Below are positions 1 to 40,774 of a stretch of DNA of 40,774 bases, piece by piece. This DNA comes from Microcaldota archaeon. GTDB lineage: Archaea > Micrarchaeota > Micrarchaeia > Micrarchaeales > Micrarchaeaceae. The notes under the pieces were generated by a model. That model searched no databases, was not told the origin of the DNA, and was given only the letters and a program-made list of their open reading frames with translations. How positions within the stretch are numbered: position 1 is the stretch's first letter; every line of letters starts with the position of its first letter. Both the position numbers and the translations under genes were made by a program. The DNA lies in NCBI GenBank assembly GCA_021789815.1, contig JAJYIZ010000005.1, forward strand, positions 1 to 40,774, given 5' to 3'.

Positions 1-312
1 GAAAAATCTGCTGTGGTAAAAGGAACAGCTACTGCAAAATCGTCCGCCTTCTATGTCGGAATATTCTATTTCATCGGATCGCTATTTCCATTGTCGCCAT
101 TCGGATTCGGCATTGTAGGATATACCGGAATAATCATTGCGATCGTACTGACATCTATTGTACTCACATTCACTTCATCAATGATAGCGCTCGCAACCGA
201 CAAGAGCGTCATAAAGAGCGTGGCAAAGACACTTCTGATATCTCTGGGCGTTGCCGTAGTTACCATACTTCTTGGTGCCTACATACGTGCGACGTTCCAC
301 ATAACCGTGTAA
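1..312 (+). CDS. VIT1/CCC1-like membrane transporter, C-terminal fragment (5' end outside window)
   Basis: The reading frame is open to the first base, so only the last ~103 residues are seen and the GTG at 13 need not be the true start. Three hydrophobic segments are visible, roughly residues 13-35, 38-62 and 70-95 of the fragment. The order (helix, Phe/Pro-rich turn, helix, short charged loop with Lys-Ser, glycine-containing last helix) matches the C-terminal three helices of VIT1/CCC1 (DUF125) iron/manganese transporters. The family assignment rests on this pattern only. A generic small integral membrane protein is the alternative. It is followed by the promoter of the UPF0147 gene. Confidence 0.55.
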   Translation, partial: EKSAVVKGTATAKSSAFYVGIFYFIGSLFPLSPFGFGIVGYTGIIIAIVLTSIVLTFTSSMIALATDKSVIKSVAKTLLISLGVAVVTILLGAYIRATFHITV

Positions 313-331
313 GCAAACTAATTCAGATAGG

Positions 332-339
332 TATAAATA
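332..339 (+). promoter_or_regulatory. TATA box upstream of the UPF0147-PolD cluster
   Basis: TATAAATA lies 46-53 nt before the ATG at 385, so transcription should begin near 360 and leave a short leader. The leader carries a GGGGTG ribosome-binding site (373-378). No other clear TATA box precedes the PolD genes, so this promoter probably drives UPF0147, DP1, DP2 and the ASCH gene together. The co-transcription is inferred. Confidence 0.6.
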
Positions 340-384
340 CTTCCAAAGCAAATCTCCTTTGACTTATTATGTGGGGTGCATACC

Positions 385-651
385 ATGACGGACGAAAAGA
401 AAGTAGCAGAGATGATCGTGCAGATAACCGCCAGAATGGATATGCTTCTGAACGACACCAGCGTGCCAAAGAACGTACGTACGGCAATCAATGAGGCCAG
501 GACAAGGCTCAATGATAAGGGAGATTACACTGTCAGGGTCTCTGCCGCGATATACAACATAGATGGTGTCAGCAACGACATAAACCTGCCACCGCAGGCA
601 AGGACCATGCTCTGGAACATACTTAGTATGCTTGAAGCGATAAAAGAATAA
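385..651 (+). CDS. UPF0147 family protein
   Basis: This 88-residue protein matches the archaeal UPF0147 family throughout. It has the Asp-Thr-Ser-Val-Pro-x-Asn-Val-Arg block near the N terminus, Ser-Asn-Asp-x-Asn-Leu-Pro in the middle, and Ala-Arg-Thr-x-Leu-Trp-x-Ile at the end. The family is small and all-helical, with no established biochemical role. I chose ATG 385 over an in-frame GTG at 376 because GGGGTG ends 6 nt before it. It lies 4 nt upstream of the PolD small subunit gene, which suggests co-expression with the replicase. Confidence 0.9.
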   Translation: MTDEKKVAEMIVQITARMDMLLNDTSVPKNVRTAINEARTRLNDKGDYTVRVSAAIYNIDGVSNDINLPPQARTMLWNILSMLEAIKE

Positions 652-655
652 GTAT

Positions 656-2176
656 ATGGCCGGAAAAGATGTCCTAAAAGAGCTATCAACAATGCTTTCG
701 CAGGCTAGGATACTCCTGGCAGCAGATGTGGATGCCAAACTGGTCAATGAAATAGACGTAAACACGCTTGTGACACGTCTCATCGAATCGCACAAGTCTG
801 ATTCTGGAATAAGCATCGCAGACAGAAATGAGATATCAAAGATACTCGAAGAGATATCAAAGGAAAAGACACCCATGCCTGTTGAGGTGATACGACAAAG
901 CGGCTTCAAGCCATCCGCAGCAGATGTAGATGCATTCTACAGGATCAGCAACAAGGAGAGGCTCACAGCAGAGGGCAACGTGAATGACTTTGTCGATTAT
1001 TTCAAGAACAGGTTTGAGAAGATACGCAGGATAATAGAAGAAAGGAGGATGACGGCGCTCCTATCGCAGAGCATATCCACTACGAAGGGCTACACCAGCG
1101 GACGAGAGGTCACAATAGTCGGCATGGTTACCTCAAAGATAAACACGAAGAAGGGCAACCTTATGGTGGTCATAGAGGATGAGACCTCAGACCTTAAGGT
1201 CATCTTCATGAATGGAACCTCGCAGCAGTCAAAGAACCTCTACGAGGCGGGCAAGCGCCTCATAAACGATGAAGTCGTTGCCATAAAGGGGAAACTTTCG
1301 AATCAATTCCTCATGGCGAGCGAGATACTCTGGCCTGACGTTCCGATAAAAGAACCAAAGAAGGTAACGGACGACGTAGCAATCGCATTCATGTCAGACA
1401 TACACGTAGGCAGCAAGCAGTTCATGGAGAAGAACTTCTCCAAGATGCTGAAGTGGCTTAATGGAGAATCAAGAATGGACGGCGAAGGACTCGCAGGCAA
1501 GATAAAATACATAGTAATGGCCGGCGACGTTGCAGACGGCGTAGGAATATACCCAGAACAAGAATACGAGCTGGCCGTGCCTGACATCTTCCTGCAGTAC
1601 AAGATCCTTTTCAACTTCATAGAGATGATACCAGACTACATCCACGTCTTTGTGATGCCAGGGAACCACGACGCCGTAGGCAGGGCCGAGCCCCAACCAA
1701 TACTGGGCGAAGAGCTGGTCAAGGACTTCAAGCTCGACAATGTCCATGTCGTTACAAACCCCGCAAACCTGAACCTACACGGTCTTGATGTGCTGGCTTA
1801 CCATGGCACCTCGCTGGATTCCATGATCAGGGCAATACCAGATGTGAGCTATGCGACTCCAGAGAAGGCCATGGTTGAGATATTGAAGAGGAGACACCTA
1901 TCCCCCATATATGGGGGTAATGTAATTGTGCCGAGCAAGGAGGATCAACTTGTAATAGACAAGGTTCCAGACATACTGCACATGGGGCACATACACAAGA
2001 ATGGAATTACAGAATATCACGGCGTAAAGATAGTCAACAGCGGAACCTGGCAAGGTCTAACAAACTTCCAGGCACGTTCCGGACACATACCTACACCGTG
2101 TATACTTCCTGTTTATGAAGCAATGAACGACAGGTTCACATCAATAAGCTTTGAGAATGGTGAAGCATGGAAATAG
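656..2176 (+). CDS. polB: DNA polymerase D small subunit (DP1), proofreading exonuclease
   Basis: DP1 is the 3'-5' exonuclease and scaffold subunit of the archaeal replicase PolD. This 506-residue protein has a helical N-terminal region, an OB-fold around residues 150-230, and a calcineurin-like phosphoesterase domain from ~240. The metal-binding motifs are intact: D248-x-H250, G290-D291, G336-N337-H338-D339, H383 and G444-H445-I446-H447, so proofreading should be active. The ATG follows the UPF0147 stop by 4 nt. The gene ends in a TAG that overlaps the DP2 start by 10 nt, typical of translational coupling for two subunits made in equal amounts. The length is somewhat below the 600-700 residues of many euryarchaeal homologues, with the shortening at the N terminus. 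Confidence 0.95.
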   Translation: MAGKDVLKELSTMLSQARILLAADVDAKLVNEIDVNTLVTRLIESHKSDSGISIADRNEISKILEEISKEKTPMPVEVIRQSGFKPSAADVDAFYRISNKERLTAEGNVNDFVDYFKNRFEKIRRIIEERRMTALLSQSISTTKGYTSGREVTIVGMVTSKINTKKGNLMVVIEDETSDLKVIFMNGTSQQSKNLYEAGKRLINDEVVAIKGKLSNQFLMASEILWPDVPIKEPKKVTDDVAIAFMSDIHVGSKQFMEKNFSKMLKWLNGESRMDGEGLAGKIKYIVMAGDVADGVGIYPEQEYELAVPDIFLQYKILFNFIEMIPDYIHVFVMPGNHDAVGRAEPQPILGEELVKDFKLDNVHVVTNPANLNLHGLDVLAYHGTSLDSMIRAIPDVSYATPEKAMVEILKRRHLSPIYGGNVIVPSKEDQLVIDKVPDILHMGHIHKNGITEYHGVKIVNSGTWQGLTNFQARSGHIPTPCILPVYEAMNDRFTSISFENGEAWK

Positions 2177-5100
2177 AAGGATACTTTGCTGAGCTCTCCA
2201 AGGGGGCAAACCAAGCCTACGAGATAGCCGACAGGGCGCGCAGCAAGGGCTACGACCCAGAGACTAGCGTTGAGATAAAGCCGGCTCCCGACATCGCATC
2301 CAAGGTAGAAGGGATAACCGGCATAGAAGGAATATCAAAGTTCATAAGGGAGAAGCAACACGGCAAGAACAGGCAGGAGCTAGCATTCGAGATGGTAAAA
2401 GAAGTATGCACTAACGAGAAGTTCTCTATGGGCGTGCAGCCAAGGATAACCCTAGCGCTGCGTGTTGGACTGTCGATACTAACAGAAGGCATACTCGTTG
2501 CGCCTACAGAAGGAATGCCAGGAATAGAGCTGCACAAGAATCCAGACGGTACGGATTATCTTGCTATACTCTATGCTGGGCCGATAAGAGGCGCCGGAGG
2601 GACGAGCGCCGCACTTTCGGTTGCATTGGGTGATTATGCAAGGAAGTTCTTCAACATAGGGCAGTACAAAGCGCAGCGTATGGAAGTGGAGCGATGCATG
2701 GAGGAAATTCAATTATATCACACAAGGGCTGCGCGTCTTCAATACCTGCCTAGCGACTCAGACATACGAACGATACTGGAGAACTGCCCCGTCTGTGTGG
2801 ATGGCGTACCAACAGAAGAGCTTGAGGTCGCGGTGCACAGGAACGTCAAGAGGCTAGATGCGAACGGCAATGAGATAGAGATAACGAACAGGGTAAGGGG
2901 CGGCGTGGCACTGGTTCTATGTGAAGGAATAGCGCAGAAGGCAAAAAACGTGCTGAAGTACTCGAAGGCAGCAGGGCTCGACTGGAGCTGGCTCAACGCT
3001 GTGATAAAGGTCGGCAAGACCTCATCGCAGGCCAATATAAAAGAGAGGGTGCAGGATCCAGCGTTCCTGACAGAGCTTGTTGGGGGCCGTCCGGTAATAG
3101 CCTACCCTGATTATAGGGGAGCATTCAGGCTCAGGTACGGCAGGTCGAGGCTTACAGGAATAGCAGCTAAGGGATTCAGCCCAGCTACGATGATAATCCT
3201 TGAGGAGTTCATTGCAATAGGCACGCAGGTCAAGATAGAGAAGCCAGGAAAGGGAAGCGTTGCAATGCCGGTTGATACCATAGAGGGGCCATTTGTAAAG
3301 CTGAGAAGCGGAGAGGCGCTCAGGATCAACACGGCGGAGCATGCCAGGCAGGTGCGCGGCGATGTAGACAAGATTCTTAGTGTAGGCGACATGCTTGTAA
3401 CATTCGGTGACTTCAAGAAGACAAACACGCCGCTCATTCCATCCAGTTATGTCGAAGAGTTCTGGTACGAGCAGCTCAAGAAGAACGGGTACAAAGGAGC
3501 AATTCCAGAAGTATCAAGCTTTGAGCAGGCACATAAGCTTTCAAAGGAATACAAAGTGCCGATGCACCCAAGATACCTGTATGAATATCAGGACATTAGC
3601 ACGACAGAGCTCCTCTCTGTAGCAAAGGCGCTCTGCACATCAAAGATAAAAGGTAAGAGTAGCAGCATATTCGATGTAGAAGAGATAACTATACCTGAAA
3701 AGGAGGCGGCCACAGTGCGTGTAGCAATCGAGACGCTCTGCATACCCCACTTCGATGCAAAGGACATAAGAATAACTGGAAGCGATGCACAGAGCCTAAT
3801 CTCATCCCTCGGTTTCACAGAGAACGATATGGTAAGGCTCGACGAGTCTGTCCTCGAGCGTTTCAAGGGCGACGACATAATGGCAGTGCTCAACACACTG
3901 GCACCATTCACAATAATGCAAAGGTCGTCCAGGCTTGGAGGGAGAATAGGAAGGCCAGAAAAGGCGCGCGAAAGACTGATGAAGCCTGCGCCAAATTCGA
4001 TATTCCCTGTTGGTGATCAAGGGGGCAAGGAGCGAAACATTTCAAAGGCATACTTCATAGGGAAAAAGCAGATAGGGCACATGGGCATAGATATAGAACT
4101 CGCGAATTATAGATGCGAAATAGGCGGAGAGCAGCTGATAGTCCCATACTGCAACGAGCACAAAGCAAGGGCAATCCTGGAAAGGAGATGCATAAACTGC
4201 GGGAGAAAGAGCCCGGATGGGAGGTGTGCAACCTGCAACGGTGCAACGACAGGTAGCAGCACAAGAAACATAGACATAGCAAAGGAGGCAGACAGGGCAC
4301 TAGCAAACCTAGGCCTGACAAGCATGCCAAAGCTGCTGAAAGGAGTCAAAGGCCTTATGAACAAGGACAAGGCCCCGGAACCGCTAGAGAAGGGAATACT
4401 CAGGAGCCTTGCAGGCATATACACATTCAAGGACGGAACAAGCAGGTTCGACGCTACAGATGCGCCAATGACGCACTTCTATCCAAAGGAGATATCCACA
4501 AGCATAGAGAAACTTGCAGAGCTGGGTTATGAGAGGGACTATACAGGCAAGCTCCTCGAGCAAGACGAGCAGCTTGTGGAGCTTAAGCACCAGGACCTTG
4601 TGATAAACATAAAATGCGCAGAGTACCTGCTCAAGATAGCCAAATTCGTTGATGAGCTGTTAGTAAGATACTACGGAATGGAGCCGTTCTACAAAGCCAA
4701 CTCGATTACCGATATGGTAGGCCAGCTTGTCATAACGCTATCGCCACACACGTCTGCAGGAGTTCTCGGCAGGATAATAGGGATAACCGACGCAAACGTG
4801 GGCTTCGCACACCCATACACCATATCAGCAAGGAGGAGAAACTGCGACGGTGATGAGGATACAACAATGCTGCTCCTTGATGCATTGATAAACTTCTCAA
4901 GAAAGTACCTGCCGAGCATAATAGGCGGCACTATGGACGCGCCGCTGATCCTGACTGTCAACGTCGCACCAGAGGAGGTCGACGACGAGGTCTGGCAGAT
5001 GGAGACTGTCGATGATTATGGTGTAGGATTCTACGAGAAGACGCTAGAGAGAGCATCACCTTCTGATGTCCAGATCGAGTCTGTAGGCAGCAGGCTCAAC

Positions 5101-5607
5101 ACAAAGCAGATATACGATCATCTGGAGTTCACCCACGGGAGTACGCAGTTCGCAATAGACGATTCACCAAAGAGGAGCATATACACAAAGCTCAAGACAA
5201 TGGATGAGAAGGTCGAGCTGCAGTTCAAGCTCATGGACAAGCTCTACAGCATAGACAAGCGTGACACCGCACGAAGGCTGATATCAAGCCACTTCATAAG
5301 AGATCTCATGGGCAACCTCCATTCGTACTCGGAGCAAGGATTCAGGTGCGTATCGTGCAACGCAAAGTACAGGAGGGTTCCCCTGGTTGGCAAGTGCACA
5401 AAGTGCGGGGGCAAGATCCTTCTTACCATATCAAAGGGCGGAATCGAGAAGTACCTAAGCACCGCGATAAACCTTGCTGATAGGTATGACCTGGAGCCGT
5501 ACATGAAGCAGAGGCTCTATCTCCTAAAGGAAGAGATAGAGATTGTCTTCGGTAGCGTGGGTCAGGGCAGCAGCTCAAAGCAGTTCAACCTTTCTAAGTT
5601 CATGTGA
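2167..5607 (+). CDS. polC: DNA polymerase D large subunit (DP2), catalytic
   Basis: DP2 carries the two-barrel catalytic core of PolD. The 1146-residue protein is uninterrupted and has no intein, although DP2 is a frequent intein host. The catalytic block reads R-R-N-C-D894-G-D896-E-D898, where the paired aspartates bind the catalytic metals. Zinc modules are visible at C675-x2-C678 with C685 and C688, and at the C terminus from C1061 (C-x2-C, later C-x2-C), the region that contacts DP1. The last eight residues, Q1139-F-N-L1142-S-K-F1145-M1146, form a PCNA-interacting (PIP) motif. The start overlaps DP1 by 10 nt and is preceded by GGTGA. An ASCH gene starts 5 nt after the stop. Confidence 0.96.
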   Translation: MEIEGYFAELSKGANQAYEIADRARSKGYDPETSVEIKPAPDIASKVEGITGIEGISKFIREKQHGKNRQELAFEMVKEVCTNEKFSMGVQPRITLALRVGLSILTEGILVAPTEGMPGIELHKNPDGTDYLAILYAGPIRGAGGTSAALSVALGDYARKFFNIGQYKAQRMEVERCMEEIQLYHTRAARLQYLPSDSDIRTILENCPVCVDGVPTEELEVAVHRNVKRLDANGNEIEITNRVRGGVALVLCEGIAQKAKNVLKYSKAAGLDWSWLNAVIKVGKTSSQANIKERVQDPAFLTELVGGRPVIAYPDYRGAFRLRYGRSRLTGIAAKGFSPATMIILEEFIAIGTQVKIEKPGKGSVAMPVDTIEGPFVKLRSGEALRINTAEHARQVRGDVDKILSVGDMLVTFGDFKKTNTPLIPSSYVEEFWYEQLKKNGYKGAIPEVSSFEQAHKLSKEYKVPMHPRYLYEYQDISTTELLSVAKALCTSKIKGKSSSIFDVEEITIPEKEAATVRVAIETLCIPHFDAKDIRITGSDAQSLISSLGFTENDMVRLDESVLERFKGDDIMAVLNTLAPFTIMQRSSRLGGRIGRPEKARERLMKPAPNSIFPVGDQGGKERNISKAYFIGKKQIGHMGIDIELANYRCEIGGEQLIVPYCNEHKARAILERRCINCGRKSPDGRCATCNGATTGSSTRNIDIAKEADRALANLGLTSMPKLLKGVKGLMNKDKAPEPLEKGILRSLAGIYTFKDGTSRFDATDAPMTHFYPKEISTSIEKLAELGYERDYTGKLLEQDEQLVELKHQDLVINIKCAEYLLKIAKFVDELLVRYYGMEPFYKANSITDMVGQLVITLSPHTSAGVLGRIIGITDANVGFAHPYTISARRRNCDGDEDTTMLLLDALINFSRKYLPSIIGGTMDAPLILTVNVAPEEVDDEVWQMETVDDYGVGFYEKTLERASPSDVQIESVGSRLNTKQIYDHLEFTHGSTQFAIDDSPKRSIYTKLKTMDEKVELQFKLMDKLYSIDKRDTARRLISSHFIRDLMGNLHSYSEQGFRCVSCNAKYRRVPLVGKCTKCGGKILLTISKGGIEKYLSTAINLADRYDLEPYMKQRLYLLKEEIEIVFGSVGQGSSSKQFNLSKFM

Positions 5608-5612
5608 TGTGA

Positions 5613-6008
5613 ATGAAGGCGCTCGCGCTCAGTCAACCATGGGCAGAATTTCTAGTATCTGGAAAAAAGAAGATTGAGATAAGGGGCAAGAGCACAAACC
5701 ACCGTGGCTGGTTCTACGTTTATGCTTGCCGGAAGGGAACAATACCGGATATCGTGAAAAAATCCGGCTTTAGTGACATGCCAACTGGCATGATAATAGG
5801 CAAAGCCTACCTGAGCGATGTTAAAAAATATAGCTCGTTGGAAGAGTTCAACAAGGACGTTGGGCTGCACCTTGCTACAGAGAAAGAAATGGAAATAGAA
5901 GGGTGGACCACTAGGATGCCAAAATACGGTTACATAATTTCAAAGGCTGAGAGAATAAAACCAGTACCGTTTCGCGGCTTTCCGGGATTCTTCAATGCCG
6001 ATATATAA
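5613..6008 (+). CDS. ASCH-domain protein
   Basis: This 131-residue protein is essentially one ASCH domain. It begins with Lys-Ala-Leu-x-Leu-Ser-Gln-Pro-Trp-Ala, followed by Gly-x-Lys-x-Ile-Glu-Ile-Arg and Arg-Gly-x-Phe-Tyr-Val-Tyr-Ala, and closes with a strand near Phe-Arg-Gly-Phe-x-Gly. ASCH domains are PUA-like beta-barrels thought to bind RNA or modified nucleotides, and some family members are nucleases or amidohydrolases. No specific substrate can be read here. The gene starts 5 nt after DP2 and looks like the last cistron of the PolD operon. It converges on FEN1 with only 5 nt between stops. Confidence 0.85.
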   Translation: MKALALSQPWAEFLVSGKKKIEIRGKSTNHRGWFYVYACRKGTIPDIVKKSGFSDMPTGMIIGKAYLSDVKKYSSLEEFNKDVGLHLATEKEMEIEGWTTRMPKYGYIISKAERIKPVPFRGFPGFFNADI

Positions 6009-6013
6009 ACGAA

Positions 6014-7054
6014 TCAGAATAGACGCTGTTGCTTCGCTGAGACCCTCTTAGCCCAAAGCTTTTCTGTGAACTTCTCGATTCTTTCTGTTGAGAAATCGTG
6101 CTCCTTGCACATAAATTCTACAAGCCTTTTTTTGTCAGGCAACGCTTCCATCTCCTTTGCAAGGTCCTTCGGATCTATGTCTGAGACTTCCGGATTAGTG
6201 AAAAGCTCTTCAACCTCACGTATGTCCAGTTCGAACTCCTGGTTGTACTTCTCCTTCACATACTTCTCAATGTCGGATATCGTCTTAGCGCCTTTTGCGA
6301 TCTTTACAGCGGTTACGGGGCCTACGCCCTTTATACCATCATTAAAGTCTGTACCAAGGAGTATGCCAACCCAGATGAGCTGCTTCTGGCTCACCCCGAC
6401 GCTCTTGAGGGTCTCCTTCAGGTCCACCATCTCCGGCTCTATATTCACATAGACGTTCTTCCTCGGCAGCTTCCTGCGCCCGCTTATCGTTATATTCCTT
6501 GCTATTCTCGGTGCAGCGAATAGCAGGGTGTCATAATCCTGGCTCGCCGCGGCATACGCAAGATCCTTCTTGCACATGTCGCAGGCCTGTGCCTCGCCTT
6601 CGCTAGGCGCATTTATGTGTGCAACGCCCATGTACCCAAGAAGCTCCTTTGAAGTTTCTATAACGTACTTGTTTATCTTTGTGCTCTGCTGTGCGTACTT
6701 CCTTGCCTCTTCGAGCTCCCCAGCTTCTTTGGCCTTCTCCCATGCAAGGAAGGCTTCATCGCGCCTGTTCATCCGCGCCTCTATGGTCTTCTTTTTGAGC
6801 ATGGACGGCAGCCCATCGAACACATACACTGGCTTTATCCCGTTCTCTATGAGCTCTATAGTCCTGTAGAATAGTCCAGAAAGATGGCTTGTCACGTTTC
6901 CCTGGAAGTCCTTGAGCGGAGTGCCATCGGGTCCTCTTATTATGGTGAGAAACTGATACAGCATGTTGAATGCATCTATCGCAACGACACGGCCGTTAAG
7001 TTCATCTAATGTAATCTTTCTCTTGACTACCAGCTTACCCAGGTCCACCGACAT
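6014..7054 (-). CDS. fen: Flap endonuclease 1 (FEN1)
   Basis: FEN1 removes 5' flaps during Okazaki-fragment maturation and long-patch repair. The 346-residue protein carries all seven conserved acidic metal ligands, and my count gives D27, D80, E152, E154, D173, D175 and D236, the numbering usual for archaeal FEN1. The XPG N and I domains and the helix-hairpin-helix (Gly-Val-Gly-Pro near 243-246) are in place. The C terminus is odd: it stops at Q342-Q-R-L345-F346, so the PCNA-binding motif lacks the usual two aromatic residues. Immediately upstream on the same strand is aMBF1, 21 nt away; downstream it converges on the ASCH gene. Confidence 0.96.
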   Translation of the reverse strand: MSVDLGKLVVKRKITLDELNGRVVAIDAFNMLYQFLTIIRGPDGTPLKDFQGNVTSHLSGLFYRTIELIENGIKPVYVFDGLPSMLKKKTIEARMNRRDEAFLAWEKAKEAGELEEARKYAQQSTKINKYVIETSKELLGYMGVAHINAPSEGEAQACDMCKKDLAYAAASQDYDTLLFAAPRIARNITISGRRKLPRKNVYVNIEPEMVDLKETLKSVGVSQKQLIWVGILLGTDFNDGIKGVGPVTAVKIAKGAKTISDIEKYVKEKYNQEFELDIREVEELFTNPEVSDIDPKDLAKEMEALPDKKRLVEFMCKEHDFSTERIEKFTEKLWAKRVSAKQQRLF

Positions 7055-7075
7055 ATGCTCGTATAGGATCAGTAG

Positions 7076-7522
7076 TCAAGAATTAAAATAATCTCCTAGG
7101 GTAATCCCGCCAGGCTTCCTGCCCGCACCCACGCGTGGCTCATCGCCCCTTTGCTGTGTTATCTTAATGTTGAGAGCCTTCTCTATCTTCCTGGTGAGCT
7201 CTATAGACGGTTGGGTTTTCTCCTCCTCGATCCTCAGCAGGTGGGCCTCCTTCTCGTTTATCATCTCTGCCAGTACCTTGAGCGGCAACTGCATGCGGTC
7301 GCGCGCAGAGTGGATCATTTTTCCATAACCATCTACAAGCTCCACCTCCTCCTCACCCTTCTTTATCGTCCTTCTTGGTGCTGCGCCCCTCTTCTCCTCT
7401 ACCTCCTTGTAGAGCAGCTTTTTGCCCTTGGCACACGATGTGCATACGCGGAGGTCTGCACCCTCAACAGATACTATATAAACTTCCTTCATCTGACGTC
7501 CGCAAAGCTCGCATTCCTCCAC
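7076..7522 (-). CDS. mbf1: Archaeal multiprotein bridging factor aMBF1
   Basis: This protein combines an N-terminal zinc ribbon (C4-x2-C7 and C27-x2-C30) with a Cro/C1-type helix-turn-helix in the C-terminal half. That is the archaeal MBF1 architecture, a ribosome- and transcription-associated factor. I place the start at GTG 7522 (148 residues). It is preceded by GGTGA at a short spacing, while a possible TTG at 7537 would sit at or before the predicted transcription start. The start remains uncertain by five codons. The gene is transcribed away from the M50 protease and shares its TATA region. FEN1 follows on the same strand, so the two may be co-transcribed. Confidence 0.9.
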   Translation of the reverse strand: MEECELCGRQMKEVYIVSVEGADLRVCTSCAKGKKLLYKEVEEKRGAAPRRTIKKGEEEVELVDGYGKMIHSARDRMQLPLKVLAEMINEKEAHLLRIEEEKTQPSIELTRKIEKALNIKITQQRGDEPRVGAGRKPGGITLGDYFNS

Positions 7523-7551
7523 TCTGTCACCCAACAATAATTTGCTACTAA

Positions 7552-7563
7552 AGGAATATATAG
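7552..7563. promoter_or_regulatory. Shared TATA element between aMBF1 (-) and M50 protease (+)
   Basis: The 67-nt gap between the divergent start codons (7522 and 7590) contains one A/T-rich element, GGAATATATAGC, whose core ATATAT is its own complement. Counting ~26 nt either way puts transcription starts near 7532 on the minus strand and 7585 on the plus strand, both just before the chosen start codons. No second TATA-like sequence is present in the gap. Use by both genes is inferred. Confidence 0.5.
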
Positions 7564-7589
7564 CTTCAATAAGGATACGTTACGAATCT

Positions 7590-9101
7590 ATGGCCAGAGG
7601 TAGAGGACGGAAGAAAGCGGACGAGCCGATACGATACGCAAACGCTATGACAGCGGCAATATTCGTAGCGTCGTTCGTCATATTGGTGCTCGACTATTAT
7701 GCGGGCTCTCTAGGGGTAGTCAACCAGATCATAGTGGCGCTGGGCACGCTTCTCATATCAGGAGCAGCAATCAAGAAGCTCAAGTCGCTTAAGGGAGGTT
7801 ATGGAATATACATGCTGGCTGGCAAGCGCGGAATCTCTACTGTAGATAGTTTATCAAAAAGAAATGCGAAATTCTGGAAGAGCATGGCGATGTGGGGTCT
7901 TGTCATGGGCTTCGGCATCCTGTCATATCCTCTCCTGAAAGGAAAGGTCGACAAGAGGCTCTATGCTCTTGGCATCATCTCGATACTTTTCTTCCTCTAT
8001 TTCGTTATTCCGTGCACGCCCCTCTCGTTCCAGTTCATAAGAATAGCGCAGCTCAAGGGATTCGGGGTCAACGCCGCGGCAGAGTGCATACCGTCCTTCT
8101 CTGGGCTTACTCCATACGGTTATCTGATCTACGGTGCGACTGCGCTTTCGGGTTTCTCAGGCTTCCTCATACTATCGCTGATGGCAAACGCAATGACTGT
8201 CTTCTCGAGCAGCATATCTTACGGGCTTTCGGTATACTCGGGCAACCCGCAGCCATCGCTGCTTACCAACCTTGTGCCAGGCGTAGCTCCGGTTATACCT
8301 GGCATAACAATACCTCTGATAGCGGGCATACTAGCTCTTGCTATAATACTTACCATACACGAATTCTCCCACGGGGTACTGGCTAGGCTGGCAAAGGTGA
8401 AGATTAAGTCGATAGGCCTCCTGCTCTTCGGTGTGATACCTATAGGTGCGTTCGTAGAGCCGGACGAAAAGACTATCAACAAGCTCGACCTGCAGTCCCA
8501 GAACAACATATCCGCAGCAGGAATATCATCGAACTTCCTTGCAGCAATATTCTTTTTTGTACTCACTTTCATTTTCCTAATCTACGTTGTGCCGTACATC
8601 TACCAAAACAAAGGAGTATTCATAGAGTCTGTTCTCCCGAACAGCCCAGCCAATGGAGTATTATCAGCGGGCATGCAGATACTCTACTGGAATGGCCACC
8701 AGGTTAGCAACATAACCTCACTGGAGCTGGCCGGCGCAAATACCCTGCCGGGTTCACAAGTGAACGTTGTCACAAACAAGGGCAGCTACACCTTCAATGC
8801 AGTGTCCATAAGCGGATCTACAAGAGGTGAAGTAGGGATAACCCCGACGCAGGAGACGGCTGTAGTCAATACAACATACGGCCATACCATGGACTTCCTT
8901 TACAAGCTGTTTTCGCTGTCGTTCATACTGAACTTCCTCGTAGCAATAGTGAACCTGCTGCCTGTGCCTGGCTTTGATGGCTACAGGATATACAGGACAA
9001 ACATCAAAGGTCAATTCTTCATCAGGTTTGTAACGTTCCTGATAATTGTAGGGCTTGTCCTGAATACTCTACCGTGGCTTTACATAGGCATACTGCACTG
9101 A
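7590..9101 (+). CDS. Site-2-type intramembrane metalloprotease (M50) with PDZ domain
   Basis: The protein cuts transmembrane helices of membrane-bound regulators. Zinc ligands are seen in H257-E258-F-S-H261, and the third-ligand motif N455-L-L-P-V-P-G-F-D463-G is present. Between them lies a PDZ-like domain, roughly residues 340-420, containing the block Val-Leu-Pro-Asn-Ser-Pro-Ala. At least seven further hydrophobic segments occur, including several N-terminal helices before the catalytic motif. I chose ATG 7590 (503 residues) over an upstream TTG because the TATA element at ~7558 predicts initiation near 7585. The substrate is unknown, and no anti-sigma-like partner is adjacent. Confidence 0.92.
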   Translation: MARGRGRKKADEPIRYANAMTAAIFVASFVILVLDYYAGSLGVVNQIIVALGTLLISGAAIKKLKSLKGGYGIYMLAGKRGISTVDSLSKRNAKFWKSMAMWGLVMGFGILSYPLLKGKVDKRLYALGIISILFFLYFVIPCTPLSFQFIRIAQLKGFGVNAAAECIPSFSGLTPYGYLIYGATALSGFSGFLILSLMANAMTVFSSSISYGLSVYSGNPQPSLLTNLVPGVAPVIPGITIPLIAGILALAIILTIHEFSHGVLARLAKVKIKSIGLLLFGVIPIGAFVEPDEKTINKLDLQSQNNISAAGISSNFLAAIFFFVLTFIFLIYVVPYIYQNKGVFIESVLPNSPANGVLSAGMQILYWNGHQVSNITSLELAGANTLPGSQVNVVTNKGSYTFNAVSISGSTRGEVGITPTQETAVVNTTYGHTMDFLYKLFSLSFILNFLVAIVNLLPVPGFDGYRIYRTNIKGQFFIRFVTFLIIVGLVLNTLPWLYIGILH

Positions 9102-9278
9102 TCAATGGAGAACTTTTCTCTTGAGAACGAATTCGTATTCCTTGAGATGCTCGTATGCTTCCTCTAGCCGCTGCCTATCCACATTGCTGGGCAGATGCTC
9201 AGGGTCGCTCCTGCCTCTGTTCTCCAGTATTGCCTTGCACGCTGCATAGAGAGCCTCTATCCTACGCTTATGTTCCAT
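9102..9278 (-). CDS. Small helical protein of unknown function
   Basis: This is a 58-residue charged protein rich in Glu, Arg and Lys, predicted to form two helices. I do not recognise a family. It is supported as a gene by an ATG at 9278 with GGTGG just upstream, a TATA-like TTTATATTT ~35 nt before it on the minus strand, and a stop that immediately abuts the stop of the M50 protease gene. Upstream GTG codons at 9287 and 9284 are possible alternative starts. Confidence 0.55.
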   Translation of the reverse strand: MEHKRRIEALYAACKAILENRGRSDPEHLPSNVDRQRLEEAYEHLKEYEFVLKRKVLH

Positions 9279-9308
9279 CCTCACCACCGGTAATATAGCG
9301 CATAGAAA

Positions 9309-9319
9309 AAATATAAAGG
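9309..9319 (-). promoter_or_regulatory. TATA box for the 58-residue protein
   Basis: On the minus strand an uninterrupted A/T run containing TTTATATTTT lies 31-41 nt before ATG 9278. It falls in the 72-nt gap after the phosphoesterase stop codon, so the small gene can be transcribed on its own or as the end of the Lhr-phosphoesterase transcript. Confidence 0.45.
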
Positions 9320-9350
9320 AATCTTTAACTTTCGGTTATCTGCGTGCACG

Positions 9351-10091
9351 CTAAATGGCCTTCCTGAGCGCGCTTATGCTCCCAAAGTCTATTGTGGAAC
9401 CATAGCCTGCAGCTATCGCATGCATTTTTCCTACATCTACCTTTTCAAAAATCGGAGCGAGCAGCTCGCTTTCCGGTACAGTATTTATTTCGGTGCCTGA
9501 CGCGAAGTAATTGATTGCTGGGAGAACTAGTATCTTTTTCTTTTCGTAATCTCCATAAAGGAAGCAGCGCAGTTTCTCCTTCTTGCCGGCTTTGTTGAAT
9601 ATCGCTATTGCAGGGTGTTCGTGCCCCATTACGAGAATCTTTGCGTCTTTTGCCTCTCTGGGCAATTCTTCTCCGTGGAAGAACAGATAATCACCAAGCC
9701 TTGCTTCTTGCTGATATATCTTAAGACCGAACGGTTCTCTGTACCTGTCAACGAAATTATCGTGGTTCCCCTTTATCAGGATAAGTGATATCTTCTTCTC
9801 TTTAGCGAAGTTTATGAAATCATAGAGCTCATTGAACTCTTCTTCATCTACCTTAGAAAACTCGTTCTTTATGTCGCCGTTTACTATTATCGTCTTTGCT
9901 CCCGTCTTCTTCAGTGTTTCATCCAAAATCCTGCAGATGTGCTTTAGGTTTACTTTTGGTATCAGGACGCCCTTCTTTGCCATTACGCCTTCGTAGCCAA
10001 GATGTGGATCTGCTATGACAACCGCATCAAGGCTCTTTATGAAGATGGTCGGAGTACCATCGATCAATTCTATATCATCTGTCAGCTTCAT
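9351..10091 (-). CDS. Mre11/SbcD-like metallophosphoesterase (COG1407 type)
   Basis: This 246-residue two-metal phosphoesterase has every ligand motif: D28-x-H30, G72-D73, G108-N109-H110-D111, H139 (His-Gly) and G156-H157-E-H159. It belongs to the small archaeal SbcD-related family, distinct from true Mre11 by its short length and missing capping domain. The start codon directly follows the Lhr helicase stop (TGAATG), so the two are translationally coupled. In bacteria a related enzyme, MPE, is encoded with Lhr and acts as a manganese-dependent single-strand DNA nuclease (established for Pseudomonas putida). A nuclease role here is inferred from that pairing and the conserved ligands. Confidence 0.88.
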   Translation of the reverse strand: MKLTDDIELIDGTPTIFIKSLDAVVIADPHLGYEGVMAKKGVLIPKVNLKHICRILDETLKKTGAKTIIVNGDIKNEFSKVDEEEFNELYDFINFAKEKKISLILIKGNHDNFVDRYREPFGLKIYQQEARLGDYLFFHGEELPREAKDAKILVMGHEHPAIAIFNKAGKKEKLRCFLYGDYEKKKILVLPAINYFASGTEINTVPESELLAPIFEKVDVGKMHAIAAGYGSTIDFGSISALRKAI

Positions 10092-12764
10092 TCAACCATT
10101 CTTCTTTATCCTCTCAAGGACGAGCTTGTGCAACGATTGGAGGTATTTATTGCGTTCCTTCATAAGGACAACGTCTGCATGTCCAAAGGTTATCATGCTG
10201 TGCGCAAACGGAGATGGGAAAGGTGTTTCAATGAACTTGTAGGACATTGCCCCACTCTTCAGGTCCTTTAGTATGTTTTCGGCTCTTGGAAGGTCCATCA
10301 CATCGTTGAATATCTCTCTATATACCTCTTTTATTATTGGGAAGTTGGGGTCGATCTGCTCCGCGGCATTGAGTATTAGTTGTGAGTTCACCTGTTGCCT
10401 ACCAACTGTTATCTTGTAGCCTTTGTAGTTTCTCAGTATCATAAAGCTCCTTGCAGCTACGTGCCTGAAACGCCTGCGCATCAGCTCCGTCTTTCTTATG
10501 TTCTTCTTCAACATCTTTGTTATGTCAGAGCTTGTTATATCCGAGACAAGGTCCGCTACTGTTCCTTTATCGAAATCAATATCTTCTTCAGTAGACAGGA
10601 CAAATCCATTGTCATTGACCATGACCCCTATGTCTATGTCAAGCATTTCTCCAAGAAGTATGCCGAAAGCCCTTGACAGGGCATCGTTTATCCGCCTGCC
10701 ATAAAGCGAATGGAATATCAGGTAGCTTTTGTCAGAGTCTACCCCTTTTGTTGACTCTATCACAAGCGTTTTGTCGTTTGGGACAGTATTGGTGAAGAGA
10801 AGCTGTTCTACAAAGTACCCGAAGATCGCACGCTTTGCGTTGTCGTCTATTGGGAGCTTGTCCAAGAACTCTTTGGCCTCTTTCGGCAAAGCACCCTTTC
10901 TTAATAGGGATTTTACTTTCGTCTTCTTTATGCAGTTAAGAACGATTGTGCTGAATTCTCCTCTGAATTTGCCTATCTCTACTGCAAGCTCATAGCTCAG
11001 TGGCAATTGTTCTGAAAACCACGGGGGAATGGTCGGCGCGCTGTCGTGAGCCTCTGTCACAAATGCCTTCATGCCGCGAGTGTATTCGAATCTGTAAAGA
11101 CGGCCGCCAAGAGTGAATACGTCTCCTTCCTTAAGCCTTGTGAGGAACTCCTCTTCAATGTTACCAATCCATCTGTTGCCTTTTGTCAGCACATTTACGG
11201 CTACTTCATCGGGTATCGTCCCCTGGTTGAGCATGTATATTACCTTAGTAAACCTGCCGCGCTTTCCAAATGCATTCTCCTTCTCATCGTACCATATTTT
11301 CGCATAGACTCTTCGGCTTTCCAAACCAACATACGTGCCAGCAAGGTAGTTGAGCAGGTAAAGAAAGTCCTCCTTCGAAAGTTCATGATAGGGGTAGGAG
11401 CGTCTAACCACTCCAAGCGCATCATCTACATTCCATTTGTTTGTCAGCGACATGCCGACTATGTGCTGCGAAAGGACATCGAGCGCGTTCTGCGGCACGG
11501 AGAAGGTATCAAGGTGCTTCTTCAGGGCAGCATCGAGCATTACTGTGCATTCCACAAGGTCATCCCTGTTCAACACTATCATCTCGCCCTTTGCTACCGC
11601 CTTGAAACTGTGGCCCGCACGCCCAAATCTCTGTATAGCGCGCGTGACGCTCTTTGGAGAGCCTAGCTGTATCACATTCTCTATTGCCCCTACATCTATG
11701 CCGAGCTCCAGGCTGGTTGATGATACAGCGCATCTGAGCGATCCCTTCTTGAGAAGCTCCTCGACCTCGAGCCTTGACTCCCTCGAAAGAGAGCCGTGGT
11801 GGGCCGCTATATCATCGCCGTACTTGAAGCGGTGCTTTAGGTTGTAGACTACGCGTTCGGTACCACTTCTAGTGTTCGTGAAGATGAGCGTGCTCTTGCT
11901 CTGCTTTATTATCCTGTTTATCTCCTCGTACATCGAGTTCTCTACGCTGCCATCGCCAGTGTAAATAAGGTCCTTCACAGGGCTCATAGTCACTATGTCG
12001 AGTTTCTTGCTCCACGATGCATCTACGATTACACAATCTCTTGGCTTACCTTCATCATATCCGACCAGGAACTTGGCTGCCTCGTCTAGTGGGTGCAGAG
12101 TCGCACCAAGGCCGACTCTAGTAAAGTTACTTTCCGATATTTCGACAAGCCTTTCGAGCGACAAAGAAAGATGCACCCCACGCTTGTTATTGGCAAGTTC
12201 ATGGAGTTCATCAATTATCACATACTCCAGGCCTTTCATGTTAAGCGAGAATTTCTCGGAATTGAGTATTATGGCAAGGCTCTCTGGTGTAGTTACGAGT
12301 ATGTTTGGTGGTTTTAGAAGCTGTTCCCGTCTTTCTTTCTGGCTTGTATCACCGGTCCTAACGGCTATTGTAACCTTCCTTATGTTGCTCTTTATGACGT
12401 CCACTCCCTTATCCTTGACAATGTCCTGATAGATTTCTTCAAGAGGAACCGTCAGGTTCTTGTAGATATCGTTGTTGAGTGCCCTTAATGGCGATATGTA
12501 CACGCAGTATATGCGCTCTTCAAGTTTCCCTTTCAATGATAGGTCAAACAGTTTGCTTATTATCGTCAGAAAGCCGGACATCGTCTTTCCGCTGCCAGTC
12601 GGCGCAGTTATGAGGATGTTTTTTCCCTCGCTTATCAATTTGAAAGCGTACCTTTGCGGAGGAGTAAGCTCCTTGAACTTCTCTATGAACCATTTTCTAA
12701 CATATGGATTGAGCACCGCTAGGCTCTCTTCGTCATGAAAGGGTTCGCGGGCGTACTCTATCAT
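10092..12764 (-). CDS. lhr: Lhr-family superfamily 2 helicase
   Basis: The protein has 890 residues with an SF2 core at the N terminus. Walker A is A54-P-T-G-S-G-K60-T, and Walker B is D185-E-L-H188. A Ser-Ala-Thr-type motif appears as Gly-Ala-Thr, and motif VI as Gln-Arg-x-Gly-Arg-Ala-Gly-His. After the RecA domains comes the long winged-helix and beta-barrel region typical of Lhr core. Lhr proteins are 3'-5' DNA translocases linked to repair and replication stress. Upstream is a minus-strand TATA (12804-12812) and a GGTGACC ribosome-binding site. The coupled phosphoesterase downstream points to a joint helicase-nuclease function. Confidence 0.94.
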   Translation of the reverse strand: MIEYAREPFHDEESLAVLNPYVRKWFIEKFKELTPPQRYAFKLISEGKNILITAPTGSGKTMSGFLTIISKLFDLSLKGKLEERIYCVYISPLRALNNDIYKNLTVPLEEIYQDIVKDKGVDVIKSNIRKVTIAVRTGDTSQKERREQLLKPPNILVTTPESLAIILNSEKFSLNMKGLEYVIIDELHELANNKRGVHLSLSLERLVEISESNFTRVGLGATLHPLDEAAKFLVGYDEGKPRDCVIVDASWSKKLDIVTMSPVKDLIYTGDGSVENSMYEEINRIIKQSKSTLIFTNTRSGTERVVYNLKHRFKYGDDIAAHHGSLSRESRLEVEELLKKGSLRCAVSSTSLELGIDVGAIENVIQLGSPKSVTRAIQRFGRAGHSFKAVAKGEMIVLNRDDLVECTVMLDAALKKHLDTFSVPQNALDVLSQHIVGMSLTNKWNVDDALGVVRRSYPYHELSKEDFLYLLNYLAGTYVGLESRRVYAKIWYDEKENAFGKRGRFTKVIYMLNQGTIPDEVAVNVLTKGNRWIGNIEEEFLTRLKEGDVFTLGGRLYRFEYTRGMKAFVTEAHDSAPTIPPWFSEQLPLSYELAVEIGKFRGEFSTIVLNCIKKTKVKSLLRKGALPKEAKEFLDKLPIDDNAKRAIFGYFVEQLLFTNTVPNDKTLVIESTKGVDSDKSYLIFHSLYGRRINDALSRAFGILLGEMLDIDIGVMVNDNGFVLSTEEDIDFDKGTVADLVSDITSSDITKMLKKNIRKTELMRRRFRHVAARSFMILRNYKGYKITVGRQQVNSQLILNAAEQIDPNFPIIKEVYREIFNDVMDLPRAENILKDLKSGAMSYKFIETPFPSPFAHSMITFGHADVVLMKERNKYLQSLHKLVLERIKKNG

Positions 12765-12803
12765 TATAGGTCACCAGATGGAGATACTACTATAGCTGAG
12801 GAA

Positions 12804-12812
12804 GTATATAAT
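12804..12812 (-). promoter_or_regulatory. TATA box for the Lhr-phosphoesterase operon
   Basis: On the minus strand ATTATATAC lies ~40-48 nt before the Lhr ATG (12764), inside the 56-nt gap after the Lrp-type gene. A GGTGACC ribosome-binding site sits between it and the ATG. This lets the helicase be transcribed separately from the regulator. Confidence 0.5.
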
Positions 12813-12820
12813 CCAGAGCC

Positions 12821-13822
12821 CTACTTCCATTGTATTAGCGTATAATTCGACTTCACATCCAGGTTCCTGAAAGGCAGGAGTCCCTTAATGACCTCCGTTA
12901 TCCTCGCCTCTTTAATCTCTACGTTCTCCTTGCTGAATATCCTTGCATGCTCTTTTATTGCCCTGTCGAGCGCCTCCTGCCTGTTCTCGAAAAGTGCCAT
13001 TGTGAAGAAACGGTAGCTGCCGCTTGTAGGAGCGAGTATCTGGAATGTGTTGAGAAGGGGTACGCCCTCATCTGCATTCATGTAGCTGCTTCTCGCCATT
13101 GCGGATCTCTCTTGTGTGGTCTTGTTGAACCTGTAGTTGACAAAGTACGCAGCAATATACTTCTTTGGAGGATTCTGCACCGCTATTGTAAACCTCTTTA
13201 TTATTCCTGTTTTTCTGAGATTGAATATCCTGTATCTGGTTGTGCCTCTCTCCAACCCGGCCTTCTTTGATATCTCTGTAAAGGACATCCTGGAGTTCTC
13301 GTTCAGAAGCTTCAGTATCTTCTTGTCCTTCTCCGACAGCTTTATCGATTTTATGTCGTCTACAAAGTCATCCTGCAGCGGAAAGTACCCGAAGTGCGAG
13401 AGTACAAATTCAGAAGGCCGTATTACGGCTCCATATTCTGATAGTTCGGAAGAGATGTAGGTCTCCCAACGTATGTAGCTTACGGGATCACCTGCACGAG
13501 CATAGATTATCAGGTCAAAGTCGCCTTCCGTTAGGTAGACCTGCTGCGCGAACTGCTCCTTAGCGAAGAACGCTTTCAGCAATTTTGTATCCGGTTTCTT
13601 TGAGAACTTGACGGTTATCAGATGGCGCTCTGTGGTTCCAAGCTTCGTCTCGTCGACTTCTATGGTGTACTTTATGCCAAGGCTCTTCTCGAGGTTCTTT
13701 AGCTGCTTTGTTACGGTGACTCTGGAGCAGTTTGCCGCCTTGCTAAGCTCCGTGACCGTTGCACGCGAGTCTGCGCTAAGCTCCCTCACTATCATCTTCT
13801 GCGTCAGCGGGTAGAAATCCAT
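12821..13822 (-). CDS. Lrp/AsnC-type transcription regulator with two winged-helix domains
   Basis: This 333-residue regulator has an N-terminal winged helix (Leu-Ser-Ala-Asp-Ser-Arg-Ala-Thr-Val-Thr-Glu-Leu-Ser). A second lies around residues 160-215 (Asp-Lys-Lys-Ile-Leu-x-Leu-Leu-x-Glu-Asn-Ser-Arg-Met-Ser). Each is followed by an alpha/beta segment resembling the ligand-binding RAM fold, so the protein looks like a tandem Lrp. Typical Lrp proteins have ~150 residues and one such unit. ATG 13822 is preferred over TTG 13846 because the minus-strand TATA at 13850-13857 predicts a start near 13827. It is divergent from the EamA transporter across a gap holding a palindrome. The ligand is unknown. 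Confidence 0.82.
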   Translation of the reverse strand: MDFYPLTQKMIVRELSADSRATVTELSKAANCSRVTVTKQLKNLEKSLGIKYTIEVDETKLGTTERHLITVKFSKKPDTKLLKAFFAKEQFAQQVYLTEGDFDLIIYARAGDPVSYIRWETYISSELSEYGAVIRPSEFVLSHFGYFPLQDDFVDDIKSIKLSEKDKKILKLLNENSRMSFTEISKKAGLERGTTRYRIFNLRKTGIIKRFTIAVQNPPKKYIAAYFVNYRFNKTTQERSAMARSSYMNADEGVPLLNTFQILAPTSGSYRFFTMALFENRQEALDRAIKEHARIFSKENVEIKEARITEVIKGLLPFRNLDVKSNYTLIQWK

Positions 13823-13849
13823 GCAAACACTTATACGACGCAGCAAAGG

Positions 13850-13857
13850 TATAAAAG
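13850..13857 (-). promoter_or_regulatory. TATA box for the Lrp-type regulator
   Basis: Minus-strand CTTTTATA lies 28-35 nt before the ATG at 13822. That spacing predicts a nearly leaderless transcript. Confidence 0.6.
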
Positions 13858-13883
13858 CTTTACAATTTGTTGAAAACCATCAA

Positions 13884-13901
13884 ACAATATTCATATATTG
13901 T
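13884..13901. promoter_or_regulatory. Palindromic operator candidate in the Lrp/EamA divergent gap
   Basis: ACAATAT-TCAT-ATATTGT is a perfect 7-bp inverted repeat with a 4-base spacer. A weaker copy with arms ACAA/TTGT lies at 13862-13870. Lrp-type proteins bind A/T-rich palindromes of this size in their own promoters. The site is 7 nt upstream of the transporter TATA box, a position suited to control of either gene. Binding by the neighbouring regulator is inferred. Confidence 0.55.
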
Positions 13902-13907
13902 ATACTA

Positions 13908-13916
13908 TTTATAAAT
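13908..13916 (+). promoter_or_regulatory. TATA box for the EamA transporter
   Basis: TTTATAAAT is centred 27 nt before the ATG at 13939, so the transcript is predicted to be leaderless. No Shine-Dalgarno sequence is present before this ATG, in agreement. Confidence 0.65.
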
Positions 13917-13938
13917 CCGAGAAAACAATCTTCTCTGT

Positions 13939-15210
13939 ATGAAGATATCTAACAAGGGTCTACTGGCCATACTTGTTGTTGCACTGGAGCTTGCATTCCT
14001 GCCGATACTGTTAGAGATAGGTGGAAGCAGCCTCGGCGCAATACAGCTTCTTGTGTACACCTTTCTTGTTGGCAGCGTAGCCTCCCTGATGCTGACCTAC
14101 GTGAGGGACAGGGGAAAGGGCCTTGTAAAGATAATAAAGTCAAGAAAGGCATTACTGATAACGGCAATAGCAGGCATAACCAACTACGGAATAGCCAACC
14201 TTCTGCTGGCTGTTGGAACCCTGCACACAAACCCATCACTAGCTGCAGTTATACTTAGAAGCTGGGTCCTCATACTAGCGATACTGACTCCACTGCTCTT
14301 GAGGAATAAAATAAACAGGTACCAGATACTTGCAATCTGCATAGGAATAATAGGCATATACCTATTGGCTACCGGTGGCACGGCGGTCAGCATAAGCGCG
14401 TCAGCGCTTCCGTACATACTAGTGTTAATAGCAGCTGCGTTTGCAACAGCGATCTCAAACATTATGATAAAATCGTATCAGGTAAGCACTGTAGATAGCG
14501 TTGCTCTGTTTAACATTGCTTCGTTCGCCTTTGCACTAGCTCTTGCTGCAATATTCGGGGTGCATCTTGGGGCTTCTATGTCTTTGAAGGTTCTCGGAGT
14601 AATCCTATTCTTGGGCATAGTTCCATATACCCTAGGAAGTGTCCTCTTCTACTATTCGTTCAAGACCCTTAACTCGATATTCGTTGCTAATACCACATTA
14701 ATCATACCATTCCTTACAATACCATTCTCATATCTAATTCTTGGAACTCCGATAAAGCTCTACTACATATATGCTTACGCACTCATAGCTGTAGGCATAG
14801 TGATCCAGCAGAAGTATTCTAAGAAAGCTCCAGAATACGTAAAATCAAGGAGCAGCAGGATAAAGGACCTGCAGATGTTTGACGTTACCGGCGCATTCGT
14901 TAACAACAAGAGCAGTTCTATTTACAGGAGCGTCATGGAGGGCAAGCGTGCCTTGGCTATGCCAATAGATGGTGCATCATTCAAAGCCGAGCAGCATAAT
15001 GAGCTCTTCAGCAAGTACGGCTGCACAGCATTCACAAACAGGGAACCACATCCGGATGTAAGAGTGGATGAAATTCAATTCATAAACGAGATAATAGACC
15101 AGAAGCCAGGAGAGGATCTGCTAATATGCTTAGGTGAATCAAAGAACATAGAGAGTGCATTTGCAGAATTCGTAAGGCCTAACGGAAGTAACGAAGAATA
15201 TTTTGCATGA
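13939..15210 (+). CDS. EamA/DMT-family transporter with soluble C-terminal domain
   Basis: The protein has 423 residues. Residues 1-292 form about ten hydrophobic helices in two repeats, each ending in the Gly-Ile-x-Gly/Ala-Val-Gly-Ile-x-Tyr/Val type of the drug/metabolite transporter superfamily. Residues 293-423 are hydrophilic and read as an alpha/beta domain with strands Arg-Ala-Leu-Ala-Met-Pro and Asp-Leu-Leu-Ile-Cys-Leu-Gly. I do not recognise that domain. Ordinary EamA transporters end near residue 300. The substrate cannot be predicted. Transcription is divergent from a tandem Lrp regulator, which suggests control by an amino-acid-like effector. A small zinc-finger gene starts 9 nt downstream. 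Confidence 0.85.
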   Translation: MKISNKGLLAILVVALELAFLPILLEIGGSSLGAIQLLVYTFLVGSVASLMLTYVRDRGKGLVKIIKSRKALLITAIAGITNYGIANLLLAVGTLHTNPSLAAVILRSWVLILAILTPLLLRNKINRYQILAICIGIIGIYLLATGGTAVSISASALPYILVLIAAAFATAISNIMIKSYQVSTVDSVALFNIASFAFALALAAIFGVHLGASMSLKVLGVILFLGIVPYTLGSVLFYYSFKTLNSIFVANTTLIIPFLTIPFSYLILGTPIKLYYIYAYALIAVGIVIQQKYSKKAPEYVKSRSSRIKDLQMFDVTGAFVNNKSSSIYRSVMEGKRALAMPIDGASFKAEQHNELFSKYGCTAFTNREPHPDVRVDEIQFINEIIDQKPGEDLLICLGESKNIESAFAEFVRPNGSNEEYFA

Positions 15211-15219
15211 GGATAGATT

Positions 15220-15438
15220 ATGGCGAGGTTAGGTGAGAAGGAGATCAAAGGAACCGTAGTGGGAACAATAGGAATGTGTCCTCTTTGTGACGGTGTGAAT
15301 ATCGTGCCGCAGAAAAACATGGTGGCTCATCTAGAGGAACAGCACAAACTCACGATCAGGGCCGAGAGCTTTGTAGATGGTGATATCCTGATACTAACAA
15401 AGGAAAAGGGCTGGATCAAGTTTCTGCGCAACGCTTGA
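15220..15438 (+). CDS. Small C2H2 zinc-finger protein
   Basis: This 72-residue protein has one zinc-binding signature: C20-x2-C23-x13-H37-x4-H42. It is flanked by short beta-strands (Gly-Thr-Val-Val-Gly-Thr-Ile before; Asp-Ile-Leu-Ile-Leu-Thr after). Such single C2H2 proteins are common in archaea and may bind DNA, RNA or protein; no target is evident. A GAGG element about 8 nt before the ATG supports the start. Its 9-nt distance from the transporter gene suggests one transcript. It converges on the S51 peptidase gene. Confidence 0.75.
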   Translation: MARLGEKEIKGTVVGTIGMCPLCDGVNIVPQKNMVAHLEEQHKLTIRAESFVDGDILILTKEKGWIKFLRNA

Positions 15439-15454
15439 TTGTCTTAATAGCAAC

Positions 15455-16075
15455 TCATTTTATTATAATTACTTCTCCGTCGCGCAAGGCCTTGAATGGC
15501 ATTTTGTTGTCTATGAAATACTTGACAGTTTTATCTACCATTTTGCTTTCAGGATGCTTTGATTTGTAATGAGGCGCAATTGCATAGTCTATAACTCCAA
15601 GGCCGTCCCATATGATTTTCGACCTTTTTCCGTACGGCCTCTGTTTTGGATCATCAACGATTTCTAGCCCGCGCAGGCTCGGTGATAATATGCAGATGCC
15701 TGCACTATAACCACCGTAGAGCATATCCTTTTTCTTCACAAGTTTCTTGAATATCTTGTCAAAGCCGCTTAGCTGCATTGCCTGTCTCAGCACAAACGTG
15801 TTACCGCCCCTAATCCAGATAGCTCCAAAGGTTCTAAGTTTCCTTTCCAGTTTCTTCTGCTTGCCAAAGTACTCTCTTAGGTCAAGTATCTCTGGTCTGA
15901 GGCCGACAGATCTTAACCTTGTCAGGTTTTTACGATCGCTATGCAGTCTTCTTTCAACATCTTTAGAATAGTCAAGCGCGTTTGGTATGAAGGCTGTTCG
16001 CTTGTTTCTTGGCAGCATCTTCTTTAGCTTCTTTGTCTGCCTACCCATCCTGTACGAGGAGAGATAGAATTTCAT
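15455..16075 (-). CDS. Peptidase S51 (dipeptidase E-like) family protein
   Basis: The 206-residue protein has the S51 layout. Gly-Gly-Asn-Thr-Phe (residues 90-94) forms the oxyanion region, the nucleophile is S124 in Gly-Gly-Tyr-Ser-Ala-Gly, and a His sits in Ala-Pro-His169-Tyr. Peptidase E cleaves Asp-X dipeptides in bacteria, while other S51 proteins are cyanophycinases or have no known substrate, so specificity is open. The N-terminal half is unusually rich in Lys and Arg. The ATG is 25 nt from the centre of a TATA box, so the transcript should be leaderless. Confidence 0.8.
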   Translation of the reverse strand: MKFYLSSYRMGRQTKKLKKMLPRNKRTAFIPNALDYSKDVERRLHSDRKNLTRLRSVGLRPEILDLREYFGKQKKLERKLRTFGAIWIRGGNTFVLRQAMQLSGFDKIFKKLVKKKDMLYGGYSAGICILSPSLRGLEIVDDPKQRPYGKRSKIIWDGLGVIDYAIAPHYKSKHPESKMVDKTVKYFIDNKMPFKALRDGEVIIIK

Positions 16076-16093
16076 ATTGGAACATCTGTCGGG

Positions 16094-16107
16094 CTATTTA
16101 TAAATAG
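16094..16107 (-). promoter_or_regulatory. Palindromic TATA box of the S51 gene, overlapping the ferredoxin stop
   Basis: CTATTTATAAATAG is a perfect 14-bp palindrome centred 25 nt before ATG 16075. Its first three bases are the ferredoxin stop codon on the minus strand. The S51 gene can therefore be transcribed independently although it lies directly behind the ferredoxin gene. Confidence 0.6.
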
Positions 16108-16450
16108 ACCTGTATGTGGTTCCTGCATCATCTACTATGACTATGCATTCCCCTTCGCATTCTATCAGGCAGGCCTGGCAGAGTATGCACGCGCTGCCGT
16201 TCGTTGCTACTGACAAACCCCCAGAGCCCCCTTCAAACTTGTTCTCGAAGTGCCTGTGTCCGTCCTTGACGTCCTTCCACTTCGCAAGCAGCGGTCCATC
16301 AGTCTGGCCTTTCCACTTGTCCGCTTCTGGGGCATGGTCGTTGTTCGCCTCTGGGCTGTCCCTGTCCTTCATCTCGAATACTGCTACGGGGCATACGTCA
16401 TGGCAATGTGCACAGCCTGTACATTTATGCTTCTCTACCCAAACGTCCAT
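16094..16450 (-). CDS. Ferredoxin with two [4Fe-4S] motifs and a long linker
   Basis: This is a 118-residue electron carrier. The first cluster motif is C10-x2-C13-x2-C16-x3-C20-Pro; the second is C88-x2-C91-x2-C94-x3-C98-Glu, without the usual proline and with an extra C102. The 67 residues between the motifs are charged and glycine-rich, with several histidines. Thermoacidophile ferredoxins also have enlarged linkers, but this one is longer and its second motif has diverged. The redox partner is unknown. A palindrome and A/T-rich element lie upstream. The downstream S51 gene has its own promoter. Confidence 0.88.
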   Translation of the reverse strand: MDVWVEKHKCTGCAHCHDVCPVAVFEMKDRDSPEANNDHAPEADKWKGQTDGPLLAKWKDVKDGHRHFENKFEGGSGGLSVATNGSACILCQACLIECEGECIVIVDDAGTTYRSIYK

Positions 16451-16474
16451 GATACCATCTAGCTAAATGCGTCT

Positions 16475-16486
16475 AAAAGCGCTTTT
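16475..16486. other. 12-bp perfect palindrome between L12 and ferredoxin genes
   Basis: AAAAGCGCTTTT is self-complementary. It lies 25-36 nt before the ferredoxin ATG and ~58 nt after the L12 stop. It could be part of the end of the ribosomal-protein transcript, an operator for the ferredoxin, or chance. The A/T-rich stretch next to it (TTTATTTATT, read on the plus strand) may be the ferredoxin TATA region. Confidence 0.35.
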
Positions 16487-16543
16487 ATTTATTACGGTTT
16501 GCATGCTAACGCGCTCTACAAAACCTGCAGGCTGATTACTTAA

Positions 16544-16861
16544 TCAACCGAACAGGCTTGCAAGTCCGCTTGCCGCTTCCTCTTCGCTCTTCTTCTCTGC
16601 TTCTGCGTCCTTCTTTGCTTCAGCCTTCGGAGCCGCTGCCCCTGCTGCAGGCGCTGCACTTGCTGGTACTGCAGACATCTGCATGGACTGCGCGTTCTTG
16701 ATAACCTCCTTTATGTTCACACCCTTCAGAGATGCTACCATGGCCTTTGCCCTAGCCTCGTCTGGCGTAAGGCCTGCTGCCTTGATTATCTCCTCTAGAT
16801 GTTTCTCGGTTACCTCCTTTCCGGCTGCGTCAAGAAGCAACGCCGCATATACATACTCCAT
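16544..16861 (-). CDS. rpl12: Ribosomal protein P1/L12, archaeal type
   Basis: This 105-residue stalk protein starts with the conserved [10 protein letters not shown], a helical dimerisation domain. It then has an Ala/Pro hinge (residues ~64-80), a Lys/Glu-rich stretch, and ends in Gly-Leu-Ala-Ser-Leu-Phe-Gly, the tail that recruits translation GTPases. GGTGA five bases before the ATG sets the start. It is the last gene of L1-L10-L12, 15 nt after L10. Confidence 0.95.
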
Positions 16862-16876
16862 GTTTTCACCTAAGTA

Positions 16877-17713
16877 TTATGTTGTTGGTTTAAGCGCGTT
16901 CAGCGCGCTTGCCTGTGCAGACGCGCTGCCAAGCAGGAACTCAATTATTCCTGGCTCTGCAACCTTGGCCTCTATTCCAAGAGTTCGAGCCTGCGCGAAC
17001 GCCTTAACTATGAGTGGCTTTACTGTGTACTCGTTCACTACACCTCTGTCTAATGATAACGTGTAAGCGTTCGCAAACGCCGAGAGCAGATCAGACATAG
17101 TTCTTGCAGGATTTATGTCAAGTACTTCCTTTGTGAACATTATTCCGCTTGACAGCAGCACAGAAGGCTCTATAGATGCCTTGAATGGCAATGTCCCAAG
17201 CGTGTGGAGCACCTTTGCTACTACCGTGCTTATCGGATCGCCCTTCTTAACGATGACCTTCTCTTTTGCGATCACAACCTTTCCTTTCTGTATCTGGACA
17301 TCTATGCCTGCTGCCTTGAGTTCCGTGACAGCTGCACCTGGCTGCAGGCTGGTCTCCCCGCTCTGCACAAGTATGTCTTCCGGAGCTATCTGCTTTGGTT
17401 TTGCAGCCAACTTCAGTTCGTTTGATTTGAACTTCTGGAATAGATCAAAAGGATCTGAGTTGCTAAGTATTATCGCAGATGTGCCCGTCATCTTTGCAGA
17501 AAGATCCTTAGTCTTAGGATCACTCTCGAGTATCTTTACAAGCAGGTTTCTTCTTCCTAGTATCAATCTAGTTTCTCCCTTCATACTGTTCCTTGATTTC
17601 TGGAGAAGCCTATCTGGTATTCCACTGAGGTTGACTATTCCTACTGTAGAGTATTTGGAGAGCTCCTTGCTGTGCTCTTTTACGAATTTTATCTTGTCAT
17701 CCTTGCTAAGCAT
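16877..17713 (-). CDS. rpl10: Ribosomal protein L10 (P0), short form without the acidic tail
   Basis: L10 anchors the L12 stalk to 23S rRNA. The N-terminal rRNA-binding domain (residues 1-~110), the inserted domain containing Lys-Lys-Gly-Asp-Pro-Ile, and a C-terminal spine that should bind L12 dimers are all recognisable. The protein stops at 278 residues in Asn-Ala-Leu-Lys-Pro-Thr-Thr. Most archaeal P0 proteins run to ~300-340 residues and end in the same Gly-Leu-x-x-Leu-Phe-Gly tail as L12; that tail is missing here. L1 ends 4 nt upstream. Confidence 0.93.
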   Translation of the reverse strand: MLSKDDKIKFVKEHSKELSKYSTVGIVNLSGIPDRLLQKSRNSMKGETRLILGRRNLLVKILESDPKTKDLSAKMTGTSAIILSNSDPFDLFQKFKSNELKLAAKPKQIAPEDILVQSGETSLQPGAAVTELKAAGIDVQIQKGKVVIAKEKVIVKKGDPISTVVAKVLHTLGTLPFKASIEPSVLLSSGIMFTKEVLDINPARTMSDLLSAFANAYTLSLDRGVVNEYTVKPLIVKAFAQARTLGIEAKVAEPGIIEFLLGSASAQASALNALKPTT

Positions 17714-17717
17714 GATA

Positions 17718-18347
17718 TCACATCAACCTGAGCGGTTCGCTCATTGTAAGTTTCACATATACGGACTTGATATTCTGGCGGCCGACCTTCTTCGCTACGT
17801 TTGACACTACTTCATCAATATTAGCTGCAATCTCACCAACTGGCATCTTCTCTGTGCCTACTACGCAGTGCACCGTTGGTAGGTACTTGCCCTTGCTCCT
17901 TATGTATATCGACTTGCCCATGCCACCTACAATATTCTCTATGTTGCCTATCAATGGTCTGGGCATTCTGTTCCTCGGTCCGAGAAACTGGCCAAGGCTT
18001 TTTGCAATAGAAGGCATGAGGCTTGGCTGTGCGACAAGCTCATATTCAAGGAGCTCATTCTGTCGCGCCTTGTCATTTGATATCGTAGGAATCTCACTGC
18101 TCGGAACGATCTTGGCCCCGAACTTCTCAACCTTTGAGTTGATTGTTCGGTCATCAGAGAAGACCATTACCTTGCTCTCCTTGCCTCGTCCGTTCGGAAG
18201 TTTCACTTCCAGGTTAAGCTTGTTGTCCTGCTTTGTGAAGTCTATGCCAGAGAAGTTCATGACAAGGTCTACGCTCTGGTTGAATTTCCTCTTTCCTTTG
18301 TTGGCATCTATGAATGAGCCTAACTTTTCTAGTTGTTCCTTCTCCAT
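17718..18347 (-). CDS. rpl1: Ribosomal protein L1
   Basis: This 209-residue L1 has the family hallmark Gly-Pro-Arg-Asn-Arg-Met-Pro-Arg-Pro in the middle and a C-terminal strand with Tyr-Val-Lys-Leu-Thr-Met-Ser. ATG 18347 is chosen because a strong GGAGGGG ribosome-binding site lies just upstream; an earlier TTG would overlap that site. It heads L1-L10-L12. L11, often the first gene in archaea, is not here. L1 commonly represses its own mRNA in archaea, but I could not identify a binding site by eye. Confidence 0.95.
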   Translation of the reverse strand: MEKEQLEKLGSFIDANKGKRKFNQSVDLVMNFSGIDFTKQDNKLNLEVKLPNGRGKESKVMVFSDDRTINSKVEKFGAKIVPSSEIPTISNDKARQNELLEYELVAQPSLMPSIAKSLGQFLGPRNRMPRPLIGNIENIVGGMGKSIYIRSKGKYLPTVHCVVGTEKMPVGEIAANIDEVVSNVAKKVGRQNIKSVYVKLTMSEPLRLM

Positions 18348-18352
18348 GTTAA

Positions 18353-18360
18353 ACCCCTCC
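18353..18360 (-). promoter_or_regulatory. Strong Shine-Dalgarno of the L1-L10-L12 operon
   Basis: On the minus strand GGAGGGGT precedes ATG 18347 by 5 nt. It is purine-rich and unlike the GGTGA form used by most genes here. It fixes the L1 start. Confidence 0.6.
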
Positions 18361-18390
18361 TGCAACGCTGCAGTAAACGGGAAAAACAGA

Positions 18391-18421
18391 CGATATATGT
18401 TATGCCAAACAGGTTTATAAA
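18391..18421 (-). promoter_or_regulatory. Promoter region of the L1-L10-L12 operon
   Basis: Two minus-strand TATA candidates lie between tRNA-Arg and L1: TTTATAAA at 18414-18421 and ATATATCG at 18391-18398. The first would give a leader of ~45 nt, the second ~20 nt; both keep the Shine-Dalgarno in the transcript. I cannot choose between them from sequence alone. Confidence 0.5.
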
Positions 18422-18437
18422 GGTTTTTCTAAGCATA

Positions 18438-18512
18438 CGGATCTGGCGGGATTTGAACCCGCAACCGCTGGGTCCGAAGCCCAGCGCGCTATCCAAGTTG
18501 CGCCACAGATCC
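18438..18512 (-). tRNA. tRNA-Arg (anticodon UCG)
   Basis: On the minus strand the sequence folds as a complete cloverleaf. The acceptor stem GGATCTG/CAGATCC has seven pairs. The D stem is GCGC/GCGC, and the anticodon stem CTGGG/CCCAG encloses loop CTTCGGA with anticodon TCG. The T stem GCGGG/CCCGC has loop TTCAAAT. The discriminator base is G. There is no encoded CCA and no intron. UCG reads CGA and, by wobble, CGG. Confidence 0.96.
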
Positions 18513-18533
18513 GAGTATAATAGCAAAAGAAAG

Positions 18534-18542
18534 CAATATATC
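18534..18542 (-). promoter_or_regulatory. TATA box for tRNA-Arg
   Basis: Minus-strand GATATATT is centred ~26 nt before the first tRNA base at 18512. That places transcription initiation at or very near the mature 5' end. Confidence 0.6.
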
Positions 18543-18547
18543 TGTGA

Positions 18548-19243
18548 CTAAAAATTAACGAGCCGGGTCTGCTTTATCTCCTCCATCGTCTGCCAGTACT
18601 GCCTTATGTGCTTCTTCAATGCGGCATTCTTCAGGTTCTCCTTTACTACCCCTATCGTGTAAGAATCAGCCGGGTACCCAGAACCCAGATCTATTCCTAC
18701 TTCGTCTGCAATCTTGTCTATCTCCCAATCGCGCTCTACCTTTGCTATTATGCTTGCTGCAGAGACAACAGGGTAAACCGAATCTGCCTTGTGCGCAGCC
18801 ACTATTTTGGTATACTGTACTCCTTTATCGCCCTTCGGGCTTACTCCTACTATCCTTGTAGGTTTCTTTGAGAGCATGTTCACACGTATTCCGAACCTCT
18901 CCTGTATTACGTCCGGTGAATCAAGATAAAGTGTGCTTACATCACCATTGAACTTGTCGAACAGCTTTGCTACGTGGACGGCCTCTAGTTCGTTCAGCGA
19001 AAGGCCCATCTTCATAGACTCGTTTATTTCCTGTGGGTGGATCTTGCTTACCTTAACTTCGGTGCATATTTCCTTGATTTGATCGTAGAGGTTCTCCCGC
19101 CTTCTTCTTGATAGGAGCTTTGAATCCCTTACGCCTATCTCAGCAAGTCTATGCTCTAGGCTCTTCTTGACAGATACAAGGGATATCACAAGGGGGCCTA
19201 TGAGCGCTCCCCTCCCCGCCTCGTCACCACCACAGATAATCAT
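18548..19243 (-). CDS. rnhB: Ribonuclease HII
   Basis: RNase HII cuts RNA in RNA-DNA hybrids and removes single ribonucleotides from DNA. The 231-residue protein begins Met-Ile-Ile-Cys-Gly-Gly-D7-E8-Ala-Gly-Arg-Gly. The other two metal ligands are D108 (Leu-Tyr-Leu-Asp) and D154 (His-Lys-Ala-Asp). The Ser-Ala-Ala-Ser-Ile-Ile-Ala-Lys-Val motif follows D154. ATG 19243 places the first catalytic pair at residues 7-8, the usual archaeal position, so I reject a start nine codons upstream. It lies between the PRC-barrel gene and tRNA-Arg on the same strand. Its function fits the FEN1 and PolD genes elsewhere in the window. Confidence 0.95.
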   Translation of the reverse strand: MIICGGDEAGRGALIGPLVISLVSVKKSLEHRLAEIGVRDSKLLSRRRRENLYDQIKEICTEVKVSKIHPQEINESMKMGLSLNELEAVHVAKLFDKFNGDVSTLYLDSPDVIQERFGIRVNMLSKKPTRIVGVSPKGDKGVQYTKIVAAHKADSVYPVVSAASIIAKVERDWEIDKIADEVGIDLGSGYPADSYTIGVVKENLKNAALKKHIRQYWQTMEEIKQTRLVNF

Positions 19244-19294
19244 ATCTACCACAGGAGTATAGCAGAGCAACAGAGGCCGGGCTTGATAAATAGA

Positions 19295-19546
19295 TCAGAA
19301 TTCCTTCCTGTCAACGACTATGTAATCGTTGACAGCTCTTACTGAACCATAGGGTACCCTTACTACCCCGGAATCTACCTTTACCTTACTCGCAAGTCCT
19401 CCATCAAGGCTCGGCTCTACAAGCATGACATTTATCTTGCCTGTTACTTCACTTATTTCAGCGTCGACAAATCGACCAAGGTCGAATCCGTCGATTGTTA
19501 CTACACGTTTCCCTACAAGCTGTTTCGCAATGATGTATTTTACCAT
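19295..19546 (-). CDS. PRC-barrel domain protein
   Basis: This 83-residue protein is a single PRC-barrel. It starts Ala-Lys-Gln-Leu-Val-Gly-Lys-Arg-Val-Val-Thr-x-Asp-Gly-x-Asp-Leu-Gly, continues with alternating short strands, and ends Val-Arg-Ala-Val-Asn-Asp-Tyr-Ile-Val-Val. Stand-alone PRC-barrels are widespread in archaea; a cell-division role (CdpB-type proteins) is known for some, and an rRNA-processing link is proposed from the fold for others. Which applies here is not decidable. GAGGTG precedes the ATG by five bases. RNase HII follows 51 nt downstream. Confidence 0.85.
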   Translation of the reverse strand: MVKYIIAKQLVGKRVVTIDGFDLGRFVDAEISEVTGKINVMLVEPSLDGGLASKVKVDSGVVRVPYGSVRAVNDYIVVDRKEF

Positions 19547-19587
19547 GCATACACCTCTAGTCGCACAGAGATATATGACGAAAACAT

Positions 19588-19596
19588 TATAAAAGG
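19588..19596 (-). promoter_or_regulatory. TATA box for the PRC-barrel gene
   Basis: Minus-strand TTTTATAAT lies 42-50 nt before ATG 19546. A second A/T element, CATATATC (19570-19577), is nearer. The 135-nt gap is shared with the divergent winged-helix gene and holds no other feature I can see. Confidence 0.45.
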
Positions 19597-19646
19597 ATAT
19601 CGTTATCAGAAAGAAGTGTCGGTTTCAACAAAAGTGAAAATGAAGG

Positions 19647-19655
19647 TATATAAAA
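19647..19655 (+). promoter_or_regulatory. TATA box for the winged-helix protein
   Basis: TATATAAAA is centred 31 nt before ATG 19682. This predicts a start site within ~5 nt of the ATG and an almost leaderless mRNA. Confidence 0.6.
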
Positions 19656-19681
19656 TTGAATAAAAGAAGGAATTTGATGTT

Positions 19682-20014
19682 ATGGCGGAGCAGAAAAATG
19701 AAATAAGAGCGGAGCCAAAACGGCCAGAGACCATAATATTGAAAGACAAGCAGGCCAGGATTATCTTATCATTGCGAGAGAAGGAACAGGAATGGTACCT
19801 CTCCTCACTCGCAAAGGCAACAGATACTACGTACGTGCATGCATGCAGGTTCATAGGAATGTGCGAAGGTCTCGGAATAACAACAAGCGAACGCCACGGA
19901 AAGATAAAAGTGATTAAGCTAACAGAGAAGGGCAACCAGATCGCAGATCTTATCTCAGGAATCTATGGGATGATGCAGAACAAGCAGGAACAGCCAAAAG
20001 AGAAGAAGGATTAG
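19682..20014 (+). CDS. Winged helix-turn-helix protein, probable transcription regulator
   Basis: This 110-residue protein contains a winged helix. A helix around Lys-Asp-Lys-Gln-Ala-Arg-Ile-Ile-Leu is followed by a turn-helix with Trp-Tyr-Leu-Ser-Ser-Leu-Ala-Lys-Ala-Thr. The recognition helix (Tyr-Val-His-Ala-Cys-Arg-Phe-Ile) precedes a wing with Gly-Lys-Ile-Lys-Val-Ile-Lys-Leu-Thr-Glu-Lys-Gly. The last pattern is typical of MarR/ArsR-like archaeal regulators. No ligand-binding domain is attached. It has its own TATA box. The stop codon overlaps the convergent neighbour's stop by four bases. Confidence 0.75.
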   Translation: MAEQKNEIRAEPKRPETIILKDKQARIILSLREKEQEWYLSSLAKATDTTYVHACRFIGMCEGLGITTSERHGKIKVIKLTEKGNQIADLISGIYGMMQNKQEQPKEKKD

Positions 20015-20421
20015 ACAACTCTAAGAGTGGTTCTCTTCTTTACTGCGTTAATCACATGGCCGTAGTCCCTGTAGTGCGCGATTGCTGTTAGCACAACCGT
20101 GTATTCACCAGCATCTGATTTTGGCCCACCGAAGACTTCTACGCCTACCTCTCTCTCTTCGTTCGGCGCCATCTCCCCGATTCTCACTTCGCGCTGCTTT
20201 GTCATTATCAGTTTTTCGAAACCAAGGTACTGTGGCAGCTCCACGACAACAGACGTGAGCAGAGGCTCACCAGTCATGTTCTTTATTCTCACGTTAAGAG
20301 TTGAAGAATTATTCTTGTTAGATTCAAGAGAGTAGGGCACCCACTCTGTTGCAAGCCTGAACGGCGAATTTTTTGTCAGTTCTGAAACATCTTTCTTTCC
20401 AAAAAGGTCAAAGAGTCCCAT
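20011..20421 (-). CDS. Beta-rich conserved-looking protein of unknown function
   Basis: This 136-residue protein starts Gly-Leu-Phe-Asp-Leu-Phe-Gly-Lys-Lys, then alternates hydrophobic strands (Asn-Val-Arg-Ile-Lys-Asn, Val-Val-Val-Glu-Leu-Pro, Tyr-Thr-Val-Val-Leu-Thr-Ala). The Asn-Met-Thr-Gly-Glu-Pro-Leu segment and the Gly-Glu-Tyr-Thr-Val ending recall immunoglobulin-like or CARDB-type beta sandwiches. There is no signal peptide or membrane segment, so it should be cytoplasmic. I do not recognise a named family. GGTGA before the ATG supports the start. Confidence 0.7.
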   Translation of the reverse strand: MGLFDLFGKKDVSELTKNSPFRLATEWVPYSLESNKNNSSTLNVRIKNMTGEPLLTSVVVELPQYLGFEKLIMTKQREVRIGEMAPNEEREVGVEVFGGPKSDAGEYTVVLTAIAHYRDYGHVINAVKKRTTLRVV

Positions 20422-20491
20422 TTTTTCACCTGGTCGCGTGAAAATTCTCCATTTTCATGAAAGGAATTTCAGAAGCTAATTAACTTACATG

Positions 20492-20500
20492 CTTATATAC
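20492..20500 (+). promoter_or_regulatory. TATA box for the 148-residue unknown protein
   Basis: CTTATATAC predicts transcription from ~20522 and a leader of about 60 nt carrying GGAGG (20573-20577). This supports ATG 20585 and argues against an upstream ATG at 20489, which would precede the transcript. Confidence 0.5.
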
Positions 20501-20584
20501 TTTCGTTTTGGATTACTATACAGGCAAGTTCAAGACGCCCTAAATGGTTTTCCTTTTAGGTTAACCAATTTTGGAGGCAAGAGG

Positions 20585-21031
20585 ATGCCGTTGAAGCACA
20601 ATGTAACCAAATATGACGTTCTCGCAACCAAAATCCGAAAAATTTCATTAAAGCAATCTAGCGACCTAACAAAAGAAGAGAAACGCTCAGAACTAATGGC
20701 TATTCTAATTGCATCTCTTTCTTCAGGACAATCCTGGAAGACACACACGACAATAATGGATGGACTTACTAACATGAATAGCAATGAAGTGCGCGAGGAG
20801 TACAGGAAAGCAAAGGAATCAAGATGGAAAACCATATCTGCTTCTGATATAAGTGAAGTGCTTAACAAAGGAATATCCAACACCGCGTTCTGCACGTGGC
20901 TCTTTTTCAACGTCGACCAATCGGAACACAAGCTCTACAAGGAGGTTTGGACGGAGATGAACGAGGACTTCATGGAAGCGTGCGACGATTTGGAGTTGGC
21001 TGAGAAAATTCCCAACGAAGTTTCAAGATAA
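20585..21031 (+). CDS. Protein of unknown function (ORFan candidate)
   Basis: This 148-residue, mostly helical, charged protein has no motif I recognise. GGAGG lies 7 nt before ATG 20585. Its Ile codons are mixed (by my reading four ATT, one ATC, four ATA), whereas neighbouring genes rely mainly on ATA, and the gene is visibly A/T-richer than the reductase gene that follows. These points hint at more recent acquisition or relaxed selection. The Trp-containing segments (Ser-Trp-Lys-Thr, Ser-Arg-Trp-Lys-Thr, Cys-Thr-Trp-Leu) are spaced regularly but do not form a known repeat. Confidence 0.6.
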   Translation: MPLKHNVTKYDVLATKIRKISLKQSSDLTKEEKRSELMAILIASLSSGQSWKTHTTIMDGLTNMNSNEVREEYRKAKESRWKTISASDISEVLNKGISNTAFCTWLFFNVDQSEHKLYKEVWTEMNEDFMEACDDLELAEKIPNEVSR

Positions 21032-21095
21032 TCTGTCGTCGTAGGAATCTTTTAAATCAGGAAGCTTTAAAAACTGTAAAAAGAAAATTTGGTTA

Positions 21096-21141
21096 CACAA
21101 AGTCACAAATCTTTTTGTCACACTTTATAAAGGTATTTGTG
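21096..21141 (+). promoter_or_regulatory. Ribonucleotide reductase promoter with repeated CACAAA/TTTGTG elements
   Basis: TTTATAAA at 21124-21131 is the TATA box. CACAAA occurs at 21096-21101 and 21104-21109, and TTTGTG at 21136-21141, so the elements flank the TATA box in opposite orientations. GTCAC also repeats directly at 21102-21106 and 21117-21121. The arrangement suggests a regulator that blocks or recruits at the promoter. It does not match the bacterial NrdR box by eye. The rest of the 155-nt gap has no other feature. Confidence 0.5.
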
Positions 21142-21186
21142 GAATAACACTATCGCGCCAGTTTTTTCTGGGCAGGGGTTCTTCTG

Positions 21187-23469
21187 ATGGGGGCTAAATC
21201 TGTAATAAAAAGAAACGGACAGAGAGTGGAATTTGACGAAGGGAAGATAGTAAACGCGATTGCTAAGGCGTTCAAGGACGTCTACATGGAGAGACCTCCG
21301 GAACAGAACACAGAGGAAGCGAAGAAGGTCGCGAAGAAGGTCGCCGAACTAATTAATACTACAAACAAGGAAGAGTGGAACGTAGAAGAAATACAAGATA
21401 TGGTTGAGAAGGCACTCATGGAGCACGATGCGAGTGTCGCCAAGTGCTACATCCTGTACAGGCAGAAGAGGGCGTCTGTAAGGGCATTCAAGGCATCGTT
21501 GGGAATAAAGGATGACGATCTCAAGCTACCGATAAACAGCCTTATGGTGCTTGCTGCAAGGTACCTGCTGAAGGACGAGAACCTAAAGATAGTAGAGACA
21601 CCAAAGCAGATGTTCGAAAGGGTCGCAAGAACTGTAGCGAATTCCGAGAAGAGATACAACGCAAGCCAGGAGACGATAGACAACACAGCAATGGACTACT
21701 ACAACGCAATGACATCCTTCAAGTTCATGCCAAATTCTCCAACGCTTATGAACGCCGGCATACCTGGAGGGCAGCTGAGCGCATGCTTCGTGATACCGGT
21801 TGGAGACTCTATGGAGGAGATATTCGATGCGGTCAAGTTTGCCGCAGTCATACACAAGACAGGCGGAGGAACGGGATTCGCGTTCTCGAGGCTGAGGCCG
21901 CACAACGACGTTGTCAGGGGATCGAGCGGCGTCTCTTCAGGTCCAATACCCTTCATGAAGGTCTTCGACTTCGCAACAGAGCAGGTGAAACAGGGTGGCA
22001 AGAGAAGGGGAGCGAACATGGGGATACTAAAGGTGGACCACCCGGACATACTCGACTTCATAATGCTTAAAGAGAATGAAGGCACGCTCAGGAACTTCAA
22101 CATCTCTGTTGCGGTTACAGACGAATTCATGAAAGCACTGCAGGAGAACAAGGAATACGGCCTGATTAACCCAAGGAACAAGAAGGTCATAGCAAGGCTC
22201 AACGCACGCGCGGTATGGAACCTCATAGTCACAATGGCATGGAAGACCGGTGATCCAGGACTGGTATTCTTAGACAGGATAAACTCGAGCTTCTCGAATC
22301 CTGTGCCATCTTATGGCCCGGTAGAATCTACAAACCCTTGCGGGGAACAGCCATTGTACGCATTCGACGCATGCAACCTAGGGTCGATTAACCTTGCAAA
22401 GATGGTGAAGCAGACAGATCACCACTTCGAGGTTGACTGGGAGGAGCTGAAGAGGATCACGCGCCTTGGAGTAAGATTCCTTGATGATGTAATAGATGCG
22501 AACAGCTACCCACTCAAGCAGATAGAGGATATAGTCCAGGCTATAAGAAGGATAGGCCTCGGGGTAATGGGATGGGCCGACATGCTGATAAAGCTCGGCA
22601 TAAAGTACAACAGCAACGAGGCGCTGCTTCTTGCAGAGCAGGTTATGTCCTTCGTATCAGAGCATGGAAGGAAGATGAGCCAGGAGCTAGCAGAGCAGAG
22701 AGGTGCATTCCCAGCGTTCAAGGAGAGCATCTGGTACAAATTGGGCTACAAACCATTGAGGAACTCAACAGTGACAACGATTGCACCAACAGGTACGATA
22801 AGCATAATATCCGGAGGTACTTCACAGGGGATAGAGCCGATCTTCTCAGTCGTTTACATGAGAAACGTACATGAAAGCCTGGGTTATAACCTCATAGAAG
22901 TGAACAACGAGTTCGAGAGAAGGTCACTTGAGAACGGTTACTACTCAGAAGAGCTGATGAAGAGCCTTGCTGGACGTGTGTCTATACAGGATGTAGAAGA
23001 GGTTCCACTGGAAGAGAGAAAACTCTTCGTCACAGCATATGACATAGCCGCAGAATGGCACGTCAAGATGCAGGCAGCGTTCCAGAAGTACGTTGATAAC
23101 GGCGTATCAAAGACGATCAACTTCCCGAGCTGGGCTACGCCGCAGGACATCGAAACATCATACAGGCTTGCTTATCAGCTTGGCTGCAAGGGAATAACGG
23201 TCTACAGGGACAGCAGCAAGAACGTACAGATTCTACAGGCAGTAGACAAGGACAAGCAGCAGCAGATAACCGACTTCACGGAAATGAAGAAGAGGCACAC
23301 AGAGAAGGAGGAGGCAAAGGGCATGACCATGGCAGCGATACGCGATGGAGCAACAAACTATGTCATGTCATCAAAGACCGAGGCCAAGTGCCCAGAGTGC
23401 GGCAACACCATGGTAGCCGCGTCTGGATGCTTCACCTGCACAAAGTGCGGCCACAGCGAATGCGGCTGA
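21187..23469 (+). CDS. nrdJ: Adenosylcobalamin-dependent (class II) ribonucleotide reductase
   Basis: The enzyme reduces ribonucleotides to deoxyribonucleotides. An ATP-cone occupies roughly residues 1-95 (Lys-Arg-Asn-Gly-x-x-Val-x-Phe start). In the catalytic barrel, C200 (Ser-Ala-Cys-Phe) and C396 (Asp-Ala-Cys-Asn-Leu-Gly) form the redox pair. The radical site is N383-P-C385-G-E387. A Pro-Thr-Gly-Thr-Ile-Ser phosphate loop follows. The C terminus is a zinc-ribbon-like tail, C735-x2-C738...C748-x2-C751-x2-C754...C759, which probably supplies the re-reducing thiols. The class II call rests on the 760-residue architecture and the absence of an R2 gene. AGGGG precedes the ATG. Confidence 0.93.
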   Translation: MGAKSVIKRNGQRVEFDEGKIVNAIAKAFKDVYMERPPEQNTEEAKKVAKKVAELINTTNKEEWNVEEIQDMVEKALMEHDASVAKCYILYRQKRASVRAFKASLGIKDDDLKLPINSLMVLAARYLLKDENLKIVETPKQMFERVARTVANSEKRYNASQETIDNTAMDYYNAMTSFKFMPNSPTLMNAGIPGGQLSACFVIPVGDSMEEIFDAVKFAAVIHKTGGGTGFAFSRLRPHNDVVRGSSGVSSGPIPFMKVFDFATEQVKQGGKRRGANMGILKVDHPDILDFIMLKENEGTLRNFNISVAVTDEFMKALQENKEYGLINPRNKKVIARLNARAVWNLIVTMAWKTGDPGLVFLDRINSSFSNPVPSYGPVESTNPCGEQPLYAFDACNLGSINLAKMVKQTDHHFEVDWEELKRITRLGVRFLDDVIDANSYPLKQIEDIVQAIRRIGLGVMGWADMLIKLGIKYNSNEALLLAEQVMSFVSEHGRKMSQELAEQRGAFPAFKESIWYKLGYKPLRNSTVTTIAPTGTISIISGGTSQGIEPIFSVVYMRNVHESLGYNLIEVNNEFERRSLENGYYSEELMKSLAGRVSIQDVEEVPLEERKLFVTAYDIAAEWHVKMQAAFQKYVDNGVSKTINFPSWATPQDIETSYRLAYQLGCKGITVYRDSSKNVQILQAVDKDKQQQITDFTEMKKRHTEKEEAKGMTMAAIRDGATNYVMSSKTEAKCPECGNTMVAASGCFTCTKCGHSECG

Positions 23470-24372
23470 TCATTTAGTAAGTATCCTGCAGCTGTCTTTC
23501 TCAACAATCACTTCAAGCTCTGCCTGGGATACCAGTCCCTTTCCGGTTTCTATAAGCGTGGGATATCTAGTCAAGGCTCCTGCCCTTGCAAGCTCAGAAA
23601 CTCCGGCATACAATCCAAACCTTGAGTCGACAACATTGGAAAGCCATCTCGCCGCAAACGGCTCATGCGAATAATTTTTCTTTATTTCTTCCTGAAGAAT
23701 TCGCGCTTCCCTCATTCTCACCTGTGTCTCGAAATCAAAACTGTAAATATCGCAGATATCGCTTTCTGTTACGATTCCCTTTCCGCTTGTTGCGAATGGC
23801 TCTATAGCAACCACCATACCCTCCTCCAGTATTGTGTCATCACCATTATCGTAATTCGGCACAAAAATATCAGAATGCAGGTCATGTGTCTTCACAGTGT
23901 GCCCTCCGAGATTCCTGATTGGGACAAATCCCCTTGATGTGATTGCCTTCTCGATTTCTGCACCGATCTTTCCTACCTCTACGCCGCTCTTTATCACAGA
24001 TGTCGCATTCTGTAGTGCCTCTATAGAGGCTTCAACAAGTTTCTGGTTGTTGTGCGAAAGGTCAACCGTCAAGGCGCAATCTCCAAGCACTCCGTCCTTC
24101 TCTGCACCGAAGTCCACTTTTATCAAATCATTCTCTCCAAATACTGTTTCGTCATCAATCGATGGCGTGTAGTGTGCCGCCTGCACACCTATAGAAAGGT
24201 TAAGCGGGAATGCCATGCCGTACCCTTGCTCCTTCAGCATCTTCTCTACATGGTTTGCAACATCAAGGAGCTTCACACCAGGCTTTATCATGTCCCTTGC
24301 TGCTACGAGCGCCTTGTACGAGGCAGCGCCAACCTCTTCTACAACCTTTGGATCAACTTTATCTTCCTCCAT
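23470..24372 (-). CDS. map: Methionine aminopeptidase, type II
   Basis: MetAP removes the initiator methionine. The 300-residue protein carries the five metal ligands (D87, D98, H158, E191, E285) and the substrate-pocket H67, matching archaeal type II enzymes including the inserted helical domain before the last ligand. The ATG overlaps the PolB stop by one base (TGATG), so it is translationally coupled. A GTG one codon upstream is possible. Its stop abuts the reductase stop on the opposite strand. Confidence 0.95.
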   Translation of the reverse strand: MEEDKVDPKVVEEVGAASYKALVAARDMIKPGVKLLDVANHVEKMLKEQGYGMAFPLNLSIGVQAAHYTPSIDDETVFGENDLIKVDFGAEKDGVLGDCALTVDLSHNNQKLVEASIEALQNATSVIKSGVEVGKIGAEIEKAITSRGFVPIRNLGGHTVKTHDLHSDIFVPNYDNGDDTILEEGMVVAIEPFATSGKGIVTESDICDIYSFDFETQVRMREARILQEEIKKNYSHEPFAARWLSNVVDSRFGLYAGVSELARAGALTRYPTLIETGKGLVSQAELEVIVEKDSCRILTK

Positions 24373-26798
24373 CACATCAGCTTCTTCTGGGTTCCCAGGC
24401 CTTTCAGCTCATCCTCATTGAAGTTAAGCTCTTTAAGTATTCTCATCACAGATGGCAGAACCTGATTGTTTATGTAGTAATCCGGGTCGTAGTCCTTTGC
24501 GAATTCCTCAAGCTCAGCTTTGTCAGAGATGCTGGACCCATGCTTTGTGATAATATAGCTTATCACGCCCTCTTCAACCTCGTCCTTCCTCTTCTTGCCC
24601 GACTGCACAGCCTTCTTTGCGGCTCCTAGTTCAGGAGACTTTGAATCATAGCTGTCAATCCCTTTCCTTAGCTGGGTGCTTATCGCAAGCTCGCTCAAAG
24701 GTACCTTGCCCTCTCTGAGGTTCTTCACCACCTGTTTTACTATCTCTGCGGCTTTCTGCGCGCTTCCCTCTTGCAGTATCGCTTCAAGCACCCTCTTCTG
24801 TGTATCCCTTGCTATCCTTGACCAATCCCTACGTACAAGCTCGAAGCCGCGTATCTTTATCCTGCCTGATTCAGAGATGAGCGCGTACTTCTTCTTTGCT
24901 CCTTGTATTCCGGTCTCTGTCTTCTTTCCTACAAAGACCCCGCGCTTGAAGAAGTCTTCAAGCTCCAGTTCCATGTTCTCTGGCAACTTTGAATTGAAGT
25001 CCTTGAGGAACGCAAGGGCATCATCCTTTGTCTTATCTCCAAGCAGTATCACTATGCTGTCTGTATCAGAGTAGATAACCTTGAAGCCCTTATCCTCTGC
25101 AGCTTTTATCGTATCCTTTATGTACTGCCTGCCATAAGCTGTGACACTGCCTGCGCAGTCCCTGGAGTACCATCGAGATCTTGCATAGCCGAGATACCCG
25201 TAGAAAGAGTTGGAAAGAATCTTCAGGGCAGAAGAACGTGCGCCAAGATACTTGTCATCAGGATTCTTCTTGTACTGGCGCTTTACGCTCGCCCTCTGAT
25301 CTATCAGCATCTTCAGTATGACTGGTATTATCCCCTTTCTCTTCTTGTCAAACTTCGTCCCGAGCGGGGATTCGTAATATTCCGTGCAGTCATAACATAT
25401 CGTAGCTGGATCTATGTTGTACGATATGATAATTGATGGATACAGCCCTCTAAAGTCAAAGATAGCAAGATTATCGTATATGCCCGGCTCTGGGGTCTTT
25501 ACATACGCACCTTCTATAGGGTTATCGAGTCTCTTATCGATCTCATTCTCAACTGGCTTATTCGGAATCATTTCTCCTGCTCTATTTGCATATCTCATGC
25601 AGAGATAATCGACAAGTTGGCCTGTAGTTGAGACCGCGGTGTCGCTCAGAACGTTACCGGTCGTTCGCGCCATCTCTATCATGATTGGCACGAACATGTT
25701 GTAGACCTCTTGCAAGGCATAGGAATCGCTCAGGTTGTATTCTGCCAGCACCTCTAGCTCTTTGCTGGTGCCGTCCCACAGTTTGTAGATGTTCAGCTTC
25801 TCCACATTTGTCTTCGTACCCTTGCTTATAGCCTCGTAGACGTTCTTCAATGTGTAACTGTTCAGCTTCAGTATGCTCTCTGATGCACCTACGATTGATA
25901 TGAATTTGACAACTTGATACATATCAACATGTACAACGCCACCGATCTTAACCCTCTGGACAAGGCCGTGGCTCTCAAGGCGTGTGTCACCCTCGTATCT
26001 GCTCAGGTTGAAGTCAACCTTAAGCACGCGTGCTCTATCAAGCAGGTACCTTATGTCAAAGTTCGCAGAATTGTATCCAACGATCGTGTCAATGTCAAGG
26101 CTCTTAACGAACTTTGCGAACTCTGTTAGGAGCTGTTTCTCGCTCTCAACAACGATAACAAAATCCTTGTTTATCTTCTTGTAGGTCATAACTCCTGCTC
26201 CTGTTTTGCCTTTTGATTTGTAAACGTAGCTTATCATGATTACAGGGTCGCGCTCAACCCTTGGTATGCCCAACGGGTTGTAGACCTCTATGTCAAAGCA
26301 CATCACATTGGTCTCAAGCGCAGAGTCTGTGCCAAGCTGCTTCATTGACTTGAGAACTAGCCTGTCCTTCTCATTCTCGGCATCTATCCTGTAGCTAACA
26401 AGCGGAGTTATGTCCTTGTCTATCGCATATCTCTTAGCAAAAGGTATGTCATACTCATAGCACGTCCCATACCTGTTGAAAGCAGCGCTGAGCTTGGGAA
26501 CATTCATAGGTGCTTTTGCGAATATCCTAAGGACATCCTCATCCTTGCCTAGTATCTTCCTCTTCGTCTGCTCTATCCTTTCTGGAGCTATCCTGCTGCC
26601 GTTGTCAACAGCGACTACCCCCATAAGCTCGGAACTGTCCACCTTTGCTGTAGGGAAAAGGTAGAAGTATGGCTTGAAACTCTTGTCGTATACCTCGTAG
26701 CTCTTTCCATCCGTGCCCTTGACTGTTATTCGTATGTCAGCGCTGCCGCTGCTGTTCATCAGGTAATCTATATCCAGCACAGCCCCCTCTATCTCCAT
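24372..26798 (-). CDS. polB1: Family B DNA polymerase
   Basis: The 808-residue polymerase is complete and intein-free. The exonuclease motifs are intact: D169-x-E171, Y242-N-x3-F-D248 and Y354-x3-D358. Polymerase motif A is D448-F-R-G-L-Y-P-S, motif B is Lys-x3-Asn-Ser-x-Tyr-Gly around 526-535, and motif C is Y-S-D578-T-D580-S, so both activities are expected. The protein ends in Q-K-K-L-M, a shortened PCNA-binding-like motif. The downstream MetAP2 overlaps by one base. With PolD in the same window, the cell has two replicative-type polymerases, as in Euryarchaeota and many DPANN. Confidence 0.96.
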   Translation of the reverse strand: MEIEGAVLDIDYLMNSSGSADIRITVKGTDGKSYEVYDKSFKPYFYLFPTAKVDSSELMGVVAVDNGSRIAPERIEQTKRKILGKDEDVLRIFAKAPMNVPKLSAAFNRYGTCYEYDIPFAKRYAIDKDITPLVSYRIDAENEKDRLVLKSMKQLGTDSALETNVMCFDIEVYNPLGIPRVERDPVIMISYVYKSKGKTGAGVMTYKKINKDFVIVVESEKQLLTEFAKFVKSLDIDTIVGYNSANFDIRYLLDRARVLKVDFNLSRYEGDTRLESHGLVQRVKIGGVVHVDMYQVVKFISIVGASESILKLNSYTLKNVYEAISKGTKTNVEKLNIYKLWDGTSKELEVLAEYNLSDSYALQEVYNMFVPIMIEMARTTGNVLSDTAVSTTGQLVDYLCMRYANRAGEMIPNKPVENEIDKRLDNPIEGAYVKTPEPGIYDNLAIFDFRGLYPSIIISYNIDPATICYDCTEYYESPLGTKFDKKRKGIIPVILKMLIDQRASVKRQYKKNPDDKYLGARSSALKILSNSFYGYLGYARSRWYSRDCAGSVTAYGRQYIKDTIKAAEDKGFKVIYSDTDSIVILLGDKTKDDALAFLKDFNSKLPENMELELEDFFKRGVFVGKKTETGIQGAKKKYALISESGRIKIRGFELVRRDWSRIARDTQKRVLEAILQEGSAQKAAEIVKQVVKNLREGKVPLSELAISTQLRKGIDSYDSKSPELGAAKKAVQSGKKRKDEVEEGVISYIITKHGSSISDKAELEEFAKDYDPDYYINNQVLPSVMRILKELNFNEDELKGLGTQKKLM

Positions 26799-26849
26799 AC
26801 GAGCACCAGTCCAGCGTAAAGCTAGAAGCAGCAGCCTTTATTATCGGAG

Positions 26850-27266
26850 TTACTTCTTCTCCTCTACCTTTGTCCTTGTTATGACCAAAGGAGGTATAAG
26901 CCCGAGCGAGTAGGCAACTAGCGTTCCAGTTGCACCGCACCTGAAGTTCAGGTTGTTGAGTATTTCCTCTGCCATGTCTGGAGGCAGCATGTGGGATTCG
27001 TTCCACTTCTTCTGCACAGATGCAGCAACGTCCTTCGTATCCTCGATCTCAACGTATCCAACAAGCTTGAGGTCGCCAATGCTCTTCGCGGTCTTCGCAT
27101 CGCTGTCATAATATGTTGCAGCGAACTCGTATCCCACCTTAATCTTGGTCCCATCTACAGACAAGCTGTCTATATTGTAATCAAGCTTAGGGAACCTCTG
27201 CTTTCGCAGGTCGGCGTTAGGCTCGAGCCTGCCCTTTACCTCGGTTATTACAAATCCTGTTAACAT
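26850..27266 (-). CDS. Conserved archaeal protein of unknown function
   Basis: This 138-residue protein has an antiparallel beta region (Lys-Val-Gly-Tyr-Glu-Phe-Ala-Ala-Thr-Tyr; Leu-Lys-Leu-Val-Gly-Tyr-Val-Glu-Ile-Glu). A helix with Lys-Lys-Trp-x-Glu-x-x-x-Leu-Pro-Pro-Asp-Met-Ala-Glu-Glu-Ile-Leu-Asn follows, and the protein ends in Leu-Gly-Leu-Ile-Pro-Pro-Leu-Val-Ile. I recall the same order in uncharacterised archaeal proteins, with a Trp-x-Leu-Pro helix and a Leu-Pro-Pro-Pro ending, and the layout resembles the SecB fold. A chaperone-like function is only a guess. A TATA-bearing palindrome is ~30 nt upstream, and PolB starts 51 nt downstream. Confidence 0.7.
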   Translation of the reverse strand: MLTGFVITEVKGRLEPNADLRKQRFPKLDYNIDSLSVDGTKIKVGYEFAATYYDSDAKTAKSIGDLKLVGYVEIEDTKDVAASVQKKWNESHMLPPDMAEEILNNLNFRCGATGTLVAYSLGLIPPLVITRTKVEEKK

Positions 27267-27290
27267 AGAATCACTACTTCATTTATCATA

Positions 27291-27306
27291 AAGGTATTTA
27301 ATACCT
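27291..27306. promoter_or_regulatory. 16-bp perfect palindrome containing the TATA box of the 138-residue gene
   Basis: AGGTATTTAAATACCT reads the same on both strands. Its centre is ~32 nt from the minus-strand ATG 27266, right for a TATA box with nearly leaderless initiation. The symmetry means it could also fire rightwards, although the plus-strand gene has its own TATA-like sequence at 27339. Confidence 0.6.
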
Positions 27307-27338
27307 GCTTCGTCGTCGCAAAACCGGCATAATAAGGG

Positions 27339-27346
27339 TTAAATAC
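27339..27346 (+). promoter_or_regulatory. TATA-like box for the surface protein-pheST cluster
   Basis: TTAAATAC within GGGTTAAATAC lies 30-37 nt before GTG 27376, so transcription should start just ahead of it. It is the only candidate promoter before pheS and pheT. Confidence 0.45.
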
Positions 27347-27375
27347 TTTGCAAAGGCAATAGAACCGGTAATGCA

Positions 27376-28143
27376 GTGGTCAGGTCAATTATTCTTGTAG
27401 CTGCAGTGATGGCTCTTGTAGCCATGCAGATTGCCGGTGCAGCATATACAATAACCCACATAACAACCCAGGTTGCGCTGAACACGAACAACACTGGTAC
27501 GGTAAGAGACTCATTCACAGTGTACCTGACCAACGATTCCGTAGCCCAGTATCAAACCGATAGGTCGGCACTCAATTTCACGCTCACAAACTGGCAATCC
27601 ATAGTTGGGCCAAATCTTGTACAGCACATAATAAACCCGAGGAGCGGGGTATATAACTTCAGGCTCTTCCCAGGCCCGCTTGTCACAACCATAACGGGTC
27701 AGCAAGCTGCTGTAATAGTGCTTTCATACAACGTCAACAACGTTACAACGGTAAAGGAGATCGCGCCAAGGATATTCAGCTACTCTTTCAACAACAATGT
27801 CTTCAACTTCGTTCATCAGTATAGCGGCCAGGTACTTGGCCAAAACACAACGCTAACTGTCACGCTGCCCCATGGGTCAAAGCTCCTGAATGTGTACCCT
27901 GTGCCGGATGCACCGTCCAACCTCGTGGCAAGCAACTTTACAAATGTGACGAGCATGACCTGGATTGCGCAGGAGCCACTCTCAAAGTTCTCTCTAACGT
28001 TCACAACACACCAGAGCATACAGGGCGAGGTACTCGCATTCTTCACAGCGGCATATACCTTCCTAGGCTTCTTCACATACATCATAATCATAGTCCTGGT
28101 GCTCGGTTTCATCCTTTACACCTATCTCAAGGTAGAGAAGTGA
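27376..28143 (+). CDS. Secreted, C-terminally membrane-anchored surface protein
   Basis: This 255-residue protein has an N-terminal signal peptide (hydrophobic residues ~4-20, Ala-Gly-Ala cleavage site near 22). A ~200-residue beta-rich, Asn/Thr/Val-rich outer domain follows. One C-terminal membrane helix (Phe-Phe-Thr-Tyr-Ile-Ile-Ile-Ile-Val-Leu-Val-Leu) is followed by a short basic tail. I count seven N-x-S/T sequons in the outer domain, suggesting N-glycosylation. No enzyme motif is present. The start is GTG. The stop is 4 nt before the pheS start, an odd coupling of a surface protein to a tRNA synthetase. Confidence 0.75.
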   Translation: MVRSIILVAAVMALVAMQIAGAAYTITHITTQVALNTNNTGTVRDSFTVYLTNDSVAQYQTDRSALNFTLTNWQSIVGPNLVQHIINPRSGVYNFRLFPGPLVTTITGQQAAVIVLSYNVNNVTTVKEIAPRIFSYSFNNNVFNFVHQYSGQVLGQNTTLTVTLPHGSKLLNVYPVPDAPSNLVASNFTNVTSMTWIAQEPLSKFSLTFTTHQSIQGEVLAFFTAAYTFLGFFTYIIIIVLVLGFILYTYLKVEK

Positions 28144-28147
28144 TCTA

Positions 28148-29623
28148 TTGCATGAGTATGAAGCAAGGGTATTGGGCCTCCTTGCAAAGAACAAGAGCGT
28201 TTCATTGGAGGAGATAGAGGAGAGCACCGGCCTTGGAAAAGACTCGATATTCTGGGCCGTTGAATCACTATCCAAAGCAGGAGCCGTCTCCGTGAAGAAA
28301 GAGGGAGCAAAACTTGTCCAGGTCAGCGAGGAGGGCAAGAGATACAAGAAAGAGTTTCCGGAAGAGGCACTCATAGGCAGGCTCAAGGCAGCGAAAAAGG
28401 AGAAGATATCAAGCATAAAGGACCAGATAGCACTTGGCTGGGCGAAGAGGAACAACTGGGTCAAGATGCAGGAAGGATCTGTAAGCCTGACAGATGAGGG
28501 GACTAAAGCCCTAGGGAAGGAGTATCAGCAGAGGGCACTGCTCTCAGAGCTGGACAGCATGGAGGGGATGGATGTCAACGATATCCTGGAAAAGAACAAA
28601 GAAGTTGCAACGGCACTGATGAAAAGGAATCTCATATCTATCAAGCAAAAGACTACAATAAGAGAGGTCGCGATAACAAAGCTTGGTTCTGATCTTGTAT
28701 CAAAGATTCCAAAGGATCTCGGAATAGGCGCGCTTACAAAGGACCTGATAAAGGGCAGCGAGTGGAAGACAAAGCCATTCAGACCCTATGACATAAATGC
28801 ACCAACAGAAGCTTCGTATCCGGCAAGGCCGCACCCTGTAAGGGAGTTCATAAACGTAATACGCCAGAAATGGTTCGAGATGGGTTTCATAGAAGTTGAA
28901 GGGCCCATAATAGAGAGCGCATTCTGGAACTTCGATGCGCTCTTCTCCCCGCAGGACCATCCGACAAGGGACATGCAGGATACCTTCTTTTTGTCGAACC
29001 CGAAGCAGCTGACCATAGAGGACATAGAGCTCATGAACAATGTAAGGGAGATGCACCTGGCGGGCTGGAAGGAGAGCTGGAGTGAGGAGCTGGCGAGGAG
29101 CGCTGTGCTAAGGACACACACAACCAGCGTCTCAGCAAGATACATGAAGAAGCTTGCAAAGGCCATGGAGTCCACATTTCCTACAAGGATGTTCTCGATA
29201 GGCTCTGTCTTCAGGAACGAGAGCATAGACTACAAGCACATAGCAGAGCTGAGGCAGTACGATGGCATAATTGTAGGTGACAACCTGACGCTCGCAAACC
29301 TCATCTACACCCTGAAGAGCTTCTACTCGAAGCTAGGGCTCGACGATGTTAGAATGCGGCCGTCATACTTCCCGTTCACCGAGCCGAGCATCGAATTCTT
29401 CTATTATGATAATGAAAGAGACACAACCGTAGAGCTCTGCGGCGGCGGCATAATAAGAAAAGAGATTACAAAGGCAATGGGCCTAAACAAGACGGTACTA
29501 GCATGGGGGGGTGGAGTTGACAGGCTTCTGCTAAACCAGAAGATATTCGGAGTTGAGTCCCTGCCGTTGCTCTACAAGAACGACATAGCGTGGCTAAGGG
29601 CAAGGGGCAACATTAAGGTGTGA
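28148..29623 (+). CDS. pheS: Phenylalanyl-tRNA synthetase alpha subunit
   Basis: The alpha subunit carries the class II aminoacylation site. The N-terminal ~200 residues are winged-helix DNA-binding-like domains, as in archaeal and eukaryotic cytosolic PheRS. The catalytic part has His-Pro-Val-Arg-Glu-Phe, then Phe-Asp-Ala-Leu-Phe-x-Pro-x-Asp-His-Pro-x-Arg-Asp. Motif 2 is Gly-Ser-Val-Phe-Arg-Asn-Glu and motif 3 is Gly-Gly-Gly-Val-Asp-Arg-Leu. The start is a TTG at 28148: the protein aligns with archaeal homologues from this codon (His-Glu-Tyr-Glu), there is no in-frame ATG nearby, and GTGATC (complementary to the 16S tail) ends 2 nt before it. pheT follows with a 2-nt gap. Confidence 0.94.
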   Translation: MHEYEARVLGLLAKNKSVSLEEIEESTGLGKDSIFWAVESLSKAGAVSVKKEGAKLVQVSEEGKRYKKEFPEEALIGRLKAAKKEKISSIKDQIALGWAKRNNWVKMQEGSVSLTDEGTKALGKEYQQRALLSELDSMEGMDVNDILEKNKEVATALMKRNLISIKQKTTIREVAITKLGSDLVSKIPKDLGIGALTKDLIKGSEWKTKPFRPYDINAPTEASYPARPHPVREFINVIRQKWFEMGFIEVEGPIIESAFWNFDALFSPQDHPTRDMQDTFFLSNPKQLTIEDIELMNNVREMHLAGWKESWSEELARSAVLRTHTTSVSARYMKKLAKAMESTFPTRMFSIGSVFRNESIDYKHIAELRQYDGIIVGDNLTLANLIYTLKSFYSKLGLDDVRMRPSYFPFTEPSIEFFYYDNERDTTVELCGGGIIRKEITKAMGLNKTVLAWGGGVDRLLLNQKIFGVESLPLLYKNDIAWLRARGNIKV

Positions 29624-29625
29624 TA

Positions 29626-31266
29626 ATGGCGATAGTCGCATTCGATCTCAAGGACCTGCAGAAGGCAAACAGGAGCAAAGAGAAACTAGAGGATGTACTT
29701 ACAAGAATAGGTGTAGAGGTCGAGGAGCTCTCCAAGGAAGAGATCAAGGTCAACATAACTCCAAACAGGCCTGATCTCTTAGATTTTGTAGGGTTGTCGA
29801 GAGCTATAGAGCACTTCACAGGCGCAAGGCCAAAAGACAGTTTCTACAAGATAGAGAACAAGCCGGCGCTAACGATAAACGCCACAGGCCAGATAAAGAG
29901 CGTAAGGCCATTCATAGCCGGGATGATAGTTAAGAATGCAAATCTCTCTGGCAACCGTCTTAAGTACCTGATAAACTTTACAGAGAAGTTCGCCGAGACA
30001 TATGGCAGAAAGAGGAAGAAAATAGCCATAGGCGTGCACAATCTCAGTGCAATAGAAGGAAATCTGACATACGAGGCAGCCAAAGAAGGCAAGATTACTC
30101 CCTTGGGATCCAAGAAGAGCATGGCCTTCGACAGAGTGATGAAGGAGCATGCAAAGGGTGTCACATACCAAGACACGGTGCCAAACTATGGCAGCAAGAG
30201 CGTACTATACCCTGTGCTTAAGGACGAGAAGAAGACCATAGCGCTCATACCTATAACAAACTGCGAAGAGACAAAGGTAACAGAAAAGACGAAGGACCTT
30301 TTCATAGACATAACCAGCACGTCACAGATATCGATAAGGAACTCAGCTGCGGTAATCGCATGCTCGTTCCTCTATGCCGGCGCAGAGGTGCACCCCGTTG
30401 GAATAACTTACGATCGTCAGGGCGAAGAGATCCCAAAACTCGAATACCAGGAAGTAAAGGTGGCGATGAACAGGGCCGAACGAACGATCGGCATAATTAC
30501 CGGAAGGCACAACGTGATAGACCTAGCCAATAGAATGGGATACACGGCAGCGAAGTACGGACCCAACGTGCTCTTTTACGTACCGCCATACAGGATAGAC
30601 GTGCTCGACGAGCAGGACATAGTGGAGGACATAGCGATAGCGTACGGCTACGACCGAATAATTCCATTAGCTATATCCGGGGTCTCTGTCGGCATGTCCA
30701 ACGAAGCAACAGACTATGAGAACAAGCTTGCTTCTGCAATGGTCGGATTGGGTTACACCGAAGCGATAAACAGCATACTTACGAATGAGGAGATGAACTT
30801 CAAAAACATGCGCACCACATCAAAACAGAAGGATTATGCAATGATAGCTGAATCAAAGACTAATGCAATCACAATGCTCAGGACGGTCATACTGCCGGGC
30901 ATTCTACAGGATCTTTCTGCTTCTGCAAACGCGACAATGCCGCAAAGGATCTTCGAGATAGGCAGAACATTCACTGTCAAAAACGGCAAGATAAAGGAGA
31001 GCAAGCGCCTGGCAATAGCCAGCGAGCACGCAAAGGCTGACTTCTCAGAAATAAAGAGCGTAGTCGAAGCAATACTCAGGTACATGGAAGGCAGTTACAA
31101 AATAGAGAACGACAATGATGCCACATTCATACAAGGGAGGTGTGCGAGGGTTACGCTCGATGGTAAGGTCTCTGCGGTGTTCGGCGAAGTGCACCCAGAG
31201 GTCCTTAGGAATTTTGGAATAGAAGAACCAGTAGTAGCGGCTGAAATAATCCTAAAGGAAGAATAA
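29626..31266 (+). CDS. pheT: Phenylalanyl-tRNA synthetase beta subunit
   Basis: This 546-residue beta subunit of archaeal type is shorter than the bacterial form and lacks the anticodon-binding extension. Recognisable blocks are Thr-Pro-Asn-Arg-Pro-Asp-Leu-Leu near residue 45, the B3/B4 tRNA-editing region in the middle, Asp-Ile-Val-Glu-Asp-Ile-Ala-Ile-Ala-Tyr-Gly-Tyr (B5), and a catalytic-like core with Pro-Gln-Arg-Ile-Phe-Glu-Ile-Gly. ATG 29626 is chosen because GGTG lies 5 nt before it; an in-frame GTG at 29620 overlaps pheS. It converges on the gene downstream of the radical SAM protein. Confidence 0.94.
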   Translation: MAIVAFDLKDLQKANRSKEKLEDVLTRIGVEVEELSKEEIKVNITPNRPDLLDFVGLSRAIEHFTGARPKDSFYKIENKPALTINATGQIKSVRPFIAGMIVKNANLSGNRLKYLINFTEKFAETYGRKRKKIAIGVHNLSAIEGNLTYEAAKEGKITPLGSKKSMAFDRVMKEHAKGVTYQDTVPNYGSKSVLYPVLKDEKKTIALIPITNCEETKVTEKTKDLFIDITSTSQISIRNSAAVIACSFLYAGAEVHPVGITYDRQGEEIPKLEYQEVKVAMNRAERTIGIITGRHNVIDLANRMGYTAAKYGPNVLFYVPPYRIDVLDEQDIVEDIAIAYGYDRIIPLAISGVSVGMSNEATDYENKLASAMVGLGYTEAINSILTNEEMNFKNMRTTSKQKDYAMIAESKTNAITMLRTVILPGILQDLSASANATMPQRIFEIGRTFTVKNGKIKESKRLAIASEHAKADFSEIKSVVEAILRYMEGSYKIENDNDATFIQGRCARVTLDGKVSAVFGEVHPEVLRNFGIEEPVVAAEIILKEE

Positions 31267-31271
31267 GACGT

Positions 31272-31973
31272 TCAGACTCCGTGGAACCAGAAACCCTTCT
31301 CGTTCTTCTTGCCCTTCGGTCCCGCCTTCTTGCCTGTAAGCCGTCCAAGTAAGGACACTTTCTGTGGTGCTGAAGGTTTTGCTCCATCGAGGCCTACGCT
31401 CCCAGCGTAGTCTTTCTGCCACTCGTGGAATTTCTCGAGCTTCTCCCTGTTGACCTTCTGCATCTTCTCATCCCAGTTATCCCTCATATCCTTCCATTCC
31501 TCTTTTGTATATCCGTATGGTGGATGCTCACGTATTGCTGGTGAGAAGTAAGCGTAGTTGTAGAACTCCTTAACGTAATCGTAATCCCTTTCTGATATGC
31601 TGTCCTTGTTAACATTGACGCCTTCCTTTGCAAGAAACTCCATGAGCTCCTCTTGGCTCATTTGCTCCCTTCTGTTTGGCGCACCTTTTGGATTGTATAT
31701 CACTGTTATCCTTGACTTGGCGTAGTTTACAGCCGACTTTATGACAGGCTCAAGCAAAGATAGTCTGTACTGCAGCCTTGCAGCATGCTGCGGGTCAACC
31801 ATCTCCTTCTGCGACAGGCCGCTGAATATAACAAGCTTGATTACCCTGTAGGGCATGCGGACCTTGTTGCCCTGCTCATCTGTTATGTAATCGTCTTCGA
31901 CCTTGCCCTGCTGCCTCTCCCTCTCAAGGTCTTGCTTATACTTGCTCTCCTCGTGTATGTCCCTTCTGTCCAT
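31272..31973 (-). CDS. Unknown protein with a heavy-metal-associated-like fold, partner of the radical SAM gene
   Basis: This 233-residue protein shows no catalytic motif. Residues ~43-121 read as beta-alpha-beta-beta-alpha: Arg-Val-Ile-Lys-Leu-Val-Ile-Phe; a helix; Val-Asn-Tyr-Ala-Lys-Ser-Arg-Ile-Thr-Val-Ile-Tyr-Asn-Pro; then Glu-Leu-Met-Glu-Phe-Leu-Ala-Lys-Glu-Gly-Val. This is the order of a heavy-metal-associated (ferredoxin-like) domain, but the metal-binding Cys-x-x-Cys is absent and the protein has no cysteine at all. Residues 125-190 are helical and rich in Tyr/Trp; the end is basic and Gly-rich. It starts 22 nt after the radical SAM stop, so the two are probably co-transcribed and work together. 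ATG 31973 is preferred to a TTG two codons earlier. Confidence 0.6.
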   Translation of the reverse strand: MDRRDIHEESKYKQDLERERQQGKVEDDYITDEQGNKVRMPYRVIKLVIFSGLSQKEMVDPQHAARLQYRLSLLEPVIKSAVNYAKSRITVIYNPKGAPNRREQMSQEELMEFLAKEGVNVNKDSISERDYDYVKEFYNYAYFSPAIREHPPYGYTKEEWKDMRDNWDEKMQKVNREKLEKFHEWQKDYAGSVGLDGAKPSAPQKVSLLGRLTGKKAGPKGKKNEKGFWFHGV

Positions 31974-31995
31974 TATCAAAACCTAAAGCATCAGA

Positions 31996-34038
31996 TTAGC
32001 AATCGCAGTTGCCGCATCCGCAGCCTCCCGATTCCTCTCTCTCTTCGGCGCTCCTTCCGCATCCGCAGGATCCGCCTCCAGAGCCACATCCGCAAGATTC
32101 ACCAGCCTCTTCGTGTTCGTGCGCGTGCTGCTTCTCTTCCATGACTATGTGCTTTGGCAGCGTTGCTGTCATTCCGGCTGCGTCCTGGACGACCTGCTGT
32201 GCAATCTTTGGCCTTGCGCTTGCAAAGTTAGCTACACCCCTGCCACCATTGACAGGCAGTGCAAAGTAGTCAACCATGTCAGTGTACGTCTTCCTGTAGC
32301 CAGCACTGGCCTCTATCTCTTTTATGTTTCTTGTGTACTTGTCCTTTGAATATGACCAGTTTGGATGGGTCTTCTCCCACTCCGTTGCAGGCATGCTGTA
32401 CTGCCTCTGTACCTTGTCTCTGTACATTTCAGGGAAGACGTTGAACGAGCAGAACGGCATGACCTCACCGTTTGGCTGCGCGTAGTGTATGTCGCACTTT
32501 TCAACTCTGTGTATGTCATACGTGTATTCATCCTGGAAGTGCATCATTCCTATGAACATGCTTTTCATTTGCAATTTGCCCATAGAGGCGAAGTCGTGCT
32601 TTGTGAGCACAGAGAGAAGCAGCTTTGTGAAGTTGACAGACTTCGGTTGGTTCTGTTTATCAATGAACCTATTCAAGCCTGCGACAGCCTTCAGCGCGAT
32701 GAGACGCCTCTGCAGCTTGGACTTGCCCTGCATTTCATCTACAGACCTTTGCAGGTGTTCCAGAAGTCCCTGTGCGTCAACGAACTTTGTAAGCGGTACT
32801 ATCTTGTTGTCAGAGTCTATGAACAGATAGGCACCTGCTCCGCATGCGAAGTGTATTGAAAGGTCGTACTTGTATTCACCTGTTAGGGCTTCTATGAACT
32901 TGTTTATTCCGCCTACATATGGAACGGAGAACCATGCATCCTTGCCGATCACACCGTTGGTCTGCTCTTCTATGAGCTTGATTGCACCTGGTATTGTGAT
33001 TCTCTGTTTTTCTCTCAACCTTGAAGGCATTCTTCCTACAAGAGATACAGGCTGGAAGTTGACAGCCTTCACAACATCAGAATTGTTCATAGCGAAGTTG
33101 ATTATTGCGCCAAGCTCGTGCTCGTTTATTGTCCTTATTACAGTTGGAACAAGGACAACTCCTATTCCTGCTTTTCTTGCAGCATCAAGGGCCATTGGAG
33201 TCTCCCAGTGGTTCTTTGGATTTGCACGTGGACTTACTCCGTCAAAGCTCATGTAAAGTGTGCTTACTCCAGCGTGCCTCAGCCTCACAGCAAGGTCCGG
33301 ATTAAGGCCGAGGTTTATCCCTGTTGTGTTTAATTGTATCTGATCGAAGCCTGCCTCCTTCGCCTTCTGCACTATTGCCACTATATCCGGTGCCATTGTT
33401 GGCTCTCCACCAGTTATCTGTATTGCATTTGCAGGGATTGGCTTCTGGTTCCTAAGATTCCTGAATATCTTATCAAGCTCAGCAAGGCTTGGTTCGTATA
33501 TCGATTCTCCTTCCTTTGCATAGAAGAAGCAGTACCAGCATGATAGGTGGCACCTGTTCGTTACCACAACATTAGCAAGGCCTGTGTGGGATTTGTGACG
33601 TTCGCACATTCCGCAGTCGAACGGGCAGTTTGCTCCCTTCGTGTCGCTTATATAATTAGGGTTGTCGAACCCTCGTCCATAGTAATTGTAACGCTTCATC
33701 TTCATGTACATGTCGTAGTCTTCCCAGTATTTTTCCATAGTCCAGTTGTGCTCTGGGCAGTACTTCCTGATCATGACGTTCTCTCCGTCCTTGTAGATTA
33801 TCCCATTGACGATGAGCTTGCATTCAGGGCATACGGTCATTGTCTTCTCTATCACAGGCATCTTCTCGATCTCTTCCATAGACCTGTGGTAGACTGCTAG
33901 AATAGGGTCGTTTGCGTCCTTTGAGTCGACCTTCGCGGTCGGCTTTACGTTGTTAATGTTACTTACTATATTCTGCTGTACCTCAACCTCTACTTCTGAG
34001 ATAGGTCTAGCAGCGCCTGGGTTACCTTGATTTGGCAT
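31996..34038 (-). CDS. Radical SAM protein of the MJ0619/tetraether synthase (COG1964) type with Cys/His-rich tail
   Basis: This 680-residue multi-cluster enzyme has a zinc-type site C70-x2-C73...C94-x2-H97, an auxiliary motif C138-x3-C142-x2-C145, and the radical SAM motif C163-x3-C167-x2-C170. Gly-Gly-Glu-Pro-Thr (SAM binding) and C-terminal cysteines C399, C515 and C530 (Pro-Phe-Cys-Ser-Phe-Asn) follow. This order matches MJ0619-type proteins, whose members join archaeal lipid chains into tetraethers (Tes/GDGT-MAS); a pterin methylase role was proposed earlier. The N-terminal ~45 residues look disordered. Unusual are residues 638-680, with three His then eight Cys in Cys-Gly-Cys-Gly units. 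Family is secure, substrate inferred. The ATG follows GGTGA. Confidence 0.85.
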   Translation of the reverse strand: MPNQGNPGAARPISEVEVEVQQNIVSNINNVKPTAKVDSKDANDPILAVYHRSMEEIEKMPVIEKTMTVCPECKLIVNGIIYKDGENVMIRKYCPEHNWTMEKYWEDYDMYMKMKRYNYYGRGFDNPNYISDTKGANCPFDCGMCERHKSHTGLANVVVTNRCHLSCWYCFFYAKEGESIYEPSLAELDKIFRNLRNQKPIPANAIQITGGEPTMAPDIVAIVQKAKEAGFDQIQLNTTGINLGLNPDLAVRLRHAGVSTLYMSFDGVSPRANPKNHWETPMALDAARKAGIGVVLVPTVIRTINEHELGAIINFAMNNSDVVKAVNFQPVSLVGRMPSRLREKQRITIPGAIKLIEEQTNGVIGKDAWFSVPYVGGINKFIEALTGEYKYDLSIHFACGAGAYLFIDSDNKIVPLTKFVDAQGLLEHLQRSVDEMQGKSKLQRRLIALKAVAGLNRFIDKQNQPKSVNFTKLLLSVLTKHDFASMGKLQMKSMFIGMMHFQDEYTYDIHRVEKCDIHYAQPNGEVMPFCSFNVFPEMYRDKVQRQYSMPATEWEKTHPNWSYSKDKYTRNIKEIEASAGYRKTYTDMVDYFALPVNGGRGVANFASARPKIAQQVVQDAAGMTATLPKHIVMEEKQHAHEHEEAGESCGCGSGGGSCGCGRSAEEREESGGCGCGNCDC

Positions 34039-34078
34039 ATATTTTCACCGATATATAGGCAAAAACGCGAATCGGAAG

Positions 34079-34087
34079 TATTTAAAG
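34079..34087 (-). promoter_or_regulatory. TATA box for the radical SAM operon
   Basis: Minus-strand CTTTAAATA lies ~41-49 nt before ATG 34038. It predicts initiation near 34056 and a ~18-nt leader containing GGTGA. The remaining ~60 nt of the gap (to 34148) show only A/T-rich spacer following the neighbouring gene's stop. Confidence 0.55.
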
Positions 34088-34148
34088 CCTTTCTGCTTTC
34101 TGGTTTACCTTCTTTCAAAAGTTGTCAACCCAGTTTTCTAAGACTATT

Positions 34149-34775
34149 TTAGTCGCCAGTGCTGCCCCTATGACTGATATTTCTAGGCGCATCTGGGTTG
34201 CCTTCTGTAAGTTCTCTAAGCTTAGCTGCATAAACTGGCACCACGACCAAACCTGCATACTTAAGCCTGAAGTCGTCATAGTGTTCTAGCAATTTTTGGA
34301 CGTCAGGATCATCAATTGGAGCAGGATGGGAACTCTCTCCACCATACCTACGCACCAGTCTCTCTGCCGTGTTTCTAGCATACTGTGCGAAAGATTCAAG
34401 CGGTACAAGATTCGCTTCAAGTTTCCTGAATTCTGCCCCGGTTCTTACCATCAATTCTGATAATCCAGGAACTTCAGCAAGTTCATAGCCTTCCCTCCCC
34501 ATTAGTCTGTAAGTCATTGGAATATCAGCTACTTCTTGGTAATAATCTTTGAAATTTTTCACTTTCAGCGCCAGTGACTCTAAATCGTCCCTAAAACCCG
34601 AAAGCCTATCAAAAAAGACTTCTGGTGCCGTTTGTCTTGATTTTCCAACAGCATTCCTAGCACCTATAAACGTTTCGTAAAGATTTCCTAGTCTCTCAAT
34701 ATTTCTCTCATCAACGCTCTTTCCTTCGATCTCTTTTCCTGGAGGAGTAGCAGCTCTAGCCCTATCTGTTGCCAT
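34149..34775 (-). CDS. Helical protein of unknown function
   Basis: This 208-residue soluble, mainly helical protein is rich in Glu, Arg and Leu, with a Pro-containing hinge near residue 153 (Ala-Pro-Ile-Asp-Asp-Pro). There is no signal peptide, membrane helix or metal motif, and I do not recognise a family. The gene is well supported: a TATA box (TATAAAAG at 34808-34815, minus strand) ~36 nt upstream, and GGTGA 5 nt before the ATG. Confidence 0.65.
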   Translation of the reverse strand: MATDRARAATPPGKEIEGKSVDERNIERLGNLYETFIGARNAVGKSRQTAPEVFFDRLSGFRDDLESLALKVKNFKDYYQEVADIPMTYRLMGREGYELAEVPGLSELMVRTGAEFRKLEANLVPLESFAQYARNTAERLVRRYGGESSHPAPIDDPDVQKLLEHYDDFRLKYAGLVVVPVYAAKLRELTEGNPDAPRNISHRGSTGD

Positions 34776-34807
34776 TGTTTCACCAAACCAGACTCAGATT
34801 ATTATGA

Positions 34808-34815
34808 TATAAAAG
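34808..34815 (-). promoter_or_regulatory. TATA box for the 208-residue unknown protein
   Basis: Minus-strand CTTTTATA lies 33-40 nt before ATG 34775. It begins inside the last codons of the convergent-direction neighbour's spacer and gives a ~10-nt leader holding GGTGA. Confidence 0.55.
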
Positions 34816-34820
34816 CCTTT

Positions 34821-35711
34821 TCATCGTCTTCTGCGGCCTTTAAATCCCTCTTGCTTTCCAAAGTTTCTTCTTTTGAAATCCTGCCTTGGCTGCTCTTTCT
34901 TTGGAGTAATAGGCTTCTCCTTTATCCTCTTTATGCTCTCATCGAGGTCCTTCTTCAGCTTCTCTGCAATGAAGTTCTTCGAGAAGTAATCCGCCTTGAG
35001 TGCAATGCAGATCTTTGTGGCATAAACCCTTGCTATCCTTCCACGAATCTCCCTCTGTGCATTTGTGATATCTGGAAGTTTGAAAAGTATCCCGTACTTT
35101 GGCGGCCTGCTCCCGAACTTTATGTGCTTGAAGAGAGCCTTCTCTGCTCCAAGCAGCTGGACCGTGCCCGCAGGCATCGTAGCCAGCCTTTCTAGGGATC
35201 CTGCCTTGCTCAGCAGCTCTGCAGCTATCATGTGGTCTGTAAGATAAGTGGTATTCGGCATCAACCTTGTCGCAGCTTCCTTTATGTATAAGTCAAGCTC
35301 TTCAAGAGAGGCACCCAGCGATATAGCCAAGTTCGCAAACCCAACAATGGCCCTGGATTCCCCCATGTCCATCTTCCTTCCAATTGTCGATTGCGCTTTC
35401 TTGTAGATCTCTTCTGCCTTTGCGCTGTCCTTAATAGCCTCCTCTATCGCTCTGTCGTCTATACCCTTGTGGTTCAAAGCAATAACAAGTCTTGCAAGCG
35501 TTGTAGGATTGCTCATCCTCACTTCTGGGAAGTATATCCCGTACCATTCGCTAAGCCTCTCATAAGCTAGGTTGTATGACCTTGATGTCTCTATCTGCGC
35601 ATTAACAGCCTGCATGAGCGCGTATTCCTCGCTTTTGTAAGCTTCGCTTATACCCTGCTTTGCGCTCTTAAGCATTCGCTCTCTTATCTCTTCAAAGCCC
35701 TTCTTTGGCAT
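34821..35711 (-). CDS. nop5: Nop5-type C/D box snoRNP core protein (short form)
   Basis: Nop5 scaffolds fibrillarin and L7Ae on C/D box guide RNAs that direct 2'-O-methylation of rRNA and tRNA. The Nop domain is clear: Gly-Ala-Glu-Lys-Ala-Leu-Phe, Pro-Pro-Lys-Tyr-Gly-Ile-Leu-Phe, and Arg-Gly-Arg-Ile-Ala-Arg-x-x-Ala-x-Lys. A coiled-coil region precedes it and an Arg/Lys-rich tail ends the protein. At 296 residues it is shorter than most archaeal Nop5 (about 370-410), the N-terminal fibrillarin-binding domain being reduced or missing. ATG 35711 is chosen because the TATA box at ~35747 predicts a nearly leaderless start. Fibrillarin is not adjacent, unlike in many archaea. Confidence 0.88.
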   Translation of the reverse strand: MPKKGFEEIRERMLKSAKQGISEAYKSEEYALMQAVNAQIETSRSYNLAYERLSEWYGIYFPEVRMSNPTTLARLVIALNHKGIDDRAIEEAIKDSAKAEEIYKKAQSTIGRKMDMGESRAIVGFANLAISLGASLEELDLYIKEAATRLMPNTTYLTDHMIAAELLSKAGSLERLATMPAGTVQLLGAEKALFKHIKFGSRPPKYGILFKLPDITNAQREIRGRIARVYATKICIALKADYFSKNFIAEKLKKDLDESIKRIKEKPITPKKEQPRQDFKRRNFGKQEGFKGRRRR

Positions 35712-35743
35712 CAAAACACGCAATCAATTTTCTGTTATTAAGG

Positions 35744-35751
35744 TATAAATA
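35744..35751 (-). promoter_or_regulatory. TATA box for nop5 and the adjoining divergent gap
   Basis: Minus-strand TATTTATA lies 33-40 nt before ATG 35711. In the same 132-nt gap, ACGTTT-N5-AAACGT (35769-35785) forms a 6-bp inverted repeat that could be a regulatory site for nop5 or the divergent small gene. That role is speculative. Confidence 0.5.
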
Positions 35752-35843
35752 ACGATGCACAAGCCATTACGTTTATCGGAAACGTTAGACATAAGGCATA
35801 ATAAAGCGGCGTTAAAAGCACTCTAAGGGAAAAGGGGTAATAA

Positions 35844-36122
35844 ATGAGAAAGGCGACCGGAAAGAAACCGGAAGACCAGCTGAAGCCTCTAGAAAGAACG
35901 GACCAGCCAAGACCAGAGCAAGAAAATGTCCTTGGTGGAAGGAATATACCTAGCATAGGGATCGGCACGCCCCGTGGAATAGGCGTAATGCCTAGGCTCC
36001 CTCCAGAAGCTGCTGCAGCCTTCGCTACATATGTGGATTCTGCGCGCACACGGGCTGCGAACGAGGGCAAAACCCTGGTATACACGATACGCTGGGGGCA
36101 ACCAGCTGCAGAGGATAAGTGA
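35844..36122 (+). CDS. Small protein of unknown function
   Basis: This 92-residue protein has a Lys/Glu/Pro-rich, probably disordered first third, a Gly/Pro/Ile segment (Ile-Gly-Ile-Gly-Thr-Pro-Arg-Gly-Ile-Gly) and an Ala-rich helix followed by a strand (Thr-Leu-Val-Tyr-Thr-Ile-Arg). I do not recognise it. AGGGGT 6 nt before the ATG and A/T-rich candidate TATA sequences at ~35797 and ~35811 support expression. Confidence 0.5.
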   Translation: MRKATGKKPEDQLKPLERTDQPRPEQENVLGGRNIPSIGIGTPRGIGVMPRLPPEAAAAFATYVDSARTRAANEGKTLVYTIRWGQPAAEDK

Positions 36123-36172
36123 ATAGGCAAAGAGGCATGGATCTTCCTATTCGGAGAAGGCTAACCGAAAGA

Positions 36173-36180
36173 TATATAAA
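36173..36180 (+). promoter_or_regulatory. TATA box for the 171-residue unknown protein
   Basis: TATATAAA is centred only ~19 nt before ATG 36195 and ~60 nt before an in-frame ATG at 36237. The usual 26-nt spacing puts initiation near 36203, so the second ATG may be the real start. Confidence 0.5.
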
Positions 36181-36194
36181 TCTAGTCATATGAT

Positions 36195-36710
36195 ATGGTT
36201 TCTGGAAGTTTTGATCTTTGGAAAAGGCGACAAAAGATGGGAACCCTAGATGTACAATCTAGTACCAGAGACGTATCCTCAAGAAAGCCAGAACCAACAA
36301 GAGAGACGCACGTCGCTCGCGAACCACCACTTCTGGGAGCTCTAAGAGCTGTCCGCCAAATAAACGAGAGAGAAGCTCAGAGAAATCCAGTACATCAACA
36401 GTTCAGAGAGGCTACTGAAGAAAGACGAAGAAAACTTGAAATGGAGGACAGGGCCTTGGTTAGGCGCTGGGACAGGCTCTCTGAAGAAGCCCAAAGACAA
36501 GAGAGGGAGTTTCAAGCTGAACTTAGAGAAGCAAGCGCCCGTTTCCCAGATAGAGCGACTAAACCGACAGTTGGAATACCATACCTCGGGGTTCCGGCAG
36601 CCCTATCTGTGCGCGTGGATCCTCGCATAGTTCGAAGAGAGGTAACCATCGCAGTAAAGTATGGCGGCATAGCACTTTCTGAACACTTTGAACTGGCCAG
36701 CATGGATTAA
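36195..36710 (+). CDS. Charged coiled-coil protein of unknown function
   Basis: Up to 171 residues (157 if ATG 36237 is used). Residues ~55-120 are a long Arg/Glu-rich helix with heptad-like spacing, probably a coiled coil; the last 45 residues contain strands (Thr-Val-Gly-Ile-Pro-Tyr, Glu-Val-Thr-Ile-Ala-Val). There is no recognisable family or catalytic motif. The C-terminal strand resembles, very loosely, the end of the 92-residue neighbour, which may or may not mean a relationship. Confidence 0.5.
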   Translation: MVSGSFDLWKRRQKMGTLDVQSSTRDVSSRKPEPTRETHVAREPPLLGALRAVRQINEREAQRNPVHQQFREATEERRRKLEMEDRALVRRWDRLSEEAQRQEREFQAELREASARFPDRATKPTVGIPYLGVPAALSVRVDPRIVRREVTIAVKYGGIALSEHFELASMD

Positions 36711-36728
36711 CTCCAGAAGCTAGGAATC

Positions 36729-36738
36729 CTTATTAAAA
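36729..36738 (+). promoter_or_regulatory. TATA-like box for the M16 peptidase
   Basis: CTTATTAAAA is centred ~24 nt before ATG 36758, which predicts a leaderless transcript. No Shine-Dalgarno precedes that ATG, in agreement. Confidence 0.45.
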
Positions 36739-36757
36739 CGTAAGCCCAAATTCTGAT

Positions 36758-37993
36758 ATGCAGACCAGCATAGAGAGCCTAAGCAATGGCATGAAGGTTG
36801 TGATAAACCCAGCGCCAGCCATGCAAACAGTAGGAATATCCTTGGGTGTAAGATACGGGATGCTCGACGACCCTCCAAGGGGCATAGGCATATCACACTA
36901 CCTTGAGCACATGCTCTTCAAAGGGACAAAGAAAAGGACATGGAAGGAGATCGACGAAGAGGCAAAGAAGTACGGAATAGAGAAGAATGCTTTCACAGAG
37001 CCGGAATACACTGTCTACATAATGCGGGCCTACAAGGGCTATCTCAGCAACGCAATGGAAATACTGTCAGACATGATAAAAAATTCTACATTTCCGGAGA
37101 AGGAAGTTAGGATGGAGAAGGGCCCCATAGTCAATGAGATACTGATAATGCATGACAATCCTGCTTCCTCGGACGTGCAGAACGGATATCTTCCAAAGGT
37201 GCTGTTCAAGGATCATCCTGCAAGGAACTCTGCGCTTGAGAACAAGCACGACACAATGAAAATGACAAGGAGGGACCTTGTCAGGATATACAACAGTTAC
37301 TATGGTCCGAGCAACATGGTCCTCTCGCTCTACGGTGGCCTAACTCAAAGATCTGGCATGGAACTTGCGAAGACGTACTTCGGCAACTTCAAGCGACAGG
37401 TACACAGGCCAGAAAGGCATCCGTGCAGGGAGAAGCAGGAGAAGTCAGAGATGATGATAACAAGAAGAGGGGTTAAGCAGACAAGAATAGGCATAGGATT
37501 CAAGACATCAGAATTCAGGAAGCCTCACATGAACGATTATCTTGCATCGCTTGTAACAGAACGTTTATTCTACCACAGGCTTTTTGATGAGGTGAGAGAG
37601 AAGCGCGGTCTATCATATGAACCATACGCAAAGTCTCTCACATATTCTACATACGGGTTCATTGCTGCGGAAGCCGGAGTGGAGCAAAGAAACCTTACCA
37701 TTGCAAAAGAGGTCATGCTCAACGAGTTCAAGAAACTTCAGAACGGCGAGATAGAAAGAAAAGAATTGGAAACTGTTAAGAACGAACTAAGAATAAGCTA
37801 CACTACAACAAGGGAGCAGACAATGAGCATGTCCATCTGGGCTGCAATAAGCGAGATGACAGAAGGTGACGCAACGCTTCCAATGAAGATGCCGAAGCTG
37901 ATAAGCCAGGTGAGTCTGAAATCTGTAAAGGACTTCTGCAGCAGGTACATAGATGTGAGCAAATACTCGATGTACGTGCTCAAGCCAAAGTGA
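36758..37993 (+). CDS. M16-family zinc peptidase (insulinase/processing-protease type)
   Basis: This 411-residue single-chain M16 protein has the inverted zinc motif H47-Y-L-E50-H51 with the third ligand E127, so it should be active. The C-terminal half has the family Arg-Gly-Leu-Ser-Tyr-x-x-Tyr motif, which helps bind substrate. Bacterial and mitochondrial homologues work as heterodimers or tandem domains; with one domain it probably forms a dimer. No inactive partner gene is adjacent. There is no signal peptide, so the substrate is probably a cytoplasmic peptide. Confidence 0.92.
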   Translation: MQTSIESLSNGMKVVINPAPAMQTVGISLGVRYGMLDDPPRGIGISHYLEHMLFKGTKKRTWKEIDEEAKKYGIEKNAFTEPEYTVYIMRAYKGYLSNAMEILSDMIKNSTFPEKEVRMEKGPIVNEILIMHDNPASSDVQNGYLPKVLFKDHPARNSALENKHDTMKMTRRDLVRIYNSYYGPSNMVLSLYGGLTQRSGMELAKTYFGNFKRQVHRPERHPCREKQEKSEMMITRRGVKQTRIGIGFKTSEFRKPHMNDYLASLVTERLFYHRLFDEVREKRGLSYEPYAKSLTYSTYGFIAAEAGVEQRNLTIAKEVMLNEFKKLQNGEIERKELETVKNELRISYTTTREQTMSMSIWAAISEMTEGDATLPMKMPKLISQVSLKSVKDFCSRYIDVSKYSMYVLKPK

Positions 37994-38003
37994 CTCACTA
38001 ACC

Positions 38004-38012
38004 TTTTATATC
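38004..38012 (+). promoter_or_regulatory. TATA box for the GlyRS-Ogg-translin cluster
   Basis: TTTTATATC lies 35-43 nt before ATG 38047. GGGGT five bases before the ATG is within the predicted leader of ~13 nt. The next two genes follow with gaps or overlaps of a few bases, so this promoter probably serves all three. Confidence 0.6.
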
Positions 38013-38046
38013 TGTTCTCTGATACTCAATAAATTCTGGGGTACAA

Positions 38047-39510
38047 ATGAAGATAGAAGAGCTTCTGTCATACGCAAAGAGCAAGGGTTTCTTCTGGCAG
38101 AGCGCAGAGATCTACGGAGGGGCATCAGGCCTTTTTGATTACGGGCACCTGGGCGCACTGCTTAAGAGAAGGTTCGAAAGCGTATGGCTGTCGTATTTTG
38201 TTGACAGCAAAGAGGAGTACCATCTGATAGAAGGATCGAACATGCTTCCGGAGAAGCCGCTCGTATCCTCAGGCCACGCGGCAAGGTTCAACGATATACT
38301 TGTGAGCTGCAAGAAATGCAAGACCTATTACAGGGCCGATATCCTTCTTGCAGAAAACAAGGTGCAGGCATCAGAAGGAGCGTCATCAGCCCAGCTTGAC
38401 AAGATGATACACGACAAGGGCATAAAGTGCCCTAGGGATAGCGGTGAACTGACAAAGGCGAAAGAGTTCAACATGATGATCGAGGTTGATCTTGGTCCGG
38501 AAAAGGCAGACAAAGGTTATCTGAGACCGGAAACAGCACAGTCCGCATATCTGAACTTCTTCCAGGAGTTCAATGTTCTCAGGAAGACGCTGCCGTTGGG
38601 CCTTGCAATAATAGGCAAGGCATACAGGAACGAGATATCGCCGAGACAGGGACTTTTCAGAATGAGAGAGCTCACACAGGCAGAGCTGCAGATATTTTTT
38701 GACCCCGAGCACTGGGTCCTTGACACAAAGAGGTTCACAAAGACAAGAATGAATGTCATCACGTACAAAAGCAAGAAAGAAGAGACAATGACGATTGATG
38801 AAGTATGCAAGCACAACGAAATCCCCTGGTTCTACGCATACCACATGGCGCTCATCTGGGATTTCTATACGCAAACACTTGGCATTCCGCCAGAGAAGCT
38901 GAGGTTCCTCGAGAAGGGCGGCGATGAGAAGGCGTTCTACAACAAGGTCCACATGGACATAGAAGTTGACGTAGAAAGCTGGGGTGGCTTCCGCGAGGTC
39001 GGAGGCCTACATTACAGAGGTGACTACGATCTCACATCGCACTCTAAAGGATCGGGCCAAGACATGTCTGTGCCGGTTGGCGAAAAGAGGATAACCCCGA
39101 ATGTACTCGAGCTGAGTTTCGGAGTAGACAGAAACATCTGGATGCTGATAGACCTGCTCTACAAGAAAGATGAAGAGAGAAGCGTTCTTGCACTGCCAAA
39201 GCAGCTCGCACCATATAATGCTGCAATATTCCCACTGCAGAAAGACGAGAAGCTTGACGCAAAGGTAGAGGAAATCTACACGACACTCAAGAACAACTTC
39301 AAAGTTGTTACGGACTACTCCGGATCGATAGGAAGAAGATATGCAAGAATGGATGACATAGGTACGCCGTACTGCATAACCGTTGATTTCAAGAGCGTGG
39401 AGAGCGGAGCAGAGCACAACACAGTTACAGTACGCGATAGGGACAGCAAGAAGCAGTCAAGAGTTAAGGTTAGCGAGCTCTCAGACTTTCTGGGCAAGGC
39501 AGGCATGTGA
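38047..39510 (+). CDS. glyS: Glycyl-tRNA synthetase (alpha2, class II)
   Basis: The enzyme charges tRNA-Gly. The N terminus has Arg/Ala-rich class II motif 1 around Tyr-Gly-x-Leu-Gly, then Ser-Gly-His-Ala-Ala-Arg-Phe-x-Asp. A Cys88-x2-Cys91 pair in the inserted region may bind zinc. Motif 2 is Tyr-Arg-Asn-Glu-Ile-Ser-Pro-Arg-Gln-Gly, and motif 3 is Glu-Leu-Ser-Phe-Gly-Val-Asp-Arg. The C-terminal anticodon-binding domain ends Ser-Ala-Asp... at residue 487. The length is at the low end for archaeal GlyRS. It heads a cluster with an Ogg-type glycosylase that starts one base after the stop. Confidence 0.95.
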   Translation: MKIEELLSYAKSKGFFWQSAEIYGGASGLFDYGHLGALLKRRFESVWLSYFVDSKEEYHLIEGSNMLPEKPLVSSGHAARFNDILVSCKKCKTYYRADILLAENKVQASEGASSAQLDKMIHDKGIKCPRDSGELTKAKEFNMMIEVDLGPEKADKGYLRPETAQSAYLNFFQEFNVLRKTLPLGLAIIGKAYRNEISPRQGLFRMRELTQAELQIFFDPEHWVLDTKRFTKTRMNVITYKSKKEETMTIDEVCKHNEIPWFYAYHMALIWDFYTQTLGIPPEKLRFLEKGGDEKAFYNKVHMDIEVDVESWGGFREVGGLHYRGDYDLTSHSKGSGQDMSVPVGEKRITPNVLELSFGVDRNIWMLIDLLYKKDEERSVLALPKQLAPYNAAIFPLQKDEKLDAKVEEIYTTLKNNFKVVTDYSGSIGRRYARMDDIGTPYCITVDFKSVESGAEHNTVTVRDRDSKKQSRVKVSELSDFLGKAGM

Positions 39511-39511
39511 T

Positions 39512-40387
39512 ATGGAAAGTTATCAGATACCGAAGATACCAGTTTCGAATTTTAGTCTCAAGCACACATTCGAGAGCGCGCAGCCGCTAACCTTCTATGC
39601 CGACTACAATGAGATCAGCAATACGATAACATACCCGTATGACTCCATGGTAATAAACATGATGCATTCAGGAAATCAAGAAAAGGGAGAGCTTCACGTA
39701 GTAAGCAGGCATGGCAATGTAGCAGTAGACGAGGTAAAACGGCGTTTCAGGTTGCACGATAACATGGAAAGGATCTACAAGAGGATAGGAACAGACGAGC
39801 ATGTAAAGAATGCAATTAATTCATACAGGGGAATGAGGCTTACAGTAAATGATCCGTGGGAAACAACCCTAGTTTTCATAATCTCGCAGTTCAATAACGT
39901 GAAAAGAATAAGACTGATAACGAGAAATATCGTTAAGAGGTATGGAACAGAAATCACGGACTCTGCTGGAAGAGAAGTGGCAAAGAGTTTTCCACAGAGC
40001 AGGGACCTGCTAAAAGGAACAGAGAAGGATTTCAGAGAGCTGGGAGCAGGTTTCCGTGCCAAGTACATAAAGGAAGCGGCAGAGTACTGCACCTACAACA
40101 TCAATCTAACAAAACTACCAGGAAACAAGTATAATAAATTGAAAGAGAGCCTTATGACGATAAGGGGTGTGGGAGAGAAGGTCGCGGATTGCATAGCGCT
40201 TATGGGTTACGGAAACCTGGAAGCGTTCCCCATCGACGTACACATAAAAAGATCTATGGAGAAACTCTACTTTAAGGGCAAAAAGAAACCAATAAAGCAG
40301 ATACAGAAACTGGCAGAGGAGAAGTGGGGGGATTATAGAGGCTACGCACAGCAGTATCTATTCCACAACGCAAGGATGACTAAATGA
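39512..40387 (+). CDS. ogg: 8-oxoguanine DNA glycosylase/AP lyase, Ogg1 type
   Basis: This 291-residue base-excision enzyme has an N-terminal beta-region, then an HhH-GPD domain: helix-hairpin-helix Gly219-Val-Gly-Glu-K223-Val-Ala-Asp-Cys-Ile, followed by Phe-Pro-Ile-D242-Val-His-Ile. The Lys/Asp pair at this spacing is the Ogg1-type catalytic pair. It fits the Ogg1 family better than AlkA, which lacks the Lys. ATG 39512 gives the right N terminus; earlier in-frame codons lie within glyS. It starts one base after glyS and overlaps the next gene by 4 bases. Confidence 0.88.
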   Translation: MESYQIPKIPVSNFSLKHTFESAQPLTFYADYNEISNTITYPYDSMVINMMHSGNQEKGELHVVSRHGNVAVDEVKRRFRLHDNMERIYKRIGTDEHVKNAINSYRGMRLTVNDPWETTLVFIISQFNNVKRIRLITRNIVKRYGTEITDSAGREVAKSFPQSRDLLKGTEKDFRELGAGFRAKYIKEAAEYCTYNINLTKLPGNKYNKLKESLMTIRGVGEKVADCIALMGYGNLEAFPIDVHIKRSMEKLYFKGKKKPIKQIQKLAEEKWGDYRGYAQQYLFHNARMTK

Positions 40388-40774
40388 GAGAATTGGAAAG
40401 CGACATAGAAAAGGTCTCAGAAAGGCTATCAAAGAAGCAGGCGGACTTTGACAAAGTGATGCAGCTATCCAGAGAAATAATCAGAGACGCAGGCCAGACA
40501 ATAACAATGATGCACAACGATGAGAAGAAAAAGGCGCTAGATAAGCTCTGCTCTATGGCAGGCAGCGTAATGAAGCTGCAGAAGATCGACTCCGAGTTCA
40601 GATACAATACGTTACAGGCATACCAGGAGTACGCAGAAGCATACATATTCGTTGAGATTAAGAACAAGCACAAGACACCAAGCATGAAAACGGTAGATGT
40701 GGGTGAAGAGGCCTACGAGGCCGCCCCCTACTACATTCTGGCGGCCGTGGCGGCCTTCGACCAGGTGGACCGGG
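40384..40774 (+). CDS. Translin-like protein, 3' end outside window; last ~64 nt suspect
   Basis: ATG 40384 opens a frame that runs to the window end (130 residues). It overlaps the glycosylase stop by four bases. Residues ~1-105 are helical. The block Gln-Glu-Tyr-Ala-Glu-Ala-Tyr-Ile-Phe followed by Thr-Pro-Ser matches the translin-family pattern (Glu-Tyr-x-Glu-Ala... Leu-Pro-Ser). Translins bind single-stranded nucleic acid, and some have RNase activity with a partner. After Val-Gly-Glu-Glu-Ala-Tyr the expected Leu-Leu-Gly-Leu-x-Asp-x-x-Gly-Glu-Leu-Arg-Arg does not appear; an Ala-rich, high-GC sequence follows instead. Confidence 0.65.
   Translation, partial: MRELESDIEKVSERLSKKQADFDKVMQLSREIIRDAGQTITMMHNDEKKKALDKLCSMAGSVMKLQKIDSEFRYNTLQAYQEYAEAYIFVEIKNKHKTPSMKTVDVGEEAYEAAPYYILAAVAAFDQVDR
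40711..40774. other. High-GC terminal segment, possible assembly junction
   Basis: By direct count 46 of the last 64 bases are G or C, against 25 of 60 in 40621-40680. The codons are GC-ending (GCC, GTG, GAC, CGG) unlike anywhere else in the window. The translin-family sequence breaks off at the same place. GAGGCCTACGAGGCC at the changeover gives short homology that could have misjoined an assembly. Confidence 0.5.

Follow-up and report, generated by a model that had tools for sequence, protein, structure and literature searches.

Does a small archaeal symbiont make its membrane-spanning lipids or take them from its host? The question is raised by two adjacent genes on a 40,774-nucleotide stretch of DNA (contig JAJYIZ010000005.1, assembly GCA_021789815.1), hereafter the window, which is one contig of a fragmented Candidatus Micrarchaeota genome of 678,604 bases, ~90% complete, from the order Micrarchaeales (order named after PMC12892359). 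A preliminary description of the bare sequence had assigned the larger gene to the MJ0619/Tes enzymes, which join lipid tails into tetraethers, and had seen in the smaller one a heavy-metal-associated (HMA)-like protein without Cys-x-x-Cys. Its guess of a small archaeon fits the 679-kb genome. We here ask whether the larger protein is a tetraether synthase, whether the smaller one is its partner, and what the pair implies for lipid supply.

Results

Organization of the locus

Tes and the partner form a minus-strand tandem with the partner downstream (Table 1). The gap from the Tes stop codon measures 16 nt to the TTG that opens the partner ORF (235 aa) and 22 nt to the likely ATG start at 31973 (233 aa), the spacing given in the preliminary description. 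PheT, named from its sequence, is the convergent downstream neighbour of the pair, and upstream of Tes lie an uncharacterised ORF and then a Nop-domain (aNOP56-like) gene. The latter gene lies upstream of Tes at 41 loci, and its product in the window seems to lack the N-terminal domain. A TATA-like element upstream of Tes is a possible promoter of the operon.

Table 1 Features of the Tes-partner locus and its upstream neighbours (window positions).
Feature	Position	Strand	Basis or remark
Tetraether synthase (Tes/GDGT-MAS), 680 aa, predicted radical SAM enzyme	31996..34038	-	NF045702, PDB 7TOL, Foldseek
Rubredoxin-type iron site C70-x2-C73-x20-C94-x2-H97 (putative)	33748..33831	-	Aligns with M. 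jannaschii C9/C12/C33/H36 (PMC9433317)
N-terminal auxiliary [4Fe-4S] ligands C138, C142, C145, H148 (putative)	33595..33627	-	Aligns with M. jannaschii C73/C77/C80, H83
Radical SAM CxxxCxxC, C163/C167/C170	33529..33552	-	Pfam PF04055, E=4e-25, and alignment
C-terminal auxiliary cluster region: C399, labile Met499, C515, Tyr519, C530 (putative)	32449..32844	-	Aligns with M. jannaschii C338, M439, C455, Y459, C470
Helical C-terminal extension (DKYxRNxKxLE...DYFALPVN)	32248..32361	-	Conserved in the order's alignment; AF2 pLDDT ~80-86 around residues 570-600
His/Cys-rich tail, residues 638-680 (HAHEHEE...CGCG...CGCG...CGCGNCDC), 8 Cys, 4 CxC	31999..32127	-	AF2 pLDDT ~30
Partner, HMA-like putative accessory protein, 233 aa from ATG 31973	31272..31979	-	Conserved in 135 genomes
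HMA (ferredoxin-like) core of partner, residues 41-132	31578..31853	-	AF2, Foldseek and CopA profile match
D60-x-x-H63 replacing HMA CxxC	31785..31796	-	CopA alignment
C-terminal FWFHG motif of partner	31278..31292	-	Co-varies with Tes CxC tail
208-aa ORF upstream of Tes	34149-34775		No Pfam/NCBIfam match
aNOP56-like protein	34821-35723		Family-model match starts at position 117 and covers the later part only
TATA-like TTTAAATA, upstream of Tes	34079..34086	-	Read by eye; possible promoter

The large protein is a predicted tetraether synthase with a lineage-specific C terminus

The Tes ORF scored 651.7 bits against NCBIfam NF045702, above the family threshold of 450, and matched PDB 7TOL with E=1e-120. 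Its AF2 model is shallow (mean pLDDT 61) and was used for fold recognition only; Foldseek placed 7tol first (E=3.7e-35). A viral fold library gave no match. Aligned to the Methanocaldococcus jannaschii enzyme, with the ligand list taken from PMC9433317, the ORF retains all 12 Cys ligands, which account for three [4Fe-4S] clusters and a rubredoxin-type iron. H36, H83 and Met439 of M. jannaschii Tes are likewise present, as H97, H148 and M499. Tyr459, the strictly conserved active-site Tyr, is matched by Y519, and the SAM-binding Gln268, Ser271 and Arg275 by Q329, S332 and R336. Some second-shell positions are changed (R210 to N273, T273 to V334 and N108 to Y173). The multi-cluster Tes layout seen earlier is thus retained in its Cys and other ligands.

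The preliminary description had proposed phylogeny as a check, and the window protein indeed groups with other Micrarchaeota Tes and with MJ0619, split at 97/97 from four plasmid-borne haloarchaeal and bacterial relatives, in a tree that had MJ0619 as its sole characterised Tes and was built without Thermoplasmatales Tes. The Tes proteins of Micrarchaeales form one clade in this tree. From its sequence, the ORF is almost certainly a genuine Tes.

With MJ0619 (PDB 7TOL and 7TOM; NF045702) the window protein has in common the domain order, the 12 Cys, both His ligands, the labile Met and the catalytic Tyr. It differs in ~60 extra N-terminal and ~120 extra C-terminal residues, the latter made up of a helical extension and a Cys/His-rich tail, and in being paired with an HMA-like gene. 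With the TrsS radical SAM (seleno)proteins (NF045646) it shares a related radical SAM core and a zinc-ribbon/rubredoxin-like start. The lineage-specific C-terminal extension, which ends in the CGCG tail, brings the protein to 680 aa. The helical part, lying beyond the M. jannaschii core, is conserved in the order's Tes, most of which continue into a linker with terminal CxC repeats (median 7 Cys). AF2 treats the tail of the window protein as disordered.

Two observations concern more distant family members. The three annotated COG1964-like relatives on plasmids, two haloarchaeal and one from Mycolicibacterium, each have a methyltransferase-domain gene immediately downstream, which suggests a different modification unit. 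In two other Micrarchaeota families the Tes-family proteins carry a single CxxxCxxC and still score above the Tes cut-off (561.9 bits for one of them); the N-terminal auxiliary cluster motif may have been lost there.

The partner is a predicted HMA-fold protein with DxxH in place of CxxC

No Pfam or NCBIfam family covers the partner, and some partners matched NF041115 (UxxU metal-binding) and NF045703 only below threshold (best E 0.013 and 0.0015, respectively), matches that we disregarded. The AF2 model nevertheless has a core at residues ~40-130 with pLDDT above 90 and beta-alpha-beta-beta-alpha-beta topology. The leading Foldseek matches are HMA domains with probabilities of 0.99-1.00, at E-values of only ~1e-3, and a profile of 53 partner sequences searched against the PDB matched Bacillus subtilis CopA with E=5.4e-8. 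In that alignment the two metal-binding Cys of CopA (C1 and C2) fall on D60 and H63. DxxH is found in 49 of the 53 homologues, so that it is not strictly invariant, and no Cys is conserved. The fold noted earlier, with its missing Cys-x-x-Cys, is therefore confirmed, and the retention of DxxH argues that the metal loop has not simply decayed.

The beta-alpha-beta-beta-alpha-beta fold is common to the HMA metallochaperones (CopA domains, Atx1, MerP and CsoZ). Unlike these, the partner has DxxH for CxxC, is tied to Tes, and carries an extra N-terminal region, conserved C-terminal helices and an FWFHG end. By its residues it is an HMA-fold protein and not a copper or zinc chaperone, an identity ruled out by the lack of CxxC; a role as electron donor was judged unlikely, since neither conserved Cys nor other redox residues are present. 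A DNA pattern, TTYTGGTTYCAYGGN, was present as a single copy in each of three genomes out of six, always inside the partner gene; the copy at FWFHG is the only one in the window's genome.

Tes and the partner are paired across Micrarchaeales

The preliminary description had asked for the partner beside Tes elsewhere, and it is there in over 100 genomes. The partner is encoded in 135 of 295 genomes of the phylum, every one of them within the two families of the window's order. Within the order, 133 genomes have both genes, three have Tes only, two have the partner only and at least 23 have neither; contig ends explain four of the five genomes with a single member. With preset gap limits, same-strand tandems were counted in 105 of the 111 loci that hold both genes. 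Three of the remaining six belong to one genus with a moved partner, and the other three are overlaps on paper that stem from the choice of start codon or open ORF end. In the genus with the moved partner, the gene is either on the opposite strand, at a distance of 301 bp, or on the downstream side at 1466 bp, or was not found on the stretch read.

The genes flanking the pair vary across the order and include no third conserved operon gene; PheS/PheT and the Nop-domain gene accompany Tes in part of it. No partner-like gene was found near Tes of other Micrarchaeota families. Where relatives of the partner are named, the records are those of Candidatus Micrarchaeota. Among the 80 of 112 matches listed from a scan of GTDB genomes, made with patterns specific to the partner family that remote homologues could escape, all were Micrarchaeota except four records labelled Candidatus Marsarchaeota. 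These four metagenome-assembled genomes (MAGs) carry Micrarchaeota Tes-partner genes and are probably mislabelled or mis-binned. In the cultivated Ca. Micrarchaeum harzensis, the pair lies on the single 989,838-bp contig. Tes and the partner are thus a near-obligate pair across the order.

The C-terminal ends of Tes and the partner co-vary

In the 90 pairs placed on the tree, a CxC tail on Tes (66 cases) is always accompanied by WFHG at the end of the partner, and four further partners end in WFHG beside a Tes without the tail (phi 0.89). Because Fisher tests ignore relatedness, we relied on tree simulations: each character changes at least six times on the tree, and none of 4000 independent simulations at the fitted rate gave an association as strong as the observed one. 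This co-variation suggests that the two C-termini are in contact, physically or functionally. The tails are optional, since lineages that have neither of them, M. harzensis included, still have both genes. The idea of a RiPP-like system, in which the radical SAM enzyme modifies its own CGCG tail, was set aside for the same reason: many pair-keeping members have no such tail. Three features are new relative to the preliminary description: the Cys-rich tail of Tes, the DxxH in place of CxxC, and the WFHG end that co-varies with the tail.

Late lipid genes are present and G1PDH is mostly missing

The earlier suggestion that the organism makes its own tetraethers is supported in part. The window's genome encodes two prenyl (GGPP) synthases, GGGPS, two UbiA proteins (a family that also covers other prenyltransferases), CarS and two GGR-like proteins, the best of which reaches 155.2 bits, just under the cut-off of 158.8. 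From this gene content, the late steps look native to the genome. G1PDH (PF13685), by contrast with these archaeol-synthesis genes, had no match in the window's genome at its ~90% completeness; of 52 near-complete genomes of the order, two have a match and 50 do not. De novo diether synthesis is thus incomplete. araM has been credited to Micrarchaeales (PMC12892359), whereas in our PF13685 search most genomes of the order were without a match.

In the M. harzensis genome Tes, the partner, GGGPS and CarS are present, and neither UbiA/DGGGPS nor G1PDH was matched; the organism keeps Tes although its diether synthesis looks broken. Its co-culture contains up to 97% GDGT-0, the same as the host alone, and the published conclusion is that it relies on lipids of the host or on their precursors (PMC8975820).

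Discussion

Proposed role of the pair

It is very likely that the partner is a functional, dedicated partner of Tes. That the unit consists of a Tes variant and a dedicated accessory subunit is the reading towards which we lean. In this model, Tes would use SAM radicals to join the phytanyl ends of archaeol-type diethers into membrane-spanning tetraethers, and the two proteins would bind each other. The partner may care for the iron cofactors of Tes by loading, repairing or shielding the surface rubredoxin-type iron and the [4Fe-4S] clusters, with its DxxH binding a hard metal, for instance Fe(II), and the Cys/His-rich Tes tail could serve in most lineages as an extra metal-holding arm. This metal or cofactor role, the one we favour for the partner, is tentative and is given less weight than mutual binding. 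The diethers would come from the organism's own GGGPS, UbiA and GGR steps or from host-derived lipids, the latter being considered because G1PDH is missing.

In vitro, M. jannaschii Tes is active with no such partner (PMC9433317), and Escherichia coli makes GDGT with an archaeal Tes, the accessible portion of that report mentioning no such partner (PMC12042123); the partner is therefore dispensable for Tes chemistry in general. A fuller scenario, unlikely to hold in all its parts, is that a two-component tetraether synthase evolved in Micrarchaeales: Tes would have gained an iron-holding Cys/His tail, a repurposed HMA-fold chaperone with DxxH and a WFHG end would build or protect the iron cofactors in acid, iron-rich, oxygen-exposed habitats, and obligate symbionts without G1PDH (M. 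harzensis also without UbiA/DGGGPS) would weld host diethers into membrane-spanning lipids of their own.

Alternative explanations

The main rival to the metal role is that the partner handles lipid, docking Tes to the membrane or presenting diether tails, with the HMA fold as a scaffold that binds no metal. Tes must reach a membrane lipid, the CxxC has been lost, and the partner has further conserved motifs of aromatic and basic character (ARLQYRL, IREHPPYGYT, the long helix 157-193 and FWFHG). However, Asp and His at the metal-loop positions in most homologues would be needless for a bare scaffold, and we regard this explanation as unlikely.

An unrelated housekeeping role, with the partner merely retained next to Tes in the operon, would fit its displacement in one genus. 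Even there, however, it stays close to Tes. Where Tes is lost the partner is lost too, its C-terminal end varies in step with the Tes tail, and none of the other neighbours is conserved throughout the order. A housekeeping role is thus quite improbable.

The Tes ORF might instead be a COG1964 enzyme acting on another substrate, with TrsS-like or other C-C bond chemistry. COG1964-like relatives with different neighbours do exist, and the TrsS model gives 296.8 bits. This score lies under the TrsS cut-off of 490, which rules out membership in NF045646, while the Tes score lies far over its own; the equivalents of Met439 and Tyr459 are conserved, as are all clusters, and the protein groups with MJ0619 away from the haloarchaeal and bacterial relatives. 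We therefore hold another substrate to be highly improbable, and a predicted tetraether synthase remains the preferred reading.

Least credible of all is that Tes is an assembly contaminant or a recent import from Thermoplasmatales or another host: the assembly is fragmented and hosts of Micrarchaeota make GDGT (PMC8975820), but the pair recurs throughout the order and on the M. harzensis contig, which rules out host contamination, the order's Tes is a single clade, and it sits beside PheS/PheT and the Nop-domain gene in part of the order. An ancient transfer of Tes into Micrarchaeales may have occurred; the tree was without the Thermoplasmatales Tes.

Relation to previous work and significance

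Tes homologues in DPANN MAGs were also seen by BLAST by Zeng et al. 2022 (PMC8941075), and the accessible portion of that article suspects them of belonging to hosts and describes no partner, tail or order-wide conservation. The pair in M. harzensis indicates that host contamination does not explain DPANN Tes. As the preliminary description had supposed, our search of the open-access literature turned up no accessory protein dedicated to Tes. The enzyme system itself is known; the order-wide Tes variant and the partner family are undescribed.

To enzymologists the partner offers a possible factor for looking after the cofactors of a difficult radical enzyme, and Micrarchaeales become a candidate GDGT source for lipid geochemists. 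The last step of tetraether formation belongs to the symbiont itself, even in genomes that lack early steps, and the presence of the pair in cultivated M. harzensis makes the question of whether such organisms make or take their lipids directly testable.
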